Assembly (NCBI RefSeq): GCF_025245835.1
Contig: NZ_JAOBWS010000006.1
Span: 62,001 to 126,000 of the forward strand
Reading direction: 5' to 3'
Source: Rheinheimera sp. 4Y26
Lineage (GTDB): Bacteria; Pseudomonadota; Gammaproteobacteria; Enterobacterales; Alteromonadaceae
Length of the DNA stretch: 64,000 nucleotides
Below the pieces are notes generated by a model. The model made no database searches and had not been told where the DNA came from. It worked only from the letters and a program-made list of their open reading frames with translations. Positions 1-64,000 of the stretch are shown one piece after another; the stretch's first letter is position 1, and each line of letters begins with the position of its first letter. The translations under genes were made by a program, and so were the position numbers.

Positions 1-3000
1 TACTGCCAACATCGGTTTCACTTTCCAGCCAGATGTCCCCCTGCATCAGCTCACAGAGCTGTTTACAGATAGCGAGCCCCAGGCCAGAGCCGCCATATTT
101 GCGGGTAATGGAACCATCAGCCTGACTGAAAGACTGGAACAGACTTTGTTGTTGTTCCGGCGAAATACCAATGCCGTTGTCGCTGACAGAACCCTGAATT
201 TTCAGCTGTTCGCCTTCTGTCGACAGCAACTGCAATTGAATGCCAATAGCGCCTTTGTCGCTGAATTTCACCGCATTACTGATTAAGTTCACCAGCACCT
301 GCTGGATACGCAGCGGATCGCCTAATAAGGCCGGCGGAATTTGCGGATCTATGTTACACACCAGCTCCAGCCCTTTGGCGTGTGCTTTAAGTGCATTTAA
401 ATTCACCGCACGGCGTACCACTTTTTCCAGTCCAAAACGGGTTTGTTCCAGTTCCAGTTTGCCCGCTTCAATTTTGGAAAAGTCCAGGATGTCATTGACC
501 AGGCTCAGCAGCACCTCGCCGGATTCCTGAATTTTGCCGATATAGTCTTGCTGTTCGGCAGTTAAATCGGTTTTGCTGGCCAGCCGGCTTAAACCAATGA
601 CGGCGTTGATTGGGGTGCGGATCTCATGGCTCATTCTGGCCAGGAACGAAGATTTGGCTGCTGTGGCATCTTCAGCGCGGATTTTGGCGGACGCCAGTTC
701 CTGCGTGCGTTCCCACACTTTTTGTTCCAGATTTTTATTGGCAGCCACTACCTGATGGTACAGCCTGGTATTTTCAAACAGAATGGCGGTTTGGTTAGCC
801 AGCAACTGCAATAAATTAATGCGTTGTTCGGTAAAGGCGCCGGTTAATTCAAAATGCTCCAGATACAACAAACCATACAGCTGGCCACTGACAATCACCG
901 GAATACATAAAATGGCGGCCGGCAGGGCTTGTTGTGCAGAACTGCTGATTAAATCCTGTAATAAATGGCTGGCGGTACTGGTGTCGTTGATCAGTCTTGG
1001 CTGCAAACTGCGGCACACCAGCGCCTGTAGTTGACCCGACAAGACACGGCCGGCGGCACTTTGCGGTGAGCAGGCTTTAGGCTGCAGCTGCTGATCATCA
1101 TCCAGCAATAGCAAATGACCTGCCTGAGCGCCGGCATTTTCCACAATTAAATCAATCATTTGTTGTAAGAATGCCGCCAGGTCAATCTGGCCGCTCAGGG
1201 TTTCGGCCGCTTTGAGCACCGAGGCCATATCCAATAGCTGGCTTTGTGGTTTTTGTTGTTGCAACGCAGGTTGCTGCTGCTGCATCAGGGCAACTTTATT
1301 GTGCGCCTGCCACTGCTGGTAACTTTGCTGGGCTTTTTGCTGATACAGCACGGCAAAATCGGCTTTATCCTGCGATTGCCAGTAGCTGGCGGCCAGCTCC
1401 AGACTGATGGCCAGATGCTGATTAAAACCACTTTGTTGCGCCAGCTCAATCGCTCTGTCATAGGCTTGCCAGGCGTTGGCTTCTTTGTCGATGGCATTCA
1501 TTTCCGCCATTAATAACGCGATTTTATGCCGGTGGTTGGCACCGGCGCGCACCGACCATTTTTGCAGTAAGGCCAGGTATTGTTCGGCCAGTGGCCGCCA
1601 CTCTGTGGCAAGTTCGCTGTTTTGTTTGCATAAACGGGTAGCGAGCAGAGCGGCAAAAAAATAAAACTCGGTCTGGTGGTATAAGGACATGGCCACGCCC
1701 ACCAGTGGCAAAGCAGCCTGATAATGGCGAATGGCGCTTTGCTCATCACCGGCCAGATAAGCCAGCATCAGCTTGATACTGTGATAACAAAATAAAATGG
1801 TGACGTTCTGGCTTTGTTCCAGCAGCGGAACCTCCAGATCCTCGTCAAAAGCTTCACCGGACAGTTGCAGAAAGATGCCGTCATTTTTCTGCAAGTTCTG
1901 CACATATTGCTGCCATAATCGGATAAATTGCAGGTTGTAGGCAAAACGTTTGTCGGCGATAAACTGGCGGTATTTAGCCAGGTTGGCTGACACTTCTGAC
2001 AAAGGTGCGCCGCTTAATACCTGATAAAAGCTAAAGAACAGCGCCGAATGCACTGCGTATTCCACATTGCTGTGTTGCAGTGCCACAAAAATGTTTTGCT
2101 CCAGCGAAGTTAAACTGTCGGCCAGTGGCGCATTCCACGGCAATACAGTGGCGGCGCGCTGGAAGTTCAGTTCAGGGGCAAATTTGCCCTGATATTGCTG
2201 ATTAATGGCAAGCGCCAGATCGGCAAAATCCAGCGCTTCTTTATACTGGTCAAAAGCGCCGCTCAGGTTCTGCGCATAAGTAGAATAGGCTTTACTCGCG
2301 GTAGCGCAGTGCCCCTTGGAAATGGTCAGACTGACCATGGCATAACTGACGGCCAGATAATGCAAGGGGCTGACAATGTAAGCCACACTTAATAATGAGT
2401 TCAGAATTTCCAGTGCCAGCAGCTGCTCTGGTGCAGTCAGGGCAGGGCGTTGGTATAAATCAGCAATGTGGTTTTTATCGTACAGTTGTTCCAGTTGCTG
2501 ATAACGGCCGGCAATATCGTCACGTTGGCTTAAGTCAATGCCAAGCGGCAGCAGCACAGATTCAGCGAGACTAAAAGCGGCGACAAAGTCATTGCGGGCA
2601 AACAACAATAAAATTTGTAATTTTGCCACCTGCATCCGGCTTAAGGTGTTGCTCGCCTGCTCAGCCAGTCGCTGACAAAGCAGCCCGGCTTCTTCATATT
2701 GCTGTGTCAGATACTGGCAGCTGGCGAGGCCCAGTTCAGCTGCAAACTTTAAGCCTTCTTCTGCGGCTGGGCATAAATCTGCGGCGTGCTGATAATAACC
2801 GCTGGCGTCATGCCAGGCGTTGCTGGCCTGCGCCTGTTGGCCGGCCTGTAAATTCAGTCTGGCTACCTGTTCGGCACCAAAATGCGCGACAGCTTTTGCT
2901 GTGGCGGCATTCAGATGGTCGATAAAAGCAAACAGCTGCCGGCTGGGTTCGCTCTGTGCCAGATAATAAGTGGCGATGGCAAAGTGCAGTTCGCTGGCAT

Positions 3001-5032
3001 CGGCGTCGGCCGTGGCAAAAGCGGCTTGCTGCAGCCGGTCATGCACAAAACGCAACATGCCAATATGGCCGCTGTTATTGCGGTAGGCTGTCATAATGCC
3101 GGCTTCAACCACTTCGGCAATCAAAGGCTCCAGCTGGTCGTAATTGTGCCTGAGCACTGCGGCTAATAAGGCGGTGTCGGCTTTTTCACCCAACAAGGCA
3201 GCAACTTTCAGCAGCTGCCGGGCCTGGGGCGATAATTTTTCAAAACGTTGCGCGGTCAGTTCAACCAGGTTGTCGGTAATATTCTGCTGGGCAATCTGGG
3301 TCAGATCCCAATGCCAGTTGCCGTTGACATCACAACGGAGCAACTGCTCCTGCTGCAAAGTTAATAAAAACTGCCGGACAAAAAACGGATTACCGCTGGT
3401 TTTACTGATTAACAAGGTGGCAAAGTCGCTGACCTGCTGCGCCGGTTGTTGCAAAGTGTCGGCCAATAAGGCTGTAACTGCGGCTAAATCCAGTGAATCC
3501 AGTTGCAGCTGTTGCGGCTGCACTCCGGCTTGTTGCAGCTGGTTTAATAAATGCCTTACCGGATGCACTGCGTCCATTTCATTGTCGCGATACGACAGAA
3601 TCAGCATCACCCCTTGGATCTGATCATCCGTCATCAGGCTCTGTAATAAACGCAAGCTGGACAGGTCAGCCCATTGTAAATCGTCCAGCAGCAGCACCAG
3701 AGGCCTTTGTTCCTGTGCACTTAAGCGGGCGACCACGCGGAAGAATTGCAGTAATAACTGGTCAAAGTTGTGGTCGCTGCCGGTTTTGGCCGTGAGCAAA
3801 GGTTGAGAACTGTCGGGCAATAAAGGCTGCAGCGCCGGCACCAGACTTAATAACAGCGCTGCGTCGTTACCAACAGCCTGTTGTAATTCCTGCTGCCAGT
3901 GGCGCAGTTGTTGCTCTGGCTCCTGCAGCAGTTGTTCGGCCAGCTCGGTCAGAATTTGTTGTAAGGCACTGTATAACTGGTTGCGCTGATATTGATCAAA
4001 CTTACCACGGCAAAAATGTGGCCTTTCGGCTAACGTCTGGCGATAAAGCTGTTCTGTCAGCGTACTTTTACCCACCCCGGACGAACCTTCAATCAACACC
4101 AGCTGGTTTTGCCCCTGCTGACGCACAGTGCGGTACCATTCTGATAATTGTGCCTGTTGTTGTTCACGGCCATATAACTGACCGGAAAACTGCAGCAGCT
4201 GATGACCAAGCCGCAATGACAAAGCCGGCAATTCAATCTGCTGCAGCTGCTGCCACTGTTGCAGCATCAGCGCCAGATCATGTAATACTCCATTGATGTG
4301 GCTGTAGCGCTGATTTGGATTTTTCTGCAATAAGGTCTGCACCAGTGCGGCCAGACTGGCTGGCACTGTAGTTAAAGGCGCCGGCGGCAACGCGATATGG
4401 GCGTAAACTAATTCCAGCGGCTGTTGTTGGGCAAAAGGATAAACGCCGGCAAGGATACGGTAAAACAGCACACCCAGGCTGTATAAGTCAGTGCGCTGAT
4501 CCAAAGCGGCATTGACCCGGCCTGTCGCTTCAGGCGCCAGAGTGCGCAGCATATTCAGATCACTCTGGTTATGCAGGCGCAGCCCCTGCACTGATTTAAT
4601 GGCTGCAATCTGGCTGGTATCAAGCAGCACCAGCTCTTTGTCGCTGGCTTTTTGATAAATGGCATTGGGTCTTAAGGCGCCTATCACCAGCTGATGCTGG
4701 TGAAATCTGGCCAGTAGTCGCGCCAGTTGTAACATCAGTTGCAGCTGAGCCGCTAAATCGCCCTGCGGCAATTGCTGACATAGTTGGTCAAAATGAAAGG
4801 GTAAATCCGCTTTGGCATAACAGAAATAATCGGCCTGGTTGTCTGAGCTTTGTTGCAGCGGCTGTGGTAAGGCGGACGGAAACTGCTGCAATTGCAGTGA
4901 CAGCGGTGGCCTGTTTTTATCCAGTTGTTTGATCAGTACCTCTTGTTGATTTAATCTGGCACTGTATAGTCTGGCATAAGCTGATAAAGGCGCTAATTCG
5001 ACAACTTGCTGCAGCTGTTTGAATGACAACAT
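1..5032 (-). CDS. Hybrid protein: Ser/Thr (pseudo)kinase - AAA/NACHT-like ATPase - GAF - sensor histidine kinase (C-terminus cut by window edge)
   Basis: About 1,677 codons are visible from ATG 5032 before the window ends. My translation gives, in order, a Ser/Thr-kinase-like domain (about residues 1-270, APE motif followed by DLYSLG), a P-loop ATPase (Walker A SSGVGKST, Walker B LLLDDLQWAD), a long helical repeat region, a GAF domain (about 1290-1420) and a histidine kinase. The last has an H-box SHEIRTP with His near residue 1469, an N-box LVNLISNAVKF and a G-box GGSGLGLAI. The layout matches large multidomain histidine kinases of the trifunctional kinase/ATPase type. The kinase loop reads IGALRPN where HRDLKPxN is expected, so phosphotransfer by that domain is doubtful. 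The gene is divergent from the TonB receptor gene. A C-terminal receiver domain may lie beyond the edge. Ligand unknown. Confidence 0.88.
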   Translation of the reverse strand, partial: MLSFKQLQQVVELAPLSAYARLYSARLNQQEVLIKQLDKNRPPLSLQLQQFPSALPQPLQQSSDNQADYFCYAKADLPFHFDQLCQQLPQGDLAAQLQLMLQLARLLARFHQHQLVIGALRPNAIYQKASDKELVLLDTSQIAAIKSVQGLRLHNQSDLNMLRTLAPEATGRVNAALDQRTDLYSLGVLFYRILAGVYPFAQQQPLELVYAHIALPPAPLTTVPASLAALVQTLLQKNPNQRYSHINGVLHDLALMLQQWQQLQQIELPALSLRLGHQLLQFSGQLYGREQQQAQLSEWYRTVRQQGQNQLVLIEGSSGVGKSTLTEQLYRQTLAERPHFCRGKFDQYQRNQLYSALQQILTELAEQLLQEPEQQLRHWQQELQQAVGNDAALLLSLVPALQPLLPDSSQPLLTAKTGSDHNFDQLLLQFFRVVARLSAQEQRPLVLLLDDLQWADLSSLRLLQSLMTDDQIQGVMLILSYRDNEMDAVHPVRHLLNQLQQAGVQPQQLQLDSLDLAAVTALLADTLQQPAQQVSDFATLLISKTSGNPFFVRQFLLTLQQEQLLRCDVNGNWHWDLTQIAQQNITDNLVELTAQRFEKLSPQARQLLKVAALLGEKADTALLAAVLRHNYDQLEPLIAEVVEAGIMTAYRNNSGHIGMLRFVHDRLQQAAFATADADASELHFAIATYYLAQSEPSRQLFAFIDHLNAATAKAVAHFGAEQVARLNLQAGQQAQASNAWHDASGYYQHAADLCPAAEEGLKFAAELGLASCQYLTQQYEEAGLLCQRLAEQASNTLSRMQVAKLQILLLFARNDFVAAFSLAESVLLPLGIDLSQRDDIAGRYQQLEQLYDKNHIADLYQRPALTAPEQLLALEILNSLLSVAYIVSPLHYLAVSYAMVSLTISKGHCATASKAYSTYAQNLSGAFDQYKEALDFADLALAINQQYQGKFAPELNFQRAATVLPWNAPLADSLTSLEQNIFVALQHSNVEYAVHSALFFSFYQVLSGAPLSEVSANLAKYRQFIADKRFAYNLQFIRLWQQYVQNLQKNDGIFLQLSGEAFDEDLEVPLLEQSQNVTILFCYHSIKLMLAYLAGDEQSAIRHYQAALPLVGVAMSLYHQTEFYFFAALLATRLCKQNSELATEWRPLAEQYLALLQKWSVRAGANHRHKIALLMAEMNAIDKEANAWQAYDRAIELAQQSGFNQHLAISLELAASYWQSQDKADFAVLYQQKAQQSYQQWQAHNKVALMQQQQPALQQQKPQSQLLDMASVLKAAETLSGQIDLAAFLQQMIDLIVENAGAQAGHLLLLDDDQQLQPKACSPQSAAGRVLSGQLQALVCRSLQPRLINDTSTASHLLQDLISSSAQQALPAAILCIPVIVSGQLYGLLYLEHFELTGAFTEQRINLLQLLANQTAILFENTRLYHQVVAANKNLEQKVWERTQELASAKIRAEDATAAKSSFLARMSHEIRTPINAVIGLSRLASKTDLTAEQQDYIGKIQESGEVLLSLVNDILDFSKIEAGKLELEQTRFGLEKVVRRAVNLNALKAHAKGLELVCNIDPQIPPALLGDPLRIQQVLVNLISNAVKFSDKGAIGIQLQLLSTEGEQLKIQGSVSDNGIGISPEQQQSLFQSFSQADGSITRKYGGSGLGLAICKQLCELMQGDIWLESETDVGS

Positions 5033-5274
5033 AAATAAAATTCCGTTTTTAAGCGGGAAATGGCGGATATTAGTTCCAGCTTATGCATTTAATCGGAAAG
5101 AATAAAGGGAAAGTCTGCAGCATTTTCATCTTGTTAGGGGTAGATGACTGCGATTTTTGCGCTTGGACGCGACGACAACTACAATGTCAGCTGATTTCTC
5201 CGTAATTCCCGTACACAGCTGGATGTGTTCAGTGGCAAGTGATCGCCAATTTGTTTGATAAATTTGGACTTGCA

Positions 5275-7515
5275 ATGACCAATCCGAGCCTCTTTACCAT
5301 GGCGCCCGCCATGTTCTTTTTGTTCTCAGCAACCGCGGCTGAAAATACTGCCGTGCCTTCAGATACCACAGTAAAAACTGATGAGCTGGAAGTGATCACC
5401 GTTTATGCCCAGCGCCGTGCTCAGGACAAAACTGAAGTCAGTGTGGCTGTCACCAGTCTGGATGGTGACGCCCTGGCGCAGCGCCGTATTCAGAGCAGCA
5501 CAGCCTTATCTGGCCTGGCGCCTAATTTAGTGGCGTCTAATGTCGCTGGCGAAGGCACCACCCCTTCTTTTAATATCCGCGGTGTAGGGATGTTTGACTA
5601 CAACACTTCCACTGTGTCGCCTATTTCTATTTATAGCGATGATGTGGTCAGTGGCGGCGCCAACTTTTTAAGCAGCAGCCTGTTTGATTTGCAGCAGGTA
5701 GACGTGCTGCGCGGGCCACAAGGCACTTTATTTGGCCGCAACACCACAGGCGGCGCTATTTTGCTGATGTCACGCCAGCCGGAAGCTGAGTTTGGTGGTT
5801 ATGTCAGTGTGGATGTCGCTGAACATGATAGCCGGCAGCTGACTGCAGCGGTGAATGCACCTTTGGGTGAACAAACGTCGGCCCGTCTTGCTGTGAATCA
5901 TCAGGATTATCAATACAGTATGCAGAACCTGTTTCCATTGGGGCAGGACGGTGGCATGCGCCATAACAATGCCCGGTTGATTATCCAGAGTGATTTTGAA
6001 CACTTTAGCCTGAACCTGAAACTGCACAGTGAAAATATTCAGGGTGCTCCCAAACCTATTTACAGTGCTGGTATTTTAAAAAATGACGGCAGTGGCAGCC
6101 TTTGTGCTTTGGCCGATGTTGGCAGCAGACGTTGTGTTGATGCTTTTGGCTACGCAGTGCCCAGCGACGATTATTGGCAGACAGTTGCGGATACCTTCGA
6201 TAAAAAACACGATACCGAAAGTTATGGTGCCAGCCTGAAGTTAACGGCTGAACTTGCGCCAGGTTATCAGCTGAAATCTGTGACTGCACATAAAAATCTG
6301 CAGCGTTTCCATTCTTTTGACTCGGACGGCCCGGGCAATTTTATTGAAGGCAGCTTTGACTCCGACAATGAGTTTTTTTCGCAGGAGCTCAGTCTGGCGG
6401 TGGAGGGGGATGGCAGCTTCTGGACTTCAGGGCTGTTTTATCTGGATGAGTCTTTAATACAGAACAACGATTTGGATTTGTTCCGCGATTTTCGTGCTAT
6501 TGAAGCCCTTGCCGGGGTACCGGCGCAGTTTTTTTACCATAACAAACTCGATAACAGCTCCTGGTCGGCGTACAGCCAGTGGGAGCAAAGTTTAAACAAC
6601 AGCTTCAGTGTGCTGCTGGGCGGGCGTTACACCCGCGAAGAAAACCAGTATCAGGCAAGATCTGATTTAGCTTTGGTGCCGGTGTTTATTCCGGCGTTTT
6701 GGGATTTAACCGGCGAAGTGAAAGACAACGAGTGGTCGGGTAAAGTAGCGCTGCTGCAAAAACTTAGCGACAGCCACAGCCTGTATTACAGCCTGTCGCG
6801 TGGTTTTAAAGCCGGCGGTTATAACGCCGGTTATGCCACCAGCGCGGCACAGGCGGCAGACTCAGCTTATGCGCCGGAAAGGCTCAACGCCTGGGAAATT
6901 GGCGGTCACTGGCAGTCGGCTCAGGCTGGCCTTAGTTTTGACTGGGCTGCCTTTTATTATGACTATCAGGACCAGCAGGTTTTTGTCAATCAAACCTCAG
7001 GGCCTGCGCCTTATCATGTGCTGAAGAATGCCGGCGATTCACAGATTTACGGCCTGGAAGCTGAGCTAAACTGGCGTATTGACCCGGCCATGCAGCTGGA
7101 ACTGACCTTAGGCCATCTGCCCAAAGCTAAACTGGGCAAATATCAGACCGAAGCTGTGCTGGTGCCGGAAAACCGTCTGCCTTTTACCTCGGAATGGATG
7201 GCCAGTGGTCAATTCAGTTATGACTTCTCTGGTATGTTGCACGACCTGCAGTTCCAGCTTGGATTTGTTTATTTGTCTGACTTTTATTTTGACCAGTATG
7301 AAAATCCCTATACCCAACAACAGGGTTACACTTTGTGGCACAGCAGATTGTCTTATCAGCCGATGCCGGAACTTGAGTTGTCACTCTTTGGCAAAAACCT
7401 GTTGAACAAAGAGTATACCGAGCTTAGATTTGATTCTATTGCTGCTTTGGCAGCAGTCACCGAATTGCGCGGTGAAGCCCGGCAACTGGGGCTGGGAGTC
7501 ACTTATCAGTTTTAA
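5275..7515 (+). CDS. TonB-dependent outer-membrane receptor
   Basis: An outer-membrane beta-barrel receptor taking up a ligand with TonB/ExbBD energy. After a short signal peptide (FLFSATAA) comes a TonB-box-like segment (DELEVITVYA). The plug domain carries the family signatures FNIRGVG and VDVLRGPQGTLFGRN; the barrel ends in the usual aromatic residue (VTYQF). About 746 aa, normal for the family. I chose ATG 5275, which has a weak GGA 6 nt upstream and yields a clean signal peptide; a GTG at 5239 would add 12 residues. The following genes encode a membrane protein and a secreted peptidase, so a peptide or peptide-like ligand is possible, but the sequence does not identify the substrate. Confidence 0.9.
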   Translation: MTNPSLFTMAPAMFFLFSATAAENTAVPSDTTVKTDELEVITVYAQRRAQDKTEVSVAVTSLDGDALAQRRIQSSTALSGLAPNLVASNVAGEGTTPSFNIRGVGMFDYNTSTVSPISIYSDDVVSGGANFLSSSLFDLQQVDVLRGPQGTLFGRNTTGGAILLMSRQPEAEFGGYVSVDVAEHDSRQLTAAVNAPLGEQTSARLAVNHQDYQYSMQNLFPLGQDGGMRHNNARLIIQSDFEHFSLNLKLHSENIQGAPKPIYSAGILKNDGSGSLCALADVGSRRCVDAFGYAVPSDDYWQTVADTFDKKHDTESYGASLKLTAELAPGYQLKSVTAHKNLQRFHSFDSDGPGNFIEGSFDSDNEFFSQELSLAVEGDGSFWTSGLFYLDESLIQNNDLDLFRDFRAIEALAGVPAQFFYHNKLDNSSWSAYSQWEQSLNNSFSVLLGGRYTREENQYQARSDLALVPVFIPAFWDLTGEVKDNEWSGKVALLQKLSDSHSLYYSLSRGFKAGGYNAGYATSAAQAADSAYAPERLNAWEIGGHWQSAQAGLSFDWAAFYYDYQDQQVFVNQTSGPAPYHVLKNAGDSQIYGLEAELNWRIDPAMQLELTLGHLPKAKLGKYQTEAVLVPENRLPFTSEWMASGQFSYDFSGMLHDLQFQLGFVYLSDFYFDQYENPYTQQQGYTLWHSRLSYQPMPELELSLFGKNLLNKEYTELRFDSIAALAAVTELRGEARQLGLGVTYQF

Positions 7516-7564
7516 CTGAAGCGCAGTTCACGGAAGCATTAATAACCATAACAAGGAATGACCT

Positions 7565-8704
7565 ATGCGCTTTCAACTGCTTTGGCCGGTGCTGGCAACC
7601 TTAGTGTTGCCACTGCTGGTGTCCTGGTTTGTCTATCCCACTCATTTGCCGCCTGGTTTTGGTGAGTTTCCGCCGCAGTTTGTGGCACAAGCGCCGGGTT
7701 TTAACCTTTGGTACTTTATTGCCGTGGCAGTTGGTGCTGTCTGGATCAGCTGCATGATGTTTTTGCCAAAGCTGATGGGATTTAAAGGCGCCGCACCAAA
7801 GCCAGCTGCGGCGAAAAAACCTTTGCCCTGGTGGTTTTACCTCGGCACTGTGGTCACGCTGTTTTTCTGGGCGCTGATGTGGAGCCATTCCACCGCCTTT
7901 GGTGACCTGGTGTACTGGGCTTTTACCCCGTTGTGGTGGGGTTTTATTCTGCTGCTCGATGGTGTGGTGTATCACCGTAATAATGGTGCGTCCCTGTGTT
8001 CACGTCAGCCTGGGTTGGTGCTGCTGGCGGCCTTAGTATCCATCGTCGGCTGGGCTTATTTTGAATATTACGATTATTTTGTCCTCGCCAACTGGTATTA
8101 CCCGGATTCGTCAGCTGCACCCTGGTCTCATCCTGTGCTGGTGCTGGAGTTTTTGCTGACCTACAGCACGGTAACGCCTGTGATCCTGGAGTGGTATTGC
8201 CTGTTCAACACTTTCCCTAAACTGGTGGCCCGTTATAAAAATGGTCCGGCGCTGAATTTAAACGGCAACTGGCTGATTGGCATTGGTGCTTTGCTGATTG
8301 GCCTGATGGTGCTGCTGCCTTATCCGCTGTTCTGGGTAGTGTGGATTGGGCCTTTTGCCGTGATGACCGGCATCTTATTAAAACTTGGCATCTGGAATCC
8401 TTTTACCGACATCAAACAAGGTGACTGGAGCGCGGGTTTATTAATCGGCATGGCGTCTTTAATCAATGGTCTGTTCTGGGAGTTCTGGAACCACGGCAGC
8501 AACTATTTTGTACAACAGCCGGTCACCAATCCGAATTTCTGGGTGTACAACATTCCTTATGTCGATGTGATTCATTTGTTTTCTGAAATGCCCTTGCTTG
8601 GTTATTTTGGTTACATCCCCTTTGGGGTGCTGGTGTGGCAGGTATTTATCTGGTCCGGCAAATTGTTTGGTTTTAATACCGACTTAAAAATATTCCCATC
8701 CTGA
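7565..8704 (+). CDS. Polytopic inner-membrane protein of unknown function
   Basis: 379 aa with roughly nine to ten hydrophobic segments and many Trp and Tyr residues. It starts at ATG 7565 after an AAGGAATG ribosome-binding region. A Lys/Ala/Pro-rich cytoplasmic-type stretch (about 78-90, PAAAKK) follows the second membrane segment. No catalytic motif or transporter signature that I recognise is present. It lies 49 bp downstream of the TonB receptor gene on the same strand with no terminator between, so the two are probably co-transcribed, and a role in handling the receptor's ligand is conceivable. A strong nested inverted repeat follows its stop codon. Confidence 0.75.
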
Positions 8705-8715
8705 GAAAAATACCG

Positions 8716-8758
8716 TTGCGATTGGCATTAAACCTGATTTTCAGGCTGCCAATCGCAA
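8716..8758. repeat. Nested inverted repeat after the membrane-protein gene
   Basis: Perfect 12-bp arms TTGCGATTGGCA (8716-8727) and TGCCAATCGCAA (8747-8758) enclose a second palindrome CCTGA/TCAGG. It lies between the stop of the upstream gene and the start of the peptidase gene. No run of T follows, so it is not a classical intrinsic terminator. It may stabilise the upstream mRNA 3' end or be a REP-like element. Confidence 0.6.
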
Positions 8759-8823
8759 TGTTTGGTCTGTGGTTGCAATTTTGTTATGCTCCGGTTCCTA
8801 CGCTAAAAAAACCGGAGAACCTG

Positions 8824-10998
8824 ATGAAGTATTTTGCTGTAAGTGCGCTGTCACTGGCGTTATTAGCTGCCTGTGGCCCAAAACCTGAAACTGCTCAAAC
8901 CAGCCCGGAAAGTGCTGTTGAAACCCCTGCCGCTGTTGCCAAACTGCAGTATGCACCAACCAAAAAAGGTGATGTGGTGGACAGCTATTTTGAAACTCAG
9001 GTGGCCGACCCTTACCGCTGGCTGGAAGATGATCGCAGTGCTGAAACCGGCGAATGGGTGAAAGCACAAAACAAAGTAACTTTTGATTATCTGGCACAAA
9101 TCAGCTATCGCGAACAAATTAAACAGCGTCTGACTGAGCTCTGGAACTACGAAAAAATCGGCACACCAAGTAAAGAAGGTGCTTATAACTATTTTTCCAA
9201 AAATGACGGCCTGCAAAATCAGTCGGTGATTTACCGGCAGAAAGAAGGCGCCGAGCCTGAAGTGTTCCTCGACCCTAATACTTTTTCAGCCGATGGTACC
9301 ACCTCACTGGCAGACTTACAGTTTACCGAAGACGGCAGCCTGGCGGCTTATGCGATTTCTGAAGGCGGCAGCGACTGGCGCAAAATCCGCATTATTAACG
9401 CTGAAACCAAAGAGCAGCTGGAAACAGAGCTGGTGGATGTAAAATTCTCCGGTATTGCCTGGAAAGGCAACGAAGGTTTCTTCTATTCCAGTTATGACAA
9501 ACCAGAAGGTAGCGAACTGTCGGCCAAAACCGATCAGCACAAGCTGTATTACCACAAGTTAGGCACAGCACAAAAAGATGATCAGGTGCTGTTTGGTGCC
9601 ACCGAAGCGGAAAAACACCGTTATGTGGGGGCTCAGGTGACCGATGACGGTAAATATCTGGTGGTGACTGCAGCCAATGCTACTTCTGGTAACAAGCTGT
9701 TTATCAAAGATTTAACCAAAGCCGACAGTACTTTTATCACCTTAGATGCTGAAGGCAGTTCAGACTATCAGCTGGTGACCAGTGTTGGTGACAAGCTGTA
9801 TTTTGAAACCAACTTTAAAGCACCAAACAACCGCCTGATTATGATTGATGCCACTAAACCTTCGCAGGATCAGTGGGTTGATATTATTCCGGAAAACAAA
9901 AATGTGCTGAGTGTCAGCAAAGGCGCCGGTGCGCTTTTTGCCAACTATATGGTGGATGCTGTTTCTAAAGTGCAGCAGTACGACTTAGACGGCAAACTGG
10001 TGCGGGATATTCAGCTGCCGGGCGTGGGCTCAGTCGGCGGTTTTAGCGGTAAAACTAAAGATGAAGTGTTGTATTACAGCTTCACTAACTACAGCACACC
10101 TGGTACCAGCTACAGCTATAACCCAAAAACCGGCGAATCTGCGGTGTACTTTAAGCCAGCGGTGAAGTTTAACAGTGACGATTATGAATCGAAGCAGGTG
10201 TTTTACACCAGCAAAGACGGTACTAAGGTGCCGATGATTATCACCCACAAAAAAGGTTTACAGCTCGACGGCAACAACCCAACCATGTTGTATGGCTACG
10301 GCGGTTTTAACGTCAGTCTGACGCCAAGATTCAGCGTGTCGAATCTGGTGTGGATGGAAATGGGCGGCATTTATGCCGTGCCTAACCTGCGCGGTGGTGG
10401 TGAATACGGCAAAGAATGGCACAACGCCGGTATTCAGCTGAAAAAACAAAATGTGTTTGATGATTTTATTGCAGCCGGTGAGTACCTGATTACTAATAAA
10501 TACACTTCAAACAACAAGTTAGCCATTAGTGGCGGTTCAAACGGTGGTTTGTTGGTTGGCGCAGTTATGACACAGCGTCCGGACTTAATGAAAGTGGCAT
10601 TACCGGCAGTGGGTGTTCTGGATATGCTGCGTTACCACACTTTCACCGCAGGCGCTGGCTGGGCTTATGACTATGGCACTGCTGAGCAGTCCAAAGAAAT
10701 GTTTGAATACCTCAAAGGTTATTCACCTGTGCATAACGTCAAAGCTGGTGTCGCTTATCCGGCCACTATGGTCACCACAGGCGATCATGATGACCGCGTA
10801 GTACCAGCGCACAGCTTTAAGTTTGCCGCTGAGTTACAGGCCAAAGCAGGGGGCGATAATCCACAGCTGATCCGCATCGAAACCAATGCAGGCCATGGTG
10901 CCGGCACGCCAGTGTCTAAAACCATTGAACAAGCCGCTGATGCTTTTGGTTTTACCCTGTTTAATATGGGCGTCACTGCCTTACCTGCGGCAAAATAA
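8824..10998 (+). CDS. Prolyl oligopeptidase family lipoprotein (peptidase family S9A)
   Basis: Serine peptidase cleaving short peptides after proline, probably anchored in the envelope. The N-terminus [17 protein letters not shown] is a lipoprotein signal with lipobox LAAC. A beta-propeller domain covers about 70-430 and an alpha/beta-hydrolase domain the C-terminal third. Catalytic residues are visible: Ser about 572 in SGGSNGG, Asp about 656 in DHDDRVVP and His about 691 in NAGHGAG. 724 aa is normal for S9A plus a signal. I chose ATG 8824 because it gives the lipobox and follows CGGAGAACCTG; an upstream in-frame start at 8716 would read through the inverted repeat. It lies downstream of the TonB receptor and membrane-protein genes. 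Confidence 0.93.
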
Positions 10999-11013
10999 TT
11001 CTGTTGCCGTCAC

Positions 11014-11040
11014 AGGACGCGGTTTTTATGGCCGCGTCCT
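11014..11040 (+). other. GC-rich hairpin after the prolyl oligopeptidase gene
   Basis: Arms AGGACGCGG (11014-11022) and CCGCGTCCT (11032-11040) with a 9-nt loop, 16 nt after the stop codon. It has no T tract of its own and precedes the T-tailed terminator at 11054, so it is probably part of a tandem 3'-end structure. Confidence 0.6.
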
Positions 11041-11053
11041 AAGTTTCAGAAAT

Positions 11054-11082
11054 AAAGGTGGTTTATCCACCTTTTTCTTTTT
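11054..11082 (+). terminator. Rho-independent terminator of the prolyl oligopeptidase transcript
   Basis: Stem AAAGGTGG/CCACCTTT with a 5-nt loop, followed directly by a T-rich tract (TTCTTTTT) at 11075-11082. It lies about 55 nt past the stop codon of the peptidase gene. Confidence 0.85.
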
Positions 11083-11198
11083 GGCCTGGTTGCATGTAAA
11101 GCCTGCTTTGCAACAGCAGAGCCATTTGCTGATCTAAATCATACCTGGCGCTTTATCCTTGGCTATAGTTAAAACCCTATTCCGACGGAGGTGATGCT

Positions 11199-11444
11199 AT
11201 GGCTACGGTTTCTGAAAATGCACTTCGGCTTATTCGTTCACATGCAATTGATCCGCAACAAGCGGAGCAGTTTTACCAACAAGGACTGGCGTATTTTGGA
11301 TCGGATCAGCTATTTGCGCAGTGGCTGACCAGTACCAATGCCTATACCATGGGGCAAACACCGCTGTCGGCACTTTCTGCAGAAAACGGTGTGCAGTATC
11401 TGACCGATTTAATGTACCGCATGCAGGATGACTATGGCGGCTAA
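11199..11444 (+). CDS. Small protein resembling the MbcA/ParS/Xre antitoxin toxin-binding domain (DUF2384-like), orphan
   Basis: 81 aa, with a good ribosome-binding site (GGAGGTGATGCT before ATG 11199). The C-terminal half shows the pattern of the DUF2384 domain found in Xre/ParS antitoxins: FAQWL, an Asn-containing turn, GQTPL, then a helix ending in a Tyr-Gly pair (DDYGG). There is no helix-turn-helix part and no RES-domain toxin gene beside it, so a classical toxin-antitoxin pair is not seen. It is monocistronic between two terminators. The family assignment is by pattern only. Confidence 0.55.
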   Translation: MATVSENALRLIRSHAIDPQQAEQFYQQGLAYFGSDQLFAQWLTSTNAYTMGQTPLSALSAENGVQYLTDLMYRMQDDYGG

Positions 11445-11540
11445 AAGCCGGAGAAAAAACCGGATAACAAGCCGGTAAAAACAGCGTGACAAAGCAGAGG
11501 GGCAGAATCACCGCGCAGCAATCAAGCGCTTTAGGTGAAT

Positions 11541-11568
11541 AAAAAAACCGGCAATAGCCGGTTTTTTT
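11541..11568. terminator. Bidirectional terminator between convergent genes
   Basis: Seven A, arms CCGGC/GCCGG with loop AATA, then seven T. The symmetry lets it stop both the plus-strand DUF2384-like gene (ending 11444) and the minus-strand CBS gene (ending 11590). Confidence 0.9.
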
Positions 11569-11589
11569 ATGCGGGTTGTCAAAGTGGTA

Positions 11590-12153
11590 TCAGGCGCTTT
11601 CCAGCTCCAGCACATTTAGCAAAGTGGGTGTTTTTTCAATTTGCACCGGGGCTATATGTAATCTGGCCGTGATATCTCGGGCGGAAATAATACCGCGGAT
11701 CTGATGATATTCATGGTCAACAACCACTGCATAAGGTTCGCCGGCTTTTTGCAAAGTGTTCAGTACGTCACCCACAGTGCAGTGCTGCAGCTGCTGATAA
11801 GACAAACCCATCACTTCAGCTCTTGGGTGCATCACGTCTTTCACTTTTAAGTCTTTGGCTTTCACGTCTTTATTCACCAACCGCATCAGATGCTGGCTGC
11901 TGAACCTGTCATTACTTAACACCCCAACCATTTCGCGGTTGGTATCTACCACCAGTTTCAGCTGACTGTGTTCATTACGCATCATTTCTTCAGCTTCAAG
12001 GGCAGGCGTGCTTTCATCCAGCAGCATCGGGTTGTTGGTTCTGAAGTCGGTAAATACACTCAGGGCCGGAGATTTTAAGGTGGCGTCCTGAAATTCAGCT
12101 GGTTGTACTAAGTGGTCAATCTGGTCCAGCGTATAAGCAGTTAATGTTCTCAT
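11590..12153 (-). CDS. CBS-domain-pair protein
   Basis: 187 aa, soluble. Two CBS repeats are visible. The first, about residues 38-92, contains the segment KLVVDTNREMVGVLSNDR; the second, about 105-170, contains YAVVVDHEYHQIRGIISARD, with the typical hhhhD...G-h-h-S/T.D pattern. Such pairs bind adenine nucleotides and sense energy state or regulate a partner. No enzyme domain is fused. I chose ATG 12153, preceded by GAGG with 6-nt spacing; a longer frame to 12189 has no such site. It is monocistronic and ends at the shared terminator. The partner is unknown. Confidence 0.8.
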   Translation of the reverse strand: MRTLTAYTLDQIDHLVQPAEFQDATLKSPALSVFTDFRTNNPMLLDESTPALEAEEMMRNEHSQLKLVVDTNREMVGVLSNDRFSSQHLMRLVNKDVKAKDLKVKDVMHPRAEVMGLSYQQLQHCTVGDVLNTLQKAGEPYAVVVDHEYHQIRGIISARDITARLHIAPVQIEKTPTLLNVLELESA

Positions 12154-12262
12154 GGTATACCTCACAGACAATGACTCAGAGGCAGTCATTGTGAATTCAT
12201 TTGATAGGTGATTTTGCGCTGTGTATCAGCGGCAAAATTTAAAACAACAACAAAATGAACAA

Positions 12263-12580
12263 TCAGTGATGGAATGGTGGGGCGCGTGGCTGAGCGGCAA
12301 TGGCTCTGGCAACAGGAGTTTCGGCTGCAACAAAAACAGGGACTGTTTGACAGGTGCTGACAATATGCAGATTGGTTTTGCTGCACAAAGCCAGATCATC
12401 AGAACTGTCGTTAAATTCCGGCTGTCCTGACGCAAGATGTTGTGACAGAGGCATTATGGCTTGCTGGCTGGCGATACCGCCGCTTATCACATCAACACGA
12501 CTGGCGGTGACCGCTTTCACTGGTGGTGAAAACAGTACGCTCAGATAAATGATGGTGATAAATAGGTGAAACCAGCGCAT
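12263..12580 (-). CDS. Small secreted or membrane-anchored hypothetical protein
   Basis: 105 aa from ATG 12580. An N-terminal hydrophobic segment (MRWFHLFITIIYLSVLFS) looks like a signal peptide or anchor; the rest is polar, with a Cys pair (ALCS, STCQ) and a Pro/His-rich end (APPFHH). I recognise no family. It lies between the CBS gene and the cytochrome bd operon, without an obvious operon partner. Whether it is expressed is uncertain: the ribosome-binding site is weak, and overlapping frames exist on both strands. Confidence 0.45.
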   Translation of the reverse strand: MRWFHLFITIIYLSVLFSPPVKAVTASRVDVISGGIASQQAIMPLSQHLASGQPEFNDSSDDLALCSKTNLHIVSTCQTVPVFVAAETPVARAIAAQPRAPPFHH

Positions 12581-12739
12581 AACCTGACATCCCGGAAATT
12601 GGCGGTACAACACTGCCATGACCTGACTATAGCAGCGGCTAATTTAAAATAGCAATCGCCAAAACCGGCTGTTATTGAAAATAAAGTCAAGCGTTGAGAC
12701 CGGAAAAAGCCTGATCCAGGTCAATAAAGTTGACAAAAG

Positions 12740-12767
12740 CTGGGGCGGAATAAAAATTCAGCCCCAG
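12740..12767 (-). terminator. Rho-independent terminator of the cytochrome bd operon
   Basis: On the minus strand arms CTGGGGC and GCCCCAG, with inner GAAT/ATTC pairing around a T loop, are followed by CTTTTG. It starts about 15 nt after the stop of the 59-aa gene, which supports that gene as the last of the operon. Confidence 0.8.
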
Positions 12768-12781
12768 TTATTTTCGTCGAT

Positions 12782-12961
12782 TCAGATAAACTTCATGGCT
12801 AATTTCAGTAAAAATACAACAATGAGTAGAGCGCCTGTACCCACAAGGTATAACAACAAAAACCACTGGGTAGCAGTTAAATTTTTATTGAGCCTGCGAT
12901 AAAAATTGCGTCCAGTGACGAAAATTTTATGCCCGTAAGTGTTGTTGTGGTTGGCAAACAT
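12782..12961 (-). CDS. Single-span small membrane protein of the cytochrome bd oxidase (DUF2474-like)
   Basis: A 59-aa frame starting at ATG 12961, whose A is the last base of the cydB stop (TAATG overlap), with GAGGAGG just upstream inside cydB. It encodes a polar N-terminus (about residues 1-30) and one transmembrane helix (about 33-53, WFLLLYLVGTGALLIVVF). Position and shape match the DUF2474/CydX-like small subunits that follow cydB in bd-type, especially cyanide-insensitive, oxidases and stabilise the complex. A terminator follows directly. It is short enough to be missed by length cut-offs. Family naming is by position and topology. Confidence 0.75.
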   Translation of the reverse strand: MFANHNNTYGHKIFVTGRNFYRRLNKNLTATQWFLLLYLVGTGALLIVVFLLKLAMKFI

Positions 12962-13992
12962 TAATAACCCTCCTCAAAATCTTCAACTTTGCCGGCAAAA
13001 ATGCGGTAACCCCAGATCGTATAGGCGAGAATGAGCGGCACAAAAATCAGTACTCCAGGCAACATAAACCACAGACTGTGCTCAGGGGCTACTGCTTGTT
13101 GATAACTCAGCTGACGCGGCAGCAGGTATGGAAATAAACTGACCAGCAGACCAGCAAAAGCCAGCACAAATAAACTGACTGCCAACCAGAAGGGTCTGTC
13201 TTCGTGTTTTTCTGTCACCTGCTCTGCTTTGTGATGGCTTTTGCGCACCCGGCCAAGGTCGCGATATAACAATCTGGCTGCAGCCATTGCCAGCAGTGGC
13301 AAAGGTAATAACCACAGGGTTTGCCAACCACCAAACCAACGTTGCCAGATTAAATCATCGCTCAGCACGGTAAAGAGACTGACCAGCGCCATGGCCAGCA
13401 TCACCACCCATACCAGTACGCGGCCCCGCTGTGCCGCTTTGTGCTGAATAGCCCCCCGGCTTTTCATCACCAGATAAGCACAGCCGAGCAGGGCATAACC
13501 TGCCACTACGGCCACAGCGGTAAAAAGTGAAAAGGGCGTGACCAGTTGCAGGCTGCTGCCCTGGATGGCATCTGAAGGTACACCTTGCACCACGGCACCC
13601 AGCATCAGGCCCTGACAAAAAGCAGCCAGGGTTGAGCCAATGGCAAAAGCGCGGCTCCACCAGATTTTTGAGCTGTGAGACTTAAAGCGGTATTCAAAAG
13701 CCACACCACGGAAAATCAAGCCAATCAGCATCAACATAATCGGCAGATATAAAGTCGACAATAACTGGGCATAAGCCGTCGGAAAGGCACCAAATAAGAT
13801 GACACCACCAAACACCAGCCAGGTTTCGTTGCCATCCCAGACGTGTGAAATGGATCGCATCAGATGGTCATGCTCCGCATCTGAGTTAAACCAGGGGTAC
13901 AAAATGCCAATGCCTAAATCAAAGCCATCCAACAGCACATACATCAGTATGGCAAAACCCAATAACAGGAAATAAAACAAACTGATATCCAT
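12961..13992 (-). CDS. cydB: Cytochrome bd-type ubiquinol oxidase subunit II
   Basis: 343 aa, polytopic. It begins MDISLFYFLLLGFAILMYVLLDGFDLG and contains the conserved WDGNETWLV motif (about 52-60), both hallmarks of CydB. With CydA it forms the quinol oxidase that reduces oxygen to water in the inner membrane without pumping protons. Its ATG overlaps the cydA stop by one base (TAATG), so translation is coupled. It ends FEEGY, with the small DUF2474-like gene starting in its stop codon. Confidence 0.97.
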   Translation of the reverse strand: MDISLFYFLLLGFAILMYVLLDGFDLGIGILYPWFNSDAEHDHLMRSISHVWDGNETWLVFGGVILFGAFPTAYAQLLSTLYLPIMLMLIGLIFRGVAFEYRFKSHSSKIWWSRAFAIGSTLAAFCQGLMLGAVVQGVPSDAIQGSSLQLVTPFSLFTAVAVVAGYALLGCAYLVMKSRGAIQHKAAQRGRVLVWVVMLAMALVSLFTVLSDDLIWQRWFGGWQTLWLLPLPLLAMAAARLLYRDLGRVRKSHHKAEQVTEKHEDRPFWLAVSLFVLAFAGLLVSLFPYLLPRQLSYQQAVAPEHSLWFMLPGVLIFVPLILAYTIWGYRIFAGKVEDFEEGY

Positions 13993-15419
13993 TAATGTGC
14001 TCCTTTATGCTGTGTTTCATCTGCCAGATTTTTGGTAAAGGCAACAGCATAGCCTGACGCTTTCACCCCCACTTTTAGCTGCTGCAAATCAGCCAGTTCA
14101 GGCGGACCTTTTTTAATCAGTTTGCGGAAAAAATACAGATAAACGCCAAACAGCAGGCTGTACGTCAGCACAAATAAGCTCAGCGATAAAGCCACCCGCT
14201 CAGCAGGCAGCGGTGATACCACATCCATAGTGCGCACTAAGCCCTGCACCAGCCAGGGCTGGCGACCCACTTCCACCACATACCAGCCCGCCAACACTGC
14301 AATCACACCACTTGGCGCCATCAGACTGCAGAGCCGTAAAAACCAGCGACTCTGATATAAAGTGCCACGCTTTCTGAGCCATAAGCCTGCTCCCGCGATA
14401 AAGATCATCAAAAGACCAAGCCCAACCATCAGCCGAAACGAAAAAAACACCAGCGGTACATTGGGTCTGTCGGCTTTTGGCACAGACTGCAGCCCCTGTA
14501 ATTCACCCTGCCAGTCATGGGTCAGTAGCAGGCTGGCCAAACCCGGAATTTTCACTTCAAAGTGGTTTTTTTCCTGCTCCGGATCGGGAATAGCAAATAA
14601 TAAATAAGGCACATGAGCTTCGCGTGCCGGCCAGATCCCCTCCATTGCCGCCAGTTTAATAGGCTGATGTTCTTTGACATTCAGGCCATGAAAATCCCCC
14701 ACCAGAGCCTGCAGCGGCGCCAGTACCAGTGCCAGCCATAAGGTCATCGACAAGCCTTTACGGGCAAAAGTCTGATGTTGTTGTTTCAGCAGATACCAGG
14801 CACTGGTGGCCATCACCACAAAAGTGGCGGTCAGCATTGTTGCCAGCAACATATGGGATAACCGATAGGGCATAGAAGGGTTAAAAATAACGGCAAACCA
14901 GCTTTCTACTTCAAAGCGGCCATTAACTATTTTGTGGCCGGCCGGAGTTTGCATCCAGCTGTTGGCAGCAATGATCCAAAAGGCTGAGATCCAGGTGCCA
15001 ACTGCGACAGTGCAGCTGGCAAAAAAGTGCATCCGTTCACTGACCCTTTGCCAGCCAAATAACATCACCCCTAAAAATCCGGCTTCCAGGAAAAACGCCG
15101 TGAGCACTTCATACGCCATTAAAGGCCCGAGCACAGCGCCGGTCAGCTCGGAAAATTTTGAGAAGTTGGTGCCAAATTCATAAGACAGCACTATGCCCGA
15201 CACCACGCCCATGCCAAAAGTAATGGCAAAAGGTTTGATCCAGAATTTCGCCAGCTGCAGATACACAGGGTTGCGGGTTTTTAACCATAAGCCTTCCCAT
15301 ACTGCGATCAGTGTGGCGAGACCAATGGTAATAGACGGAAAAATGATATGAAAACTGACGGTAAAGGCAAATTGGATCCGCGATAAAATGGCGGAGAGTT
15401 GTGCACTGTCTATGTCCAT
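13992..15419 (-). CDS. cydA: Cytochrome bd-type ubiquinol oxidase subunit I
   Basis: 475 aa. Carries the heme and quinol sites. Visible are His24 in VSFHIIFPS (heme b595 ligand in the family), a second His in YRLSHMLLATM, the GRQPW motif (EVGRQPWLV), and EHQPIKLAAMEG with SFRLMVGLG (region of the heme b558 Met ligand). The periplasmic Q-loop is short, as in cyanide-insensitive (CioA-like) oxidases; E. coli CydA is longer (about 522 aa). Start ATG 15419 lies 2 nt after the stop of a 39-aa frame, and its ribosome-binding site GAGGAGC lies within that frame. Confidence 0.97.
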   Translation of the reverse strand: MDIDSAQLSAILSRIQFAFTVSFHIIFPSITIGLATLIAVWEGLWLKTRNPVYLQLAKFWIKPFAITFGMGVVSGIVLSYEFGTNFSKFSELTGAVLGPLMAYEVLTAFFLEAGFLGVMLFGWQRVSERMHFFASCTVAVGTWISAFWIIAANSWMQTPAGHKIVNGRFEVESWFAVIFNPSMPYRLSHMLLATMLTATFVVMATSAWYLLKQQHQTFARKGLSMTLWLALVLAPLQALVGDFHGLNVKEHQPIKLAAMEGIWPAREAHVPYLLFAIPDPEQEKNHFEVKIPGLASLLLTHDWQGELQGLQSVPKADRPNVPLVFFSFRLMVGLGLLMIFIAGAGLWLRKRGTLYQSRWFLRLCSLMAPSGVIAVLAGWYVVEVGRQPWLVQGLVRTMDVVSPLPAERVALSLSLFVLTYSLLFGVYLYFFRKLIKKGPPELADLQQLKVGVKASGYAVAFTKNLADETQHKGAH

Positions 15420-15421
15420 CT

Positions 15422-15541
15422 TCAGCGCTCCTCATCTTTGCGGCTAAGCGCCAGATAGTCGGGCAGCTGCCACACCAAAGCGCTGGATAACAGCAGCAAC
15501 AGCACCACACCCAGTTCCAGCATAAAAATATCTATATCCAT
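15422..15541 (-). CDS. 39-aa single-span membrane protein upstream of cydA
   Basis: Starts at ATG 15541 after CCGGAGTGATTG (GGAG site) and ends TGA 15422, only 2 nt before cydA. The product has an acidic N-terminus (MDIDIFMLE), one hydrophobic helix (about 8-24, rich in Leu and Val) and a charged tail ending SRKDEER. Good ribosome-binding site, tight spacing and membrane topology argue for a real gene translationally coupled to cydA. I know of no described small subunit in this position. It could alternatively be a leader peptide tuning cydA translation. Confidence 0.6.
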   Translation of the reverse strand: MDIDIFMLELGVVLLLLLSSALVWQLPDYLALSRKDEER

Positions 15542-15618
15542 CAATCACTCCGGTTATTTATTTGTGCTGATGGTGCAGGTGCCAGAATCAGGCCAGTTGT
15601 TACCATTGAGTGAAAACA

Positions 15619-15632
15619 TTGATCTATATCAA
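15619..15632 (-). promoter_or_regulatory. FNR/ANR-type operator upstream of the cytochrome bd operon
   Basis: TTGATCTATATCAA is a perfect match to the FNR-family consensus TTGAT-N4-ATCAA. Its centre lies about 84 bp upstream of the 39-aa gene and about 115 bp upstream of the divergent histidine kinase start. It suggests oxygen-responsive control of the bd oxidase. I could not place a convincing -10 hexamer at the exact class II distance; GATTCT (about 15584-15589 on the minus strand) is the nearest candidate. Confidence 0.75.
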
Positions 15633-15739
15633 TTTTTTTGGAATCGCTTGCAGACGCTGTGAACTTGCTTTACGCTCTTGCCGCCTTGGGGTGTCAACAG
15701 TGTGGACAGCTCAAATCGAAGCACTAAAGCCGGAGTCTT

Positions 15740-17641
15740 ATGCTGGATTTAACTTTGCTGTTTGAACTGATGCTGTTATTAACCAGCCTTTGTGCCGGCT
15801 GGACCGCTTTGTGGTTATGGTGGCATGCCCGCTTTCAACCGCTGTTATCGCCGCTCAGTGCTTTTTGTCTGATGCTGATGTTGTGGTGTCTGGGGCATCT
15901 GGCGTTGCAGCACCAATTCTGGCTGGTGGGCAAGGCGCTGATCCTGGCCAACCCGTTGATGCCGGCTTTTTATCTGCAATTTGCCTTGTATTTTGTCGCC
16001 GATGGCAAAAATACCGTAGCCGATTCTGGTGTTTCCAGGCTCAAAACCTTGTTACCACTGCTGTTTTTAACTTCGATCCTGGTCACTTTATTAAGCTGGT
16101 CTCAACCCTCAGCCACTGTGCAACCTGCAGCTCAATTACCGCAGTTTTTTCTGTTTAGCGGTTTTGGCTGGGTCAATCTGCTGTATACAGTCGCGCTTGG
16201 CGTACTGGCGCATGCGGTGCTGTGGCAGGGCTGGCGCAACAGCAGTGGCAATAAACGCCGTACCATAGCGGCCATTAGTGTCAGCGCCGGTTTAGGGTTG
16301 CTGTTGGCCAGCAGTTTTGTGTTGCCGTCGTTTGGGCTCGACTGGTATCCGTATCCTATGTTGCTGCTGCCGGGTTATCTGCTGCTGCTGGTGTACAGTG
16401 TGGTGCGTTACCGGATGCTGGCGGTGAATGCTTTTGCCAGCAGAGCTTTGTTTGTGCTGGTGATGGGGCTGTTGTTGTTGTTGTTGATGGGCCTCATCAG
16501 TGCTTTGTTTGGCCAGCTTGGGATGCCGGCACTCACTGCCGTGCCCGGCTGGCAGCTGTGGTTATATTCGTCGTTATTATTGCTGCTGGCGGCCGCCTGT
16601 TACAGGCCGTTAAGCCGGTTAGCCGAAAGGTTGATTTATCCTGGTGTTGCGCTCAGTCAACAGATGGTCAGCTCCTGGCTGAGTGAATTGTCCAAACCAC
16701 AACAATGGCAGGCGCTGGCCGATGTGGCGGCGGGGCTGGTCAGCCAGCCGCTGAAACAACCGCTGCAAATCAGGCTACAGCAGGGCGACACCCTGCTGGC
16801 GCAAAGCGGCCCTGCTACTGCCGCGCTGCAACTTTGTTGTAAAGCGCAGCAGGACGGCTGGCATTTTGTGTATAGCCCGCACACTGAACTCACCCCTGGC
16901 ATGCAGCTGACCACCGAAGTGTTTGGCTCTTTGTTACAAAGTAGCTGCACTAACCTGGAGCGCTCGCTGGCACTGGCCGAAGCGGAAAAAAGCCGTTTGA
17001 GCCAGCAACACCTGGTTGAACTTGGCGCGCTGGCCGCTTCTATGGCGCATGAACTGCGTAACCCACTGAATATTATTTCGATGGCTTCTGCAGCAGTGGA
17101 CGCTGAGCTGAAAGGCCATATTCAAACCCAGTTAAAAAGAGCCGATCGGCTGATTGCCGATATGCTGGTGTATGCCGGAAACCTGCAGTTGCAGCGGCAA
17201 CAGTTACAGCTACAGGCGCTGGTGCAGGGTGTGCTGGCGCAGTGTGAGCTTGCTGAAGTGCAGTTAGATTTGCGCATTTCGCCAGATCTCTGGCTGCAGG
17301 CTGACGCTATGCGGCTGCAGCAAGTGCTGATTAACCTGATTGACAATGCACTGGCGTTTTTACGTAACGCCCCTGCCGCTGTGCTTTGTATTGAGGCCGA
17401 TGCAACTACACCAAGTAATGGCAGAAGCGCTGTAGTGCTGCGCCTGCATAACAATGGCCCGGCGCTGGATCCTGCCATTGAAGCCCGGTTATTCCGGCCT
17501 TTTGTCAGCAAAAGAGCCGGCGGCAGTGGCCTTGGCCTTGCCATAGTGCAGCGTATCGTGGCGGCCCATGGCGGCACTATTTGCCATCGAACTGACTTAG
17601 GTTGGCCTGTCAGTTTTGAAATTTGTTTTCCCGGAGCCTGA
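15740..17641 (+). CDS. Membrane sensor histidine kinase (partner of the NtrC-type regulator)
   Basis: 633 aa. The first 300 residues contain about eight hydrophobic segments, forming a membrane sensor without a large periplasmic loop. A poorly conserved GAF-like linker follows (about 310-410). The kinase core has the H-box ASMAHELRNPLN with His about 437, N-box LINLIDNALAF and G-box GGSGLGLAI, complete to the C-terminus. The response regulator starts 3 nt downstream. Architecture resembles PrsK-like kinases, but no exosortase genes are visible here, so I do not use that name. It is divergent from the bd oxidase operon with the FNR-type site between them. Signal unknown. Confidence 0.9.
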   Translation: MLDLTLLFELMLLLTSLCAGWTALWLWWHARFQPLLSPLSAFCLMLMLWCLGHLALQHQFWLVGKALILANPLMPAFYLQFALYFVADGKNTVADSGVSRLKTLLPLLFLTSILVTLLSWSQPSATVQPAAQLPQFFLFSGFGWVNLLYTVALGVLAHAVLWQGWRNSSGNKRRTIAAISVSAGLGLLLASSFVLPSFGLDWYPYPMLLLPGYLLLLVYSVVRYRMLAVNAFASRALFVLVMGLLLLLLMGLISALFGQLGMPALTAVPGWQLWLYSSLLLLLAAACYRPLSRLAERLIYPGVALSQQMVSSWLSELSKPQQWQALADVAAGLVSQPLKQPLQIRLQQGDTLLAQSGPATAALQLCCKAQQDGWHFVYSPHTELTPGMQLTTEVFGSLLQSSCTNLERSLALAEAEKSRLSQQHLVELGALAASMAHELRNPLNIISMASAAVDAELKGHIQTQLKRADRLIADMLVYAGNLQLQRQQLQLQALVQGVLAQCELAEVQLDLRISPDLWLQADAMRLQQVLINLIDNALAFLRNAPAAVLCIEADATTPSNGRSAVVLRLHNNGPALDPAIEARLFRPFVSKRAGGSGLGLAIVQRIVAAHGGTICHRTDLGWPVSFEICFPGA

Positions 17642-17644
17642 TAA

Positions 17645-19039
17645 ATGACGTTGGAACGTTTTGATATAGCGCGTATTTTGCTGGTGGATGATGAGCCGGC
17701 CTTTCGCTTATTAGCCGAGCGTTTTTTAACGCAACAAGGCCATCAGGTGGTGTCGGTGGCTGATTTAACCGCTGCCAGAACCCAGCTGGCAGCGCAGAGT
17801 TTTGATTTAATTTTGCTGGATTTATCCTTGCCACCGGCTTTTGACCCTCAGGCCACACTGGCAGCTTTACCAGAGTTCAGCGCCCAGCCGGTAATTATTA
17901 TGACGGGGCACGCCGAGCGCGAGCTGGCACTGAAAGCCATCAGCCTTGGCGCCTGGGATTTTCTGGCTAAACCTGTGGACCCGGATATGCTGGCGGTGGT
18001 GGTGAAAAGAGCTATCAGCAAACATCAGCTGTCCCGCGAGCTGACATTACTCAGGCGTACCAATCAAAGTACGGATGCATTGTCGCAGCTGGTAGGCGTT
18101 TCCCGGCAAATGGACAATATCCGCACCCTGGTGCAGCGCATTGCGCCCACTGAAGTGCGGGTGCTGGTGACAGGCCCGTCCGGCACCGGTAAAGAAGTGG
18201 TGTCACGGGTGTTACATCAGCTGAGTCTGCGCAATAAAGGGCCTTTTGTTTCTGTGCATTGTGGTGCTATTCCGGCTGAACTTCTGGAAAGTGAGCTGTT
18301 TGGTTATGTCAAAGGCGCTTTTACCGGCGCTGACAAAGACCGGCAAGGGCTGTTAAGCCTGGCCAATGGCGGCACTTTGTTCCTCGATGAAATTGGCGAA
18401 ATGCCGCTGCCCATGCAGGTGAAAATGCTGCGGGTATTGCAGGAAGGTACTTTTTATCCGGTGGGCGGACGTGAGCAAAAGCAAATTGATGTGCGCCTTA
18501 TAAGCGCCACCAATGCCGTGTTGCCAGAGCTGGTACGTCTTGGCAAATTCCGTGAAGATTTATATTACCGCATTAAAGGTATTACGCTGGAAACGCCGGC
18601 TCTGGCTGAACGGCGTGAAGATATTCCGCTGTTAATTCAGCGGTTTTTACAGCAGCATCCGGCAGACATCCAGTTATCGCCCGAAGCCATGGCCTGGTTT
18701 TTACAACAAAAATTCCCGGGCAATGTGCGCGAGCTGAAAAACACCTTAGAAAGTGTGCTGGCAATAGCCCAGGGTGGGGTAGTGACCCTTTCGGATATTC
18801 AGTTATTACATCTGACGCCACAGCAACTGCCGACAGCTGCAGCAACGCCGCTGTTTGCAACCCCGGGCCTGTCGCTTGATGAGCAGGTGCGGCAGTTGGA
18901 AGTTAGTTTATTAACCCAGGCGCTGCTGGAGTCGCAGGGCAACCGCAGTCAGGCCGCCCGGGTGTTGGGGTTATCGCGTCAGGGCCTGCTGAAAAAAATC
19001 GAACGTTATGGTTTGCAGCAAATGGGGGTTGAGGACTGA
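17645..19039 (+). CDS. NtrC-family sigma-54-dependent response regulator
   Basis: 464 aa in three parts. The receiver has an intact acidic patch (LLVDDE), phospho-acceptor Asp59 (LLDLSLP) and Lys in FLAKP. The AAA+ domain has Walker A GPSGTGKE, the sigma-54 contact loop GAFTGA (about 225) and Walker [10 protein letters not shown]. The C-terminal Fis-type helix-turn-helix reads [17 protein letters not shown]. It activates sigma-54 RNA polymerase when phosphorylated, almost certainly by the kinase encoded 3 nt upstream. Target genes are not evident; I found no correctly spaced sigma-54 site in front of the neighbouring bd operon. Confidence 0.95.
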
Positions 19040-19108
19040 CTTTATAGCGAAAATAACAGGGTATTATTCGTTGTAGCTACACAACGTTAATCCTTCTTAT
19101 TTAAATGT

Positions 19109-19134
19109 AATGCCTGCATCATGCAGGCATTTTC
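19109..19134. terminator. Terminator between convergent regulator and hydrolase genes
   Basis: Palindrome AATGCCTGCAT/ATGCAGGCATT with a minimal loop, followed by TTT on the plus strand. It sits between the response-regulator gene (ending 19039) and the serine hydrolase gene (ending 19168 on the minus strand). Confidence 0.7.
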
Positions 19135-19167
19135 CCGGATAAAACAGTCAGCAGTCTTGTATTTTTT

Positions 19168-20691
19168 TCACAGCTGTTGCAGCAATAAATCTGCTTTGTT
19201 GATCACAGGTTCACTGGCAAAACTCTGGTTGGCCAGCACCACCAGGGTGAAACCTTTATCTAAATAAATCCGCAGTGCTGAGCTGACGCCAATAAAATCT
19301 CCGGCATGACCAACCACCCGGCCATTTTGTGCGCTTCGCACCGAAAAACCATAACCATAATTGGGCGAATTCAGCTCGGGTTTGGCACTGTAGGCCTGTT
19401 GGGTCAACTCAGGTGACAGCAACTGATAGCTGGTTAATGCCGTGGAAAATTTGTGTAAGTCGTGGATAGTGGAATAACCACCCCCGGCGGCGTTGCCTTT
19501 AATGCCGTGGATAAACCAGTTGCTTTGCATGCTTTTGAGTTGTTGTGAATAAAAATAACCCATCGCCATATTGGCAGTGACGCCGTCGATATCAAAGTTG
19601 CCACTTTGTGTCATGCCGGCTTTGGCATAAATATGTTGTTGCACATAGTCGTCGTAAGACAAGCCTGATACCTTTTCAATCACCATACCCAGCAACAGCA
19701 TCCCTTCATTGCTGTAGCCAAAACGGCTGCCAGGTTTGGCATTTAACGGCAGATGTTTTAGCAAAGGGCGGTAATCATTGAGGTTTCTTACATTGTTTGG
19801 ATGGGTGTCCGGGTAAGTTGGCCAGCCAAGACCGGAAGTGTGACTTAACAATTGTTGGAGGGTGATCTGGTCAAAATCGCCTTTGGCAAAAAGTGCCGGG
19901 TCAATATAACGGACCAATGGGTCGGTTAATGACAATTTTTTGGCCTCTGTAAGCTGCAATATACTGATTGCAGTAAACATTTTATTCATAGAAGCCAGGT
20001 TAAATTTGGTGTCGGTATTATTGGGTACCTGATAACGCAAATCGGCCATACCTTTGGCGCTTTGGTACAGCACACCGTTTTGGTCAGCCAATAGCACCAC
20101 TCCGGAAAAAACACCCCGTTGCGCCAGCCGATCGACATAAGCCGACAACTGCTGCGCCAGTTGTTGTTTGTTCAGTTTATCCGCAGGCTTGTTATCAACT
20201 GCCGGCGTTCTGGCAACAACAATATCAATATCGGTGACTTTAACAGGCGCTTCTGCCGACAGGTTGAGCCGCAGCAGATACTCCAGTTCGGTATTGGTTG
20301 ATTTGACTCTGGCTGAGAGTTGCAAAGGTTCAGCACTGGGCTGTTCATAAGACAACTTTTCATAAGTGAGCAGGCTAAGCGCACCATAAAATAGTTTGAT
20401 ATCACTGACATAAGCGATATAACGCTCTCTACCCTCCCCGCCAAAACTTTGTAAAGTGTCGGGGTGCAGCTCGGCGTCAATGTAACGGCTCACCGCTTGT
20501 GGGTCGTCACTTTGCAGCATTTGGATGGCTGCATCAATTTTTTGTTGATAGAGGCTGGTTGTGTTGTCGTTGCTGTTTTGGTCGTTGATGCTTTGGGCAT
20601 TGCTGTTTGGGCTACTGATAAACAGCATCAGCAGCAAGGTTACAGACAAAACAGCAGACAGCTGTTTAAGGGTAGATCCTGCAGTTATCAT
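19168..20691 (-). CDS. Secreted serine hydrolase, beta-lactamase/S12 (class C-like) family
   Basis: 507 aa with a signal peptide (SVTLLLMLFISSPNSNAQS). Residues about 40-165 form an extra N-terminal domain. The rest is a penicillin-binding-protein-like domain with SxxK motif SMNK (Ser about 234, Lys about 237), YSN, and HAG in place of KTG, the usual set of S12 D-aminopeptidase/esterase/carboxypeptidase-like proteins. Substrate unknown; true beta-lactamase activity is not implied. Start ATG 20691 follows AGAGAG and gives the signal peptide; the longer frame to 20778 is unlikely. The gene is divergent from a CadC-like regulator. Confidence 0.88.
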   Translation of the reverse strand: MITAGSTLKQLSAVLSVTLLLMLFISSPNSNAQSINDQNSNDNTTSLYQQKIDAAIQMLQSDDPQAVSRYIDAELHPDTLQSFGGEGRERYIAYVSDIKLFYGALSLLTYEKLSYEQPSAEPLQLSARVKSTNTELEYLLRLNLSAEAPVKVTDIDIVVARTPAVDNKPADKLNKQQLAQQLSAYVDRLAQRGVFSGVVLLADQNGVLYQSAKGMADLRYQVPNNTDTKFNLASMNKMFTAISILQLTEAKKLSLTDPLVRYIDPALFAKGDFDQITLQQLLSHTSGLGWPTYPDTHPNNVRNLNDYRPLLKHLPLNAKPGSRFGYSNEGMLLLGMVIEKVSGLSYDDYVQQHIYAKAGMTQSGNFDIDGVTANMAMGYFYSQQLKSMQSNWFIHGIKGNAAGGGYSTIHDLHKFSTALTSYQLLSPELTQQAYSAKPELNSPNYGYGFSVRSAQNGRVVGHAGDFIGVSSALRIYLDKGFTLVVLANQSFASEPVINKADLLLQQL

Positions 20692-20840
20692 AAGGCTCTC
20701 TTGTGAAGTTGTTGAATTATAGTTAATGATGCTGTTGCGCCCGGCTTGCGGTTGCTGCGGCCAGCGACAACACAACAAACCCAGTGTTGGGATATTGTTG
20801 ATAAGAAGCGATAAAGAAAAACGTCTGTTTTTGTACGGAA

Positions 20841-23105
20841 ATGATTCGGAACTATAAAAATAAGGAAATCAAAGATTTGGCTCTTGTTGAAGCAGAATCA
20901 GTGAACAAGGCTGTGTCTGTATCTGCCATCCCTGACACTGCCATGGCAATCGCAGCGCTCCGGAACGGTTTTAGCCTGAATGGTCAGCGCATTTTACCGT
21001 CCACCGGTGAAGTGTTTTTAACCGGCAGCGTACAAAAACTGGAACCCAAAGTGATGGAAGTATTGCTGGTGCTCGCCAGCAGTGCCGGGGACGCCATCAG
21101 TGCTGAACAGATATTTGCGCTGGTGTGGCCAAGGTCGGTTTATAGCCCAGTTGCCATCAGGCGTTCTGTGAATCAGTTGCGTAATGTCTTTCACGATCAC
21201 CACAAATTGTTGATTAAAACCCATCCTAAACGGGGTTATTCGCTGCATGCCGATATTGCCTTGCTCACTGAAACAAGTTCTGTGCCGCTATTGCCGGTGG
21301 CCGAAGCAACCAAAACGGCAACACAGCCAGTGTCGGCAGGTCGTGCACCATGGTGGTTCAGCATTTTTTGTCTGTTGCTTTGTGGTGGCTGCTGGGGGCT
21401 GTATGCTGCGTTTGGGCCGGCGGATCTGCCAGCTGCAGCGGATGCAAAAGCTAAGTGGGTAGTCGCAGACTTACAACCGCTGACGGCCACCAAAGAGCAG
21501 GAATCATTTAGCCAGTTTACGCCCGATGGCAAAGCCATTGTCTATCTGAAAGAGGCAACAGCGTCTGGCCATAGTGAGTTATGGCTGGCACCAACCAACA
21601 GACAACAGCACCGGTTGTTGTATCAGACAGAAGCGCAGATTAAATTTTTCAACTTTGCGCCAGCTTCTACAGGAACGACGAAACTGCAACATTCACAACT
21701 GGTGATTGCAACAGAGCAGGACAATTCGCTGCATTTTGCCAGTTTGTGGTTGTCGGATGATTACCAACTGTACTCAAGCGCCAACCATTTTTCGTTATCA
21801 GGCAGCAAATTGCTGAGCCCCTTTGTTGTTGCAGAACATCAGTTGTATTTCTTGGCGTTGCAGCAGGGTGAACAACGGTTGTTGAAAGCAGATTTAAGCT
21901 CAGGCCAGGTCGATTTATTGTATGTGCCAACGCAGCAGTTCTCGCCTTATCGTATAGCGCCAGCTGCGGATAACAACTACGTCACTTTATTGGGTTTTGA
22001 TGAAGAAAAGCGTTCGCAAATCAAATTGTTCGCGAAAAACGGTACTGAGCTGACTGACTATAAAACGCTGGACGCTAACTGGTATTTTATTGTTTATCAT
22101 CCGACTGCAAATGGCTATTTACTCAGTGACGGTAAGGCGTTGTTTTATTTAAACAACAATAAGGAGCTCAGCAGGCTGGCATTTGAAAATTACGCCTTTC
22201 TTCATTATCCGGTGCTGTCGCCCGATGGAAAGTTATTAAGTTATAGCCAGGCCAAAATAACCGGAAATATCTATAGTCTGGATTTGTTAAGTCACCAACA
22301 AACACAGCTTACCTCGGCGACTGCACATGACTGGCAAGGCAGCTATTCGCCGGATGGTAAACGGATAGCGTATGTGTCAAACAAAAACGGTTTGAGTCAG
22401 ATTTTTGTCTTGGATCTCGAGGCCAACACTGAGCAGTTGGTTTATCCTAATCCGGCGCTGCAGCTGGCGTTATCGCAGCCCTTGTGGTCACCCGATGGCA
22501 CAAAACTGGCCTTTGCCAGAAATGAGCGCTTAGCGCTGCTTGACCTGAACACACCGCAGGTCAAAGTCAGATATTTTGATACCGTGATAGGGCAACCCAG
22601 CCAGTGGTTACCACAACCCGAGCGCTTATTGCTGGTGCAAAAATCGCAACAACTCCAGCGCTGGATTGAGTTCGACTTTGCCACAGAGCAACAAAAACAA
22701 AGTGTCAGTGCCGAACATCGGCTGTATCACCAAAACCAGCGTTATCAAATCAACAAGCAGCAGCTACAGGATGCAACAGGCTTGGTGTTATTTCAGGCGC
22801 CGAAAAACAAGCAAATTTTGCGACATGTTGCCAAACACAACGGGGTTTATTTGCTGTTAAGTGCTGTGCCATCAAGCTCGTTGCAACTAAGCCCTCTGGC
22901 ATCAAACCCGGATCAATCCAAAGCTGACGCAGCAGAAATCTGGTTTTTTGCGTTTGCCGGTCAGAATGCCAGCAAGATCAGCAATATACCGCTATCAGGC
23001 CAGAGCATTGCGGCGATTGATATTTCCGATATAAATGCGCAGCAGCTGCTTTACAGCACTTTTGCGGTGGAAAAGGACATTCACACACTCAGGCTTTTGC
23101 AGTGA
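20841..23105 (+). CDS. CadC/ToxR-like membrane transcriptional regulator with C-terminal beta-propeller
   Basis: 754 aa. A winged-helix domain (about 45-135, with LEPKVMEVLLVL and the recognition-helix stretch SVNQLRNVF, then KTHPKRGYSL) is followed by one transmembrane helix (about 172-192, WWFSIFCLLLCGGCWGLYAAF). The periplasmic part holds WD40/PD40-like repeats (FTPDGKAIVYL, SPDGKLLSYS, SPDGKRIAYVS, SPDGTKLAFAR). Such proteins sense an envelope signal and bind DNA directly from the membrane. Start ATG 20841 has GGA 3-5 nt upstream. Divergent orientation suggests it controls the S12 hydrolase gene. Confidence 0.88.
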   Translation: MIRNYKNKEIKDLALVEAESVNKAVSVSAIPDTAMAIAALRNGFSLNGQRILPSTGEVFLTGSVQKLEPKVMEVLLVLASSAGDAISAEQIFALVWPRSVYSPVAIRRSVNQLRNVFHDHHKLLIKTHPKRGYSLHADIALLTETSSVPLLPVAEATKTATQPVSAGRAPWWFSIFCLLLCGGCWGLYAAFGPADLPAAADAKAKWVVADLQPLTATKEQESFSQFTPDGKAIVYLKEATASGHSELWLAPTNRQQHRLLYQTEAQIKFFNFAPASTGTTKLQHSQLVIATEQDNSLHFASLWLSDDYQLYSSANHFSLSGSKLLSPFVVAEHQLYFLALQQGEQRLLKADLSSGQVDLLYVPTQQFSPYRIAPAADNNYVTLLGFDEEKRSQIKLFAKNGTELTDYKTLDANWYFIVYHPTANGYLLSDGKALFYLNNNKELSRLAFENYAFLHYPVLSPDGKLLSYSQAKITGNIYSLDLLSHQQTQLTSATAHDWQGSYSPDGKRIAYVSNKNGLSQIFVLDLEANTEQLVYPNPALQLALSQPLWSPDGTKLAFARNERLALLDLNTPQVKVRYFDTVIGQPSQWLPQPERLLLVQKSQQLQRWIEFDFATEQQKQSVSAEHRLYHQNQRYQINKQQLQDATGLVLFQAPKNKQILRHVAKHNGVYLLLSAVPSSSLQLSPLASNPDQSKADAAEIWFFAFAGQNASKISNIPLSGQSIAAIDISDINAQQLLYSTFAVEKDIHTLRLLQ

Positions 23106-23186
23106 AATAGCAAAAGAGAATGTTGTCTGATATCGACTAGGCTGTCGGTCGCAAAAGCAGCAGCCAACAGCCCTGAACATGCAGCG

Positions 23187-23774
23187 TTATTCCGCCAAAC
23201 CGGCGTAATATTGCTCAAATAATACTTTTTCCAAGGCCTGACGCATGGCTTCGTTAATCGGGAAATTGACACCACCCAGCTCATAGTCAATTTGGCGGAT
23301 TTGTTCTTTGCCGTTGCGGATCATTGGCGGTGGGTCTGATTCCAGCGCTATTAAAGTGTCGGCATAAGCCACCGGGTGGTCGGCTTTAATGTTTTTGCAC
23401 ACCGACAACAACACTTCACCTTCACGGCCGTTATAACCGGCGGCGCCAAATAACCGGCAAATACCAGGGCGTTTTAAATACACACTGCACTGGCCCATTT
23501 TGCCATCAGCGGAGTGGCGCTGATAAAAAAAGCAGCCGTCTTGCTGGTGGTTCGCCAAAGCATCCAGCGTGCTTTCGGCTTTGCCTTCTTCCAGTAAACT
23601 GTAAGCCAGTGGCAACATTTCCAGCACTGTGGCTTCAATGCCCCGGTGTAAACAACATTCACCACAACCAGAGCGGCAGAATAAACCGCGGTCTCTTTGA
23701 TATTGAGCATAAGTCTGGCCAATGTCGGCGAACACCTGTTCGACTTCAAGAGACAATTGTTTTAAACGTTGCAT
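23187..23774 (-). CDS. YkgJ-type cysteine cluster protein
   Basis: 195 aa, cytosolic. Cysteines cluster as CRSGCGECC and later CSVYLKRPGICRLFGAAG, the arrangement of the YkgJ/UPF0153 family thought to bind zinc or an iron-sulfur cluster. Biochemical function is not established. It stands alone, 60 bp downstream of the GGDEF-EAL gene start region on the same strand's far side. Start ATG 23774 follows GAGGTAGCCCT. Confidence 0.85.
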   Translation of the reverse strand: MQRLKQLSLEVEQVFADIGQTYAQYQRDRGLFCRSGCGECCLHRGIEATVLEMLPLAYSLLEEGKAESTLDALANHQQDGCFFYQRHSADGKMGQCSVYLKRPGICRLFGAAGYNGREGEVLLSVCKNIKADHPVAYADTLIALESDPPPMIRNGKEQIRQIDYELGGVNFPINEAMRQALEKVLFEQYYAGLAE

Positions 23775-23833
23775 AGGGCTACCTCAGTTGGGGCGCGTAT
23801 TGTACTGAGGTAGCAAGGGGGACAGCAAGAGGC

Positions 23834-26692
23834 TCAGAGCTCGCTGAGCGGTTTAGGTTTGGCAATGCCATAACCCTGAGCGTAATCCACCCCCATAGCG
23901 CGCAGCTCGTGCAGAATATCGAGACTTTCAACATATTCCGCCACTGTCATAATGCCCATGGCGGCCGCCACATCGTGAATCGAGTTCACAATAGCACGGT
24001 CAAATTTGTCGCTTAATAAATCCCGCACAAAGTTACCGTCAATTTTAATGTAATCCACCGGGAAGTTTTTCAGATAACCATAAGATGAAAAACCACTGCC
24101 AAAATCATCCAGTGCAAAACGACAGCCTAAATTTCTGAAATGATTAATAAAATCTAAGGTGTTTTGCAGATTCAGAATGGCCATGCTTTCGGTGATTTCA
24201 AAACAGATATGGCGTGGCGGAATTTTATATTCCTGAAACAGCGCCGACACATAAGCTTTAAATAACGGGTCCACCAGGGACGCGCCCGACAGGTTAATGC
24301 TGCAATGCCCCAGCTGCTGCAGATGGGCCGGGTGTTGCGCCAGCCAGCGGAAATAATTGCGGATCACCCAGCGGTCAATATGCGGCATCAGCCCATAACG
24401 TTCAGCCGAACTTAAAAAGTTACCAGGGGCAATAATGCTGTTGTCTTCGCCTTTGAGGCGTAGCAATAACTCATAATTGCTGACACTCTGTGGCAGCTGA
24501 ATAGCCTGAATCGGCTGCATATAGAGCACAAAACTGTCATGCTCCAACGCCCGCTGCAGAATCTGCACCCACTGAATTTCGGCCTGTTGTTTTTGTAACT
24601 CATCATCGTCCGGATGGAATAAATGAATGCGGTTACGGCCTTTTTCTTTGGCGACAAAACAGGCGGAGTCAGCTTTTTTCAGCGTTTGTTCGGCCGACAG
24701 GTCGTCGCGGCTGATATCGGTCATGCCAATGCTGACACTGATACTAAACAGGCTGTCCTGCCAGAAAAAGCGAAATTCTTTGACCACTTCCAGCAGGTTA
24801 TAAGCCACAGCAAAGGCTTCCTGCGCTGTTTTGCCCGGCAATAACACGGCAAATTCGTCACCGCCCAGGCGTGCCAGCACACCATGAGTGCCGAGCGCCC
24901 GTTTCAGCTGATCGCTGATTTGCAGCAGCAATGCATCACCGGCGCTGTGGTTGCAGGTGCTGTTTACCAGCTTAAACTGGTCGATATCTATATACAAAAT
25001 GGTGCTGGTCAGATGCTCAGCCTGCATCCGGTGCCAGGCCTGCTGCGCCAGTTGGGCAAAATGGTGGCGGTTATACAGGCCTGTTAACGGATCGTGGGAC
25101 GCCAGATAAGCCAGTTGCTCGTGGTTAATTTTTTGTTCGGTAATGTCGATCACAGAGCCGTGGATAAAAGCTTCGGCGCTGCCGTTTTGGGTCAGTCTGG
25201 CCGACATCAGTGCCCAGAACGGCGAGCCGTCGGCGCGTAGTCCTCTGAATTCAAAACTCTGATTATTGGCATGTTGTAGTTGACGTACCATTTGTAGTCT
25301 GTCATCCGGATTGGCGTAAAACTTGGCCATGCCGTATTTTTTTACATCCTGTTCCATGTCGCTAAGCTGCGGGTAACCCAGAATATTCAGCAAAGAACGG
25401 TTGGCGGCAATGAGCTGACCGTCCATTGTGGTGGTAAACATACCTTCCACCGCATTGTGGTAAATATCGTAATACTGTTTCAGGGTCTGAATGGCTTGCT
25501 GGTGCGCCTGGGTGCTTTCTTCGCTGACCTGCTGCATGCGCTGCGCCAGGCCATAACTCATCAGCGCCATGCTGCACACCACAGAACCAATCAGCAGATA
25601 TTGCCAGGTTTTGGTGTCTGAAACATAACCCAGCTGTGCCAGCAGCAATACCAGACTGGCGGCAAAAAATAACAACCAGCTTAAGCTGAAAGTGCGGGCT
25701 CTGGGTTTACCACTAAAGGTATGGGCCAGTACCTGCAGCAGGTTAGTGCCCATCACCAGCGCCAGCACCGTCAGTAGTAACAACAGCCGGTGTTCAAATT
25801 CAATATAAAGCGGACTAAACAATAACAGCGCAGATGAGAGCAGATTCAGCCACAACAGACCAAGCCTTGCATTGCTCAGCATAGCGTGGGTGGCCAGGCT
25901 TAAAAACGCCAGACAGGCGCCCACGGCCAGATAAAATATCGCCTGATTTACTTCCGGATATTCCGGCCACACTAACGCAAAACCTGCGCCATTTAATACC
26001 GCAATCACCAGACTGAAAAACACAAAAAAGCCGGCAAAATAACCATAAAGCACAGTTTTAATATTGATATATAACAACAGGTTATACGCTGCCATTAACA
26101 GCAGCAGGCCCAGCATCAGGCCATCAAATAAATTTGAGGTGAGTTGCAGCTGATAATAACGATCGGGCTGCCACAGCTGGAAGTCAGAGCGGATTAGAGT
26201 GCCGTCCTGCACTTTGATCAGAATATCCAGCTCCTGCTCGGCTTTAAACTGCAGCGGCACGGCAAAAGTACGGCTTTTGATTTGCCTTTCGCCAAAGGGC
26301 AGGCTGGTGCCGGCGCGGTTCAGTTTTTTCAGTTCGTGGTTTTGCCGGTCAAAACTGTAAAACTCCACCAGATTGGCCGAAGGAAAGTTGTAATCGAGGA
26401 TCAGTTGTTGCTGGCGTTGCCCCAGATAATGCATCCGGGTAAAAAACCACACCACTTTGTCCTGGGCTTTAAAACTAAAATCGGCGGAGGGCACAGGGCT
26501 AAAGGCGTGGTGATGTTCGGGTTCGTACACTATGTCTTCAATGGTGACACTGGCTTCAGTGATCTGGTAGTGCAGGTGCGGATGCAAAGACAGACGTTTG
26601 AGTTGTTCGTCCAGTTTCAGCACGTCAGCCGGAAAAGCCTGCAGCATGGCCGGGAACCACAACATCAGCAGCAGCCACCACCTTGTTACCAC
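23834..26692 (-). CDS. 7TM-DISM / PAS / GGDEF / EAL cyclic-di-GMP enzyme
   Basis: 952 aa: signal peptide, periplasmic 7TMR-DISM extracellular domain (about 30-180), seven transmembrane helices (about 190-385), a PAS/PAC region (about 400-530), GGDEF (motif about 608-613, LARLGGDEFAVL) and EAL. The EAL signature reads YELLLRLK (ELL variant, about 743). Other catalytic motifs are present: NLSG, EITES, DDFGSGFSS, KIDG, EYVES and QGYG. No RxxD inhibitory site precedes GGDEF. Both synthesis and breakdown of c-di-GMP are possible; which dominates cannot be read from sequence. It is a local candidate for shaping the c-di-GMP pool read by the riboswitch and PilZ protein of the flagellar cluster. Confidence 0.93.
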   Translation of the reverse strand: MVTRWWLLLMLWFPAMLQAFPADVLKLDEQLKRLSLHPHLHYQITEASVTIEDIVYEPEHHHAFSPVPSADFSFKAQDKVVWFFTRMHYLGQRQQQLILDYNFPSANLVEFYSFDRQNHELKKLNRAGTSLPFGERQIKSRTFAVPLQFKAEQELDILIKVQDGTLIRSDFQLWQPDRYYQLQLTSNLFDGLMLGLLLLMAAYNLLLYINIKTVLYGYFAGFFVFFSLVIAVLNGAGFALVWPEYPEVNQAIFYLAVGACLAFLSLATHAMLSNARLGLLWLNLLSSALLLFSPLYIEFEHRLLLLLTVLALVMGTNLLQVLAHTFSGKPRARTFSLSWLLFFAASLVLLLAQLGYVSDTKTWQYLLIGSVVCSMALMSYGLAQRMQQVSEESTQAHQQAIQTLKQYYDIYHNAVEGMFTTTMDGQLIAANRSLLNILGYPQLSDMEQDVKKYGMAKFYANPDDRLQMVRQLQHANNQSFEFRGLRADGSPFWALMSARLTQNGSAEAFIHGSVIDITEQKINHEQLAYLASHDPLTGLYNRHHFAQLAQQAWHRMQAEHLTSTILYIDIDQFKLVNSTCNHSAGDALLLQISDQLKRALGTHGVLARLGGDEFAVLLPGKTAQEAFAVAYNLLEVVKEFRFFWQDSLFSISVSIGMTDISRDDLSAEQTLKKADSACFVAKEKGRNRIHLFHPDDDELQKQQAEIQWVQILQRALEHDSFVLYMQPIQAIQLPQSVSNYELLLRLKGEDNSIIAPGNFLSSAERYGLMPHIDRWVIRNYFRWLAQHPAHLQQLGHCSINLSGASLVDPLFKAYVSALFQEYKIPPRHICFEITESMAILNLQNTLDFINHFRNLGCRFALDDFGSGFSSYGYLKNFPVDYIKIDGNFVRDLLSDKFDRAIVNSIHDVAAAMGIMTVAEYVESLDILHELRAMGVDYAQGYGIAKPKPLSEL

Positions 26693-26728
26693 ACCAACCT
26701 CCGCTCTGTTAAATCCCTAAGCCTATGA

Positions 26729-27028
26729 TTATGAACTATTGCTTTGCAGCAGGCTTGCTAATTCTGACAGTAACACAGCGCCGGCTGCATTGTCAGCCTC
26801 CACCCAGCAACTCTCGCTATAGTGTTCATAATGCAGCGCAAAAACGGCGTTGCAAAAATAAAACCTGATCTGCAGCCGGTCCAGCCCTTGTTCCGCTTGC
26901 AGCTGACTCAGCTGTGGCAGCCGTTGCAGGTAGTTTTTAAAAAATGGCAATAACAATTCAGGGTCGGGCAGGGGCTGTGATGGCTGCAACAGCAGTTGCC
27001 CCTCTGTGAAACAAACTAACATTTGCAT
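26729..27028 (-). CDS. Small conserved-type hypothetical protein coupled to recQ
   Basis: 99 aa, soluble, acidic, no catalytic motif that I recognise. Its ATG overlaps the recQ stop (TGATG at 27028), so it is translated from the recQ mRNA. It contains a central beta-rich segment (RFYFCNAVFALHYEHY). Marine gammaproteobacteria often carry a short hypothetical gene, possibly of the DUF3630 type, directly after recQ; that match is from memory and uncertain. Confidence 0.6.
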   Translation of the reverse strand: MQMLVCFTEGQLLLQPSQPLPDPELLLPFFKNYLQRLPQLSQLQAEQGLDRLQIRFYFCNAVFALHYEHYSESCWVEADNAAGAVLLSELASLLQSNSS

Positions 27029-28860
27029 CAGTTATCCAGATATTCTGCAATTAAATCAAGGAAATCATCACCATATCGGCTGAGTTTGGTTTGGCCAACG
27101 CCGCTGATGGCCAAAAACTCAGCCGGCGTTTGTGGCATTTGTTGTGACATTTCAATCAGGCTGGCGTCGCTGAACACCACAAAGGGCGCCACATCATCAC
27201 GCTCGGCAATTTGTTTACGCAAGGCTCTGAGTTTACTGAATAAAATACGGTCATATTCTTGTTTTTGCTGCACTTTACCGGCTTTGCTGCTGGTTTTGGC
27301 AGGTGCCAGCCTTGGCACCGCCAATGCCAGGCTGGTTTCGCCCCTGAGCACAGGGCGGGCCGCCGGTAACAGTTTTAATACTGAGTGCTGGGTAATGTCC
27401 TGTTGCAACAAACCATGATGGATCAGCTGGCGGAACACCGACAGCCAATAATCGTGACTTTGTTCTTTGCCGATACCAAAAGTAGACAGTTTGTCCTGCC
27501 CCAGTTCCAGAATACGTTGATTCTGACTGCCCCTGAGCACATCGATGACATGGTGCATACCAAAGCTCTGGCCCACCCGGTACACACAGGATAGTGCTTT
27601 TTGTGCCAGCACAGTGCCGTCGAATTTTTTTGGTGGATCCAGACAAATATCACAGTTACCACAAGGGGTTTGATTGGCTTCACCAAAATAATTCAATAAC
27701 ACCAGGCGGCGGCAGGTTTGCGCCTCGGCAAAAGCCGCCATGGCATTAAAACGTTGCATCGTCACTTCGGCTCTGGCCTGGTTCTCTTCGGCCATGATCC
27801 AGCTGCGCATCCGGCTGATATCGGCAGGGTCAACCAGCATTACAGCTTCAGCGGCCACACCATCACGGCCGGCGCGGCCGGTTTCCTGATAATAAGCTTC
27901 AATAGTGCGGGGTAAATCGTAATGCACCACAAAACGGATATTGGGTTTATTCACCCCCATGCCAAAAGCCACAGTGGCGACAATGATCTGCAGGTGGTCG
28001 CGTTTAAATTCGTCCTGCACTTTCATCCGCTGCTCGTTGCTTAAACCGGCATGATAAGCACCCACGGCAAAACCTTTGTTGTGCAGCTGTTCATACAGTT
28101 CATCGACTTTTTTACGCGAGGAACAATAAATAATACCGCTCTGATTTTCCTGACTTTTTAATAGCGACACCAATTGCTCAAAAGGGCGGAATTTTTCCTG
28201 CACCGTATAACGGATATTGGGTCTGTCAAAACTGCTGATGCTGGTGTATGGCTGCACTAATTTCAGCTGAGTGCGGATATCCTGCTGTGTGGCAGGGTCA
28301 GCCGTTGCAGTCAGCGCCATTAACGGCACCTGCGGGAACTGTTGTTTCAGCTGAGATAATGCGATGTAGTCGGGCCTGAAATCGTGGCCCCACTGCGACA
28401 CACAATGGGCTTCGTCGATGGCAAACAAACTGACGCCGACTTGTGATAGCCGCTGTAAAAACTGCGGTTGTAATAAACGTTCCGGCGCCACATACAACAG
28501 TTTTAACTGCTGAAAATGCAGTTTTTGCAGTACATCATCCACCTGATCGCGGCTTAAACTGCTGTTGATAAAATCGGCCGCTATGCCCATCGCCTGCAGG
28601 CTATCGACCTGATCTTTCATCAGCGACATCAAAGGCGACACCACTACAGTGACACAGGGTAATAACAGCGCCGGCAGCTGATAACACAAAGACTTACCAC
28701 CGCCTGTAGGCATCAGCACAAAACTGTCGCGCCCCGACAGGGCAGCGCCAATCACTTCAGTTTGGCCAGGGCGAAATTCGCTGTAACCGAAGTATTGTTT
28801 TAAGGTGTTGTGCAGTAAGTCGGTCAAAAAAATATCCAGCGCGGCAAACAAAGCCGGCAT
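27028..28860 (-). CDS. recQ: ATP-dependent DNA helicase RecQ
   Basis: 610 aa from ATG 28860, close to the E. coli length. Superfamily 2 3'-5' helicase acting in recombination and fork repair. Motifs seen: FRPGQ (motif 0), TGGGKS (Walker A), DEAH, TATAD and QETGRAGRDG (motif VI). These are followed by the RecQ-C zinc module with four Cys (C-RRLVLLNYFGE and CGNCDIC) and a C-terminal HRDC domain. An in-frame GTG at 28881 would add seven residues; neither start has a strong ribosome-binding site. It is divergent from the yigI-type gene, a neighbourhood also seen in enterics. Confidence 0.97.
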   Translation of the reverse strand: MPALFAALDIFLTDLLHNTLKQYFGYSEFRPGQTEVIGAALSGRDSFVLMPTGGGKSLCYQLPALLLPCVTVVVSPLMSLMKDQVDSLQAMGIAADFINSSLSRDQVDDVLQKLHFQQLKLLYVAPERLLQPQFLQRLSQVGVSLFAIDEAHCVSQWGHDFRPDYIALSQLKQQFPQVPLMALTATADPATQQDIRTQLKLVQPYTSISSFDRPNIRYTVQEKFRPFEQLVSLLKSQENQSGIIYCSSRKKVDELYEQLHNKGFAVGAYHAGLSNEQRMKVQDEFKRDHLQIIVATVAFGMGVNKPNIRFVVHYDLPRTIEAYYQETGRAGRDGVAAEAVMLVDPADISRMRSWIMAEENQARAEVTMQRFNAMAAFAEAQTCRRLVLLNYFGEANQTPCGNCDICLDPPKKFDGTVLAQKALSCVYRVGQSFGMHHVIDVLRGSQNQRILELGQDKLSTFGIGKEQSHDYWLSVFRQLIHHGLLQQDITQHSVLKLLPAARPVLRGETSLALAVPRLAPAKTSSKAGKVQQKQEYDRILFSKLRALRKQIAERDDVAPFVVFSDASLIEMSQQMPQTPAEFLAISGVGQTKLSRYGDDFLDLIAEYLDN

Positions 28861-28985
28861 TGTAATCAAAAGCGTTGGCACTGTCTGCTATTGCGACGGC
28901 TGAGTTCACAGCCTTTACATCAGGGCAGCGGCGTTTTATCTTAACTGCTCTTACCAGTCTTATTGCCAGTATTTGGAGTAACGCC

Positions 28986-29438
28986 ATGTCGGCTGATGCT
29001 TTGTTGCCTTTTATCGCTGAGGTGTTTGATCAAATGCCTTTTAACCGTTTGCTGGGGTTAAAAGTCACTGGCTTTTCTGCTGAACAGGCTGAAGTGCGTT
29101 TTGCCTTTAAACCTGAGCTGGTAGGCAATCCGGTACAACAAATTCTGCATGGTGGTGTGATTGCCTCGGTGCTCGACACTGTCGGTGGCATTATGGCCAT
29201 ATCCAGTGCACTCAGGCGCCTTGAGCAGGTGGAACACGAAGTGCTTGTGGCCAAAATGGGCAAAATGAGCACCATTGATATGCGCAGTGATTATTTAAGG
29301 CCGGGCCGGGGCAACGAATTTATTGCCACTGCCCAGGTGATCCGCTCCGGCAATAAGGTGTGTGTCTGCCGGATGGAGCTGCATAACGAGCAGGGTGTGC
29401 ATATTGCGCTTGGCACCGGCACTTATCTTGTAGGTTAA
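28986..29438 (+). CDS. yigI: Hotdog-fold acyl-CoA thioesterase, YigI family
   Basis: 150 aa. PaaI/YigI-like hotdog domain with the motif LHGGVIASVLDTVGG (about 56-70), in which the HGG and Asp contribute to thioester hydrolysis. Start ATG 28986 follows GGAGTAACGCC; the longer frame from 28875 runs into the recQ promoter region and is rejected. Lying between recQ and rarD, as in Enterobacterales, supports the YigI name. Predicted to hydrolyse medium- or long-chain acyl-CoA in the cytosol. Confidence 0.85.
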   Translation: MSADALLPFIAEVFDQMPFNRLLGLKVTGFSAEQAEVRFAFKPELVGNPVQQILHGGVIASVLDTVGGIMAISSALRRLEQVEHEVLVAKMGKMSTIDMRSDYLRPGRGNEFIATAQVIRSGNKVCVCRMELHNEQGVHIALGTGTYLVG

Positions 29439-29507
29439 AATTCGCTACACTGTCGCCCTTTTCCAGCCGCCGGCCCTTCGCCGGTTTCAGCGCCGGGGGC
29501 GCTTGCC

Positions 29508-30419
29508 ATGCAGTTAAACCGCGAACAAAAAATTGGTGGCATTTTTGCTGCCAGCGCTTACACCCTGTGGGGTATAGCGCCGCTTTATTTTAAACACATC
29601 GATTTTGTGCCCGCCCTGGAAATTCTGCTGCACCGCATCGTCTGGTCTTTTGTGTTGCTCGCGGTGATTTTAACTGTGATGAAACAATGGCCTGCGGTGC
29701 AGGCAGTGTTTAAAAAACCAAAGTTGCTGGCCGCTATGCTCGGCACTGCGTTGTTGCTGGCAGGTAACTGGGGGCTCTTTATCTGGGCGGTGAATAACGA
29801 GCATATGCTCGAAGCCAGCCTGGGTTATTACATCAATCCGTTATTAAACATTCTGCTCGGCATGTTGTTTTTAGGCGAGCGGCTTCGCAAGTTGCAATGG
29901 GCCGCTGTGATGCTGGCGCTGACCGGAGTGCTGATCCAGTTGGCTTATTTTGGCTCTCTACCCTGGGTAGCTTTGGTGCTGGCCAGCAGTTTTGCGCTTT
30001 ATGGCTTATTTCGCAAAAAGCTGGCGGTGGATGCGCTCAGTGGTTTGTTTGTCGAATCTTTGTTGTTAATGCCGCTGGCGCTGTTGTACTGGTGGCAGTT
30101 TGCCGATTCTGCCTCTGCCAACCTGCTGCAAAACTCTGTCGGGCTGAATGTATGGCTGATAGCGGCCGGTGTAGTGACTACAGTGCCACTGTTGTGTTTT
30201 ATTGCTGCCGCCCGGCGTTTGCAGCTCTCGACTATGGGCTTTTTCCAGTATATAGGCCCCAGTTTTATGTTTGTGTTTGGTGTGTTTTTATATAACGAGC
30301 CGCTGGATCCAAGCAAACTGGTGACCTTTGCTTTTATCTGGACAGCACTTTTGGTGTACTCGATGGACGCGGCCTGGCAGATTAATCAAGGCCGCAAGGC
30401 GGCAACTGAAAAGGCATAA
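29508..30419 (+). CDS. rarD: EamA-family transporter RarD
   Basis: 303 aa with ten predicted membrane helices in two EamA halves. The opening GGIFAASAYTLWGIAPLYFK is typical of RarD, an inner-membrane drug/metabolite superfamily member whose substrate is not settled (historically linked to chloramphenicol sensitivity). It follows the thioesterase gene by 69 bp and precedes a small gene by 2 nt, so the latter is co-transcribed. Confidence 0.93.
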   Translation: MQLNREQKIGGIFAASAYTLWGIAPLYFKHIDFVPALEILLHRIVWSFVLLAVILTVMKQWPAVQAVFKKPKLLAAMLGTALLLAGNWGLFIWAVNNEHMLEASLGYYINPLLNILLGMLFLGERLRKLQWAAVMLALTGVLIQLAYFGSLPWVALVLASSFALYGLFRKKLAVDALSGLFVESLLLMPLALLYWWQFADSASANLLQNSVGLNVWLIAAGVVTTVPLLCFIAAARRLQLSTMGFFQYIGPSFMFVFGVFLYNEPLDPSKLVTFAFIWTALLVYSMDAAWQINQGRKAATEKA

Positions 30420-30421
30420 CC

Positions 30422-30700
30422 ATGAAGTTATATCTGGCGATTGATATTTCAGACGATGATGTTGAGCTTACAGAAGTGGCGCAGCAATGTGGTTTTGATG
30501 TGCGCCACAGTGTGGTGCTGGATTTAACAGCGCCTGTGGTGGCTGTTTATCATGACAGTGAATGCCTGATGCTGGAACTGCAGCTGAGCCATGTTCAGGG
30601 TCAGGGCGCGCCAGCTGCCGACATTTTGTTGACAGAACTTGAGGTGGTACTGTCGCATCCTTCGGTGTCGGCCGTGCGAAAACTGGCGCTTGAGCCTTAA
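30422..30700 (+). CDS. Small hypothetical protein downstream of rarD
   Basis: 92 aa, acidic and soluble, starting 2 nt after the rarD stop (TAACCATG). I recognise no domain. The pattern of alternating strands and helices (VRHSVVLDLTAPVVAVYHD, VVLSHPSVSAVRKLAL) suggests a small alpha/beta fold. Tight spacing makes co-expression with rarD likely. Confidence 0.6.
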   Translation: MKLYLAIDISDDDVELTEVAQQCGFDVRHSVVLDLTAPVVAVYHDSECLMLELQLSHVQGQGAPAADILLTELEVVLSHPSVSAVRKLALEP

Positions 30701-30769
30701 CCTGGAATCAACAAAAGGCATGTTGCTGGCGCTGCTGTTGTAAAGTTGTCAGGTGGGTTGCACGTTGCA

Positions 30770-30800
30770 GGTGCTTTAGGTTACTGGTGCTTCAGGTTAC
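30770..30800. repeat. Short tandem repeat after the rarD operon
   Basis: GGTGCTTTAGGTTAC (30770-30784) and GGTGCTTCAGGTTAC (30786-30800) are two copies of a 16-nt unit with one substitution, followed by a partial third copy (AGGTG). They lie between the convergent small gene and recG. Confidence 0.7.
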
Positions 30801-30808
30801 AGGTGATG

Positions 30809-32890
30809 TCAGGCCTGAGCATAGATATCCCGGTAACCCAGCCAGCGGCGAATGAGCCCTTGCGCCGCTGTTTTATCCAGTTGCCATAACCTTTGGGCTG
30901 CCTGTTGTGCTGCTGGGATCAAAGCAGCGTCTCTGGTTAAATCGGCAATACGGTAACTGGCAAGGCCGGTCTGGCGGGTGCCGAGCAGTTCACCAGGGCC
31001 TCTGATCTCTAAATCACGTTGTGCTATCACAAAACCGTCGTTGCTTTCGCGCAGTACGGCCAATCTTGCCTGAGCCGTGCCTGATAAAGGGGCGTGATAC
31101 ATCAGCACACAGTGTGACGCTATGCTGCCGCGACCCACCCGGCCACGCAACTGGTGTAACTGCGCTAAGCCAAGCCGCTCGGGGTTTTCAATGATCATCA
31201 GACTGGCGTTGGGTACATCCACCCCCACTTCAATCACAGTGGTGGCCACCAGCAAATGCACATCCCCAGCGGCAAAAGCCTGCATCACAGCTTGTTTTTC
31301 GCTGCTTTTTAACCGGCCATGCACCAGCGCCACCTTTAAATCCGGCAAAGCGGCGGCAAGTTCGGCGGCGGTGTTTTCGGCGGCCTGACATTGCAACACA
31401 TCAGATTCATCTATCAGGGTACAGACCCAATACGCCTGCCGGCCCTGTTGTTTTACCACCTGTTCCACCCGGCTCACCACTTCGGCACGGCGACTGTCAG
31501 GCAGCACCACAGTGGTCACCGGCGTGCGGCCCGGCGGCAGCTCGTCAATGACTGACGTATCGAGATCGGCATAAGCGGTCATCGCCAGGGTGCGTGGAAT
31601 AGGGGTGGCCGTCATTACCAGCTGATGTGGGTAATAACCGCTCTGGCTGCCTTTTTCCCTCAGCTCCAGCCTTTGATGCACACCAAATCTGTGTTGTTCA
31701 TCAATGATCACCAGCGCCAGCCTGGCAAACTGCACCTGCTGCTGAAACAGCGCATGGGTGCCGATGACCAGCCGGGCCTGACCCGACTGAATGGCAGCAA
31801 GTTCGTTGTCACGGGCTTTGCCTTTGCTTTTACCGCCGAGCCAGGCCACCTGTATGCCCAGCGGTTCAAACCAGCGGCGAAAAGTCGCGGCATGTTGTTC
31901 GGCTAATAATTCAGTGGGCGCCATCAGCGCCACCTGAGCGCCGGCGGCAATCACCGGCAATGCGGCAAGTGCCGCCACCAGGGTTTTGCCTGAGCCCACA
32001 TCGCCCTGTACCAATCTGAGCATAGGGTCGGGCTGTGCTAAATCCTGCAAAATATCATTGACCACCCGTCGCTGCGCCGCTGTTGGCCGAAACGGCAAAC
32101 TGGCTAAAAAAGCCGGAGTGAGGGCTGAATCCGGATTAAATACAATGGCTTGCTGGCTGCGGCACTGGCCACGCAGTTGCAGCATACTGAGCTGCTGCGC
32201 TACCAGCTCTTCAAAAATCAGTCGTTGCTGCGCGGGGTGCTGGCCTGCTTCTAACAGCTGCAAGGAAGCGTCTGGCGGAGGCCGGTGCAGATAACATAAA
32301 GCGTCAGTCAGCGACCAGGCCTGAGGCGGCAACACTGGTGCTAAAAATTCTGCCGGATAACAACGTTTTAGTTCAACAAGCGCCTGATCGGTCAGGTTAC
32401 GCCAACTGGCTTGTTTTAAACCTTCAGTGGTGGGGTAAACCGGTGTCAGGGTTTCTGCCACTTCGGGCGGGCCGTCTTCTTTAACGACTTTGTATTCGGG
32501 GTGCAGCATTTCCACACCGCGCATGCCACGTTTCACTTCACCAAAACAGCGCAGCCTGACACCAGGTGTCACGGCATTTTTCTGCGCCGCGCTAAAGTGG
32601 AAAAACCGCAGCGTGATGCTGCCAGTGCCGTCGCTCAGCACCACCACCCAGCTGCGTCTTTTGCCAAAAATAATGTCGCTGCTTTGTACCACGCCCTGCA
32701 CCGACACTTGTTGTGCCGGCCAGATGTCTCTGATGGCACAAAGGCGGGTGCGGTCTTCATAACGTAAAGGCAGGTGAAATAAGATATCCTGCACCGAAAC
32801 AATACCCAGTTTGGCCAGCAGTTCTGCTGTTTTGGCGCCAACACCTTTCATCTCGGCGATGGCCAGATTTGCCAGTAAAGTTCGTTGCAA
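30809..32890 (-). CDS. recG: ATP-dependent DNA helicase RecG
   Basis: 693 aa if started at TTG 32890, the length of E. coli RecG, with AGGA 8 nt upstream; an ATG/GTG-type extension to 32962 adds a non-homologous stretch. Wedge domain with LHLPLRYEDRTRL-like sequence (LFHLPLRYEDR), Walker A GDVGSGKT, DEQHRFG (DExH) and the C-terminal helicase motif HQLRGRVGRG. Remodels stalled replication forks and branched DNA. Gene order gmk-rpoZ-spoT...recG is the gammaproteobacterial one, here with ridA and two binding-protein genes inserted. Confidence 0.96.
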   Translation of the reverse strand: MQRTLLANLAIAEMKGVGAKTAELLAKLGIVSVQDILFHLPLRYEDRTRLCAIRDIWPAQQVSVQGVVQSSDIIFGKRRSWVVVLSDGTGSITLRFFHFSAAQKNAVTPGVRLRCFGEVKRGMRGVEMLHPEYKVVKEDGPPEVAETLTPVYPTTEGLKQASWRNLTDQALVELKRCYPAEFLAPVLPPQAWSLTDALCYLHRPPPDASLQLLEAGQHPAQQRLIFEELVAQQLSMLQLRGQCRSQQAIVFNPDSALTPAFLASLPFRPTAAQRRVVNDILQDLAQPDPMLRLVQGDVGSGKTLVAALAALPVIAAGAQVALMAPTELLAEQHAATFRRWFEPLGIQVAWLGGKSKGKARDNELAAIQSGQARLVIGTHALFQQQVQFARLALVIIDEQHRFGVHQRLELREKGSQSGYYPHQLVMTATPIPRTLAMTAYADLDTSVIDELPPGRTPVTTVVLPDSRRAEVVSRVEQVVKQQGRQAYWVCTLIDESDVLQCQAAENTAAELAAALPDLKVALVHGRLKSSEKQAVMQAFAAGDVHLLVATTVIEVGVDVPNASLMIIENPERLGLAQLHQLRGRVGRGSIASHCVLMYHAPLSGTAQARLAVLRESNDGFVIAQRDLEIRGPGELLGTRQTGLASYRIADLTRDAALIPAAQQAAQRLWQLDKTAAQGLIRRWLGYRDIYAQA

Positions 32891-32967
32891 AATCAATATC
32901 CTAAAAGGCAATACAAAAACGCATGATACCCAATTGCCGGCAAAAACGCATGGGATGACCACGGATG

Positions 32968-33762
32968 TCAGTCAGGCTTTGTGGTTTCAGTCGCAGGCTC
33001 AGATTTGGTTGTCTGATAAAAATCAGTCTGTTGCTGGCCTGTAATAAGTTGCAGCTGCTGGCTGATTTGCTGATGCAACTCAAAATGTGGGCTCAGGCGG
33101 GACAAGGCCAGATGATTTTTCTGCTGTTGAGGTTGTGGTGGCTGCCAGGGGTTTAAACCGATTTTTGCCGACAAACGCGGATTATTTTCTAATAAATTCA
33201 TTGTGATATGTTGTGGCCCTGCCACTAAGTCCACATTGCCGTAATGTAATAACGCCAGTGCCTGCTCCAGATTGGGGACCTGCTTCATTTTTACCTGATG
33301 TTGTTGCAGCAGCTGAATAAATGCAGGGGGGTAATGGCGGTCCGCGGCAAGGGCAATAGTTTTACCATTCAGTGCTGTCAGGCTGTTCAGCGGGTTTTGC
33401 TGATGCCGGCTAAACAGAGCGTCTGGCCTGGCATTATCAAAAGGCAGCAACAACATAAATTGCTCCCGTTGTGCCGACCACAACAAACCTGTCATCAGGT
33501 CGGTTTTGCCTTGTTGCATCAATTTCAGGCAGCGGGCGATCGGGGTTGGCGGGCTGAATTTAAGGGTAAAACCACTTTGCCTGGCTAATTGTTGCATCAG
33601 ATCGACCACAGGACCTGTTGGTTGCTGCGACGCAAGATAAATCTGGCGTGGTGGCAGATGATCCAGGCACCATTCAAGTTCGGGTTGGTTGGCTAGTGTT
33701 GCTGCCGGACAGAGTAGCAGGGAGAACAGGCTCAGATTCATCAGGCAACGTAAAAAGGGCAT
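32968..33762 (-). CDS. Orphan periplasmic solute-binding-like protein (SBP family 3-like), copy 1
   Basis: 264 aa with signal peptide (SLFSLLLCPAATLAN). The mature part is a bilobed family 3 solute-binding-protein-like fold with the motifs WCLDHLPP, PTGPVVDLMQQLA and ARCLKLMQQGKTDLM. The Cys in WCLDH and the Cys in ARC are shared with the neighbouring paralogue and could form a disulfide. No permease or ATPase gene is adjacent, so it may be a sensor or a modified, non-transport protein. Confidence 0.75.
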   Translation of the reverse strand: MPFLRCLMNLSLFSLLLCPAATLANQPELEWCLDHLPPRQIYLASQQPTGPVVDLMQQLARQSGFTLKFSPPTPIARCLKLMQQGKTDLMTGLLWSAQREQFMLLLPFDNARPDALFSRHQQNPLNSLTALNGKTIALAADRHYPPAFIQLLQQHQVKMKQVPNLEQALALLHYGNVDLVAGPQHITMNLLENNPRLSAKIGLNPWQPPQPQQQKNHLALSRLSPHFELHQQISQQLQLITGQQQTDFYQTTKSEPATETTKPD

Positions 33763-33809
33763 ACTGTGCTCCTGTTAGCCGCTCACAACGCACAACAAAA
33801 CCTCAGGGA

Positions 33810-34637
33810 TCAACGGTTTTGCAGCTGTTCTTTATCACTGACCAGATATTGTTTGCCACCGTCCGGCAGCTGATACAGGCGCTCAACAGTGCCGTCCTCT
33901 TTCATCAGCGCCACTGCCTGTTCTATCTGATCTTTCAGGTATAAGTGTTTACTTTTTCTGGAAAAACCAATGTTGATATACCTTGGCTTACCAAACCTAA
34001 AAGTTAAGGCGGCTTTTCTGAACTGATAATGCAAAGATGGGTTGTTGCGGATTACTTCCAGCGAACTCTGGGTTGGTGCTATCAGACCATCTACCCGGCC
34101 TTTACGCAGCAATTCAAAACCCGCTTCGATGCTGTCGACTTCAATATGCTGCTCTTTCTGGTTTTTAATCAGTGCCATCAGCGTCGGGTTATAAATGTAG
34201 TTGCGCACTGTCACCAGAATCAACGGGCTGAGCTGGCTGATTTGATCAATCAAACGCAAATCGTCTTTGCGCAAATACAAAGACTCGGGAATGGTTTCGT
34301 TATAGGGAAACAAATACATCAGCCGATCGCGCTCTTCAGTGAAGTTCAGATTAATCATTAAATCAGCTTCACCTGTGCTCATCTGGCGAAAACAGCGGGC
34401 GAGTGGCGTCTTGGGGCTGTAATTGATGTCAAAACCCACTCTGTTGGCCAGTTCCTGCATCACAGCCACTGAAGGACCTGTTGGCAGGCCGCGGCCCTGA
34501 AACTCATGAAATCGCGGGAAATGATCAAGACACCAGTGTAATACCGGTTTTTTTACCACAGGTTCAGCTGCTATGGGTTGCAGCAGCATCGCCAACTGCG
34601 ATATCAGTACAAACAAGGCCAGTGTTGTTTTTGGCAT
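33810..34637 (-). CDS. Orphan periplasmic solute-binding-like protein (SBP family 3-like), copy 2
   Basis: 275 aa from ATG 34637 (GGCAGGA upstream) with signal peptide (LALFVLISQLAMLLQPIAAE). Paralogue of the downstream gene: WCLDHFPRF, LPTGPSVAVMQELA and ARCFRQMSTGEADLM align motif for motif. Family 3 solute-binding fold predicted, ligand unknown. The two genes are 47 bp apart and probably co-transcribed after ridA. A hairpin lies just before its start. No transporter partner is in sight. Confidence 0.78.
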   Translation of the reverse strand: MPKTTLALFVLISQLAMLLQPIAAEPVVKKPVLHWCLDHFPRFHEFQGRGLPTGPSVAVMQELANRVGFDINYSPKTPLARCFRQMSTGEADLMINLNFTEERDRLMYLFPYNETIPESLYLRKDDLRLIDQISQLSPLILVTVRNYIYNPTLMALIKNQKEQHIEVDSIEAGFELLRKGRVDGLIAPTQSSLEVIRNNPSLHYQFRKAALTFRFGKPRYINIGFSRKSKHLYLKDQIEQAVALMKEDGTVERLYQLPDGGKQYLVSDKEQLQNR

Positions 34638-34654
34638 CAAATTCTGTCCTGCCG

Positions 34655-34675
34655 GCACCGCGGCTTGGGCGGTGC
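34655..34675 (+). other. GC-rich hairpin in the gap between ridA and the binding-protein genes
   Basis: Arms GCACCGC (34655-34661) and GCGGTGC (34669-34675). A T-rich tract (TTTTATTG) follows only on the plus strand, so as an intrinsic terminator it would stop transcription running antisense toward ridA-spoT. On the minus strand it would sit in the leader of the binding-protein gene starting at 34637. Confidence 0.5.
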
Positions 34676-34721
34676 TTTTATTGTCGTTGTTGCGGCGAAC
34701 CAGCAGCAAGGCAGACCGAAT

Positions 34722-35114
34722 TTAGTTGGTGGACGGCACTTCCATCACGCCGTCGATTTCAATTTGTGCACCACGTGGTAAAGCACTGACCTGCACCGCA
34801 GCACGAGCCGGGTAAGGGGCGGTAAAATGCCGCGCCATAATTTCGTTGACAGTGGCAAATTTGCTTAAGTCGGTCAGAAAAATATTTACTTTGACCATGT
34901 CGTTAATACTGCCACCAGCGGCCTGGCATACGGCGCTCAGATTCTGAAACACCTGCTCTGCCTGCTCGGCAAAATCTTCTGACACCATTTGCATGCTGGC
35001 TGGCACCAGCGGAATTTGGCCGGATAAATACACTGTGGTACCGATTTTAACCGCCTGGCTGTAAGTACCGATAGCGGCAGGGGCTTTATCAGTGCTGATA
35101 ATCACTTTTGACAT
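34722..35114 (-). CDS. ridA: RidA family enamine/imine deaminase
   Basis: 130 aa. YjgF/YER057c/UK114 family, cytosolic trimer that hydrolyses reactive 2-aminoacrylate and other imines from PLP enzymes. Visible are IGTYSQAV (N-terminal signature), [10 protein letters not shown] and the C-terminal block [20 protein letters not shown] with the conserved Arg that binds the substrate carboxylate. It starts 5 nt after spoT and is co-transcribed with it, a common arrangement in gammaproteobacteria. Confidence 0.95.
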
Positions 35115-35119
35115 AACTG

Positions 35120-37249
35120 TTATTTCCTTCGATAAACTTTCAGCACATCCGGGGTTACCCGGATTTTGCGCATCACATTGGCCAGATGCACCCGGTCGCG
35201 CACCGACAAGGTGATTTTGATCACATAGTCGCCGGTGTCACGATCGTCAGTGGACAGGTCCTGAATATTAGAGTCGAGGCTGGCAATGACCGTAGTCAGT
35301 TTTGCCAGCATACCTTGTTTGTTCACAATAAAAACCCGGATATCACAGAGGAATTGTTTATCCCCGGTTTTATCCCAGCGCACCGGGAAATATTTACCCG
35401 GTTCTTTTTCCCAGCCGCGGATGTTGCGACATTCAGAGCGGTGTACGTTGAGTCCTTTGCCAGGTGATGCACTGGCGGCAATAGGATCACCCGGAATAGG
35501 GCGGCAACATTTGGCAAAGGTGGTGAGCATGCCTTCAGAGCCGACAATAAAAGCTTTGGGTTTGGCCGGCAGCACTTCATCCACAGTATTACTTTCGTCA
35601 AATTCGCCTAGCAAACGGCGGGCGACAGCGATAGGCAACTGGTTGCCCAGGCCAATGTCGATAAAAAGTTCGTCCAGAGTTTTTTGTTTGCTGTTTTGCA
35701 GCACCTGCTCAATACGTTCGCTGGCAATTGATTCCAGTGGCACTTCACCCAGTGCCGACGTCAGCAGCCTTTTACCCAACGCTATAGCTTCGCTTTGTTC
35801 TTGTTTTTTCAGAAAATTACGGATGCCCATAATGGCACGGCTGGTCACCACATAATTCAGCCAATTGGCATTAGGTTTACCACCGGGGCTGGTAATAATT
35901 TCAACGGTCTGGCCGGTTTCCAGCGCTTTGGTGAGCGGGTAAGGTTTGCGGTCTACCCGCACGCCAACACATTTATTGCCAATGTCGGTATGTACGGCAT
36001 AAGCAAAATCAACGGCGTTGGCACCAATCGGCAGTTCAACAATTTTGCCTTTGGGGGTAAACACATAAAGCTCGTCCGGATAAAGCTCAGACTTGACGTT
36101 CTCCACAAATTCATAGGTGTTGCCGGCACTTTGCTGAATTTCCAGCAAACTTTGCATCCAGCGCCTGGCGCGGATTTGCGCTGTGGTGTCGCCTTGTTCA
36201 CCGGATTTTTTATACATCCAGTGCGCGGCAATACCGTTGTCGGCCATTTCATCCATTTCGCGGGTGCGCATCTGAATTTCCACCGGAATGCCGTGCGGGC
36301 CAACCAGAGAAGTGTGCAGTGACTGGTAACCGTTTTGTTTGGGAATGGCGATGTAGTCTTTAAAACGGATTTCGATAGGTTTATACAGATTATGCACCAC
36401 ACCGAGCACGCGGTAGCAGGAGTCGACACTGTCAACCAGCACCCTGAAGCCATAAATGTCCATCACGTCGTTGAACATCAGCTCTTTGCTTTTCATCTTG
36501 CGATAGATGCTGTACAGGTGTTTTTCCCGGCCTGATACTTCAGCCTGAATGCCGGCATTGCGGATGCGTGATTCTATTTCATTCTGAATTTTTTCAATCA
36601 CTTCGCGCCTGTTGCCACGGGCTTGTTTCACCGCAGTTTCCAAAGCGCGGTAACGCATTGGGTATAAAGCGCGAAAACCCCAGTTTTCCAGTTCGTTTTT
36701 GATATTGTGAATACCAAGCCGGTTAGCGATAGGGGCGTACAGTTCCAGCGTTTCTTTGGCAATACGGCGGCGTTTTTCTGGTTTGAGTGCACCAATGGTG
36801 CGCATATTGTGGGTGCGGTCAGCCAGTTTGATCAGAATAACGCGGATGTCCTGCGTCATCGCCATAAACATTTTTTGCAGGTTGGTGACTTCAAACTCTT
36901 TGATATCTTTAAATTTAACTTTATCGAGTTTGGATACACCCTGCACCAGTTCGGCCACTGTCTCACCAAAACGCTCGGCTAAATCTTCTCTGCTGTATTC
37001 GGTGTCTTCAATCACATCGTGCAGCAACGCGGCCATCAGCGTTTCGTGGTCCATCCGCATATCAGCCAGAATGCTGGTAACTGCCACCGGATGGGTAATA
37101 TAAGGTTCACCACTGGAGCGGGTTTGCGGGGCGTGCGCGTCCCTTGCCAGCACATAAGCCTGTTGCACCAGGGCAACCTGTTCTGGCGGCAAATACGCAC
37201 TGATCTGTTGTTTCAGACCTTCAAATAAATACACTGCAGTAGGCTCCAT
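35120..37249 (-). CDS. spoT: Bifunctional (p)ppGpp synthetase/hydrolase SpoT
   Basis: 709 aa. HD hydrolase domain (LLHDVIEDT, about 70-80), synthetase domain ([30 protein letters not shown]), TGS domain ([13 protein letters not shown]), helical/zinc-finger region ([10 protein letters not shown]) and a C-terminal ACT domain ([13 protein letters not shown]). The RFKD motif in the synthetase domain is that of bifunctional SpoT/Rel rather than RelA. It controls the stringent response. Downstream of rpoZ after a terminator, so it probably has its own promoter in 37250-37368; followed closely by ridA. Confidence 0.97.
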
Positions 37250-37368
37250 ATCGGGGTATCACGCCGATCCCCGCTATCTGCATAAAATATACGTGGATTT
37301 TACCGGCTTGCCAACGGGAGAAACAGGGGCTTGTGCGAAACAATAACGAGAGGATTCAGAAAAATAAC

Positions 37369-37393
37369 GCCCCGGCATTAAGGCTGCCGGGGC
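37369..37393 (-). terminator. Terminator between rpoZ and spoT
   Basis: Arms GCCCCGGCA (37369-37377) and TGCCGGGGC (37385-37393) followed on the minus strand by GTTATTTTT. It lies about 38 nt after the rpoZ stop and would at least partly separate gmk-rpoZ from spoT-ridA. Confidence 0.85.
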
Positions 37394-37430
37394 CTTTGCT
37401 TCTGCTGATTGCAGAAGATTTGAGCAGTGA

Positions 37431-37703
37431 TTACTCGTTACCGATGATTGCAGCAACAGCAGCCATTTCTGATGCTTCCTGTTGCAGCTGGTCACGACGT
37501 TCTTGCTGATCAAGGATGTCGGCGGTGATAAAACCTTTTTCGATTTCACGTAAGGCAACAACTGTTGATTTATCGTTTTCGATTTCAACCATGGCTTCTT
37601 TGCCTTCAACTGATAATTGGCGGGCGCGACGCGCTGCAACCAGGATCAGATCAAAACGGTTACCAATTTTATTTACTGCATCTTCAACTGTTACGCGAGC
37701 CAT
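37431..37703 (-). CDS. rpoZ: DNA-directed RNA polymerase omega subunit
   Basis: 90 aa beginning [20 protein letters not shown] and continuing [10 protein letters not shown], the conserved omega core that folds onto the beta-prime C-terminus and helps assembly; in proteobacteria it forms part of a ppGpp site. It lies 54 bp downstream of gmk and before spoT, the standard arrangement. Confidence 0.98.
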
Positions 37704-37757
37704 TTACCACTCCGGTATTCAAATTCTGACAAGACCGCATAGTCTACGCTATTTCGG

Positions 37758-38381
37758 TTAATTCGCCAACAGGTCCGTCAGCAATGCCTGCTGTCGTTGC
37801 TGTTGTTTTGGCAAAGTTAAACGGTGACTCAGTACCACATGTTGCAGGTCGGCAAGGCATTGCTGAAAATCGTCGTTCACCAGCACATAGTCATATTCCA
37901 CCACATGGCTGATTTCACTTTTGGCCTGCTGCATACGTTTTTGAATCACTTCCTGTGAATCCTGTCCCCGCTGATTTAACCGTCTTTCTAATTCAGCCAC
38001 ACTGGGCGGCAGAATAAAAATGCTGCGCACCGAAGGCACCTGCGGTTTGATTTGTCGTGCGCCTTGCCAGTCGATATCAAGAAAAACATCGCGGCCTTGC
38101 GCCAGTACCTGCTCAATAGCACGGCGGGAGGTGCCGTAATAATTGCCGAATACTTCGGCCCATTCCAAAAATTCACCTTGCTCAATCAGCGCTTTAAATT
38201 CATCAACACTAGTGAAGTGATAATGCACACCATCAGTTTCGCCAGGCCTTGGCGCGCGTGTGGTATGAGAAACACTCAATTGCATATCGGCATGCTGGCC
38301 TAATAACGCATGGATTAAACTGGATTTACCGGCGCCACTTGGCGCCGACAGAATAAAAAGGTTGCCTGGTAAATGCTGCAT
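37758..38381 (-). CDS. gmk: Guanylate kinase
   Basis: 207 aa. Phosphorylates GMP to GDP. P-loop [12 protein letters not shown] (about 11-22), the GMP-binding stretch [19 protein letters not shown] and the lid region are all present. First gene of the gmk-rpoZ group. Upstream (38382-38529) is a short gap holding a hairpin with GATTTTG/CAAAATC outer arms at 38459-38487. Confidence 0.97.
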
Positions 38382-38458
38382 AACAATGCCTGAGCTAACG
38401 GGAAAGGTTGAATTTTACGTCTGTGTTGCCACGGCTGCAAACTTTTAACCAGAGTGCA

Positions 38459-38487
38459 GATTTTGCGACCAAAGTCGCTACAAAATC
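38459..38487. terminator. Hairpin between the DUF4442 gene and gmk
   Basis: Inner stem CGAC/GTCG around CAAA and outer arms GATTTTG/CAAAATC separated by a 3-nt bulge. It lies downstream of the minus-strand DUF4442 gene and upstream of gmk. No clean T tract follows, so termination is only likely, not certain. Confidence 0.4.
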
Positions 38488-38529
38488 GGCTACAACAGCA
38501 GTATTGGCTGCCCGGGCCTTTGCGGCCGC

Positions 38530-39015
38530 TTAGCGCTTTTTCGGTGTAGCTTTAATCGATAGGGTTAGTTTAAAACGGGCCATTGGCTCATCACCATGTA
38601 ATGACGGGCAGGTTATGTTCACACTGACTGTTTTATTAATACGTTGACCACTTTGCAGCGACTCATCAATCATGGCATCTATTAAAGCGCCGTCTTCGCT
38701 GGTGAACCAGACTTCTGATTCCGGTCTTTTTAAAAACTCACCCTGTACATCTTTAAAGGCAAAATTGGCGTTGACCCCCCGCGCTTTTGCTTTACTGAAC
38801 ACCAAAAAAGCACCGGCTAAATCGGCACCAATGGCCAGTGCACCAAAATAAATACTGCCTAAATGGTTTTTGGTGCGCCAGCCGTGCGGGATACTGACAG
38901 TCAGGCCGTGTTCGCTGATCTGACGGATTTTAGGGGCGCAAAAACCAATCAATGGTATATAACGCCAGCCGAACCACCAAAGTTCACGGTTTGCCTGTTT
39001 TAAGTTGATGGTCAT
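38530..39015 (-). CDS. DUF4442 / hotdog-fold thioesterase-like protein
   Basis: 161 aa. Sequence pattern of the DUF4442 branch of hotdog thioesterases: an N-terminal PLIGFCAPKIRQI, then RTKNHLGSIYFGALAIGADLAGA, where the Asn-His stretch and following helix correspond to the substrate region. Ends in a basic tail (TPKKR). Predicted acyl-CoA or acyl-carrier thioesterase, substrate unknown. Start ATG 39015 follows CCGGAGATC. It is a single gene. Confidence 0.8.
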   Translation of the reverse strand: MTINLKQANRELWWFGWRYIPLIGFCAPKIRQISEHGLTVSIPHGWRTKNHLGSIYFGALAIGADLAGAFLVFSKAKARGVNANFAFKDVQGEFLKRPESEVWFTSEDGALIDAMIDESLQSGQRINKTVSVNITCPSLHGDEPMARFKLTLSIKATPKKR

Positions 39016-39069
39016 AACGCTATTGATCTCCGGAGTTCAGATTTCCTAATTGCAACTGGTCGGAGCTTA

Positions 39070-39636
39070 TCATTGCGTTCGCTGGTCAGACAAGATCTGC
39101 AGACGTTGCTGTTGCCACTGGGCTTCAAAACGTTGTTGCGCTTTTTGTCTGTTATTTACACATTCAACGATCTGCGAGGTTTGTTGCACACCAAAACAGG
39201 ATCTGGGTTCCTGATAATATTTCAGCCATTCCGTCAATTGCCTGCCCTGATAAGGCGCCCTGACTTCAACAGCCGACGCAAAAAACTGGCGCGCTGACAT
39301 CACAGCATCTGCACCTCTATTGTCAGTGTATTCATAAGGTTTTCTTTTTACAGGGAAAATACGGTTTTTAGTGCTTGGGGATGGACTGGCGATAGGTTTG
39401 ACACAATGGTGATAAATCTGTTGTGACAGGCTTTGCTCCGCGGCCTTGAGAGCGTCGGCGTTTTTTAAACTATAACCACGTCGCTGCGTGTCTCTGTTGT
39501 CGTCCAGCTCCCGCTGCATTTGCTGGCATTGTTGCTCATTAAACTGCTCAACTGCCGGTATATTGGCGACAAAAAGCAGTATCACCACCAATAAACCTGC
39601 CTGTCCTGTAATTAGTACTGCGGTTGATATTTTCAT
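39070..39636 (-). CDS. Membrane-anchored hypothetical protein
   Basis: 188 aa from ATG 39636, preceded by AAGGAGCTGTG, a strong ribosome-binding site. The longer frame to 39756 lacks one. One N-terminal hydrophobic helix (about 6-24, VLITGQAGLLVVILLFVANI), then a Gln/Arg-rich soluble part with three to four Cys (EQQCQQM, YHHCVKP, RSCFG, VECVNN). No known family recognised. A periplasmic domain with disulfides is likely from the Cys pattern and topology. Confidence 0.65.
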   Translation of the reverse strand: MKISTAVLITGQAGLLVVILLFVANIPAVEQFNEQQCQQMQRELDDNRDTQRRGYSLKNADALKAAEQSLSQQIYHHCVKPIASPSPSTKNRIFPVKRKPYEYTDNRGADAVMSARQFFASAVEVRAPYQGRQLTEWLKYYQEPRSCFGVQQTSQIVECVNNRQKAQQRFEAQWQQQRLQILSDQRTQ

Positions 39637-39987
39637 CACAGCTCCTTGTGACTTTTTGGTGAACAATACGTAATAAAAATAGCTGATATAACTGTTTGTC
39701 CATACAGTTTTGTACCTGTATTGTTCATTCAACATGGCGGTTATAAATAACAACATGAAGCAAAAAGAAAAATTTTATAGCTCGCGCTAAAAAAATTTTA
39801 TTTGTCAGAAAAATATCAAATGCCCGTGCTGTTCTATACGATTTCCGCCGTTTTTAACGGCGGCTGCGGATAAAATCACACCGGCTTTTTATGTCAGCCA
39901 GCGAGCGCAAAGGAAAGGCATTTTGCTTTCAAATGGCTAAAGCCCGGCTGCTTTGCCAAGAGGTGTTTTGTTGTTGGGTAAAAACTG
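39637..39987. other. 351-bp AT-rich intergenic region with one GC-rich hairpin
   Basis: No convincing gene. It contains the promoter region of the minus-strand membrane-anchored gene and a perfect hairpin CCGCCGTT/AACGGCGG with a TTT loop (39845-39863). The hairpin lies downstream of the 88-aa gene on the minus strand and may end its transcript, though no T tract follows on that strand. Confidence 0.6.
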
Positions 39988-40254
39988 CTAACAAAACTGC
40001 TGTAAAAAGTCCTGTAGTTCATATTCAAGATAGTCGGCTATCGCCAGCCAATCCTGACGCTGCTGGCAAGCTAAACACTGGCCAAGGATCTGTTGCAGTT
40101 GTTTCACATTTGCGGGCTCTGCTGTCGGGAATAAACTAATCAACTGACTCACCATCTTTGCCATATCCAGAGCAGCCTGGGTGTTTTTACCAAGACGAAA
40201 TTGCAGCGCCAGCTGTTTTGCCTGCTGTTGGCAGTCGCTGAGTGTTGGCGTCAT
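39988..40254 (-). CDS. Small helical protein coupled to the Maf glycosyltransferase gene
   Basis: 88 aa, almost entirely helical by composition (Gln, Leu, Ala rich; QLISLFPTAEPANVKQLQQILGQCL). Its start overlaps the end of the Maf-type gene by 4 nt (ATGA), so translation is coupled. No family recognised. Small helical partners are common near flagellin modification genes, where they may act as chaperones; that role is inferred from position only. Confidence 0.6.
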   Translation of the reverse strand: MTPTLSDCQQQAKQLALQFRLGKNTQAALDMAKMVSQLISLFPTAEPANVKQLQQILGQCLACQQRQDWLAIADYLEYELQDFLQQFC

Positions 40255-41552
40255 TTGCTGTACTCCGGATGATAAAGAGCACCTTCAATTACAGCGCCGG
40301 CTTTAGATGTATTGTAAAAAGTGATTGTCGGGTGGCGCTTAATATAACGCTCCAGACCAATCAGATAGGTCATAAAATTGGGCAAAGTGGGAACTTTTTC
40401 GCCATAAAAGTTCAGCACCCATTCACTGGCTTGCTGATAAGGAATACCAATTTCGCCATCCTGCCAGCTGGCATGGGTTTTCTGATGACTAAACGCAAAA
40501 TCAGCACCAAAGAATACCACTTCGCTGGCGCCCATTTGCACAGCAAGATCGGTGGCCGGATGGATGACACTGCCGTGCATAAAAAGCCGCGCTGCATTGA
40601 GTTGGTTGCGAAGAGAGGCAAACATTTGTGTCTCATTCATTGCCACATAACGCACACCGGGAAAGTTGGCCAGAATTTCTGCACTGGTAATGGGGAAATA
40701 CACCAGTTTGCAGCTATCGGGCAATTCAGCCACAGGCAAGTGGCGGGCACTGATCAGATAATCCACTGTCACTACAATATCAGGCACTATCTGATGGGCT
40801 AATAAAGCTTTAACTGCGGTGTCGACACAGATTAATAAAGGAGGTACCTGTCGAGCACGACTTTGCTGCAGTAACTGGTAATGTTGTTCCAGGGAAGGCC
40901 CGGCGGCAATCACAAAAGCCTGCTGTCCTGCAGTCAGAGTCCTGAATAATTTCTGCACCTGCTGATCTTGCTGCCAATAAGGCTGGTTCTGCTGCAGGCG
41001 TGGCCGTAAATGCGCCGTGTTTTCGGCCAGTCGCTGGCTGACATTGTCCACTTCCAGCTCGCTGCAAAGCCGCTGGCGGATTTTCTGATTAAAATCACTG
41101 GCCAGCACTAATTCGGATGGCAATACCACATAAGGAGGCTGTAATTCTTTGTCCTCTCCTGCCAGGTCTAACTGCACCCTTGGATCGTTGAGCCAGCTGC
41201 GTTGGTCCAGCAACTGTAAAACCAGGCTAAACAGTGATTCATTCAATATTTTCACTTTGAGCACCTGCAGCTCGTGCCTGCTGAGTAACTCATGCTGCAA
41301 ATCACCCAATCCGGTGCCATAAAGTGTAACCACTGGCTGGTGCAGAACCTGTGCTGCCTGTTGCTGCGCTTCAAGAGCACGGTTATGCCGGCTGGTCAGC
41401 TGAATACCATTGACCGATAAAGTTGATTCGGCCCCTTCGGCCAGAGCTAAGGTCAGATCTGTGGCTTTTTGAGCCATAATGTCCAGTTGCGATGCCAGCA
41501 CTGGCCAACGTTGACGGATCATCGTGATATTCTGCTGATAGCAGTCGTTCAT
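40251..41552 (-). CDS. Motility-associated factor (Maf) glycosyltransferase, DUF115 family
   Basis: 433 aa from ATG 41552. The central block FVIAAGPSLEQHYQLL (about 208-223) and the following LLICVDTAVKALLAHQIVPDIVVTVD are the DUF115/MAF signature seen in glycosyltransferases that add nonulosonic acids to flagellin. GADFAFSH and FYNTS further match the family. It is divergent from the lateral flagellin gene 300 bp away, so LafA is the probable acceptor. No nonulosonate biosynthesis genes are in the window, so the sugar donor must come from elsewhere. An upstream extension to 41639 is less likely. Confidence 0.85.
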   Translation of the reverse strand: MNDCYQQNITMIRQRWPVLASQLDIMAQKATDLTLALAEGAESTLSVNGIQLTSRHNRALEAQQQAAQVLHQPVVTLYGTGLGDLQHELLSRHELQVLKVKILNESLFSLVLQLLDQRSWLNDPRVQLDLAGEDKELQPPYVVLPSELVLASDFNQKIRQRLCSELEVDNVSQRLAENTAHLRPRLQQNQPYWQQDQQVQKLFRTLTAGQQAFVIAAGPSLEQHYQLLQQSRARQVPPLLICVDTAVKALLAHQIVPDIVVTVDYLISARHLPVAELPDSCKLVYFPITSAEILANFPGVRYVAMNETQMFASLRNQLNAARLFMHGSVIHPATDLAVQMGASEVVFFGADFAFSHQKTHASWQDGEIGIPYQQASEWVLNFYGEKVPTLPNFMTYLIGLERYIKRHPTITFYNTSKAGAVIEGALYHPEYSK

Positions 41553-41858
41553 CAGGTTTTCTCTGTTTTTATGCCGGAAGACTCGGGGTGATTTGGGGCC
41601 GGCAGCAGTTATTTTTGCTTTGGCTGTAATGCGCAACAACGTCGTTCCACAATGCAGCTGTTGCAGAAAACATAACCGATCTGACTTTGACTAGTTAATG
41701 TTGTTTTTTGAATTGAATTTAAGTGATTGTTTAAAAATGGATTTTTCCATTAATTTCAGGTGGGGTAAAAAACACCTTAAAAAATCAAAAAATAAATTTC
41801 AGTTTCTGCTGGCTGTTGTCGCTCTAAGTTTATGAGCATCATTTCAGGAGAACTCAAA
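41553..41858 (+). promoter_or_regulatory. Flagellin promoter region with sigma-28-like candidate
   Basis: 306-bp divergent region between the Maf gene and lafA. TAAATTTC (41793-41800), 11 nt, then GCTGTTGT (41812-41819) partly matches the flagellar sigma-28 consensus TAAAGTTT-N11-GCCGATAA. It sits about 40 nt before the flagellin start and its AGGAG ribosome-binding site (41846-41850). A small hairpin AATGGA/TCCATT lies at 41736-41751. The match is partial (TAAA and spacing good, -10 weak). Confidence 0.4.
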
Positions 41859-42692
41859 ATGGCTTTATCAATTCAATCAAATGCAGCAGCAACAGTTATC
41901 CGTAATCAGTTAAATCGTACCAACGACGGCCTGGCAGTCGCTTTAGAACGTTTAGGTACTGGTTTCCGTATCAATTCAGCAAAAGATGACGCTGCCGGTT
42001 TGCAAATTGCAACCCGTCTGGCTGCTCAGGTTGTCGGTCAGGAAACTGCCATGAGCAATGCTGCCAACGCCAATGCGATGTTAAAAACCGCAGAAGGTGC
42101 TTTTGATGAAATGACCAATATCGCTTACCGCATGAAAGAGCTGGCAACTCAGGGTGCCAACGGTACCAATGCCACAGGTGAGTACACTGCTCTGGGTAAT
42201 GAGTTCACTGCATTAAATGACGAATTAACCAACATTATGACCAACACCTCTTTTGGTGCCGGTACTGTGTTACTGAGCGGCGGTAAGCTGGCTGCATCAG
42301 TCACTTTCCAGATTGGTGCTTCTGCAGCTGAAACTCTGGCTGTGGATATTTCTGCAGAAATTGGTGATGTGGACACCGCTATCGCTGGTTTTACCGGTCT
42401 GGCGGATCAGGCAGATTCATCAACCACTATGGGTGAAATTGATGATTTGATCACTGCGGTGGGCGCGGCCCGTGCGGCACTGGGTGCGTCAATGAACCGT
42501 CTGGACCACACCATCAATAACCTGAGCAATATGTCTGAAAACACCAGCACAGCAAAAAGCTTGCTGATGGATGCCGACTTTGCCCGTGAAACATCTAATA
42601 TGACCAAACAACAACTGCTGATGAACTCTGGTATTTCTGTATTAACTACAGCCAATACCACCACACAAATGGTTGCTCAGCTGTTACGTTAA
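41859..42692 (+). CDS. lafA: Lateral-type flagellin
   Basis: 277 aa, the short form that lacks most of the variable D2/D3 domains, as for lateral flagellins. Conserved D0/D1 ends are clear: MALSIQSNAAATVIRNQLN with INSAKDDAAGLQIATRL at the N-terminus and MTKQQLLMNSGISVL with TTTQMVAQLLR at the C-terminus. Start ATG 41859 follows CAGGAGAACTCAAA. Filament subunit, exported by the flagellar type III system encoded downstream and probably glycosylated by the adjacent Maf protein. A strong terminator follows, so it is mostly monocistronic. Confidence 0.95.
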   Translation: MALSIQSNAAATVIRNQLNRTNDGLAVALERLGTGFRINSAKDDAAGLQIATRLAAQVVGQETAMSNAANANAMLKTAEGAFDEMTNIAYRMKELATQGANGTNATGEYTALGNEFTALNDELTNIMTNTSFGAGTVLLSGGKLAASVTFQIGASAAETLAVDISAEIGDVDTAIAGFTGLADQADSSTTMGEIDDLITAVGAARAALGASMNRLDHTINNLSNMSENTSTAKSLLMDADFARETSNMTKQQLLMNSGISVLTTANTTTQMVAQLLR

Positions 42693-42702
42693 TAAGTCGA
42701 CC

Positions 42703-42736
42703 GGGAGCCGGCTTTATTGCCGGCTCCCCATTTTTT
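42703..42736 (+). terminator. Rho-independent terminator after the flagellin gene
   Basis: Arms GGGAGCCGGC (42703-42712) and GCCGGCTCCC (42719-42728) with a TTTATT loop and a six-T tract at 42731-42736. It lies 10 nt after the lafA stop and 14 nt before lafB, allowing high flagellin mRNA with limited read-through to the cap gene. Confidence 0.92.
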
Positions 42737-42749
42737 ACAGGAACTCAGC

Positions 42750-44039
42750 ATGGCATTTTCCAGTATCGATCCAGCGTACCTTGCGCAGCAGTACACGCAA
42801 ATCGAACGTGCATCTAAAGATGAAGTGTTAAAAGCACAACAGAACAGGTTTTCGACCCTGCTGGCATCTTATAAAAAACTGGAAACTTCACTGGGTTCCA
42901 TGCGTGATCTGTTGACAGGTTTTACCACCAACAACGAATTATTGAGTAATGCCGCCACCAGCAGTGCTGACACTGTGCTGGGTGTGACTGCCGGCAGTAC
43001 CGCCGTTGCCGGAAATTATGAAATTTTTGTGCAGCAACTGGCGCAAAATCATCAGCTTTCCCTAACTTTTAACAGCGCCGATTTATTACCTGCTGACGGC
43101 CAGTTTGAGCTGACAGTGGCCGGGGACTCTTTTGCCGTTGATTTATCTACTTTGGCAGCTGGTTCTGATATTGCGGATTTAGCAACTGCTATTAACAATG
43201 CTGCTGATAATTCGGGTGTGCAGGCCACGGTAATGCGCAGTGGTGCTCTGTCTTATTTAGTGCTGACCACCAAAGAGTCAGGTGCTGCCAATACTATCAG
43301 TCTGAATTTTGTGCCCGGCGCCGATAATTCAGGAGCCGATATCAGTGGTGCTGTTGCTTCAGCCACTGAACTCAAAACAGCGCAGGATGCCATTATCAAA
43401 GTCGGTGCGCAAAATCCTATTACCGTGACTTCCAGCAGCAATACCCTGACGGATGTGATTGACGGTGTAACTCTTGATTTAAAACAAGCACAGGCACTGG
43501 CCGATCAACCTGTGAAAATCAGTATTTCGCAGGATCCAAAAGCGGTTGAAGAAAAACTGAAAAAGTTTGTTGAGAGCTACAACTCTTTGTTGAAGCAGAT
43601 AAATTCAGACACGTCTTTAAGTACCGACAGTATGGCTCGAAGCATTGCTAATCAGATGCGCCAGTCATTTCAGCAATTATATGAAGGCACGCCGTTAACT
43701 GAGATTGGCATGAAGTTCGACCGTAACGGTGTGTTGTTGATAGACAGCAGCAAAATGCAAAAAGCTCTGGCGGCTGACCCTGCTAAAATTGAAAAAATGT
43801 TAGTGTCCGACACCGGTTTATTCAGCAACATCCAGGATCGGCTTGAACCTTATACACAGCGTTTTGGTTTGATGAGTGATAAACAACAAACCCTGCAGGC
43901 TAGCCTGGATTTAGTAACCACAAAACAAAAGCGGCACGATTATTCAATGGAGCTTGTTTACAAAAGATATCTGGCACAATTTACCCAGATGCAGGTCACC
44001 ATAGCGCAGCTGGAAAGCTCCATGGCCAACTTTGGATAA
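42750..44039 (+). CDS. lafB: Lateral flagellar filament cap protein (FliD family)
   Basis: 429 aa. FliD/HAP2 protein that caps the filament and helps flagellin fold at the tip. N-terminal FliD signature (FSSIDPAYLAQQYTQIER) and a C-terminal coiled-coil-prone end (SYNSLLKQINSD, YKRYLAQFTQMQVTIAQLESSM) are typical. Start ATG 42750 follows ACAGGAACTCAGC. Order lafA-lafB-lafC matches Vibrio lateral clusters. Confidence 0.93.
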   Translation: MAFSSIDPAYLAQQYTQIERASKDEVLKAQQNRFSTLLASYKKLETSLGSMRDLLTGFTTNNELLSNAATSSADTVLGVTAGSTAVAGNYEIFVQQLAQNHQLSLTFNSADLLPADGQFELTVAGDSFAVDLSTLAAGSDIADLATAINNAADNSGVQATVMRSGALSYLVLTTKESGAANTISLNFVPGADNSGADISGAVASATELKTAQDAIIKVGAQNPITVTSSSNTLTDVIDGVTLDLKQAQALADQPVKISISQDPKAVEEKLKKFVESYNSLLKQINSDTSLSTDSMARSIANQMRQSFQQLYEGTPLTEIGMKFDRNGVLLIDSSKMQKALAADPAKIEKMLVSDTGLFSNIQDRLEPYTQRFGLMSDKQQTLQASLDLVTTKQKRHDYSMELVYKRYLAQFTQMQVTIAQLESSMANFG

Positions 44040-44051
44040 CAGAGGTTTTTT

Positions 44052-44441
44052 ATGTTGGATTTTGCACAAGGTTATCAGGCTTATCAAAACACTAATGTGA
44101 ATGCAAAAGCATCAGGTGCCGATATTCACAGTCTGGTGCTGATGTTATTTGATGGTTTTTTAGATGAGTTGGCCCGGGTTGAAGGCCATATTCAGGCCAA
44201 CCGTTATGATAAAAAAGCCCAGAGTGTAGAAAAACTGCTGAAAATCCTGGGCGGGCTGGACGCTTCACTAGACCTTGAAAAGGGCGGTGAAGTTGCGGTG
44301 AATATGCATAATTTATATGAGTTTTGTGGCCAGGAAATATTAAAAGCCAGTTTAAAAAACAGTGTTGATGCATTAGCGCCGGTGAAAACCGTGATGACCG
44401 ATTTACAGCAGGGCTGGCAAGGGTTGTTAGCGCGCAGCTGA
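44052..44441 (+). CDS. lafC: Lateral flagellin chaperone (FliS family)
   Basis: 129 aa. FliS-type export chaperone binding the flagellin C-terminus. Family features visible: an N-terminal AYQNTNVNAKASGADIHSLVLMLFDG block and the helix LARVEGHIQANRYDKKAQSVEK. It follows lafB by 12 nt and is followed by a terminator. Confidence 0.92.
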   Translation: MLDFAQGYQAYQNTNVNAKASGADIHSLVLMLFDGFLDELARVEGHIQANRYDKKAQSVEKLLKILGGLDASLDLEKGGEVAVNMHNLYEFCGQEILKASLKNSVDALAPVKTVMTDLQQGWQGLLARS

Positions 44442-44471
44442 CCGGCCATTTTGATCAATGAAATGAAAGCT

Positions 44472-44500
44472 AAAAGCCGTGGATATTCCCCGGCTTTTTT
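44472..44500 (+). terminator. Terminator after lafC
   Basis: Arms AAAAGCCG (44472-44479) and CGGCTTTT (44491-44498) followed by further T. It separates lafB-lafC from the lafD operon, which then needs its own promoter. Confidence 0.85.
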
Positions 44501-44650
44501 ATTGACCGTTTTATATGGGCCCAATAGCCGGGTCTGAACTTGTCTTTTATGGGAGGAAATGACAGTTGAGGTTCCGCTGTTGCGGAAGTTTCTCTTCCTC
44601 CTTTCACCATTAAATCTTAATAAAGTCTTTATATTCAGTGACTTGAGTTT

Positions 44651-44666
44651 TGGAATGTTTATTGCT
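44651..44666 (+). promoter_or_regulatory. Sigma-54 promoter upstream of lafD
   Basis: TGGAATGTTTATTGCT: the invariant GG (44652-44653) and GC (44664-44665) are exactly 10 nt apart, and TGG...G/TTGCT agree with the -24/-12 consensus TGGCACG-N4-TTGCW. A start point near 44677 would leave a leader of about 23 nt before lafD. LafK, encoded in this cluster, is the expected activator. Confidence 0.65.
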
Positions 44667-44699
44667 TTGTGTTTGGGTTCCAAGGCAACAGGTTGCATC

Positions 44700-45023
44700 A
44701 TGTCAATTCATTCCAGCCCAGCGAACAGCCAGCTTAGGCAGTTACAACAGTTGCTGACGCAATTACAGCAAGCGATGGAGGCTGCACAGTGGTTGCAGGT
44801 GCAGGCGTTTGATCGGCAAATCAGTGCACTGGTGCAGCAGTTGCGCGAGCAGGGGCCGGATGCACAAACACAAGCCGCAATTGAAACTTTAAAACTGCGC
44901 TATCAGCAGCTCATTCAATATGCCAGGCAGCAGCAACTGGAGCTGGAGCAAAAAATGAAAGCATTTAATGACAATAAAGCTGGGGTATTGGCTTACCAGC
45001 AAACCACTGAGGGCAGACGTTGA
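44700..45023 (+). CDS. lafD: LafD-like flagellar chaperone (FliT-like position)
   Basis: 107 aa, highly helical and Gln-rich (QLRQLQQLLTQLQQAMEAAQ, LKLRYQQLIQYARQQQLEL). Position after the FliS gene and before the FliK-like gene, plus size and coiled-coil composition, match LafD/FliT, a chaperone for the cap protein. Sequence of this family is poorly conserved, so assignment rests mainly on gene order. I chose ATG 44700; the longer frame from 44559 overlaps the sigma-54 promoter. Its stop overlaps the next start (TGATG). Confidence 0.7.
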   Translation: MSIHSSPANSQLRQLQQLLTQLQQAMEAAQWLQVQAFDRQISALVQQLREQGPDAQTQAAIETLKLRYQQLIQYARQQQLELEQKMKAFNDNKAGVLAYQQTTEGRR

Positions 45024-46435
45024 TGTTGCCACTGACCAATACCACAAAAAGTCCGGCAACGGGCAGTCTGTTATCTGCTTCGCCTGTGTTACCCGGACAG
45101 ATTGATGCTACCGCACAAGAGCAGAGCAGCGAAGATCAAACAGCTGCTTTGCTGGATTTAAGCATGTTGCTGGAACAACCTTACCCTGAAGATGCGCAGC
45201 AGGAAGCTGTCGCTTCGTTGTTATCACAAGAGGCTGAGATGCCGCTTACAGACCTGACTCAGGCAGCAGAGCCAGAGATGGGAGTCGTGACAAACCAGGC
45301 ACAACAACTGCTTCAGGCTCAACAAAGCGCAATATTGGCGGCTGGTTATAGCCAAAGTCAGTCGTTGCTGCCACATACTTTTGTTCATCAGACAGCTCTG
45401 GCAGCTATGCCACAGTTAACATCATCAGCAGAGTCCGGGCAGGATGGCACTGTAAGTATGCCGTTGCCAACAGCGCTTTATCAAAACAGTGTTGCGATGC
45501 CTGCGGTATCAGGCATGAATGGTATGCAGTCCGGGCCAATTTCGCCTTTTAGCACACTGCTTAACCCACAAATAACGTTGCAATCTGGTTCGCCGTTGAC
45601 TGTTCCGCTTGCCACCCAGCTGGCAGCACAGACTGCCGCAGAAACTATTACTGTGCCGGCAGTGGCGGGCGCTCTGCAAGCACTGGCACCTGCACAAGCT
45701 CCTGGCGCTTTAGTACAGAGTTTGAGCAGACCACCACTCACTTCAGAAACTTCAGCAGCTGCCGGTATAGTGGCATCTCAAAGCAACACGGCTGCGGCTT
45801 TGCAGTTGTTATCGGCTGAAAGTGGCAAAGTGGCACTTGCTGGCGAAGCGGGAAACATCAGCTCCCGGTCGCTGTTCACCACTTCACAGCCTGCCACTTT
45901 TTCTGCGTCGACCTTGCTGACGACTGACAACGCCGCTGCCGCTGTATTGCAGTCTGCTGGCGGTAATGCAGCGCTCAGTTCGCAGCATCAGTGGCAATCA
46001 GAGCCTATGCCTGCGGATCCGGCCCGTTTTGGTCAAAGGTTAGTGGCGCTTTTAACTGACAAAGTGGACATACAGCTTGGACTTGGTGTGAACAGAGCCA
46101 TGATCAGGTTGGATCCGCCAACGCTTGGCAGTATTGATCTGTCGATTCAGTTTGAAGGTGAAAAGTTAACAGTGCAGCTTAATAGCAGCAATGGTCAGCT
46201 GAAAGAAGCGATGCAACAAGGCCTGGATCAACTGCGCACCAACCTGCAACTGAAGTTAGGTGCTGACACGCTGATTGAACTTCGGATGGGGCCGGACAAC
46301 CAGTCCAGGCAACAGCATGAACGTCATGCCCCGCCGGCGGACGAAATCGCAGCTAATATTGCCGGAGCAGAACAAACAGAAAATCAGGATTCAGTTGTTG
46401 CTGTAACAACAGGCCTGGTGAATCAATTGGTTTAA
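45023..46435 (+). CDS. lafE: Lateral flagellar hook-length control protein (FliK family)
   Basis: 470 aa. The long N-terminal part is low-complexity, rich in Ala, Gln, Ser and Leu, as in the secreted ruler portion of FliK. The C-terminal Flg_hook domain (about 330-430) contains LDPPTLGSIDLSIQFEGEKL and LKEAMQQGLDQLRTNL, conserved in FliK and required for switching export specificity. ATG 45023 overlaps the lafD stop; a TTG 3 nt upstream is also possible. Confidence 0.88.
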   Translation: MLPLTNTTKSPATGSLLSASPVLPGQIDATAQEQSSEDQTAALLDLSMLLEQPYPEDAQQEAVASLLSQEAEMPLTDLTQAAEPEMGVVTNQAQQLLQAQQSAILAAGYSQSQSLLPHTFVHQTALAAMPQLTSSAESGQDGTVSMPLPTALYQNSVAMPAVSGMNGMQSGPISPFSTLLNPQITLQSGSPLTVPLATQLAAQTAAETITVPAVAGALQALAPAQAPGALVQSLSRPPLTSETSAAAGIVASQSNTAAALQLLSAESGKVALAGEAGNISSRSLFTTSQPATFSASTLLTTDNAAAAVLQSAGGNAALSSQHQWQSEPMPADPARFGQRLVALLTDKVDIQLGLGVNRAMIRLDPPTLGSIDLSIQFEGEKLTVQLNSSNGQLKEAMQQGLDQLRTNLQLKLGADTLIELRMGPDNQSRQQHERHAPPADEIAANIAGAEQTENQDSVVAVTTGLVNQLV

Positions 46436-46461
46436 TGCCAGAAGGCACAGAGGATAAACAG

Positions 46462-46890
46462 ATGCAAAAATTGGTGTGGCTGCTGTTAACGCTGTTAGTG
46501 GGTGGTGCTGCAGGTGCTTATTATTGGTTTCAGACCAATTTTAATCAGCAACAAGCGGAAGTTTTAAGTGTGCAGCCGCTGTTCCATCCGATGGAAAAAT
46601 TTGTGATGAGTGTGGCCAGCGATCCAAATTCCAGATATCTGGTGCTGGAATTGACGCTGGTCAGCCACAAAGCCAGCACCATCGAAGCGTTAAAAGAAGC
46701 CACCCCTTTATTGCGTAATGTGCTGGTGGAGCATTTTGCGACCACCAGCCATATGGAAGTGAAGGTTGCGATGCAGCAGGTGGCCAAGGTTCAGGACGAG
46801 TTGCTGACGAAGTTTAATAAAGCCCTTGCCGACAACAAGTACGAACATCAACTCGATAAAGTATTGATTACGAATATGTTTATTCAGTAG
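46462..46890 (+). CDS. lafF: Flagellar basal body-associated protein FliL (lateral)
   Basis: 142 aa from ATG 46462, which has AGAGGA upstream; an ATG at 46435 overlapping the lafE stop would add nine residues. One N-terminal transmembrane helix (about 4-22, LVWLLLTLLVGGAAGAYYW) and a periplasmic FliL domain (FVMSV, YLVLELTLV, LLRNVLVEHF). FliL rings surround and support the stator. Lies between the FliK-like and sigma-28 genes as in Vibrio lafEFS. Confidence 0.85.
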   Translation: MQKLVWLLLTLLVGGAAGAYYWFQTNFNQQQAEVLSVQPLFHPMEKFVMSVASDPNSRYLVLELTLVSHKASTIEALKEATPLLRNVLVEHFATTSHMEVKVAMQQVAKVQDELLTKFNKALADNKYEHQLDKVLITNMFIQ

Positions 46891-46898
46891 GGCGCCCC

Positions 46899-47618
46899 AT
46901 GTTGGCAGAGCATCAATGGTCAGACGCAGAGCAGCAGTGCAGCGATACTCAGGTCGTCAGCAATGAAAATGAGCTGCTACAGAAGTACAGCATTCTGGTC
47001 AAACGGGCTGCAGCACATCTGCGCAGTTTGTCTGGCGCTATGGTCGACTCCGACGATTTGCTGCAGGTTGGTCTATTGGGTTTGTTATCTGCCATCCGCC
47101 GTTATGGGCGGGAACCAGATGAGTATTTTGAAGCTTATGCTTTTAAAAGAGTGCGCGGTGCCATGCTGGATGAGTTCAGACGCACCGATTGGCGGGCGAG
47201 GCAACAGCGCCAGCAGGCGCATCAGTTCAGGGATGCCAGCCGTGATCTGATGCGTCAGCTTGGCAGAGCTCCCACTCATGAAGAGCTGAGTCAGCACCTG
47301 GGTATTGATAACGCCAGGCTGCATGAGCTGATGTATCTGGATCAGGCCGAATCGATGGAAAGTCTGGATGCTTTGTTGGAGCAACAACAGCATGCGGCGC
47401 TGGGGGAAACCTCACTGAGCGCGCTGGAAGTGAAGATGTCGCTCAAGCAGGCGATGGCTGATTTGCCGGAGCGAAATAAACTGCTGCTGCATCTTTATTA
47501 CAGCCATGAGCTGAATATGAAAGAAATTGCGTTGGTGCTGGAGCTGACTGAATCCAGAGTTTGTCAGTTGCACAAGCAGTCCATTGAAATGCTGAATAAA
47601 AAACTGTCACAGTGGTAA
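46899..47618 (+). CDS. lafS: Lateral flagellar sigma factor (sigma-28, FliA family)
   Basis: 239 aa. Region 2 (DDLLQVGLLGLLSAIRRY, FEAYAFKRVRGAMLDEFRRTDW), region 3 (LGRAPTHEELSQHLGI) and region 4 (LPERNKLLLHLYYSHELNMKEIA...LTESRVCQLHKQSI) are complete. Directs RNA polymerase to late lateral genes such as lafA. Its placement next to FliL and the stator genes is diagnostic of the lateral system; polar FliA lies with flhF/fleN. The anti-sigma factor FlgM is not in the window. Confidence 0.95.
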   Translation: MLAEHQWSDAEQQCSDTQVVSNENELLQKYSILVKRAAAHLRSLSGAMVDSDDLLQVGLLGLLSAIRRYGREPDEYFEAYAFKRVRGAMLDEFRRTDWRARQQRQQAHQFRDASRDLMRQLGRAPTHEELSQHLGIDNARLHELMYLDQAESMESLDALLEQQQHAALGETSLSALEVKMSLKQAMADLPERNKLLLHLYYSHELNMKEIALVLELTESRVCQLHKQSIEMLNKKLSQW

Positions 47619-47636
47619 CAGAGTAGGGCTAAGGCA

Positions 47637-48494
47637 ATGCAAAGAATAGTTGGATTAATAGTGGTGCTGGCGGCCGTCATCGGTGGTTTTATGATTGCCG
47701 GCGGTAACCCGGCCATGTTGTGGCAACCCGCTGAGTTTGTTGTTATTTTTGGGGCTGCAATCGGCGCTTTAATTATCGGCAACAGCAAATATGTGCTCAA
47801 AGATATGCTGCAGCAAATTAAAGCGCAGTTTGTGGCACAACCAGATCAGGCCCAGTTATATAAAGAATTACTGCTGCTGATGTATCAGCTGCTTGAAACC
47901 ATCCGCAGCAAAGGTTTCCGTGAACTGGAAGATCATGTCGAAAACCCGGAAACCAGCTCTATCTTTATTTCTTATCCTGCGGTGCTGGCGAATCCGGATC
48001 TGCTGATGTTTGTCTGTGACAACCTGAGGCTGATCAGTATGACCAAAAGTTCGCCCCACGATTTAGACGCCACGCTGGAGCAGGAAATTATCCATATTGA
48101 AGACCAGCACCTGAAGCCAAGTCACTCTTTGCATACCATTGCCGAGGCGATGCCGGGCTTTGGTATTTTGGCGGCGGTCGGCGGCATTATTATTACCATG
48201 CAGCATCTGGACGGTCCGCTCACCAGTATCGGTTATCACGTTGCTGCAGCGCTGGTGGGTACCTTTATTGGTATTTTTGGCTGTTATTGTCTGTTCGAAC
48301 CGCTCAGCACCGCGATGGAATCTTATGTAAAAAAGAAAATTGCCGTACTTGAATGTGTGCGCGCCATGCTGGTGGCGCATATGAAAGGCCATGTGGCAGT
48401 GATTGCAACTGATTGTGGCCGTAAATTGATTAATGAAGAGATTAAACCGTCCTTTACCGAGATGGAAAACTGGATCAACAACAAGGCGGCCTGA
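47637..48494 (+). CDS. lafT: Lateral flagellar stator protein MotA type
   Basis: 285 aa, four transmembrane helices (first IVGLIVVLAAVIGGFMIAGG). The MotA/TolQ core includes AEAMPGFGILAAVGGIIITM with the conserved Pro and the helix ending YVKKKIAVLECVRAMLVAH. Ion channel partner of the MotB-type protein whose ATG overlaps its stop (TGATG). Closest to proton-type MotA by the cluster context. Confidence 0.95.
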   Translation: MQRIVGLIVVLAAVIGGFMIAGGNPAMLWQPAEFVVIFGAAIGALIIGNSKYVLKDMLQQIKAQFVAQPDQAQLYKELLLLMYQLLETIRSKGFRELEDHVENPETSSIFISYPAVLANPDLLMFVCDNLRLISMTKSSPHDLDATLEQEIIHIEDQHLKPSHSLHTIAEAMPGFGILAAVGGIIITMQHLDGPLTSIGYHVAAALVGTFIGIFGCYCLFEPLSTAMESYVKKKIAVLECVRAMLVAHMKGHVAVIATDCGRKLINEEIKPSFTEMENWINNKAA

Positions 48495-49477
48495 TGAACG
48501 AAACCACACCAGTGATAATCCGCCGTTCCGGGCGGCGCGGTCAGGAGGAGAAAAACAGCGGCGCCTGGAAAGTGGCTTTTGCTGACTTTACGCTGGCAAT
48601 GATGGCTTTTTTTATGGTGTTGTGGATTTTAGAAGTATCAACGGTGAAAGAACGGGTCAAAGTGGCGACTTTTATGCGGACTCAGTCCATTCTGGGCGGC
48701 CATACCGACCCATTTGATACTGTGAATAGTCCTTATCCGGTCGACCTTGGCGGCTCACCTTCCCCGGTGGAAAAAGAAGTGTCAGACAACGAGCTGCCGC
48801 AAAATTATATTGCTGGTATGTCGGCCCATCTGGAAGTGCCTGAGGGCAAAAGAGAACCTTCCGCTGGTATGGGCGATAAACTCAGCTCATTGATTAGCGG
48901 CCAATATGACACGCCTGCAGATCTCAGCACTCTTGCCCAGGCCTTTCGGGAATTTGCCGAAACCAATAAAGCCGACGCTAACCTGATGGTGGAACAAATA
49001 CCAGCAGGTCTTAGGGTAATTATCCGCGACAGTGAAAACCGCCAGATGTTTATACGTGGTCAGGTGCAGATGACCCCTTATTTTGAAGATTTACTGCTGA
49101 AGTTAGGCCCGGTGTTCGGCAAAATTCAAAACAAACTGTTGTTATCAGGTCATACCGATGCCACCAGCTTTAACAGCAGCCAGTACAGTAACTGGGAGCT
49201 GTCCGGCGATCGTGCCTTGCAGGCCCGGCAAGTGTTGGCGGCCGGCGGTATGCCACCGGAACGAATAGCCCAGGTTAGTGCCTTTGCGGAAACTATGTTG
49301 CTGAATAAAGCGGCGCCCGGCGCCAGCGAAAATCGTCGTATTGAATTGTTGATCCTGACCAAAAAAGCTGAACAACAGCTGCTCGACATGTTCTCCACCG
49401 AAAAAGAAAACAACGCACTGGATGAGGCGGCAGAAGCTGCCCGCAAAAATGAGCCTGTGCTCAGAACTAAATCTTAG
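48494..49477 (+). CDS. lafU: Lateral flagellar stator protein MotB type
   Basis: 327 aa. A short cytoplasmic segment, one transmembrane helix carrying the ion-carrying Asp (AFADFTLAMMAFFMVLWIL), then a periplasmic plug and an OmpA-like peptidoglycan-binding domain (LLSGHTDATSF, NWELSGDRALQARQVL, NRRIELLILT). Anchors the stator to the cell wall. In Vibrio, LafTU are proton driven; the coupling ion here cannot be proved from sequence. Confidence 0.95.
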   Translation: MNETTPVIIRRSGRRGQEEKNSGAWKVAFADFTLAMMAFFMVLWILEVSTVKERVKVATFMRTQSILGGHTDPFDTVNSPYPVDLGGSPSPVEKEVSDNELPQNYIAGMSAHLEVPEGKREPSAGMGDKLSSLISGQYDTPADLSTLAQAFREFAETNKADANLMVEQIPAGLRVIIRDSENRQMFIRGQVQMTPYFEDLLLKLGPVFGKIQNKLLLSGHTDATSFNSSQYSNWELSGDRALQARQVLAAGGMPPERIAQVSAFAETMLLNKAAPGASENRRIELLILTKKAEQQLLDMFSTEKENNALDEAAEAARKNEPVLRTKS

Positions 49478-49484
49478 GAATGTT

Positions 49485-49901
49485 ATGCCGTATTTACGCC
49501 AGCAAGGTGGCCGTCAGTTTTATCGTTGGTATTTTTATGACCCGGCACAGTCACTGGAACTCCAGACTAAAGGTATTTCCGTGCGTTTGCTCAGGTCTTC
49601 CTGGTTTGGCGGTGACATAGGTTTGGCCGTGGTGAAAGACATGAGTATCGGCGGCTGCGGTTTGCTGGTGCCAACCCTTGATCAGGTGCCCGACAAGTTC
49701 TGGGTGATGTATGACAATGATATTAAAGTAAAAGCTTTGGTTCGATATCGCAAAAAGGTCAATGACAAGCTAGAGTTTCTTGGATTGCAGTGGCTTGGTA
49801 AAGATTACGCAGTAAGGCTCAAGTTGCTGCGCAGACTGCGCCGTATGGCCTTTATGCAAAAACACGATCACTTCCGTTTGGTTGCCAGTGCGTCCCGATA
49901 A
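49485..49901 (+). CDS. PilZ-domain c-di-GMP receptor inside the lateral flagellar cluster
   Basis: 138 aa from ATG 49485 (AGGA 5 nt upstream), 7 nt after lafU and 18 nt before fliM. It shows both c-di-GMP binding motifs of PilZ: RxxxR as R10-QFY-R14 and DxSxxG as D52-MSIG-G57, followed by a beta-barrel-like remainder (LGLQWLGKDYAVRLKLLRRL). No YcgR-type N-terminal domain. Position between the stator and C-ring genes suggests it acts on the motor, like a minimal YcgR-type brake, but this is inference. I do not recall this gene from the described Vibrio lateral clusters. Confidence 0.8.
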   Translation: MPYLRQQGGRQFYRWYFYDPAQSLELQTKGISVRLLRSSWFGGDIGLAVVKDMSIGGCGLLVPTLDQVPDKFWVMYDNDIKVKALVRYRKKVNDKLEFLGLQWLGKDYAVRLKLLRRLRRMAFMQKHDHFRLVASASR

Positions 49902-49919
49902 CCTTTATGCAAAACAGGT

Positions 49920-50822
49920 ATGTTCAATCTGATGAGTGGTTATAAACAGCAACTAATAAAGCTGCTGAAAGGCGAACAGGCGGCGGCTTTACAGCCTTAC
50001 GCGCTGACAGCACAGCAGCGGCATTTTGAAATCGCCAGTTCGGTGGCCCGTAGCCGGCTGACCGATTATGGCAATGCATTGCAGGCCGAACTGGGCCGGA
50101 TGCTCAGAGACGTTGAGTTCAGTCTGGATGTCAATCTGTGTAGCAGTGTGGGTCTGGAGCAATGGCTGGCTGAACCTGGCGTGTTATTACTGGATTCAAC
50201 CTTGCCGCTGGAAAAAGACCTGTTGTGTTATATGTCGATCGATTTTCAGGCAGTACACAATATGGCCGATTTGTGTTTAGGCGGCCGGCTCAGTGAAGAG
50301 CAGACTCTGGTTGAAAAAGTCGAACTCAGCAGTTCAGAACTGCGCATCAGCTGTCGTTTATTGCAAAAACAAATGCAGGTGCTGATGCAGTCTTTGTTTA
50401 ATCAACATTTGCCGCTTTCCGCCTATGTGTATAAGCAGCAGCTGCAGTTTGAACCTTATGCTTATATGCCGTTTAAAGTGCGTTTTATCCTCGACAATAC
50501 GGTAGTCAGCTGGTTTATCTGGTTGCCGGTAGAGTTGTTTCTGGCCGACAACATCAGCTCCCCTGTGCAGGAAACTGTATTAGTGCCGGGCCCGGTATTC
50601 ACTGAATGGGAGCAGGTGCCGGTGGCGGCGCAGATTGAAATGGCACGAAAACAAGTCACAGTGCAACAACTGGAAAACTGGTTACAGGGCGAGGTGTTGC
50701 CGCTTGAGTTATTCACCCGGATGCCATTTAGGCTTGGCAAACAAACCTTGTTTTATGGTGTGGTGGCCGAAGAGGGCAACCAGTTAATGTTTCAAGTCAG
50801 CACTATTGCAGAGAACAAATAA
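49920..50822 (+). CDS. fliM: Lateral flagellar motor switch protein FliM
   Basis: 300 aa. FliM middle domain and C-terminal SpoA-like domain are recognisable (SSVARSRLTDYGNALQAELG; GEVLPLELFTRMPFRLGKQTL). The N-terminus begins MFNLMSGYKQQLIKLL and lacks the LSQxEIDALL-type CheY-binding peptide of chemotactic FliM, as known for lateral FliM proteins. Forms the C-ring with FliG and FliN. Stop overlaps the fliN start. Confidence 0.88.
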   Translation: MFNLMSGYKQQLIKLLKGEQAAALQPYALTAQQRHFEIASSVARSRLTDYGNALQAELGRMLRDVEFSLDVNLCSSVGLEQWLAEPGVLLLDSTLPLEKDLLCYMSIDFQAVHNMADLCLGGRLSEEQTLVEKVELSSSELRISCRLLQKQMQVLMQSLFNQHLPLSAYVYKQQLQFEPYAYMPFKVRFILDNTVVSWFIWLPVELFLADNISSPVQETVLVPGPVFTEWEQVPVAAQIEMARKQVTVQQLENWLQGEVLPLELFTRMPFRLGKQTLFYGVVAEEGNQLMFQVSTIAENK

Positions 50823-51178
50823 TGAGCGAAACACAACACAACAATACCAATCCCCTGGCTGAGCTCGATATGCTGGAAATGGATGATTTATTTGGTGATG
50901 GCCAGGGCTCAAAAAGTGCGCCGGCCGGCAGCAGTATCTCCCGTTTTATGGATGTGCCGCTGACAGTGACGCTTGAAGTGTCCAGTGCTGAAGTAACCTT
51001 GGGTGAATTGTCCAAAGCCCAGGCCGGAGATGTGCTGGCGCTGGAAAAGACTGTGGGCGAACCACTGGATGTGAAGGTCAACGGTGTGCTTTTTGCCAAA
51101 GCTGAAGTAGTAATGGTGAACGGCAAATACGGCCTGAAGTTTGTCAGCGCTACAAAAGAGCCCGCTGAGAATGGCTAA
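50822..51178 (+). CDS. fliN: Lateral flagellar motor switch protein FliN
   Basis: 118 aa. C-terminal SpoA domain with FMDVPLTVTLEVSSAEVTLGEL, the KAQAGDVLAL stretch and VNGVLFAKAEVVMVNGKYGLK, all typical of FliN; the acidic N-terminal tail is variable. Part of the C-ring and docking site for the FliH-FliI export complex. Starts at the fliM stop (TAATG) and overlaps fliP by 8 nt. Confidence 0.93.
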   Translation: MSETQHNNTNPLAELDMLEMDDLFGDGQGSKSAPAGSSISRFMDVPLTVTLEVSSAEVTLGELSKAQAGDVLALEKTVGEPLDVKVNGVLFAKAEVVMVNGKYGLKFVSATKEPAENG

Positions 51179-51911
51179 AAACTGGCTGTTGTGGGCAGTA
51201 CTACTGTTATTGCCTTTTGGGCTTTCGGCCGAGGATCTGACGTTACTGTCGGTCAAAGACAGCGAGTTCGGTCAGGATTACAGCGTCAAGCTGCAAATTG
51301 TGTTGTTGATGACAGTACTGAGCCTGTTGCCCGGTATTGTGCTGATGATGACGTCTTTTACCCGCATTATTATTGTGCTGGCTATTTTGCGCCAGGCGCT
51401 CGGACTGGCGCAAAGCCCGCCAAACCGTATTTTGATCAGTATTGCGCTGATGTTGAGTTTATTAATTATGCGGCCTGTGTGGCAGGACATTTATCAGAAT
51501 GCGGTGAAACCCTATCAGGCCGATAGCATGACGCTGGAACAAGCCATTGCCAGAGCTGAAATTCCGGTGCGGCAGTTTATGTTGGCGCAGGTGCGGGAAA
51601 ACGAACTGCACCAGGTGCTCAAAATTGCCAGAGAACCCACCACTATGGCGGCAGCCGATGTGCCTTTTGATGTGTTATTGCCGGCTTTTGTGCTGAGTGA
51701 ACTGACCACCGCCTTTCAGATTGGTTTTATGTTGTTTATTCCTTTTTTGATCATCGATTTGGTGGTGGCCAGTGTGCTGATGTCGATGGGGATGATGATG
51801 TTGTCGCCTTTGATTATCAGCCTGCCCTTTAAGCTGATGATTTTTGTACTGGCGGACGGCTGGTCAATGGTGGCCGGCACCTTGTCTGCCACCTTTGGAG
51901 CTGCACCATGA
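51171..51911 (+). CDS. fliP: Flagellar type III export gate protein FliP (lateral)
   Basis: 246 aa. Signal peptide-like N-terminus (LLWAVLLLLPFGLSAE) and the invariant MTSFTRIIIVLAILRQALG (about 59-78), with the second signature FIPFLIIDLVVASVLMSMGMM. Core of the export gate pentamer with FliQ and FliR. Start ATG 51171 lies inside the end of fliN. Confidence 0.97.
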   Translation: MAKNWLLWAVLLLLPFGLSAEDLTLLSVKDSEFGQDYSVKLQIVLLMTVLSLLPGIVLMMTSFTRIIIVLAILRQALGLAQSPPNRILISIALMLSLLIMRPVWQDIYQNAVKPYQADSMTLEQAIARAEIPVRQFMLAQVRENELHQVLKIAREPTTMAAADVPFDVLLPAFVLSELTTAFQIGFMLFIPFLIIDLVVASVLMSMGMMMLSPLIISLPFKLMIFVLADGWSMVAGTLSATFGAAP

Positions 51912-52177
51912 ACACCGGCATGGCGGTCGAGCTGGTGAGCAACGCCATTTTTATGATTATTGAAATCCTGCTGGTGCTGATAGTGCCGGGTTTATTGCTT
52001 GGCATAGTCGTGGCGATATTTCAGGCGGCAACCTCTATTCAGGAACAAACTCTGACCTTTTTACCGCGGATGTTATTAACCCTGCTGATGGTGGTATTTG
52101 CCGGACATTGGATGATCCAAAAACTGCTGGATTTATTTGCCGGACTCAGCCAGATGATCCCCGGAGCTATTGGGTGA
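51908..52177 (+). CDS. fliQ: Flagellar export gate protein FliQ (lateral)
   Basis: 89 aa, two transmembrane helices, with the conserved VAIFQAATSIQEQTLTFLPR loop. Starts in the fliP stop (ATGA overlap) and its own stop overlaps the GTG start of fliR. Confidence 0.96.
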   Translation: MNTGMAVELVSNAIFMIIEILLVLIVPGLLLGIVVAIFQAATSIQEQTLTFLPRMLLTLLMVVFAGHWMIQKLLDLFAGLSQMIPGAIG

Positions 52178-52950
52178 ATGCGCTGCTGAATCTGACCAGC
52201 GATCAACTCATGGTCTGGTTTGGCACTATCTGGTGGCCTTTTATCCGGCTGGCCGCTTTTTTCTGGATTTTACCTGTGTATGACAACCCGGCCGTTGCAC
52301 CCAGAGCCAAGGTGATGACGGCGCTGTTTTTAAGTTTTTTATTGTCTTCGTATGTGGAAGTGGTGCCTGTTGACCCTTTTTCAGTGGAAGGGGCCATTGT
52401 GACCGGCGAGCAGATCCTGTTTGCACTGATCATGGCGGCGGCGGTGCGGATGTTGTTTGATGTGCTGGCGCTGGTGGGTTTAACCATTTCGATGCAAATG
52501 GGCTTGTCGATGGCGATGATGATGGACCCAGGCAGCGGTGATCAGGTGTCTGTACTCAGTCAGCTGTTCTGGGTGATGACGGTGCTGCTGTTTTTTGCCT
52601 TTGATGGTCATTTAATTTCGTTGCAGCTGATGGTCGACAGTTTTGCGTTATGGCCTGTGGGCAGCAGTTTGTATCAACTGGATTTACCGGCGCTGATCTC
52701 GCTGTTTGGCTGGATGCTGGGGGCCACTTTAACTGTGGCATTGCCGGCCATTATTGCCATGTTGCTGGTGAATTTAACCTTTGGTGTGGCCAGCCGCTCT
52801 GCCCCCAGTATGAACTTGTTTGCGCTTGGTTTTCCGATGGCACTGTTGCTGGGTTTTGTCTGTGTTTATCTGACGTTGTATCAGATGGGCGAACACTTTT
52901 TTAGTCTGGCCGAATATGTTTTTGCCCTGATGCGTCAGGCTATGGGTTAA
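52174..52950 (+). CDS. fliR: Flagellar export gate protein FliR (lateral)
   Basis: 258 aa with about six membrane helices; the motifs FFWILPVYDNPAVAPRAKV near the N-terminus and GLSMAMMMDP in the middle are FliR hallmarks. Start is GTG 52174, overlapping the fliQ stop by 4 nt (GTGA); no ATG lies at a suitable position. Completes the FliP5Q4R1 gate. Confidence 0.93.
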   Translation: MNALLNLTSDQLMVWFGTIWWPFIRLAAFFWILPVYDNPAVAPRAKVMTALFLSFLLSSYVEVVPVDPFSVEGAIVTGEQILFALIMAAAVRMLFDVLALVGLTISMQMGLSMAMMMDPGSGDQVSVLSQLFWVMTVLLFFAFDGHLISLQLMVDSFALWPVGSSLYQLDLPALISLFGWMLGATLTVALPAIIAMLLVNLTFGVASRSAPSMNLFALGFPMALLLGFVCVYLTLYQMGEHFFSLAEYVFALMRQAMG

Positions 52951-52952
52951 CA

Positions 52953-54107
52953 ATGGCAGAAAATACCGGTCAGACTAAGTCGGAACAACCCACCGAACAA
53001 CGCAAGCGAAAATCCAGAAGGGAAGGCCAGGTTGCGCGTTCGAAAGAGCTGAACACGGCGCTGGTGGTGCTGATGGGCAGTGCCGCTATGTTGTGGTTTG
53101 CCGACTTGTTTATGGAGCTGTTTCTGAAACTGGCCGAGAGCAGCTGGCAGCTGGACAAAGACTCACTGAAACAAGATGACTTAATGACCGGCGCTTTTAG
53201 CGAAGCCATATTACAAATGCTTAGCGCAGGTTTGCCGTTTTTCAGCACCTTGTTTATTGGCAGCTGGATTGGCGGTATTTTCCCGGGCGGGATGAATTTT
53301 TCCCGGAAACTGTTGGGACCGAAGTTCAGTAATTTAAATCCAATTGCCGGTTTTGGCCGCATGTTTGGCTCTGAAAGCCTGGTGGAGCTGGCCAAGTCGA
53401 TTATCAAAGTGGTGCTGCTCGGTGGTTGTTTGTGGGGTCTGTTGAGTCACCTGGCTGAGCGTTTGATGTTTTTGCAACGGATGGATTTTACCATCGCCGT
53501 CACACAAGGGCTGGAGCTGGTGTCTTTTAGTCTGATGGTGATGGCAGTGGCGTTAATTCTGGTTGCTGTGATTGATGTGCCTTATCAGCAACACAAAATT
53601 AGCAGTCAGCTGAAAATGACCAAGCAGGAAGTGAAAGACGAACGTAAATCCACCGAAGGTAATCCCGAGATTAAAGGCCGGATCCGGCAAATCCAGTATC
53701 AGATCGCCAGTCGTCGTATTGATGATAAGGTGCCGACCGCAGATGTGATTATCACCAACCCAACCCATTATGCAGTGGCAATTAAATATTCAGAGAAAAA
53801 AGCCAAGGCACCTTATGTGGTGGCAAAAGGGGTTGATCAGATAGCGCAGCGTATCCGCGAAGTGGCAAGCCAGCATCAGCTGGAGATTCTTGAACTGCCG
53901 TCTCTGGCCCGCGCCATTTATTTTTCGACCCGGGTCGATCAGGAAGTGCCCCGGGGTTTGTATACCGCAGTGGCCTATGTGCTGACCTATGTGATGCAGT
54001 TAAAAGCTTATAAACAAGGCCGTGGTTACAAGCCGGCACCACTGCCCGAACTCTCCATACCGGCCAGCCTGCTAAAACGGGCAAAAGAACGAGGAAATGA
54101 ATCTTGA
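52953..54107 (+). CDS. flhB: Flagellar export specificity switch protein FlhB (lateral)
   Basis: 384 aa. Four membrane helices, then a cytoplasmic domain with the self-cleavage site NPTH (ADVIITNPTHYAVAIKY, about 265-280). N-terminus is the usual basic TEQRKRKSRREGQVARSKEL. Controls the change from rod/hook to filament substrates together with LafE. The next gene overlaps by 4 nt. Confidence 0.97.
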   Translation: MAENTGQTKSEQPTEQRKRKSRREGQVARSKELNTALVVLMGSAAMLWFADLFMELFLKLAESSWQLDKDSLKQDDLMTGAFSEAILQMLSAGLPFFSTLFIGSWIGGIFPGGMNFSRKLLGPKFSNLNPIAGFGRMFGSESLVELAKSIIKVVLLGGCLWGLLSHLAERLMFLQRMDFTIAVTQGLELVSFSLMVMAVALILVAVIDVPYQQHKISSQLKMTKQEVKDERKSTEGNPEIKGRIRQIQYQIASRRIDDKVPTADVIITNPTHYAVAIKYSEKKAKAPYVVAKGVDQIAQRIREVASQHQLEILELPSLARAIYFSTRVDQEVPRGLYTAVAYVLTYVMQLKAYKQGRGYKPAPLPELSIPASLLKRAKERGNES

Positions 54108-56176
54108 ACTGGCGTACTTTGTCGCAACCTTACACTGCTATTCCCGTGTTGCTGTTGGCTGTGTTGGCCATGGTGGTCTTGCCGCTGCCGGGTTGGTTAC
54201 TGGATATCCTGTTCACTTTTAATATTGTGTTGTCCATTGTGGTGCTGCTGGTGGCAGTGTCCGCAAAAAAACCACTGGATTTTTCCGTCTTTCCAACAGT
54301 GCTGCTGGTGGCAACGCTGATGCGGCTGACACTGAACGTTGCATCCACCCGGGTGGTATTACTGAACGGCCATGAAGGTACAGATGTGGCTGGCCGGGTG
54401 ATCCAGGCTTTTGGTGAGGTGGTGATTGGCGGCAACTATGTTGTGGGTATGGTGGTGTTTGTCATCCTGATGGTGGTGAACTTTGTTGTTATCACCAAAG
54501 GGGGTGAACGTATTTCTGAAGTATCTGCCCGTTTTACCCTGGATGCGATGCCCGGCAAACAGATGGCCATTGATGCTGATTTAAACTCAGGGCTGATAGC
54601 GCCGGAGCAGGCGAAAGAGCGCCGCGCTGTGATTGCCAAAGAAGCAGACTTTTACGGTTCGATGGACGGTGCCTCCAAGTTTGTCCGGGGTGACGCCATT
54701 GCCGGTTTGGTGATCCTGATCATTAACCTGCTCGGTGGTGTGGCCATTGGTGTGTTTATGCACAGCCTGAGTTTGGGTGAAGCCTTCCAACGTTATGCGC
54801 TCCTGACCATAGGTGATGGTTTGGTCGCACAAATTCCGTCGCTGCTGATGTCGGTTGCCGCCGCTATTATCGTCACCCGGATGAATGATGAAGGCGAGAT
54901 GTCAGATGAGGTTGGCCGGCAGCTATTAGCCGAACCCAGGGTACTGCTGACTGCCGGTTCAGTGATGACGGTGCTGGGGCTGGTGCCTGGTATGCCAACC
55001 GCTGCCTTTTTAGGTTTTGCCGCGCCTTTATTGTTTGCCGCCTGGCGCATGCAGCAAAAACTGGTACGGGAAAACTATACCGAGGTGGAAACCCTGACGG
55101 AAAAAATCAGTCAGGCACCGGTGCCACTCGGTTGGGAGGATATTCCTTATACCGACAGGTTGTCGGTTGAACTGGGGTTCCGGCTGGTGTATCTGGCCGA
55201 TAAAAGCCAGGGCGAAGCGCTGTTACAGACTCTGCGTGGCGTGCGCAAAACCCTGTCGGAAGGGGCTGGTTTTTTATTGCCTGAAGTGCGGGTGCGTGAC
55301 AGCCTGAAACTGAATCCACAGGAGTACCAAATCAAACTGGCCGGTGTGGCTGTGGGCGGCGGGCGGTTAAAACCGCAAAAGTTGCTGGCGCTCAATACTG
55401 GTGACACTTATGGTCAGATGGATGGTGAGGTGGCCAGGGATCCGGCTTATGGTCTGGATGCAGTTTGGGTCGAACCAGAAGAAAAAGCCAAGGCGCTGAA
55501 TCTGGGTTATTCGGTGGTGGACACCGCCACTGTGATTGCCACTCATGTCGGCAAAGTGGTGAAAGAAAATCTGGCCGAGCTCTTTATGTTTGAAGACATT
55601 AAACAGCTGAATAAAAGACTGGCGCAGGTGTCACCAACGCTGGCAGAGAATCTGGATAAAGTCCTGAGCGCCAACCTGCAGTTAAAAGTGTTCAGACTGT
55701 TACTGAAAGAGCAGGTAGCATTAACCGATGTGGTGACCATCGCCACAGCGCTGGTCGACAGTGCCGAGATGACCAAAGATCCGATTTTGCTGGTGTCTGA
55801 TGTACGCTGTGCACTGCAAAGAGCACTGATGCAGCAGGTGCTTGGTTCACATGAAGAACTGGCGGCTTTTAGTCTGGATGAGAAGCTGGAGCAAACTTTA
55901 CAGAGTGCGCTGAATCAGGCCATGCAGTCGGGTAAAGTTGCGCTGGATAGCTTCCCCGTTGCCCCCAATTTACTGAGTCAGTTCCAGCAGGCCATGCCGC
56001 AGGTCAAAGAAAAAATGCAGCGGCTTGGCTATCAGCCGGTGCTGGTGGTATTGCCTCAATTACGGCCATTATTAGCCCGTTATGCCAGAACCTTTACTCA
56101 GGGCAGTCTGGTGGTGTTGTCTTATAATGAAATCCCGGAAACGGTACGGGTGAATATTTTGGGCACTTTGGGATGA
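54104..56176 (+). CDS. flhA: Flagellar export protein FlhA (lateral)
   Basis: 690 aa. Eight membrane helices and the FHIPEP-family block AKKPLDFSVFPTVLLVATLMRLTLN, followed by the large cytoplasmic domain that receives chaperone-substrate complexes. The start is TTG 54104 with GAGGAA 8 nt upstream, overlapping the flhB stop; the nearby ATG at 54097 is out of frame. Last gene of the fliM-to-flhA group; no obvious T-tailed terminator follows. Confidence 0.96.
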   Translation: MNWRTLSQPYTAIPVLLLAVLAMVVLPLPGWLLDILFTFNIVLSIVVLLVAVSAKKPLDFSVFPTVLLVATLMRLTLNVASTRVVLLNGHEGTDVAGRVIQAFGEVVIGGNYVVGMVVFVILMVVNFVVITKGGERISEVSARFTLDAMPGKQMAIDADLNSGLIAPEQAKERRAVIAKEADFYGSMDGASKFVRGDAIAGLVILIINLLGGVAIGVFMHSLSLGEAFQRYALLTIGDGLVAQIPSLLMSVAAAIIVTRMNDEGEMSDEVGRQLLAEPRVLLTAGSVMTVLGLVPGMPTAAFLGFAAPLLFAAWRMQQKLVRENYTEVETLTEKISQAPVPLGWEDIPYTDRLSVELGFRLVYLADKSQGEALLQTLRGVRKTLSEGAGFLLPEVRVRDSLKLNPQEYQIKLAGVAVGGGRLKPQKLLALNTGDTYGQMDGEVARDPAYGLDAVWVEPEEKAKALNLGYSVVDTATVIATHVGKVVKENLAELFMFEDIKQLNKRLAQVSPTLAENLDKVLSANLQLKVFRLLLKEQVALTDVVTIATALVDSAEMTKDPILLVSDVRCALQRALMQQVLGSHEELAAFSLDEKLEQTLQSALNQAMQSGKVALDSFPVAPNLLSQFQQAMPQVKEKMQRLGYQPVLVVLPQLRPLLARYARTFTQGSLVVLSYNEIPETVRVNILGTLG

Positions 56177-56506
56177 AGCGACCAAAAACACAAAAACTTT
56201 AATTTATTAACCGCATTTCGTCGCTAAAAAATGTTGTTTTGTCGCATTTTACAAAACAAATTGCTGGAGCATTTTAAAAAAATCGTGGTATATTGCCAAG
56301 GTACTTTAACGAAAGCTAATGATAAATTTAGTTAATTCGGGTACGGAGTCTGGTTGCTTTAACACCAATCTGTTGTAAACAAGCGTTTTTAACTGATTGA
56401 AATTTAGGTTAAAGAATAACCAGATTTTTTTAGTCATTTTTTTTGCGGTTAAGCGTCAGTTCAGATTCATACAATTTGAAGACGTTTTAATCAGGCTTAA
56501 AAATTA
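56177..56506. other. 330-bp AT-rich region between flhA and the riboswitch
   Basis: No gene seen. It must hold the promoter for the riboswitch-controlled motY operon. I found no sigma-54 site with exact 10-nt GG-GC spacing (56345-56357 has 9). A possible sigma-70 -10 element TACAAT lies at 56470-56475, about 30 nt before the aptamer, without a good -35 at 17 nt. The segment 56217-56260 has loose inverted repeats around GTCGC and could aid termination after flhA. Confidence 0.5.
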
Positions 56507-56592
56507 AAAGGCAAACTGTGCCGAAAGGTCAGGACGCAAAGCCTCCGGTCTAAGGGATCTGCTAGGATCCTATCGATAGCGGGGTTGCATTA
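56507..56592 (+). promoter_or_regulatory. Cyclic-di-GMP-I riboswitch (GEMM-I aptamer) in the leader of the motY-lafK operon
   Basis: The conserved core of the GEMM-I aptamer is present in order: AAGGCAAAC, a stem CTG(T)GCC closed by the GNRA tetraloop GAAA and paired to GGTCAG, the near-invariant GGACGCAAAGCCTCCGG with CTAA, a second stem (GGGATC/GATCC) and TAGCGGGGTTGC. This follows the Vibrio cholerae Vc2 aptamer layout. It lies about 195 nt upstream of motY on the sense strand. A GEMM-I aptamer binds c-di-GMP and changes downstream folding; the output direction (on or off) is not clear from the sequence. Confidence 0.92.
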
Positions 56593-56615
56593 GTAAGCAG
56601 CATCTTTGAGGTGGA

Positions 56616-56642
56616 CTGTTGGTTTTTGCATAAAATCAACAG
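56616..56642 (+). promoter_or_regulatory. Hairpin in the riboswitch expression-platform region
   Basis: Arms CTGTTGGTTTT (56616-56626) and AAAATCAACAG (56632-56642), an 11-bp stem with one G-U pair and a 5-nt loop, 24 nt after the aptamer. No T tract follows, so it is not a classical terminator. A second motif, TCCGG/CCGGA with repeated CCGGATAT, lies at about 56667-56688. These may alter translation, Rho access or folding of the leader in response to ligand. Confidence 0.45.
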
Positions 56643-56787
56643 CTTGCCTGTCAAAGTAAGTTGATATTCCGGATATAGTACCGGATATTGCTACTTGCTC
56701 CTGCGCGTTGCTTTTAATTTGTTATTGGTTTGTTGCCGGCATTTGTTGCCTGTTGCAATTGATAAAGATTTAAAGGACGGCAATATA

Positions 56788-57627
56788 GTGATTGATCTTC
56801 TGATGAGCCTCTGGCTCGCGCCAGCTTTAATCAATGCTGACCAGCAGTATCTGCCTGCTGTTGATCAATCCCACTGGCAAATCAGTGGCGACCAGTTTTT
56901 GTGCCGTATGTCGCAATCCCTGGGGGCTATGGCTACCCTGGCTTTTACCAAAGAACCAGGGCGTCCGATTGAGATGCAACTGCAGCTGGATGCCGTGCAC
57001 CTGGAATTGCAGGATGTGCAGGGGCAGGTTGTCACTGCAGGCTGGCAGCCGGTTCAGACTGCGCCAGCAGTACGTTTTTCGCCTTCTTTTACCTCAGCCA
57101 GACTGGCACGTTTTACCGAACAAGTTCCGCTTATCATGCAGCAGTTACAGCAAGGCTACTGGCTGAAACTGAGTTTGGATCTGCCTGATCAAGCCATTGA
57201 TCTGACAGTGCCCAATCTGAAATTTGAACCTGCTTTGCAGCAGTTCCAGGCTTGTATCGCCGGTTTATTGCCGCTGCGCTGGGAACAGGCGCGGGAATAT
57301 CAGGTGATTTATCCCTCAGGTGAACGCTTGGCCGATGCCGACAGCATCGCTTACCTGCGTTTGCTCGCCAGTTACATCCAGCAGGATAAAAAAGTCCGCA
57401 AAATTCTGATTGATGGTCACAGCGATGACGCACCAACCAGCCTGGCCAACAGAGTACTGTCGGAAGAGCGTGCCGATGAAGTGGCATCCCGACTGATTGA
57501 ATTTGGTGTCAATAAACAAAAAATAGAAATCCGCGCGCACGGTAACAGATATCCCCAGGCCGTTGGCCATGGTGGGCCTAAACACAACAGACGGGTGATG
57601 ATCCGCCTGATCCGTACCCCAGCTTAA
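56788..57627 (+). CDS. motY: MotY-like flagellar T-ring protein (OmpA family)
   Basis: 279 aa from GTG 56788 (AAAGGACGG upstream), with a short signal peptide (LLMSLWLAPALINA). The N-terminal MotY domain (about 18-160) is followed by an OmpA-like peptidoglycan-binding domain (LIDGHSDDAPTSLANRVLSEERADEVASRL in parts, then HNRRVMIRL). MotY forms the T-ring that anchors stators around the basal body. First gene after the c-di-GMP riboswitch; lafK follows by 13 nt. The same motY-lafK-fliEFGHI order is known from Vibrio lateral clusters. A TTG at 56695 is a less likely start. Confidence 0.85.
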   Translation: MIDLLMSLWLAPALINADQQYLPAVDQSHWQISGDQFLCRMSQSLGAMATLAFTKEPGRPIEMQLQLDAVHLELQDVQGQVVTAGWQPVQTAPAVRFSPSFTSARLARFTEQVPLIMQQLQQGYWLKLSLDLPDQAIDLTVPNLKFEPALQQFQACIAGLLPLRWEQAREYQVIYPSGERLADADSIAYLRLLASYIQQDKKVRKILIDGHSDDAPTSLANRVLSEERADEVASRLIEFGVNKQKIEIRAHGNRYPQAVGHGGPKHNRRVMIRLIRTPA

Positions 57628-57640
57628 GGACAGACAGCAC

Positions 57641-58951
57641 ATGAACATGAAACATTTATTGTGGATTGAGCCATGCAGGCCGGTTGCGGAAGTGCAGCAA
57701 TGTATCAAAGCCGAAGGTTACCAGGTGCAACATGCCGCCGATTTAACCGCTTTACTTAATTGTTGCAGCCAGCAACAACCGGAAATTGTGGCTCTGGCAA
57801 CTGAACTGCCACAAATGCAAATGCCGGACCTGGTGTTGCTGCTGAAAAAACGTTATCCCGCTTGCCAGATTATTGTGCTGGTGGATAAAACCCAACATCA
57901 GCAGGCGGCACAGAGTCTGAACAACGGTGCCATAGATTATTTATTAAAACCTTTTAATACCAAACAGTTACAGAATATTTTACGCAATGTCGCTTCGATG
58001 AGTCTGGGCTTAAAAGAACTGGTGGCGGTGTCAGCCGGCAGCCGTCAGGTGTTACAACTGGCAAACCGCGCGGCACAAACCGACGCGACAGTGCTGCTGC
58101 ATGGTGAGTCCGGCACTGGCAAAGAAAAACTGGCGCGTTATATCCACAATGTATCGCCACGCCGCGACAAACCATATGTGGCGGTGAATTGTGCCGCTAT
58201 TCCGGAAAACATGCTCGAAGCCATGTTATTTGGTTATAACAAAGGCGCTTTTACCGGCGCGGTTAACCAACAGATTGGTAAGTTTGAAAGTGCCAATGGC
58301 GGCACTCTGGTGCTGGATGAAATTTCCGAATTGCCGCTGGCACTGCAAGCCAAATTGTTACGGGTGCTGCAGGAGCGCGAGCTGGAACGGCTTGGCAGCA
58401 ATCAGAAAATTAAGCTGGACCTTCGTGTTATTACGGCCAGCAACAAAGACCTGCGTTTATTGGTGGAACAGGGTTTATTTCGTGAAGACCTGTTCTACCG
58501 CCTCGATGTTCTGCCCCTCAGCTGGCCGGCTTTGCGTGAACGCAAAGACGACATTATTCCGCTGGCTGAGTTTTTTATTCAAAAGTATGCCGATGGTAAA
58601 TACCTGCTCAGCAAGGAGGCAAAGCAATTGCTGCTGCAATACCACTGGCCAGGCAATGTGCGTGAACTGGAAAACGTGGTGCAGCGCGCACTGGTGATGG
58701 CCCGGGGTATTGAAGTTCAGGCGATGGATTTAAATCTGCCGGTGCAGCCAAAAGCTGTTGATGCTGCATTAGGAAACAACTTAAAACGCAGCAAAAAGAA
58801 TGCTGAATTTGATTACATTCTTGGGGTGTTGAGCCAATGCAAAGGCCATCGCGCCAAGGCAGCACAAGCGCTGGGCGTCAGCACCAGAGCACTGAGATAT
58901 AAACTGGCGGCTATGCGTGAGCATGGTGTTGATATTGATGCAGTGGCCTGA
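57641..58951 (+). CDS. lafK: LafK, sigma-54-dependent master regulator of lateral flagella
   Basis: 436 aa. Receiver-like domain (1-118), AAA+ domain with Walker A GESGTGKE, sigma-54 loop GAFTGA and Walker B LVLDEISEL, and a C-terminal Fis-type helix-turn-helix (RAKAAQALGVSTRALRYKL). The receiver is degenerate: the phospho-acceptor position reads VALATELP (Ala for Asp) and the acidic pair reads WIEP, so control by a histidine kinase is unlikely, as for FleQ/FlaK relatives. It activates early lateral genes; the sigma-54 promoter before lafD is a likely target. It is transcribed behind the c-di-GMP riboswitch. Confidence 0.92.
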   Translation: MNMKHLLWIEPCRPVAEVQQCIKAEGYQVQHAADLTALLNCCSQQQPEIVALATELPQMQMPDLVLLLKKRYPACQIIVLVDKTQHQQAAQSLNNGAIDYLLKPFNTKQLQNILRNVASMSLGLKELVAVSAGSRQVLQLANRAAQTDATVLLHGESGTGKEKLARYIHNVSPRRDKPYVAVNCAAIPENMLEAMLFGYNKGAFTGAVNQQIGKFESANGGTLVLDEISELPLALQAKLLRVLQERELERLGSNQKIKLDLRVITASNKDLRLLVEQGLFREDLFYRLDVLPLSWPALRERKDDIIPLAEFFIQKYADGKYLLSKEAKQLLLQYHWPGNVRELENVVQRALVMARGIEVQAMDLNLPVQPKAVDAALGNNLKRSKKNAEFDYILGVLSQCKGHRAKAAQALGVSTRALRYKLAAMREHGVDIDAVA

Positions 58952-58969
58952 AACAGAAAAGGAAATCCG

Positions 58970-59290
58970 ATGATGACTCCAATTGATACCCAACAAAGTT
59001 TACTTGCCCAGTTTGCTGATCTGAAACAGATCGCCAGCAATGAAGTCATAGCGCCTTCCGCCGTGCAGGACAGCAGTTTTTCCAGTGACTTTACCCATGT
59101 GATCCGGGGCATTAATGCCGAACAAAATGCTGCTTCTGAGTTAATGGCGGCGGTAGATGCAGGTCGCAGTGATGACTTAGTCGGCGCTATGGTGGCCAGT
59201 CAGAAAGCGTCGCTCAGTTTTGAAATGCTGCTGCAGATGCGCAACAAGGTCATGAACGGTATTGATGACATTATGCGTATGTCGTTATAA
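58970..59290 (+). CDS. fliE: Flagellar basal-body protein FliE (lateral)
   Basis: 106 aa. The family C-terminal block is present (VASQKASLSFEMLLQMRNKVMNGIDDIMRM, split here as VGAMVASQKASLSFEML and QMRNKVMNGIDDIMRM). Links the MS-ring to the rod and is an early export substrate. Start ATG ATG at 58970 after AAAAGGAAATCCG. Second structural gene after lafK; fliF follows by 11 nt. Confidence 0.94.
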   Translation: MMTPIDTQQSLLAQFADLKQIASNEVIAPSAVQDSSFSSDFTHVIRGINAEQNAASELMAAVDAGRSDDLVGAMVASQKASLSFEMLLQMRNKVMNGIDDIMRMSL

Positions 59291-59301
59291 GGCAGTAAAC
59301 G

Positions 59302-61053
59302 ATGAAAACAGAACTTGCAAAAGCAGCGCCGCTGCCGGCAGATAACAGGTTGCGTGAGCGTGTCATTAATATGTCTAACAAAATCAATTGGTTGCCTAAT
59401 GGTGATAAAAGCCTGGCGTCCATTGCTTTGTTAGCAACACTGGTGGCCGCCACTATAGTGGTCATTTTGTGGACCTCCGCCAAAAACTATGTGCCTTTGT
59501 ATGGCAGCCAGGAGCATTACGACAAAGCCGGTATTGTTGAGATCCTTGATAAAGAGCAGTTTCCATTTCGGATAGACACCGACAGCGGCAATATTATGGT
59601 GCCGCAAGACCGGCTGGCTGATGCGCGTATTACGTTGGCCGCGCGCGGCATTAAAGCGGCGATGCCGGAAGGTTTGTCGGCAATGAACGGCAAAGTCACT
59701 ATGGGCACCAGCCAGTTTATGGAGTCGATGCAATATCAGCACGCGCTGGAAGGTGAGTTAGCCCGCACCATTATTACGATGGATGGGGTGCGTAACGCCA
59801 GAGTGCATCTTGCCATTCCAAAACGGAATTTGTTTGTCGGACGGGAAGAAGAAAAATCTGCTGCTTCAGTGATGGTGGACCTGGCCCCTGGTTATACCCT
59901 GAAACCTGAACAGGTGGAGGCTATTGTCAGCCTGGTGGCCGGCAGTATTCCCGGCCTGGATAGCCGGCAGATTTCGGTGGTGGATCAACGCGGCAAACTG
60001 GTCAGTGGTGATTTGTTTGACACCACGCCGGTGGGCAAAGAAACCGACAAAAAACTCGCTTTTATCGAAAAAGTGGAACGCAATATTGAAGAAAGAGCGT
60101 CCATTATGCTGCTGCCCATTGTCGGTGAGGGCAATTACCGTATTCAGGTGTCAGCCGATGTTGATTTTAACGTGGTGGAAGAAACCCGCGAATCGCTGGA
60201 TAAAGACACTGTACTGACCTCCGAAATGCAAAAAACCGACGCGATGCAGGACCAGCTGGCGATGGGGATACCCGGTTCTCTGGCGAATCAGCCACCTGTG
60301 CCTAACCCGCAGGACCCAAATGCCCAGCAGGCCGACGCCAATGAGCGCACCTCACAGCGTAACGAAATGAATAAAAAGTATGACACCGGCAAAGCCGTAA
60401 CTCATACCCGTTATGAAATTGGCCGCATCCGCAGTCAGAGTGTGTCTGTGTTGGTCAATGACACGGCTGTCGCTGGCGCGGAAGCAAAAAGCTGGACACC
60501 TGAGCAATTGGCGCAGCTGGGCGAAATGGTCAAAACAGCCACAGGTTTTAATGCCGAGCGCGGTGACCAGTTCCATATCAGCAGTTTTGGTTTTGTGAAA
60601 TATGACCCTGCAGCTGAGCTGGAAGCTGTGCCCTGGTGGCAACTTCCTGAAGTCAAAGAGTATTCCCGTTATGCGGTCGGAGCCTTGCTGGGGTTGGCAC
60701 TGATTATTTTTGGTGTTCGTCCTTTGGTAAATCATTTAGTCAGCCGGAAAAACCGTGAATTGGTACCGGCACAGGCTTTTGGCCCGGCCATGGCCGGCGC
60801 CTCAATGCATGACAATGTAGCAGCGGCAGAGCCTGCGGTGCTGGAAAATCAGGCGGTAGCAACATCAGGCCAGAGTGCCTCTCAGCATCAGGCTGCACAC
60901 GCCCATCCGATAGATCTGCCACAGGTGGGTTCTGAATTTGCTGAACAAATCAGCCATTTACATTTACTTGCCAATCGTGAGTCTGACCGGGTGACAGCAG
61001 TTATTAAGTATTGGATAGAACGAGGAGTGGCCATTGAATCCGTCAAGAGCTGA
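59302..61053 (+). CDS. fliF: Flagellar MS-ring protein FliF (lateral)
   Basis: 583 aa. Two membrane helices (about 37-58 and 455-475), between them the YscJ/FliF ring-building domains (QYQHALEGELARTI, VRNARVHLAIPK, FVGREEEKSAASVMVDL). The C-terminal tail that binds FliG overlaps the start of fliG by 20 nt. A downstream Met (about residue 24) could be the true start, but the given one has AAGG nearby. Confidence 0.96.
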   Translation: MKTELAKAAPLPADNRLRERVINMSNKINWLPNGDKSLASIALLATLVAATIVVILWTSAKNYVPLYGSQEHYDKAGIVEILDKEQFPFRIDTDSGNIMVPQDRLADARITLAARGIKAAMPEGLSAMNGKVTMGTSQFMESMQYQHALEGELARTIITMDGVRNARVHLAIPKRNLFVGREEEKSAASVMVDLAPGYTLKPEQVEAIVSLVAGSIPGLDSRQISVVDQRGKLVSGDLFDTTPVGKETDKKLAFIEKVERNIEERASIMLLPIVGEGNYRIQVSADVDFNVVEETRESLDKDTVLTSEMQKTDAMQDQLAMGIPGSLANQPPVPNPQDPNAQQADANERTSQRNEMNKKYDTGKAVTHTRYEIGRIRSQSVSVLVNDTAVAGAEAKSWTPEQLAQLGEMVKTATGFNAERGDQFHISSFGFVKYDPAAELEAVPWWQLPEVKEYSRYAVGALLGLALIIFGVRPLVNHLVSRKNRELVPAQAFGPAMAGASMHDNVAAAEPAVLENQAVATSGQSASQHQAAHAHPIDLPQVGSEFAEQISHLHLLANRESDRVTAVIKYWIERGVAIESVKS

Positions 61054-62053
61054 ACCAGCCAAGCAGATTTCTGACCTCGACAGGGCTGCCATCCTGCTAC
61101 TGAGCATGGGCGAAGAAAATGCTGCCGGCATTATTAAAAAACTTAGTCGTAATGAAGTGCGTGCTTTGTCTGAGCGTATGGCAAAAATTTCGCATTTTAC
61201 CCAGGATCATGTGGCGCAGATCCTGACTGATTTTTTTGACTGTTACCGTAACGAAAGTGGTGTCAGCGGTGCTTCCAGAGTGTATCTGGAACGCGCCCTG
61301 GATAAAGCTGTGGGACGTAAACTGGCGCGTGGCATGCTGGATGATATTTATGGCGGCGCTTTAGCCGACGATATCCGTCGGCTGGAATGGGTACCGGCGG
61401 ACTTGCTGGTGCGTTTTATGGAGCAGGAACATATCCAGATGCAGGCGCTGATCCTGGCCTTTTTACCAGCGGAACAAGCCAGTGCTGTGTTGAGTTTGTA
61501 CCCGGCCGAAAAACACAACGACATCCTGTACCGTATCGCCAATATGCGGGAAGTCAGCGAACATGTGATTGAAGACTTACGCTACACCCTGGAACGTTGT
61601 ATCGAATATGTGGGCGAACAGGTTGGGGCTAGAGTCAATGGTGTGCAGAAAGTTGCCGACATAATGAACCGTTACAGCGGGAACAAAACCGAAGTGATGG
61701 CGCTGTTGAAACAACATGATCAGGCCATGGCGGAGGCTATTGAAGACAAGATGTATGACTTCTTTAGTATCAGCCGGCAGAGCGAAGATGTGATCAATAC
61801 CCTGCTGACAGATATTCCGGATGAATTATGGGTGACTGCGCTTAAAGGGGCCGACCAGGCACTCACAGACAGTATTTTGTCGGTATTACCCAAACGGCTG
61901 GCAGCTGTGTACCGGCAGCAGATTGAAACCATGAAACCGCAGCCACTACGCAAAGTGGAAGCGGCCAGAGCGGAAATTATGGCCATCGTCAAACAACGTA
62001 TTGCCGGCGGCTGGACTGAATACCGGTTGTATCCTGAAGAAACGGTGGGTTAA
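61034..62053 (+). CDS. fliG: Flagellar motor switch protein FliG (lateral)
   Basis: 339 aa. Start is TTG 61034, preceded by GAGGAG, inside the end of fliF; no ATG is suitably placed. N-terminal FliF-binding domain (DRAAILLLSMGEENAA), middle domain with the EHPQ-like segment (EQEHIQMQALILAFLP) and the charged C-terminal torque domain (LPKRLAAVYRQQIE). Couples stator ion flow to rotation. Confidence 0.95.
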   Translation: MNPSRAEPAKQISDLDRAAILLLSMGEENAAGIIKKLSRNEVRALSERMAKISHFTQDHVAQILTDFFDCYRNESGVSGASRVYLERALDKAVGRKLARGMLDDIYGGALADDIRRLEWVPADLLVRFMEQEHIQMQALILAFLPAEQASAVLSLYPAEKHNDILYRIANMREVSEHVIEDLRYTLERCIEYVGEQVGARVNGVQKVADIMNRYSGNKTEVMALLKQHDQAMAEAIEDKMYDFFSISRQSEDVINTLLTDIPDELWVTALKGADQALTDSILSVLPKRLAAVYRQQIETMKPQPLRKVEAARAEIMAIVKQRIAGGWTEYRLYPEETVG

Positions 62054-62055
62054 TT

Positions 62056-62694
62056 ATGCAAAGCACAGCGCAGGATCTTGAATTCCGTTTTCCGTCGTTA
62101 CAACGTCATGACGGTGTGGTGGAGTTTAAACACCCGAACGAACATTATTATCAGCAAGGTTATATCGCAGGCATAGCGGCAGCGCAGCAACAAGCCTACG
62201 AGCGCGGCATGCAGCAGGGGCAGCAGAACGCCGAAGCCAAACTCAGTGCTGAGTTAAAGCAGGCCAAAGCTGAAGCTGCCGCCAGACAACAAGCAGCATT
62301 AGATTTATTAAACCAGCAATTTCAGCAGCAATTACGGCTCAATGATGCCCAGCTGGCGCAGGAGATTCTGTTGCTGGTGCAAAGTCTGGCATCTTTGGTG
62401 ATAGAAGCTGAACTCAAATTACAGCCAGCCTTATTACATCAGGCCATCGACACTTTGTTACCTGAGCTTGGCAAAACTGATGTTATTGACTCTATTCAGA
62501 TATCCCCAGAGGACGCGCCGTTATTTGACGGTATTAATCAAATTCAGAATATCCCTTTGTTGCAGGAACCTCAGCTGGCGTCGGGCGAAGTGTTTTTTAA
62601 CGGCCGGGCGCAGTTGCATCAGCTGGATTATCAGCAAAGGTTACAGCAGGCGCTGCAACCGGTTCGGGACAGCCTGATGCATGAAACACTCTGA
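62056..62694 (+). CDS. fliH: Flagellar export ATPase regulator FliH (lateral)
   Basis: 212 aa. Gln/Ala-rich coiled-coil centre (about 45-110; GxxxG-like repeats around YIAGIAAAQQQAYERGMQQGQ), then a C-terminal domain (LASLVIEAELKLQPALLHQAIDTLL) like those of FliH/SctL stators. Binds FliI and regulates its ATPase. Overlaps fliI by 14 nt. Confidence 0.9.
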   Translation: MQSTAQDLEFRFPSLQRHDGVVEFKHPNEHYYQQGYIAGIAAAQQQAYERGMQQGQQNAEAKLSAELKQAKAEAAARQQAALDLLNQQFQQQLRLNDAQLAQEILLLVQSLASLVIEAELKLQPALLHQAIDTLLPELGKTDVIDSIQISPEDAPLFDGINQIQNIPLLQEPQLASGEVFFNGRAQLHQLDYQQRLQQALQPVRDSLMHETL

Positions 62695-64000
62695 CCCATT
62701 CAGCCAGCGCCTGGCACAGGCCAGGACCCAGCTCAGCCCGCCTGATGCAGTGCAGAGTTTTGGCCGGCTGCTCAGGCTCAACGGCATGATGTTAAGTGCT
62801 TCAGGTGGCGACTTTGTGATGGGACAAAGGTATCAGGTCGAAAGTCAGCACGGCCATTGGTACGACGTTGAGGTGGTGGGTTTTGAGCCCGATCATGCTT
62901 TTTTAATGCCACTCAGTACAGTCGAAGGATTGCAGGCCGGTGCCAGGGTGAGGGCTGCCCCTCAGGCCAATCAGCTTTTGGTATCAACTGCTTTACTGGG
63001 CCGGGTGGTGGACGGTCTGATGCAGCCGCTGGATGGCTTGCCGCCGCTGCGCCATGGAGACACCATCAGCGCCAGTCTGGCGGCGGTCAATCCACTGCAA
63101 AAAAAAGGCGTGTTGCAGCCGCTTGATGTTGGTATCCGCGCCATTAATGCATTATTTAGCGTGGGCCAGGGGCAAAGGCTTGGCCTTTTTGCTGGCTCTG
63201 GTGTGGGTAAAAGTAAGTTGCTGGGCATGATGACGCGATACACCCAGGCCGATATTGTGATTGTCGGTTTAATTGGGGAGCGTGGCTGGGAAGTTAAAGA
63301 TTTTATTGAACATAGCTTAGGGCCACAGGGCTTAAAAAAAGCCATAGTGGTGGCGGCGCCGGCGGACCAATCGCCATTATTAAGGTTGCGGGCGGCCGAA
63401 CTCAGTCACCGGCTGGCGGCTTATTTTCGCGATTTGGGTTTTCATGTGCTGCTGCTGGTGGATTCGCTGACCCGCTATGCCCAGGCGCAACGCGAAATTG
63501 GCTTGTCAGTGGGCGAACCTCCTGCCACTAAAGGTTATCCGCCTTCTGTATTTAGTAAGCTAACACAACTTGTTGAAAAAGCAGGAAACAGTGCGGATAG
63601 TGCTGGCAGTATGACGGCCATTTATACAGTGCTGGCGGAAGGGGACGATCAACAGGACCCGATAGCGGACGCCTGCCGTGCCATTCTGGACGGTCATATA
63701 GTGTTAACCCGGGAGCTGGCCGAGCAGGGCCATTATCCGGCTATTGATATAGGTGCTTCTATCAGCAGGGTAATGCCACAAATAGTGCCGGAAACCCAGC
63801 TCAAACATGCCTATTTATTAAAACGGTTATATGCCCGTTATCAGCAGGTGCGTGAACTGATCCCGCTTGGTGCTTATCAGCGGGGCAAAGATCCGGAGCT
63901 CGATGTGGCTGTTGATATGTACCCTGCACTGGAAAAGTTTTTATGCCAGGGGCTTTCTGAAGCCCATAATTTTCAGCAATCGCAAACTGAGCTGGCGCAG
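62681..64000 (+). CDS. fliI: Flagellum-specific ATPase FliI (lateral), truncated by the window edge
   Basis: 440 codons visible, reading in frame to the last base with no stop, so only the final few residues are missing. It starts at ATG 62681 within the end of fliH (MKHSDPFSQRLAQ). F1-beta-like ATPase: Walker A GSGVGKSKLL (about 180), Walker B LLLVDSLTRYAQAQREIGL, the GERGWEVKDFIE motif and the GEPPATKGYPPSVF block are intact. It energises unloading of export chaperones. fliJ is expected just beyond the window. Confidence 0.96.
   Translation, partial: MKHSDPFSQRLAQARTQLSPPDAVQSFGRLLRLNGMMLSASGGDFVMGQRYQVESQHGHWYDVEVVGFEPDHAFLMPLSTVEGLQAGARVRAAPQANQLLVSTALLGRVVDGLMQPLDGLPPLRHGDTISASLAAVNPLQKKGVLQPLDVGIRAINALFSVGQGQRLGLFAGSGVGKSKLLGMMTRYTQADIVIVGLIGERGWEVKDFIEHSLGPQGLKKAIVVAAPADQSPLLRLRAAELSHRLAAYFRDLGFHVLLLVDSLTRYAQAQREIGLSVGEPPATKGYPPSVFSKLTQLVEKAGNSADSAGSMTAIYTVLAEGDDQQDPIADACRAILDGHIVLTRELAEQGHYPAIDIGASISRVMPQIVPETQLKHAYLLKRLYARYQQVRELIPLGAYQRGKDPELDVAVDMYPALEKFLCQGLSEAHNFQQSQTELAQ

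Follow-up and report, generated by a model that had tools for sequence, protein, structure and literature searches.

A c-di-GMP-I riboswitch aptamer heads the lateral flagellar motY-lafK-fliEFGHI operon of Rheinheimera and is conserved with lafK

A c-di-GMP-I (GEMM-I) riboswitch aptamer heads the motY-lafK-fliEFGHI operon of Rheinheimera sp. 4Y26, as confirmed by covariance-model matching and by its conservation in relatives. It probably forms part of a riboswitch that, at high c-di-GMP, makes the operon's first gene less well translated and thereby lowers LafK.

Results

A single aptamer in the leader of the operon

The window, i.e. the whole stretch of 64,000 nucleotides analysed here, covers positions 62001-126000 of its contig in a 4.08-Mb genome. 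In a cmscan run over the whole window, a single Rfam match exceeded its gathering score. This match, to RF01051 (c-di-GMP-I), covers 56500-56592 of the forward strand, with 66.3 bits (gathering score 35 bits), an E value of 8.8e-11 and a match to the full model (positions 1-87). The aptamer sequence holds GACGCAAAGCC, a GAAA loop, CTAA and TAGCGGGG, and in the cmscan alignment GAAA forms the GNRA tetraloop on the first hairpin. The GEMM-I core described in the original prediction is thus borne out by both its named motifs and the covariance-model score; its end at 56592 agrees with the alignment, whereas its start, placed at 56507, moves to 56500. The features of the leader and the operon are as follows.

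54104..56176, + strand: flhA, upstream of the leader (TIGR01398, just above cut-off)
56495..56499, + strand: possible short closing helix P1, 5' strand (GCTTA), outside the Rfam model; can pair with 56594-56598
56500..56592, + strand: c-di-GMP-I (GEMM-I) riboswitch aptamer (RF01051, 66.3 bits; G, A and C at the presumed contact positions)
56501..56509, + strand: aptamer 5' strand (AAATTAAAA), one of the two sites with which the linker element can pair in alternation
56594..56598, + strand: possible closing helix P1, 3' strand (TAAGC)
56711..56720, + strand: linker element (CTTTTAATTT), pairable with the aptamer 5' strand or the ribosome-binding site
56770..56776, + strand: presumed motY Shine-Dalgarno region (TTAAAGG; AAAGGA core)
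56788..57627, + strand: motY, GTG start chosen by eye (Pfam MotY_N 1.1e-17, OmpA 1.1e-14; below NCBIfam's Vibrio MotY cut-off)
57641..58951, + strand: lafK-type sigma-54 activator gene (Pfam Sigma54_activat, Response_reg, HTH_8)
58970..59290, + strand: fliE (TIGR00205, above cut-off)
59302..61053, + strand: fliF, MS ring (TIGR00206, above cut-off)
61034..62053, + strand: fliG (Pfam FliG_N/M/C)
62056..62694, + strand: fliH (Pfam FliH)

The predicted gene-free leader of about 600 bp with a sense-strand aptamer also stands: 611 bp separate the flhA stop (56176) from the chosen motY GTG (56788), and the aptamer lies on the sense strand. Its end is 195 nt from the motY start codon, in the predicted 5' leader. 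Promoter-like sites in the leader did not exceed chance (2 found, 1.6 expected). Pairing of the P1 strands is possible with different letters at the same place in some relatives; taken by itself, the helix of the window was within chance (p 0.30), and an extended P1 reached p < 0.05 in just 3 of 40 leaders.

With fliI present downstream of fliH, domain matches agree with the predicted operon content for all genes (motY, lafK, fliEFGHI), which follow one another from motY to fliI, either overlapping or 2-18 nt apart. Upstream in the window lie genes for flagellin, fliD, fliK, fliL, a flagellar sigma factor, motA, motB and a PilZ gene, as well as two FliM/FliN-type genes, fliP, fliR, flhB and flhA. 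The regulator between motY and fliE combines a receiver, a sigma-54 activator domain and a Fis-type helix-turn-helix, and its cluster includes flagellin, MotAB and a flagellar sigma factor. It shares 93% identity with LafK of a Rheinheimera metagenome-assembled genome and is the presumed master regulator of the lateral flagella. A second related regulator, FlrC-like and with 48% identity, is encoded on another contig (G000:C1:85711), consistent with a dual flagellar system.

The PilZ-domain gene lies at 49422-49901, right behind motB (Pfam E 4.5e-05, above cut-off). Its position resembles that described for filZ, which adjoins motAB in lateral clusters elsewhere (PMC10304486), and the gene would be a second c-di-GMP input within the same lateral cluster. 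Just past the window, on the opposite strand and adjoining the flgN and flgA genes, is a GGDEF-domain gene (L005:9447-11774, minus strand, E 3.3e-43), so that the lateral cluster may encode its own signal maker. Of the genome's two other c-di-GMP-I aptamers, one (L007 at about 8588-8673) lies before a gene for a PAS-PAS chemotaxis receptor and the other (L008 at about 6843-6937) before a small gene of the DUF3718 type.

Ligand-contact bases

We take the ligand-contact bases, in Vc2 numbering, to be G20, A47 and C92. By motif registration, the window carries G, A and C at these positions, i.e. the c-di-GMP type, as do 44 of 48 leaders with the window included. In L202, position 92 reads A by registration owing to an insertion and C in the cmscan alignment. 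An A at position 20 was found in four leaders: L022 (S. fodinae), L023 (S. mangrovi), G658 and G648 (one genus). The aptamers of these A20 lateral leaders (L022:4907-4993, L023:4930-5019, L215:129-226 and L202:1564-1654) score as c-di-GMP-I in Rfam with 63.1-82.2 bits; A20 is typical of 3',3'-cGAMP-sensing GEMM-Ib RNAs.

Conservation of the aptamer with lafK

The best 80 of 343 LafK relatives from named genomes were kept, and 22 of these were searched for RNA families. Among these best 80, the aptamer precedes motY or lafK in all 16 named loci with at least 52% identity (L009-L024; Rheinheimera, gammaproteobacteria, Bowmanella, an Alteromonadaceae strain, Shewanella fodinae, S. mangrovi and Aeromonas sp. 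RU39B). RF01051 was found in none of the six more distant, FlrC-like loci searched.

Within the genus, each of 22 genomes has at least one c-di-GMP-I match somewhere; seven encode a LafK with at least 80% identity, and in all seven the aptamer lies about 1.05 kb before lafK. The leader comparison across lafK homologues proposed with the original prediction also covered two draws of genomes. In the family draw (395 genomes), 29 genomes had a LafK match at E <= 1e-112, every one of them with the aptamer in cis. The order draw (394 genomes) gave 42 genomes with a LafK match, 27 of them with the aptamer in cis, after a second search of 19 LafK genomes that had no nearby match in the first list. 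As for the others, aptamer and lafK are apparently split over two contigs in G123; in G175 a decayed copy (L175:2031-2121, 28.3 bits, below 35) sits in front of lafK where the aptamer would be expected; the LafK-like match of G098 groups with the FlrC-like rows; and 12 of the 42 LafK-like matches lack the aptamer, five in family f21 (G119, G187, G269, G363, G399) and seven in family f6 (G125, G140, G191, G233, G331, G394, G411). Both draws together hold 68 genomes with a LafK-like match, 53 of which keep an aptamer in cis that scores above the cut-off, in a sample where the E limit favours close relatives of the window's LafK and distant lateral systems are under-sampled.

In 11 genomes of one genus (f25 g51), 115-143 nt separate the aptamer from the lafK start codon, chosen by eye, and a motY match between aptamer and lafK was not found; in L024 the aptamer lies 172 nt before the lafK start codon. 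Because the aptamer is kept with lafK over many genera, even without motY between them, this constancy argues that lafK is the gene under control.

In E. coli Flag-2, judged from one record out of nine that matched, RF01051 was absent from 701 bp around the gap before lafK; this gap holds a naRNA4-type match (L199:6613-6690) between the divergent fliM/N-type and sigma-54 activator genes. Four genomes of genus g121 (G420, G454, G479 and G504; 6.5-7.9 Mb) carry 8-9 c-di-GMP-I aptamers each, compared with 1-6 in 16 other family genomes.

The aptamer follows one branch of the LafK tree

A tree of 66 rows places G175 together with the rows that bear the aptamer on a single 45-row branch (support 95/85), and 12 aptamer-less rows are its sister (95/83). 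Nine FlrC-like rows, so called by neighbourhood in a tree that contains no named LafK or FlrC, fall outside the resulting LafK branch of 57 rows (100/100), and the window's regulator sits apart from these polar FlrC-like rows. Aptamer presence requires two state changes on this tree compared with a shuffle mean of 18.6, a value that none of 500 shuffles reached, with near-copies, including identical rows, contributing to the contrast. The tree was rooted by its midpoint and carries a long-branch warning for L024 and the f21 and f6 groups; the join of f21 and f6 as sister may be false because long branches make up this group. Aptamer and LafK lineage travel together, and the aptamer appears either to have been gained once in this lineage or to have been lost in others.

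A predicted expression platform in Rheinheimera-type leaders

The linkers are about 80-300 nt long and differ widely. In Rheinheimera-type leaders, the linker contains a pyrimidine-rich element that is complementary to both the aptamer 5' strand and the ribosome site. In clade B (L010-L013), the predicted helix between the element and the aptamer strand comprises 13 Watson-Crick pairs (p 0.007-0.013 for each leader). Clade C (L014-L019) has a longer helix that includes mismatches (p 0.003), and its ribosome-site helix reaches p 0.013-0.023. The same pairing test gave p 0.25 for the window and 0.17 for L009.

The joint statistic first used to look for a linker element shared by both pairings gave no support, with p <= 0.05 in only 2 of 40 leaders. 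A joint helix-based score, devised after this failure and after the pairing test, requires overlapping footprints of the two pairings and was applied to 15 Rheinheimera-type leaders. In 13 of them it gave p 0.002-0.006; the 15 leaders are related, so that their p values are not independent. This score was not beyond chance in the window (p 0.18) or L009 (p 0.12), where the corresponding element is nevertheless the best match. Compensating changes in the ribosome-site helix occur in L019 and L207 (G702).

The bound state was mimicked by folding the downstream part alone, with start codons picked by eye. Under these conditions, the ribosome site was unpaired with a probability of 0.00-0.08 in 12 of 12 Rheinheimera-type leaders, compared with 0.28-0.82, again in 12 of 12, when the alternative helix was forced. 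For the AAAGGA core of the window, the values were 0.08 for the downstream part alone, 0.62 with the alternative helix forced and 0.16 in the free fold. Free folding of the whole leader left the site unpaired at 0.42-0.80 in clade B, 0.56 in L009, 0.01-0.27 in clade C and 0.16 in the window; the mostly buried site in the window and clade C counts against the OFF reading. Relative to shuffled linkers, burial had p 0.03-0.08 in 11 of 12 Rheinheimera-type leaders (L012, 0.57), and outside this type it fell below shuffles at p <= 0.05 in only 3 of 28 leaders.

A second platform model, in which the P1 3' strand competes with a hairpin containing an anti-site (P4), was applied to nine Bowmanella/Shewanella-type leaders. 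It was clear in two (L020 and G719), partial in G560 and not supported in L021, L022, G658, G648 and G703; the L023 row is invalid since the P4 motif was not found there. Intrinsic termination was not supported for the window, with 0 terminator-like sites in 56150-56850 against 0.6 expected.

Taken over these analyses, the predicted OFF platform is well supported in clade B and supported in clade C; in the window, where the pairing itself is within chance, it is assigned by correspondence only.

G115 (no start chosen) and G175 (decayed) were left out of the leader statistics, as were G273, G274 and G350, which by length are the same contigs as L023, L017 and L015. The family genomes G689, G733, G702, G658, G648, G703, G719 and G560 were added for the P4/P1, joint-score and contact-base analyses; those left out of these analyses were G589, G414, G420, G454, G479 and G504, together with G574, G673, G681, G742, G455 and G422, which match contigs of L014, L018, L016, L019, L020 and L021 by length.

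Discussion

Proposed mechanism and alternatives

The most likely mechanism is a translational OFF switch, a direction that we derive from folding and alternative pairing in Rheinheimera-type leaders only. With ligand bound, the aptamer 5' strand would be held in the aptamer; the linker element (56711-56720), thus free, is predicted to cover the ribosome-binding site of motY (56770-56776) by base pairing, which would block initiation. Without ligand, the linker element would instead pair with the aptamer 5' strand, and the ribosome site would open. LafK would then decrease at high c-di-GMP through translational coupling or an unstable mRNA, and less LafK together with less FliE and FliF would turn lateral flagella off in sessile, high-c-di-GMP cells. 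The original prediction that c-di-GMP sets the whole lateral cascade at the RNA level is thus supported in part, for the aptamer at the head of the operon and for lafK as the probable controlled gene. The lateral regulon is expected to be off at low LafK because of LafK's role as activator; in Pseudoalteromonas SM9913, a LafK homologue is described as required for most lateral cluster genes (PMC10304486).

The alternative that survives best, although we consider it unlikely, is that a genuine c-di-GMP riboswitch acts at the RNA level in another mode, such as premature termination (dependent on Rho or otherwise) or a change in mRNA stability, the predicted linker pairings then being incidental. 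It would accommodate the long linkers of about 80-300 nt and an aptamer that is conserved even though the platform statistics are weak beyond Rheinheimera-type leaders. The recurrence of the linker element with compensating changes in Rheinheimera-type leaders speaks against it, as does, for the intrinsic type of terminator only, the absence of such sites from the window's leader (0 against 0.6 expected).

An ON switch, with c-di-GMP favouring motY-lafK translation, is quite improbable: the predicted folds hide the ribosome site in all 12 Rheinheimera-type leaders when the downstream part folds separately, and high c-di-GMP usually accompanies reduced motility. Known switches of this class point both ways, since Vc2 is reported as ON (PMC12564702), whereas the flagellar class-I switch of C. 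difficile is described as OFF (PMC11477304).

We give very little weight to a vestigial, non-functional aptamer retained through its neighbourhood alone. Decay does occur, as the G175 copy (28.3 bits) illustrates, but 53 of the 68 genomes with a LafK match keep the aptamer in cis in front of widely different linkers, and the bases at the presumed binding positions are retained. That the covariance-model match is a chance or false one has next to no probability and is refuted in practice by conservation, given 66.3 bits against a cut-off of 35, the absence of RF01051 from 14 control genomes and an aptamer at the equivalent site of all 16 named relatives.

Relation to known systems

The nearest precedent for the OFF reading is the C. 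difficile flgB switch. Class-I riboswitches in this species are described as transcriptional OFF switches, one of which controls the flgB operon including the flagellar sigma factor gene (PMC11477304). Like this switch, the Rheinheimera element is a c-di-GMP-I aptamer heading an early flagellar operon with a regulator gene (sigma D in C. difficile). Unlike in this Gram-positive species with its transcriptional control, the operon described here concerns lateral flagella and the sigma-54 regulator LafK, under predicted translational control. V. cholerae Vc1 and Vc2 share the aptamer class and a gammaproteobacterial host but precede gbpA and a tfoX homologue rather than flagellar genes; for Vc2, a Kd of 1 nM and ON behaviour are reported (PMC12564702).

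Closer in location, a 2009 study listed 'putative GEMM' elements before flgB and fliE of S. oneidensis (PMC2659441). These resemble the present case as GEMM-type elements before flagellar genes of a relative; they are listed as putative, and the word 'lateral' is absent from the main text of that study (PMC2659441). A study of V. parahaemolyticus describes repression of lafK by OpaR and lists a c-di-GMP-II riboswitch at another place in the genome (PMC4406679).

A further comparison is with the FilZ-type PilZ proteins of lateral flagellar clusters, among which MotL presumably belongs. FilZ-type PilZ proteins are described as a c-di-GMP input inside the lateral flagellar cluster (PMC10304486); they are protein effectors of motility, whereas the lafK leader element is RNA.

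A c-di-GMP riboswitch at lafK was not found described in the literature searched, although an earlier listing in the founding GEMM papers is possible. The novelty suspected in the original prediction therefore holds for lafK within that literature and narrows for flagellar control in general, given the C. difficile case and the putative S. oneidensis elements at flgB and fliE. What is known is the aptamer class and OFF control of a flagellar operon; what we did not find described is the location at lafK.

Biological meaning

To our knowledge, c-di-GMP control of lateral flagella (swarming) has mostly been described via enzymes and protein effectors. A tentative and rather doubtful extension of our data is that one lateral lineage kept an RNA-level c-di-GMP gate, with the same OFF logic arising from different platform sequences and a change of ligand in a side branch (A20). 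If the proposed OFF switch is true, a single RNA element that is kept with lafK in several families would give c-di-GMP direct control of the master regulator. The signal would then act ahead of the assembly of any lateral basal body and would provide a simple link from a "settle down" signal to the shut-off of lateral flagella.
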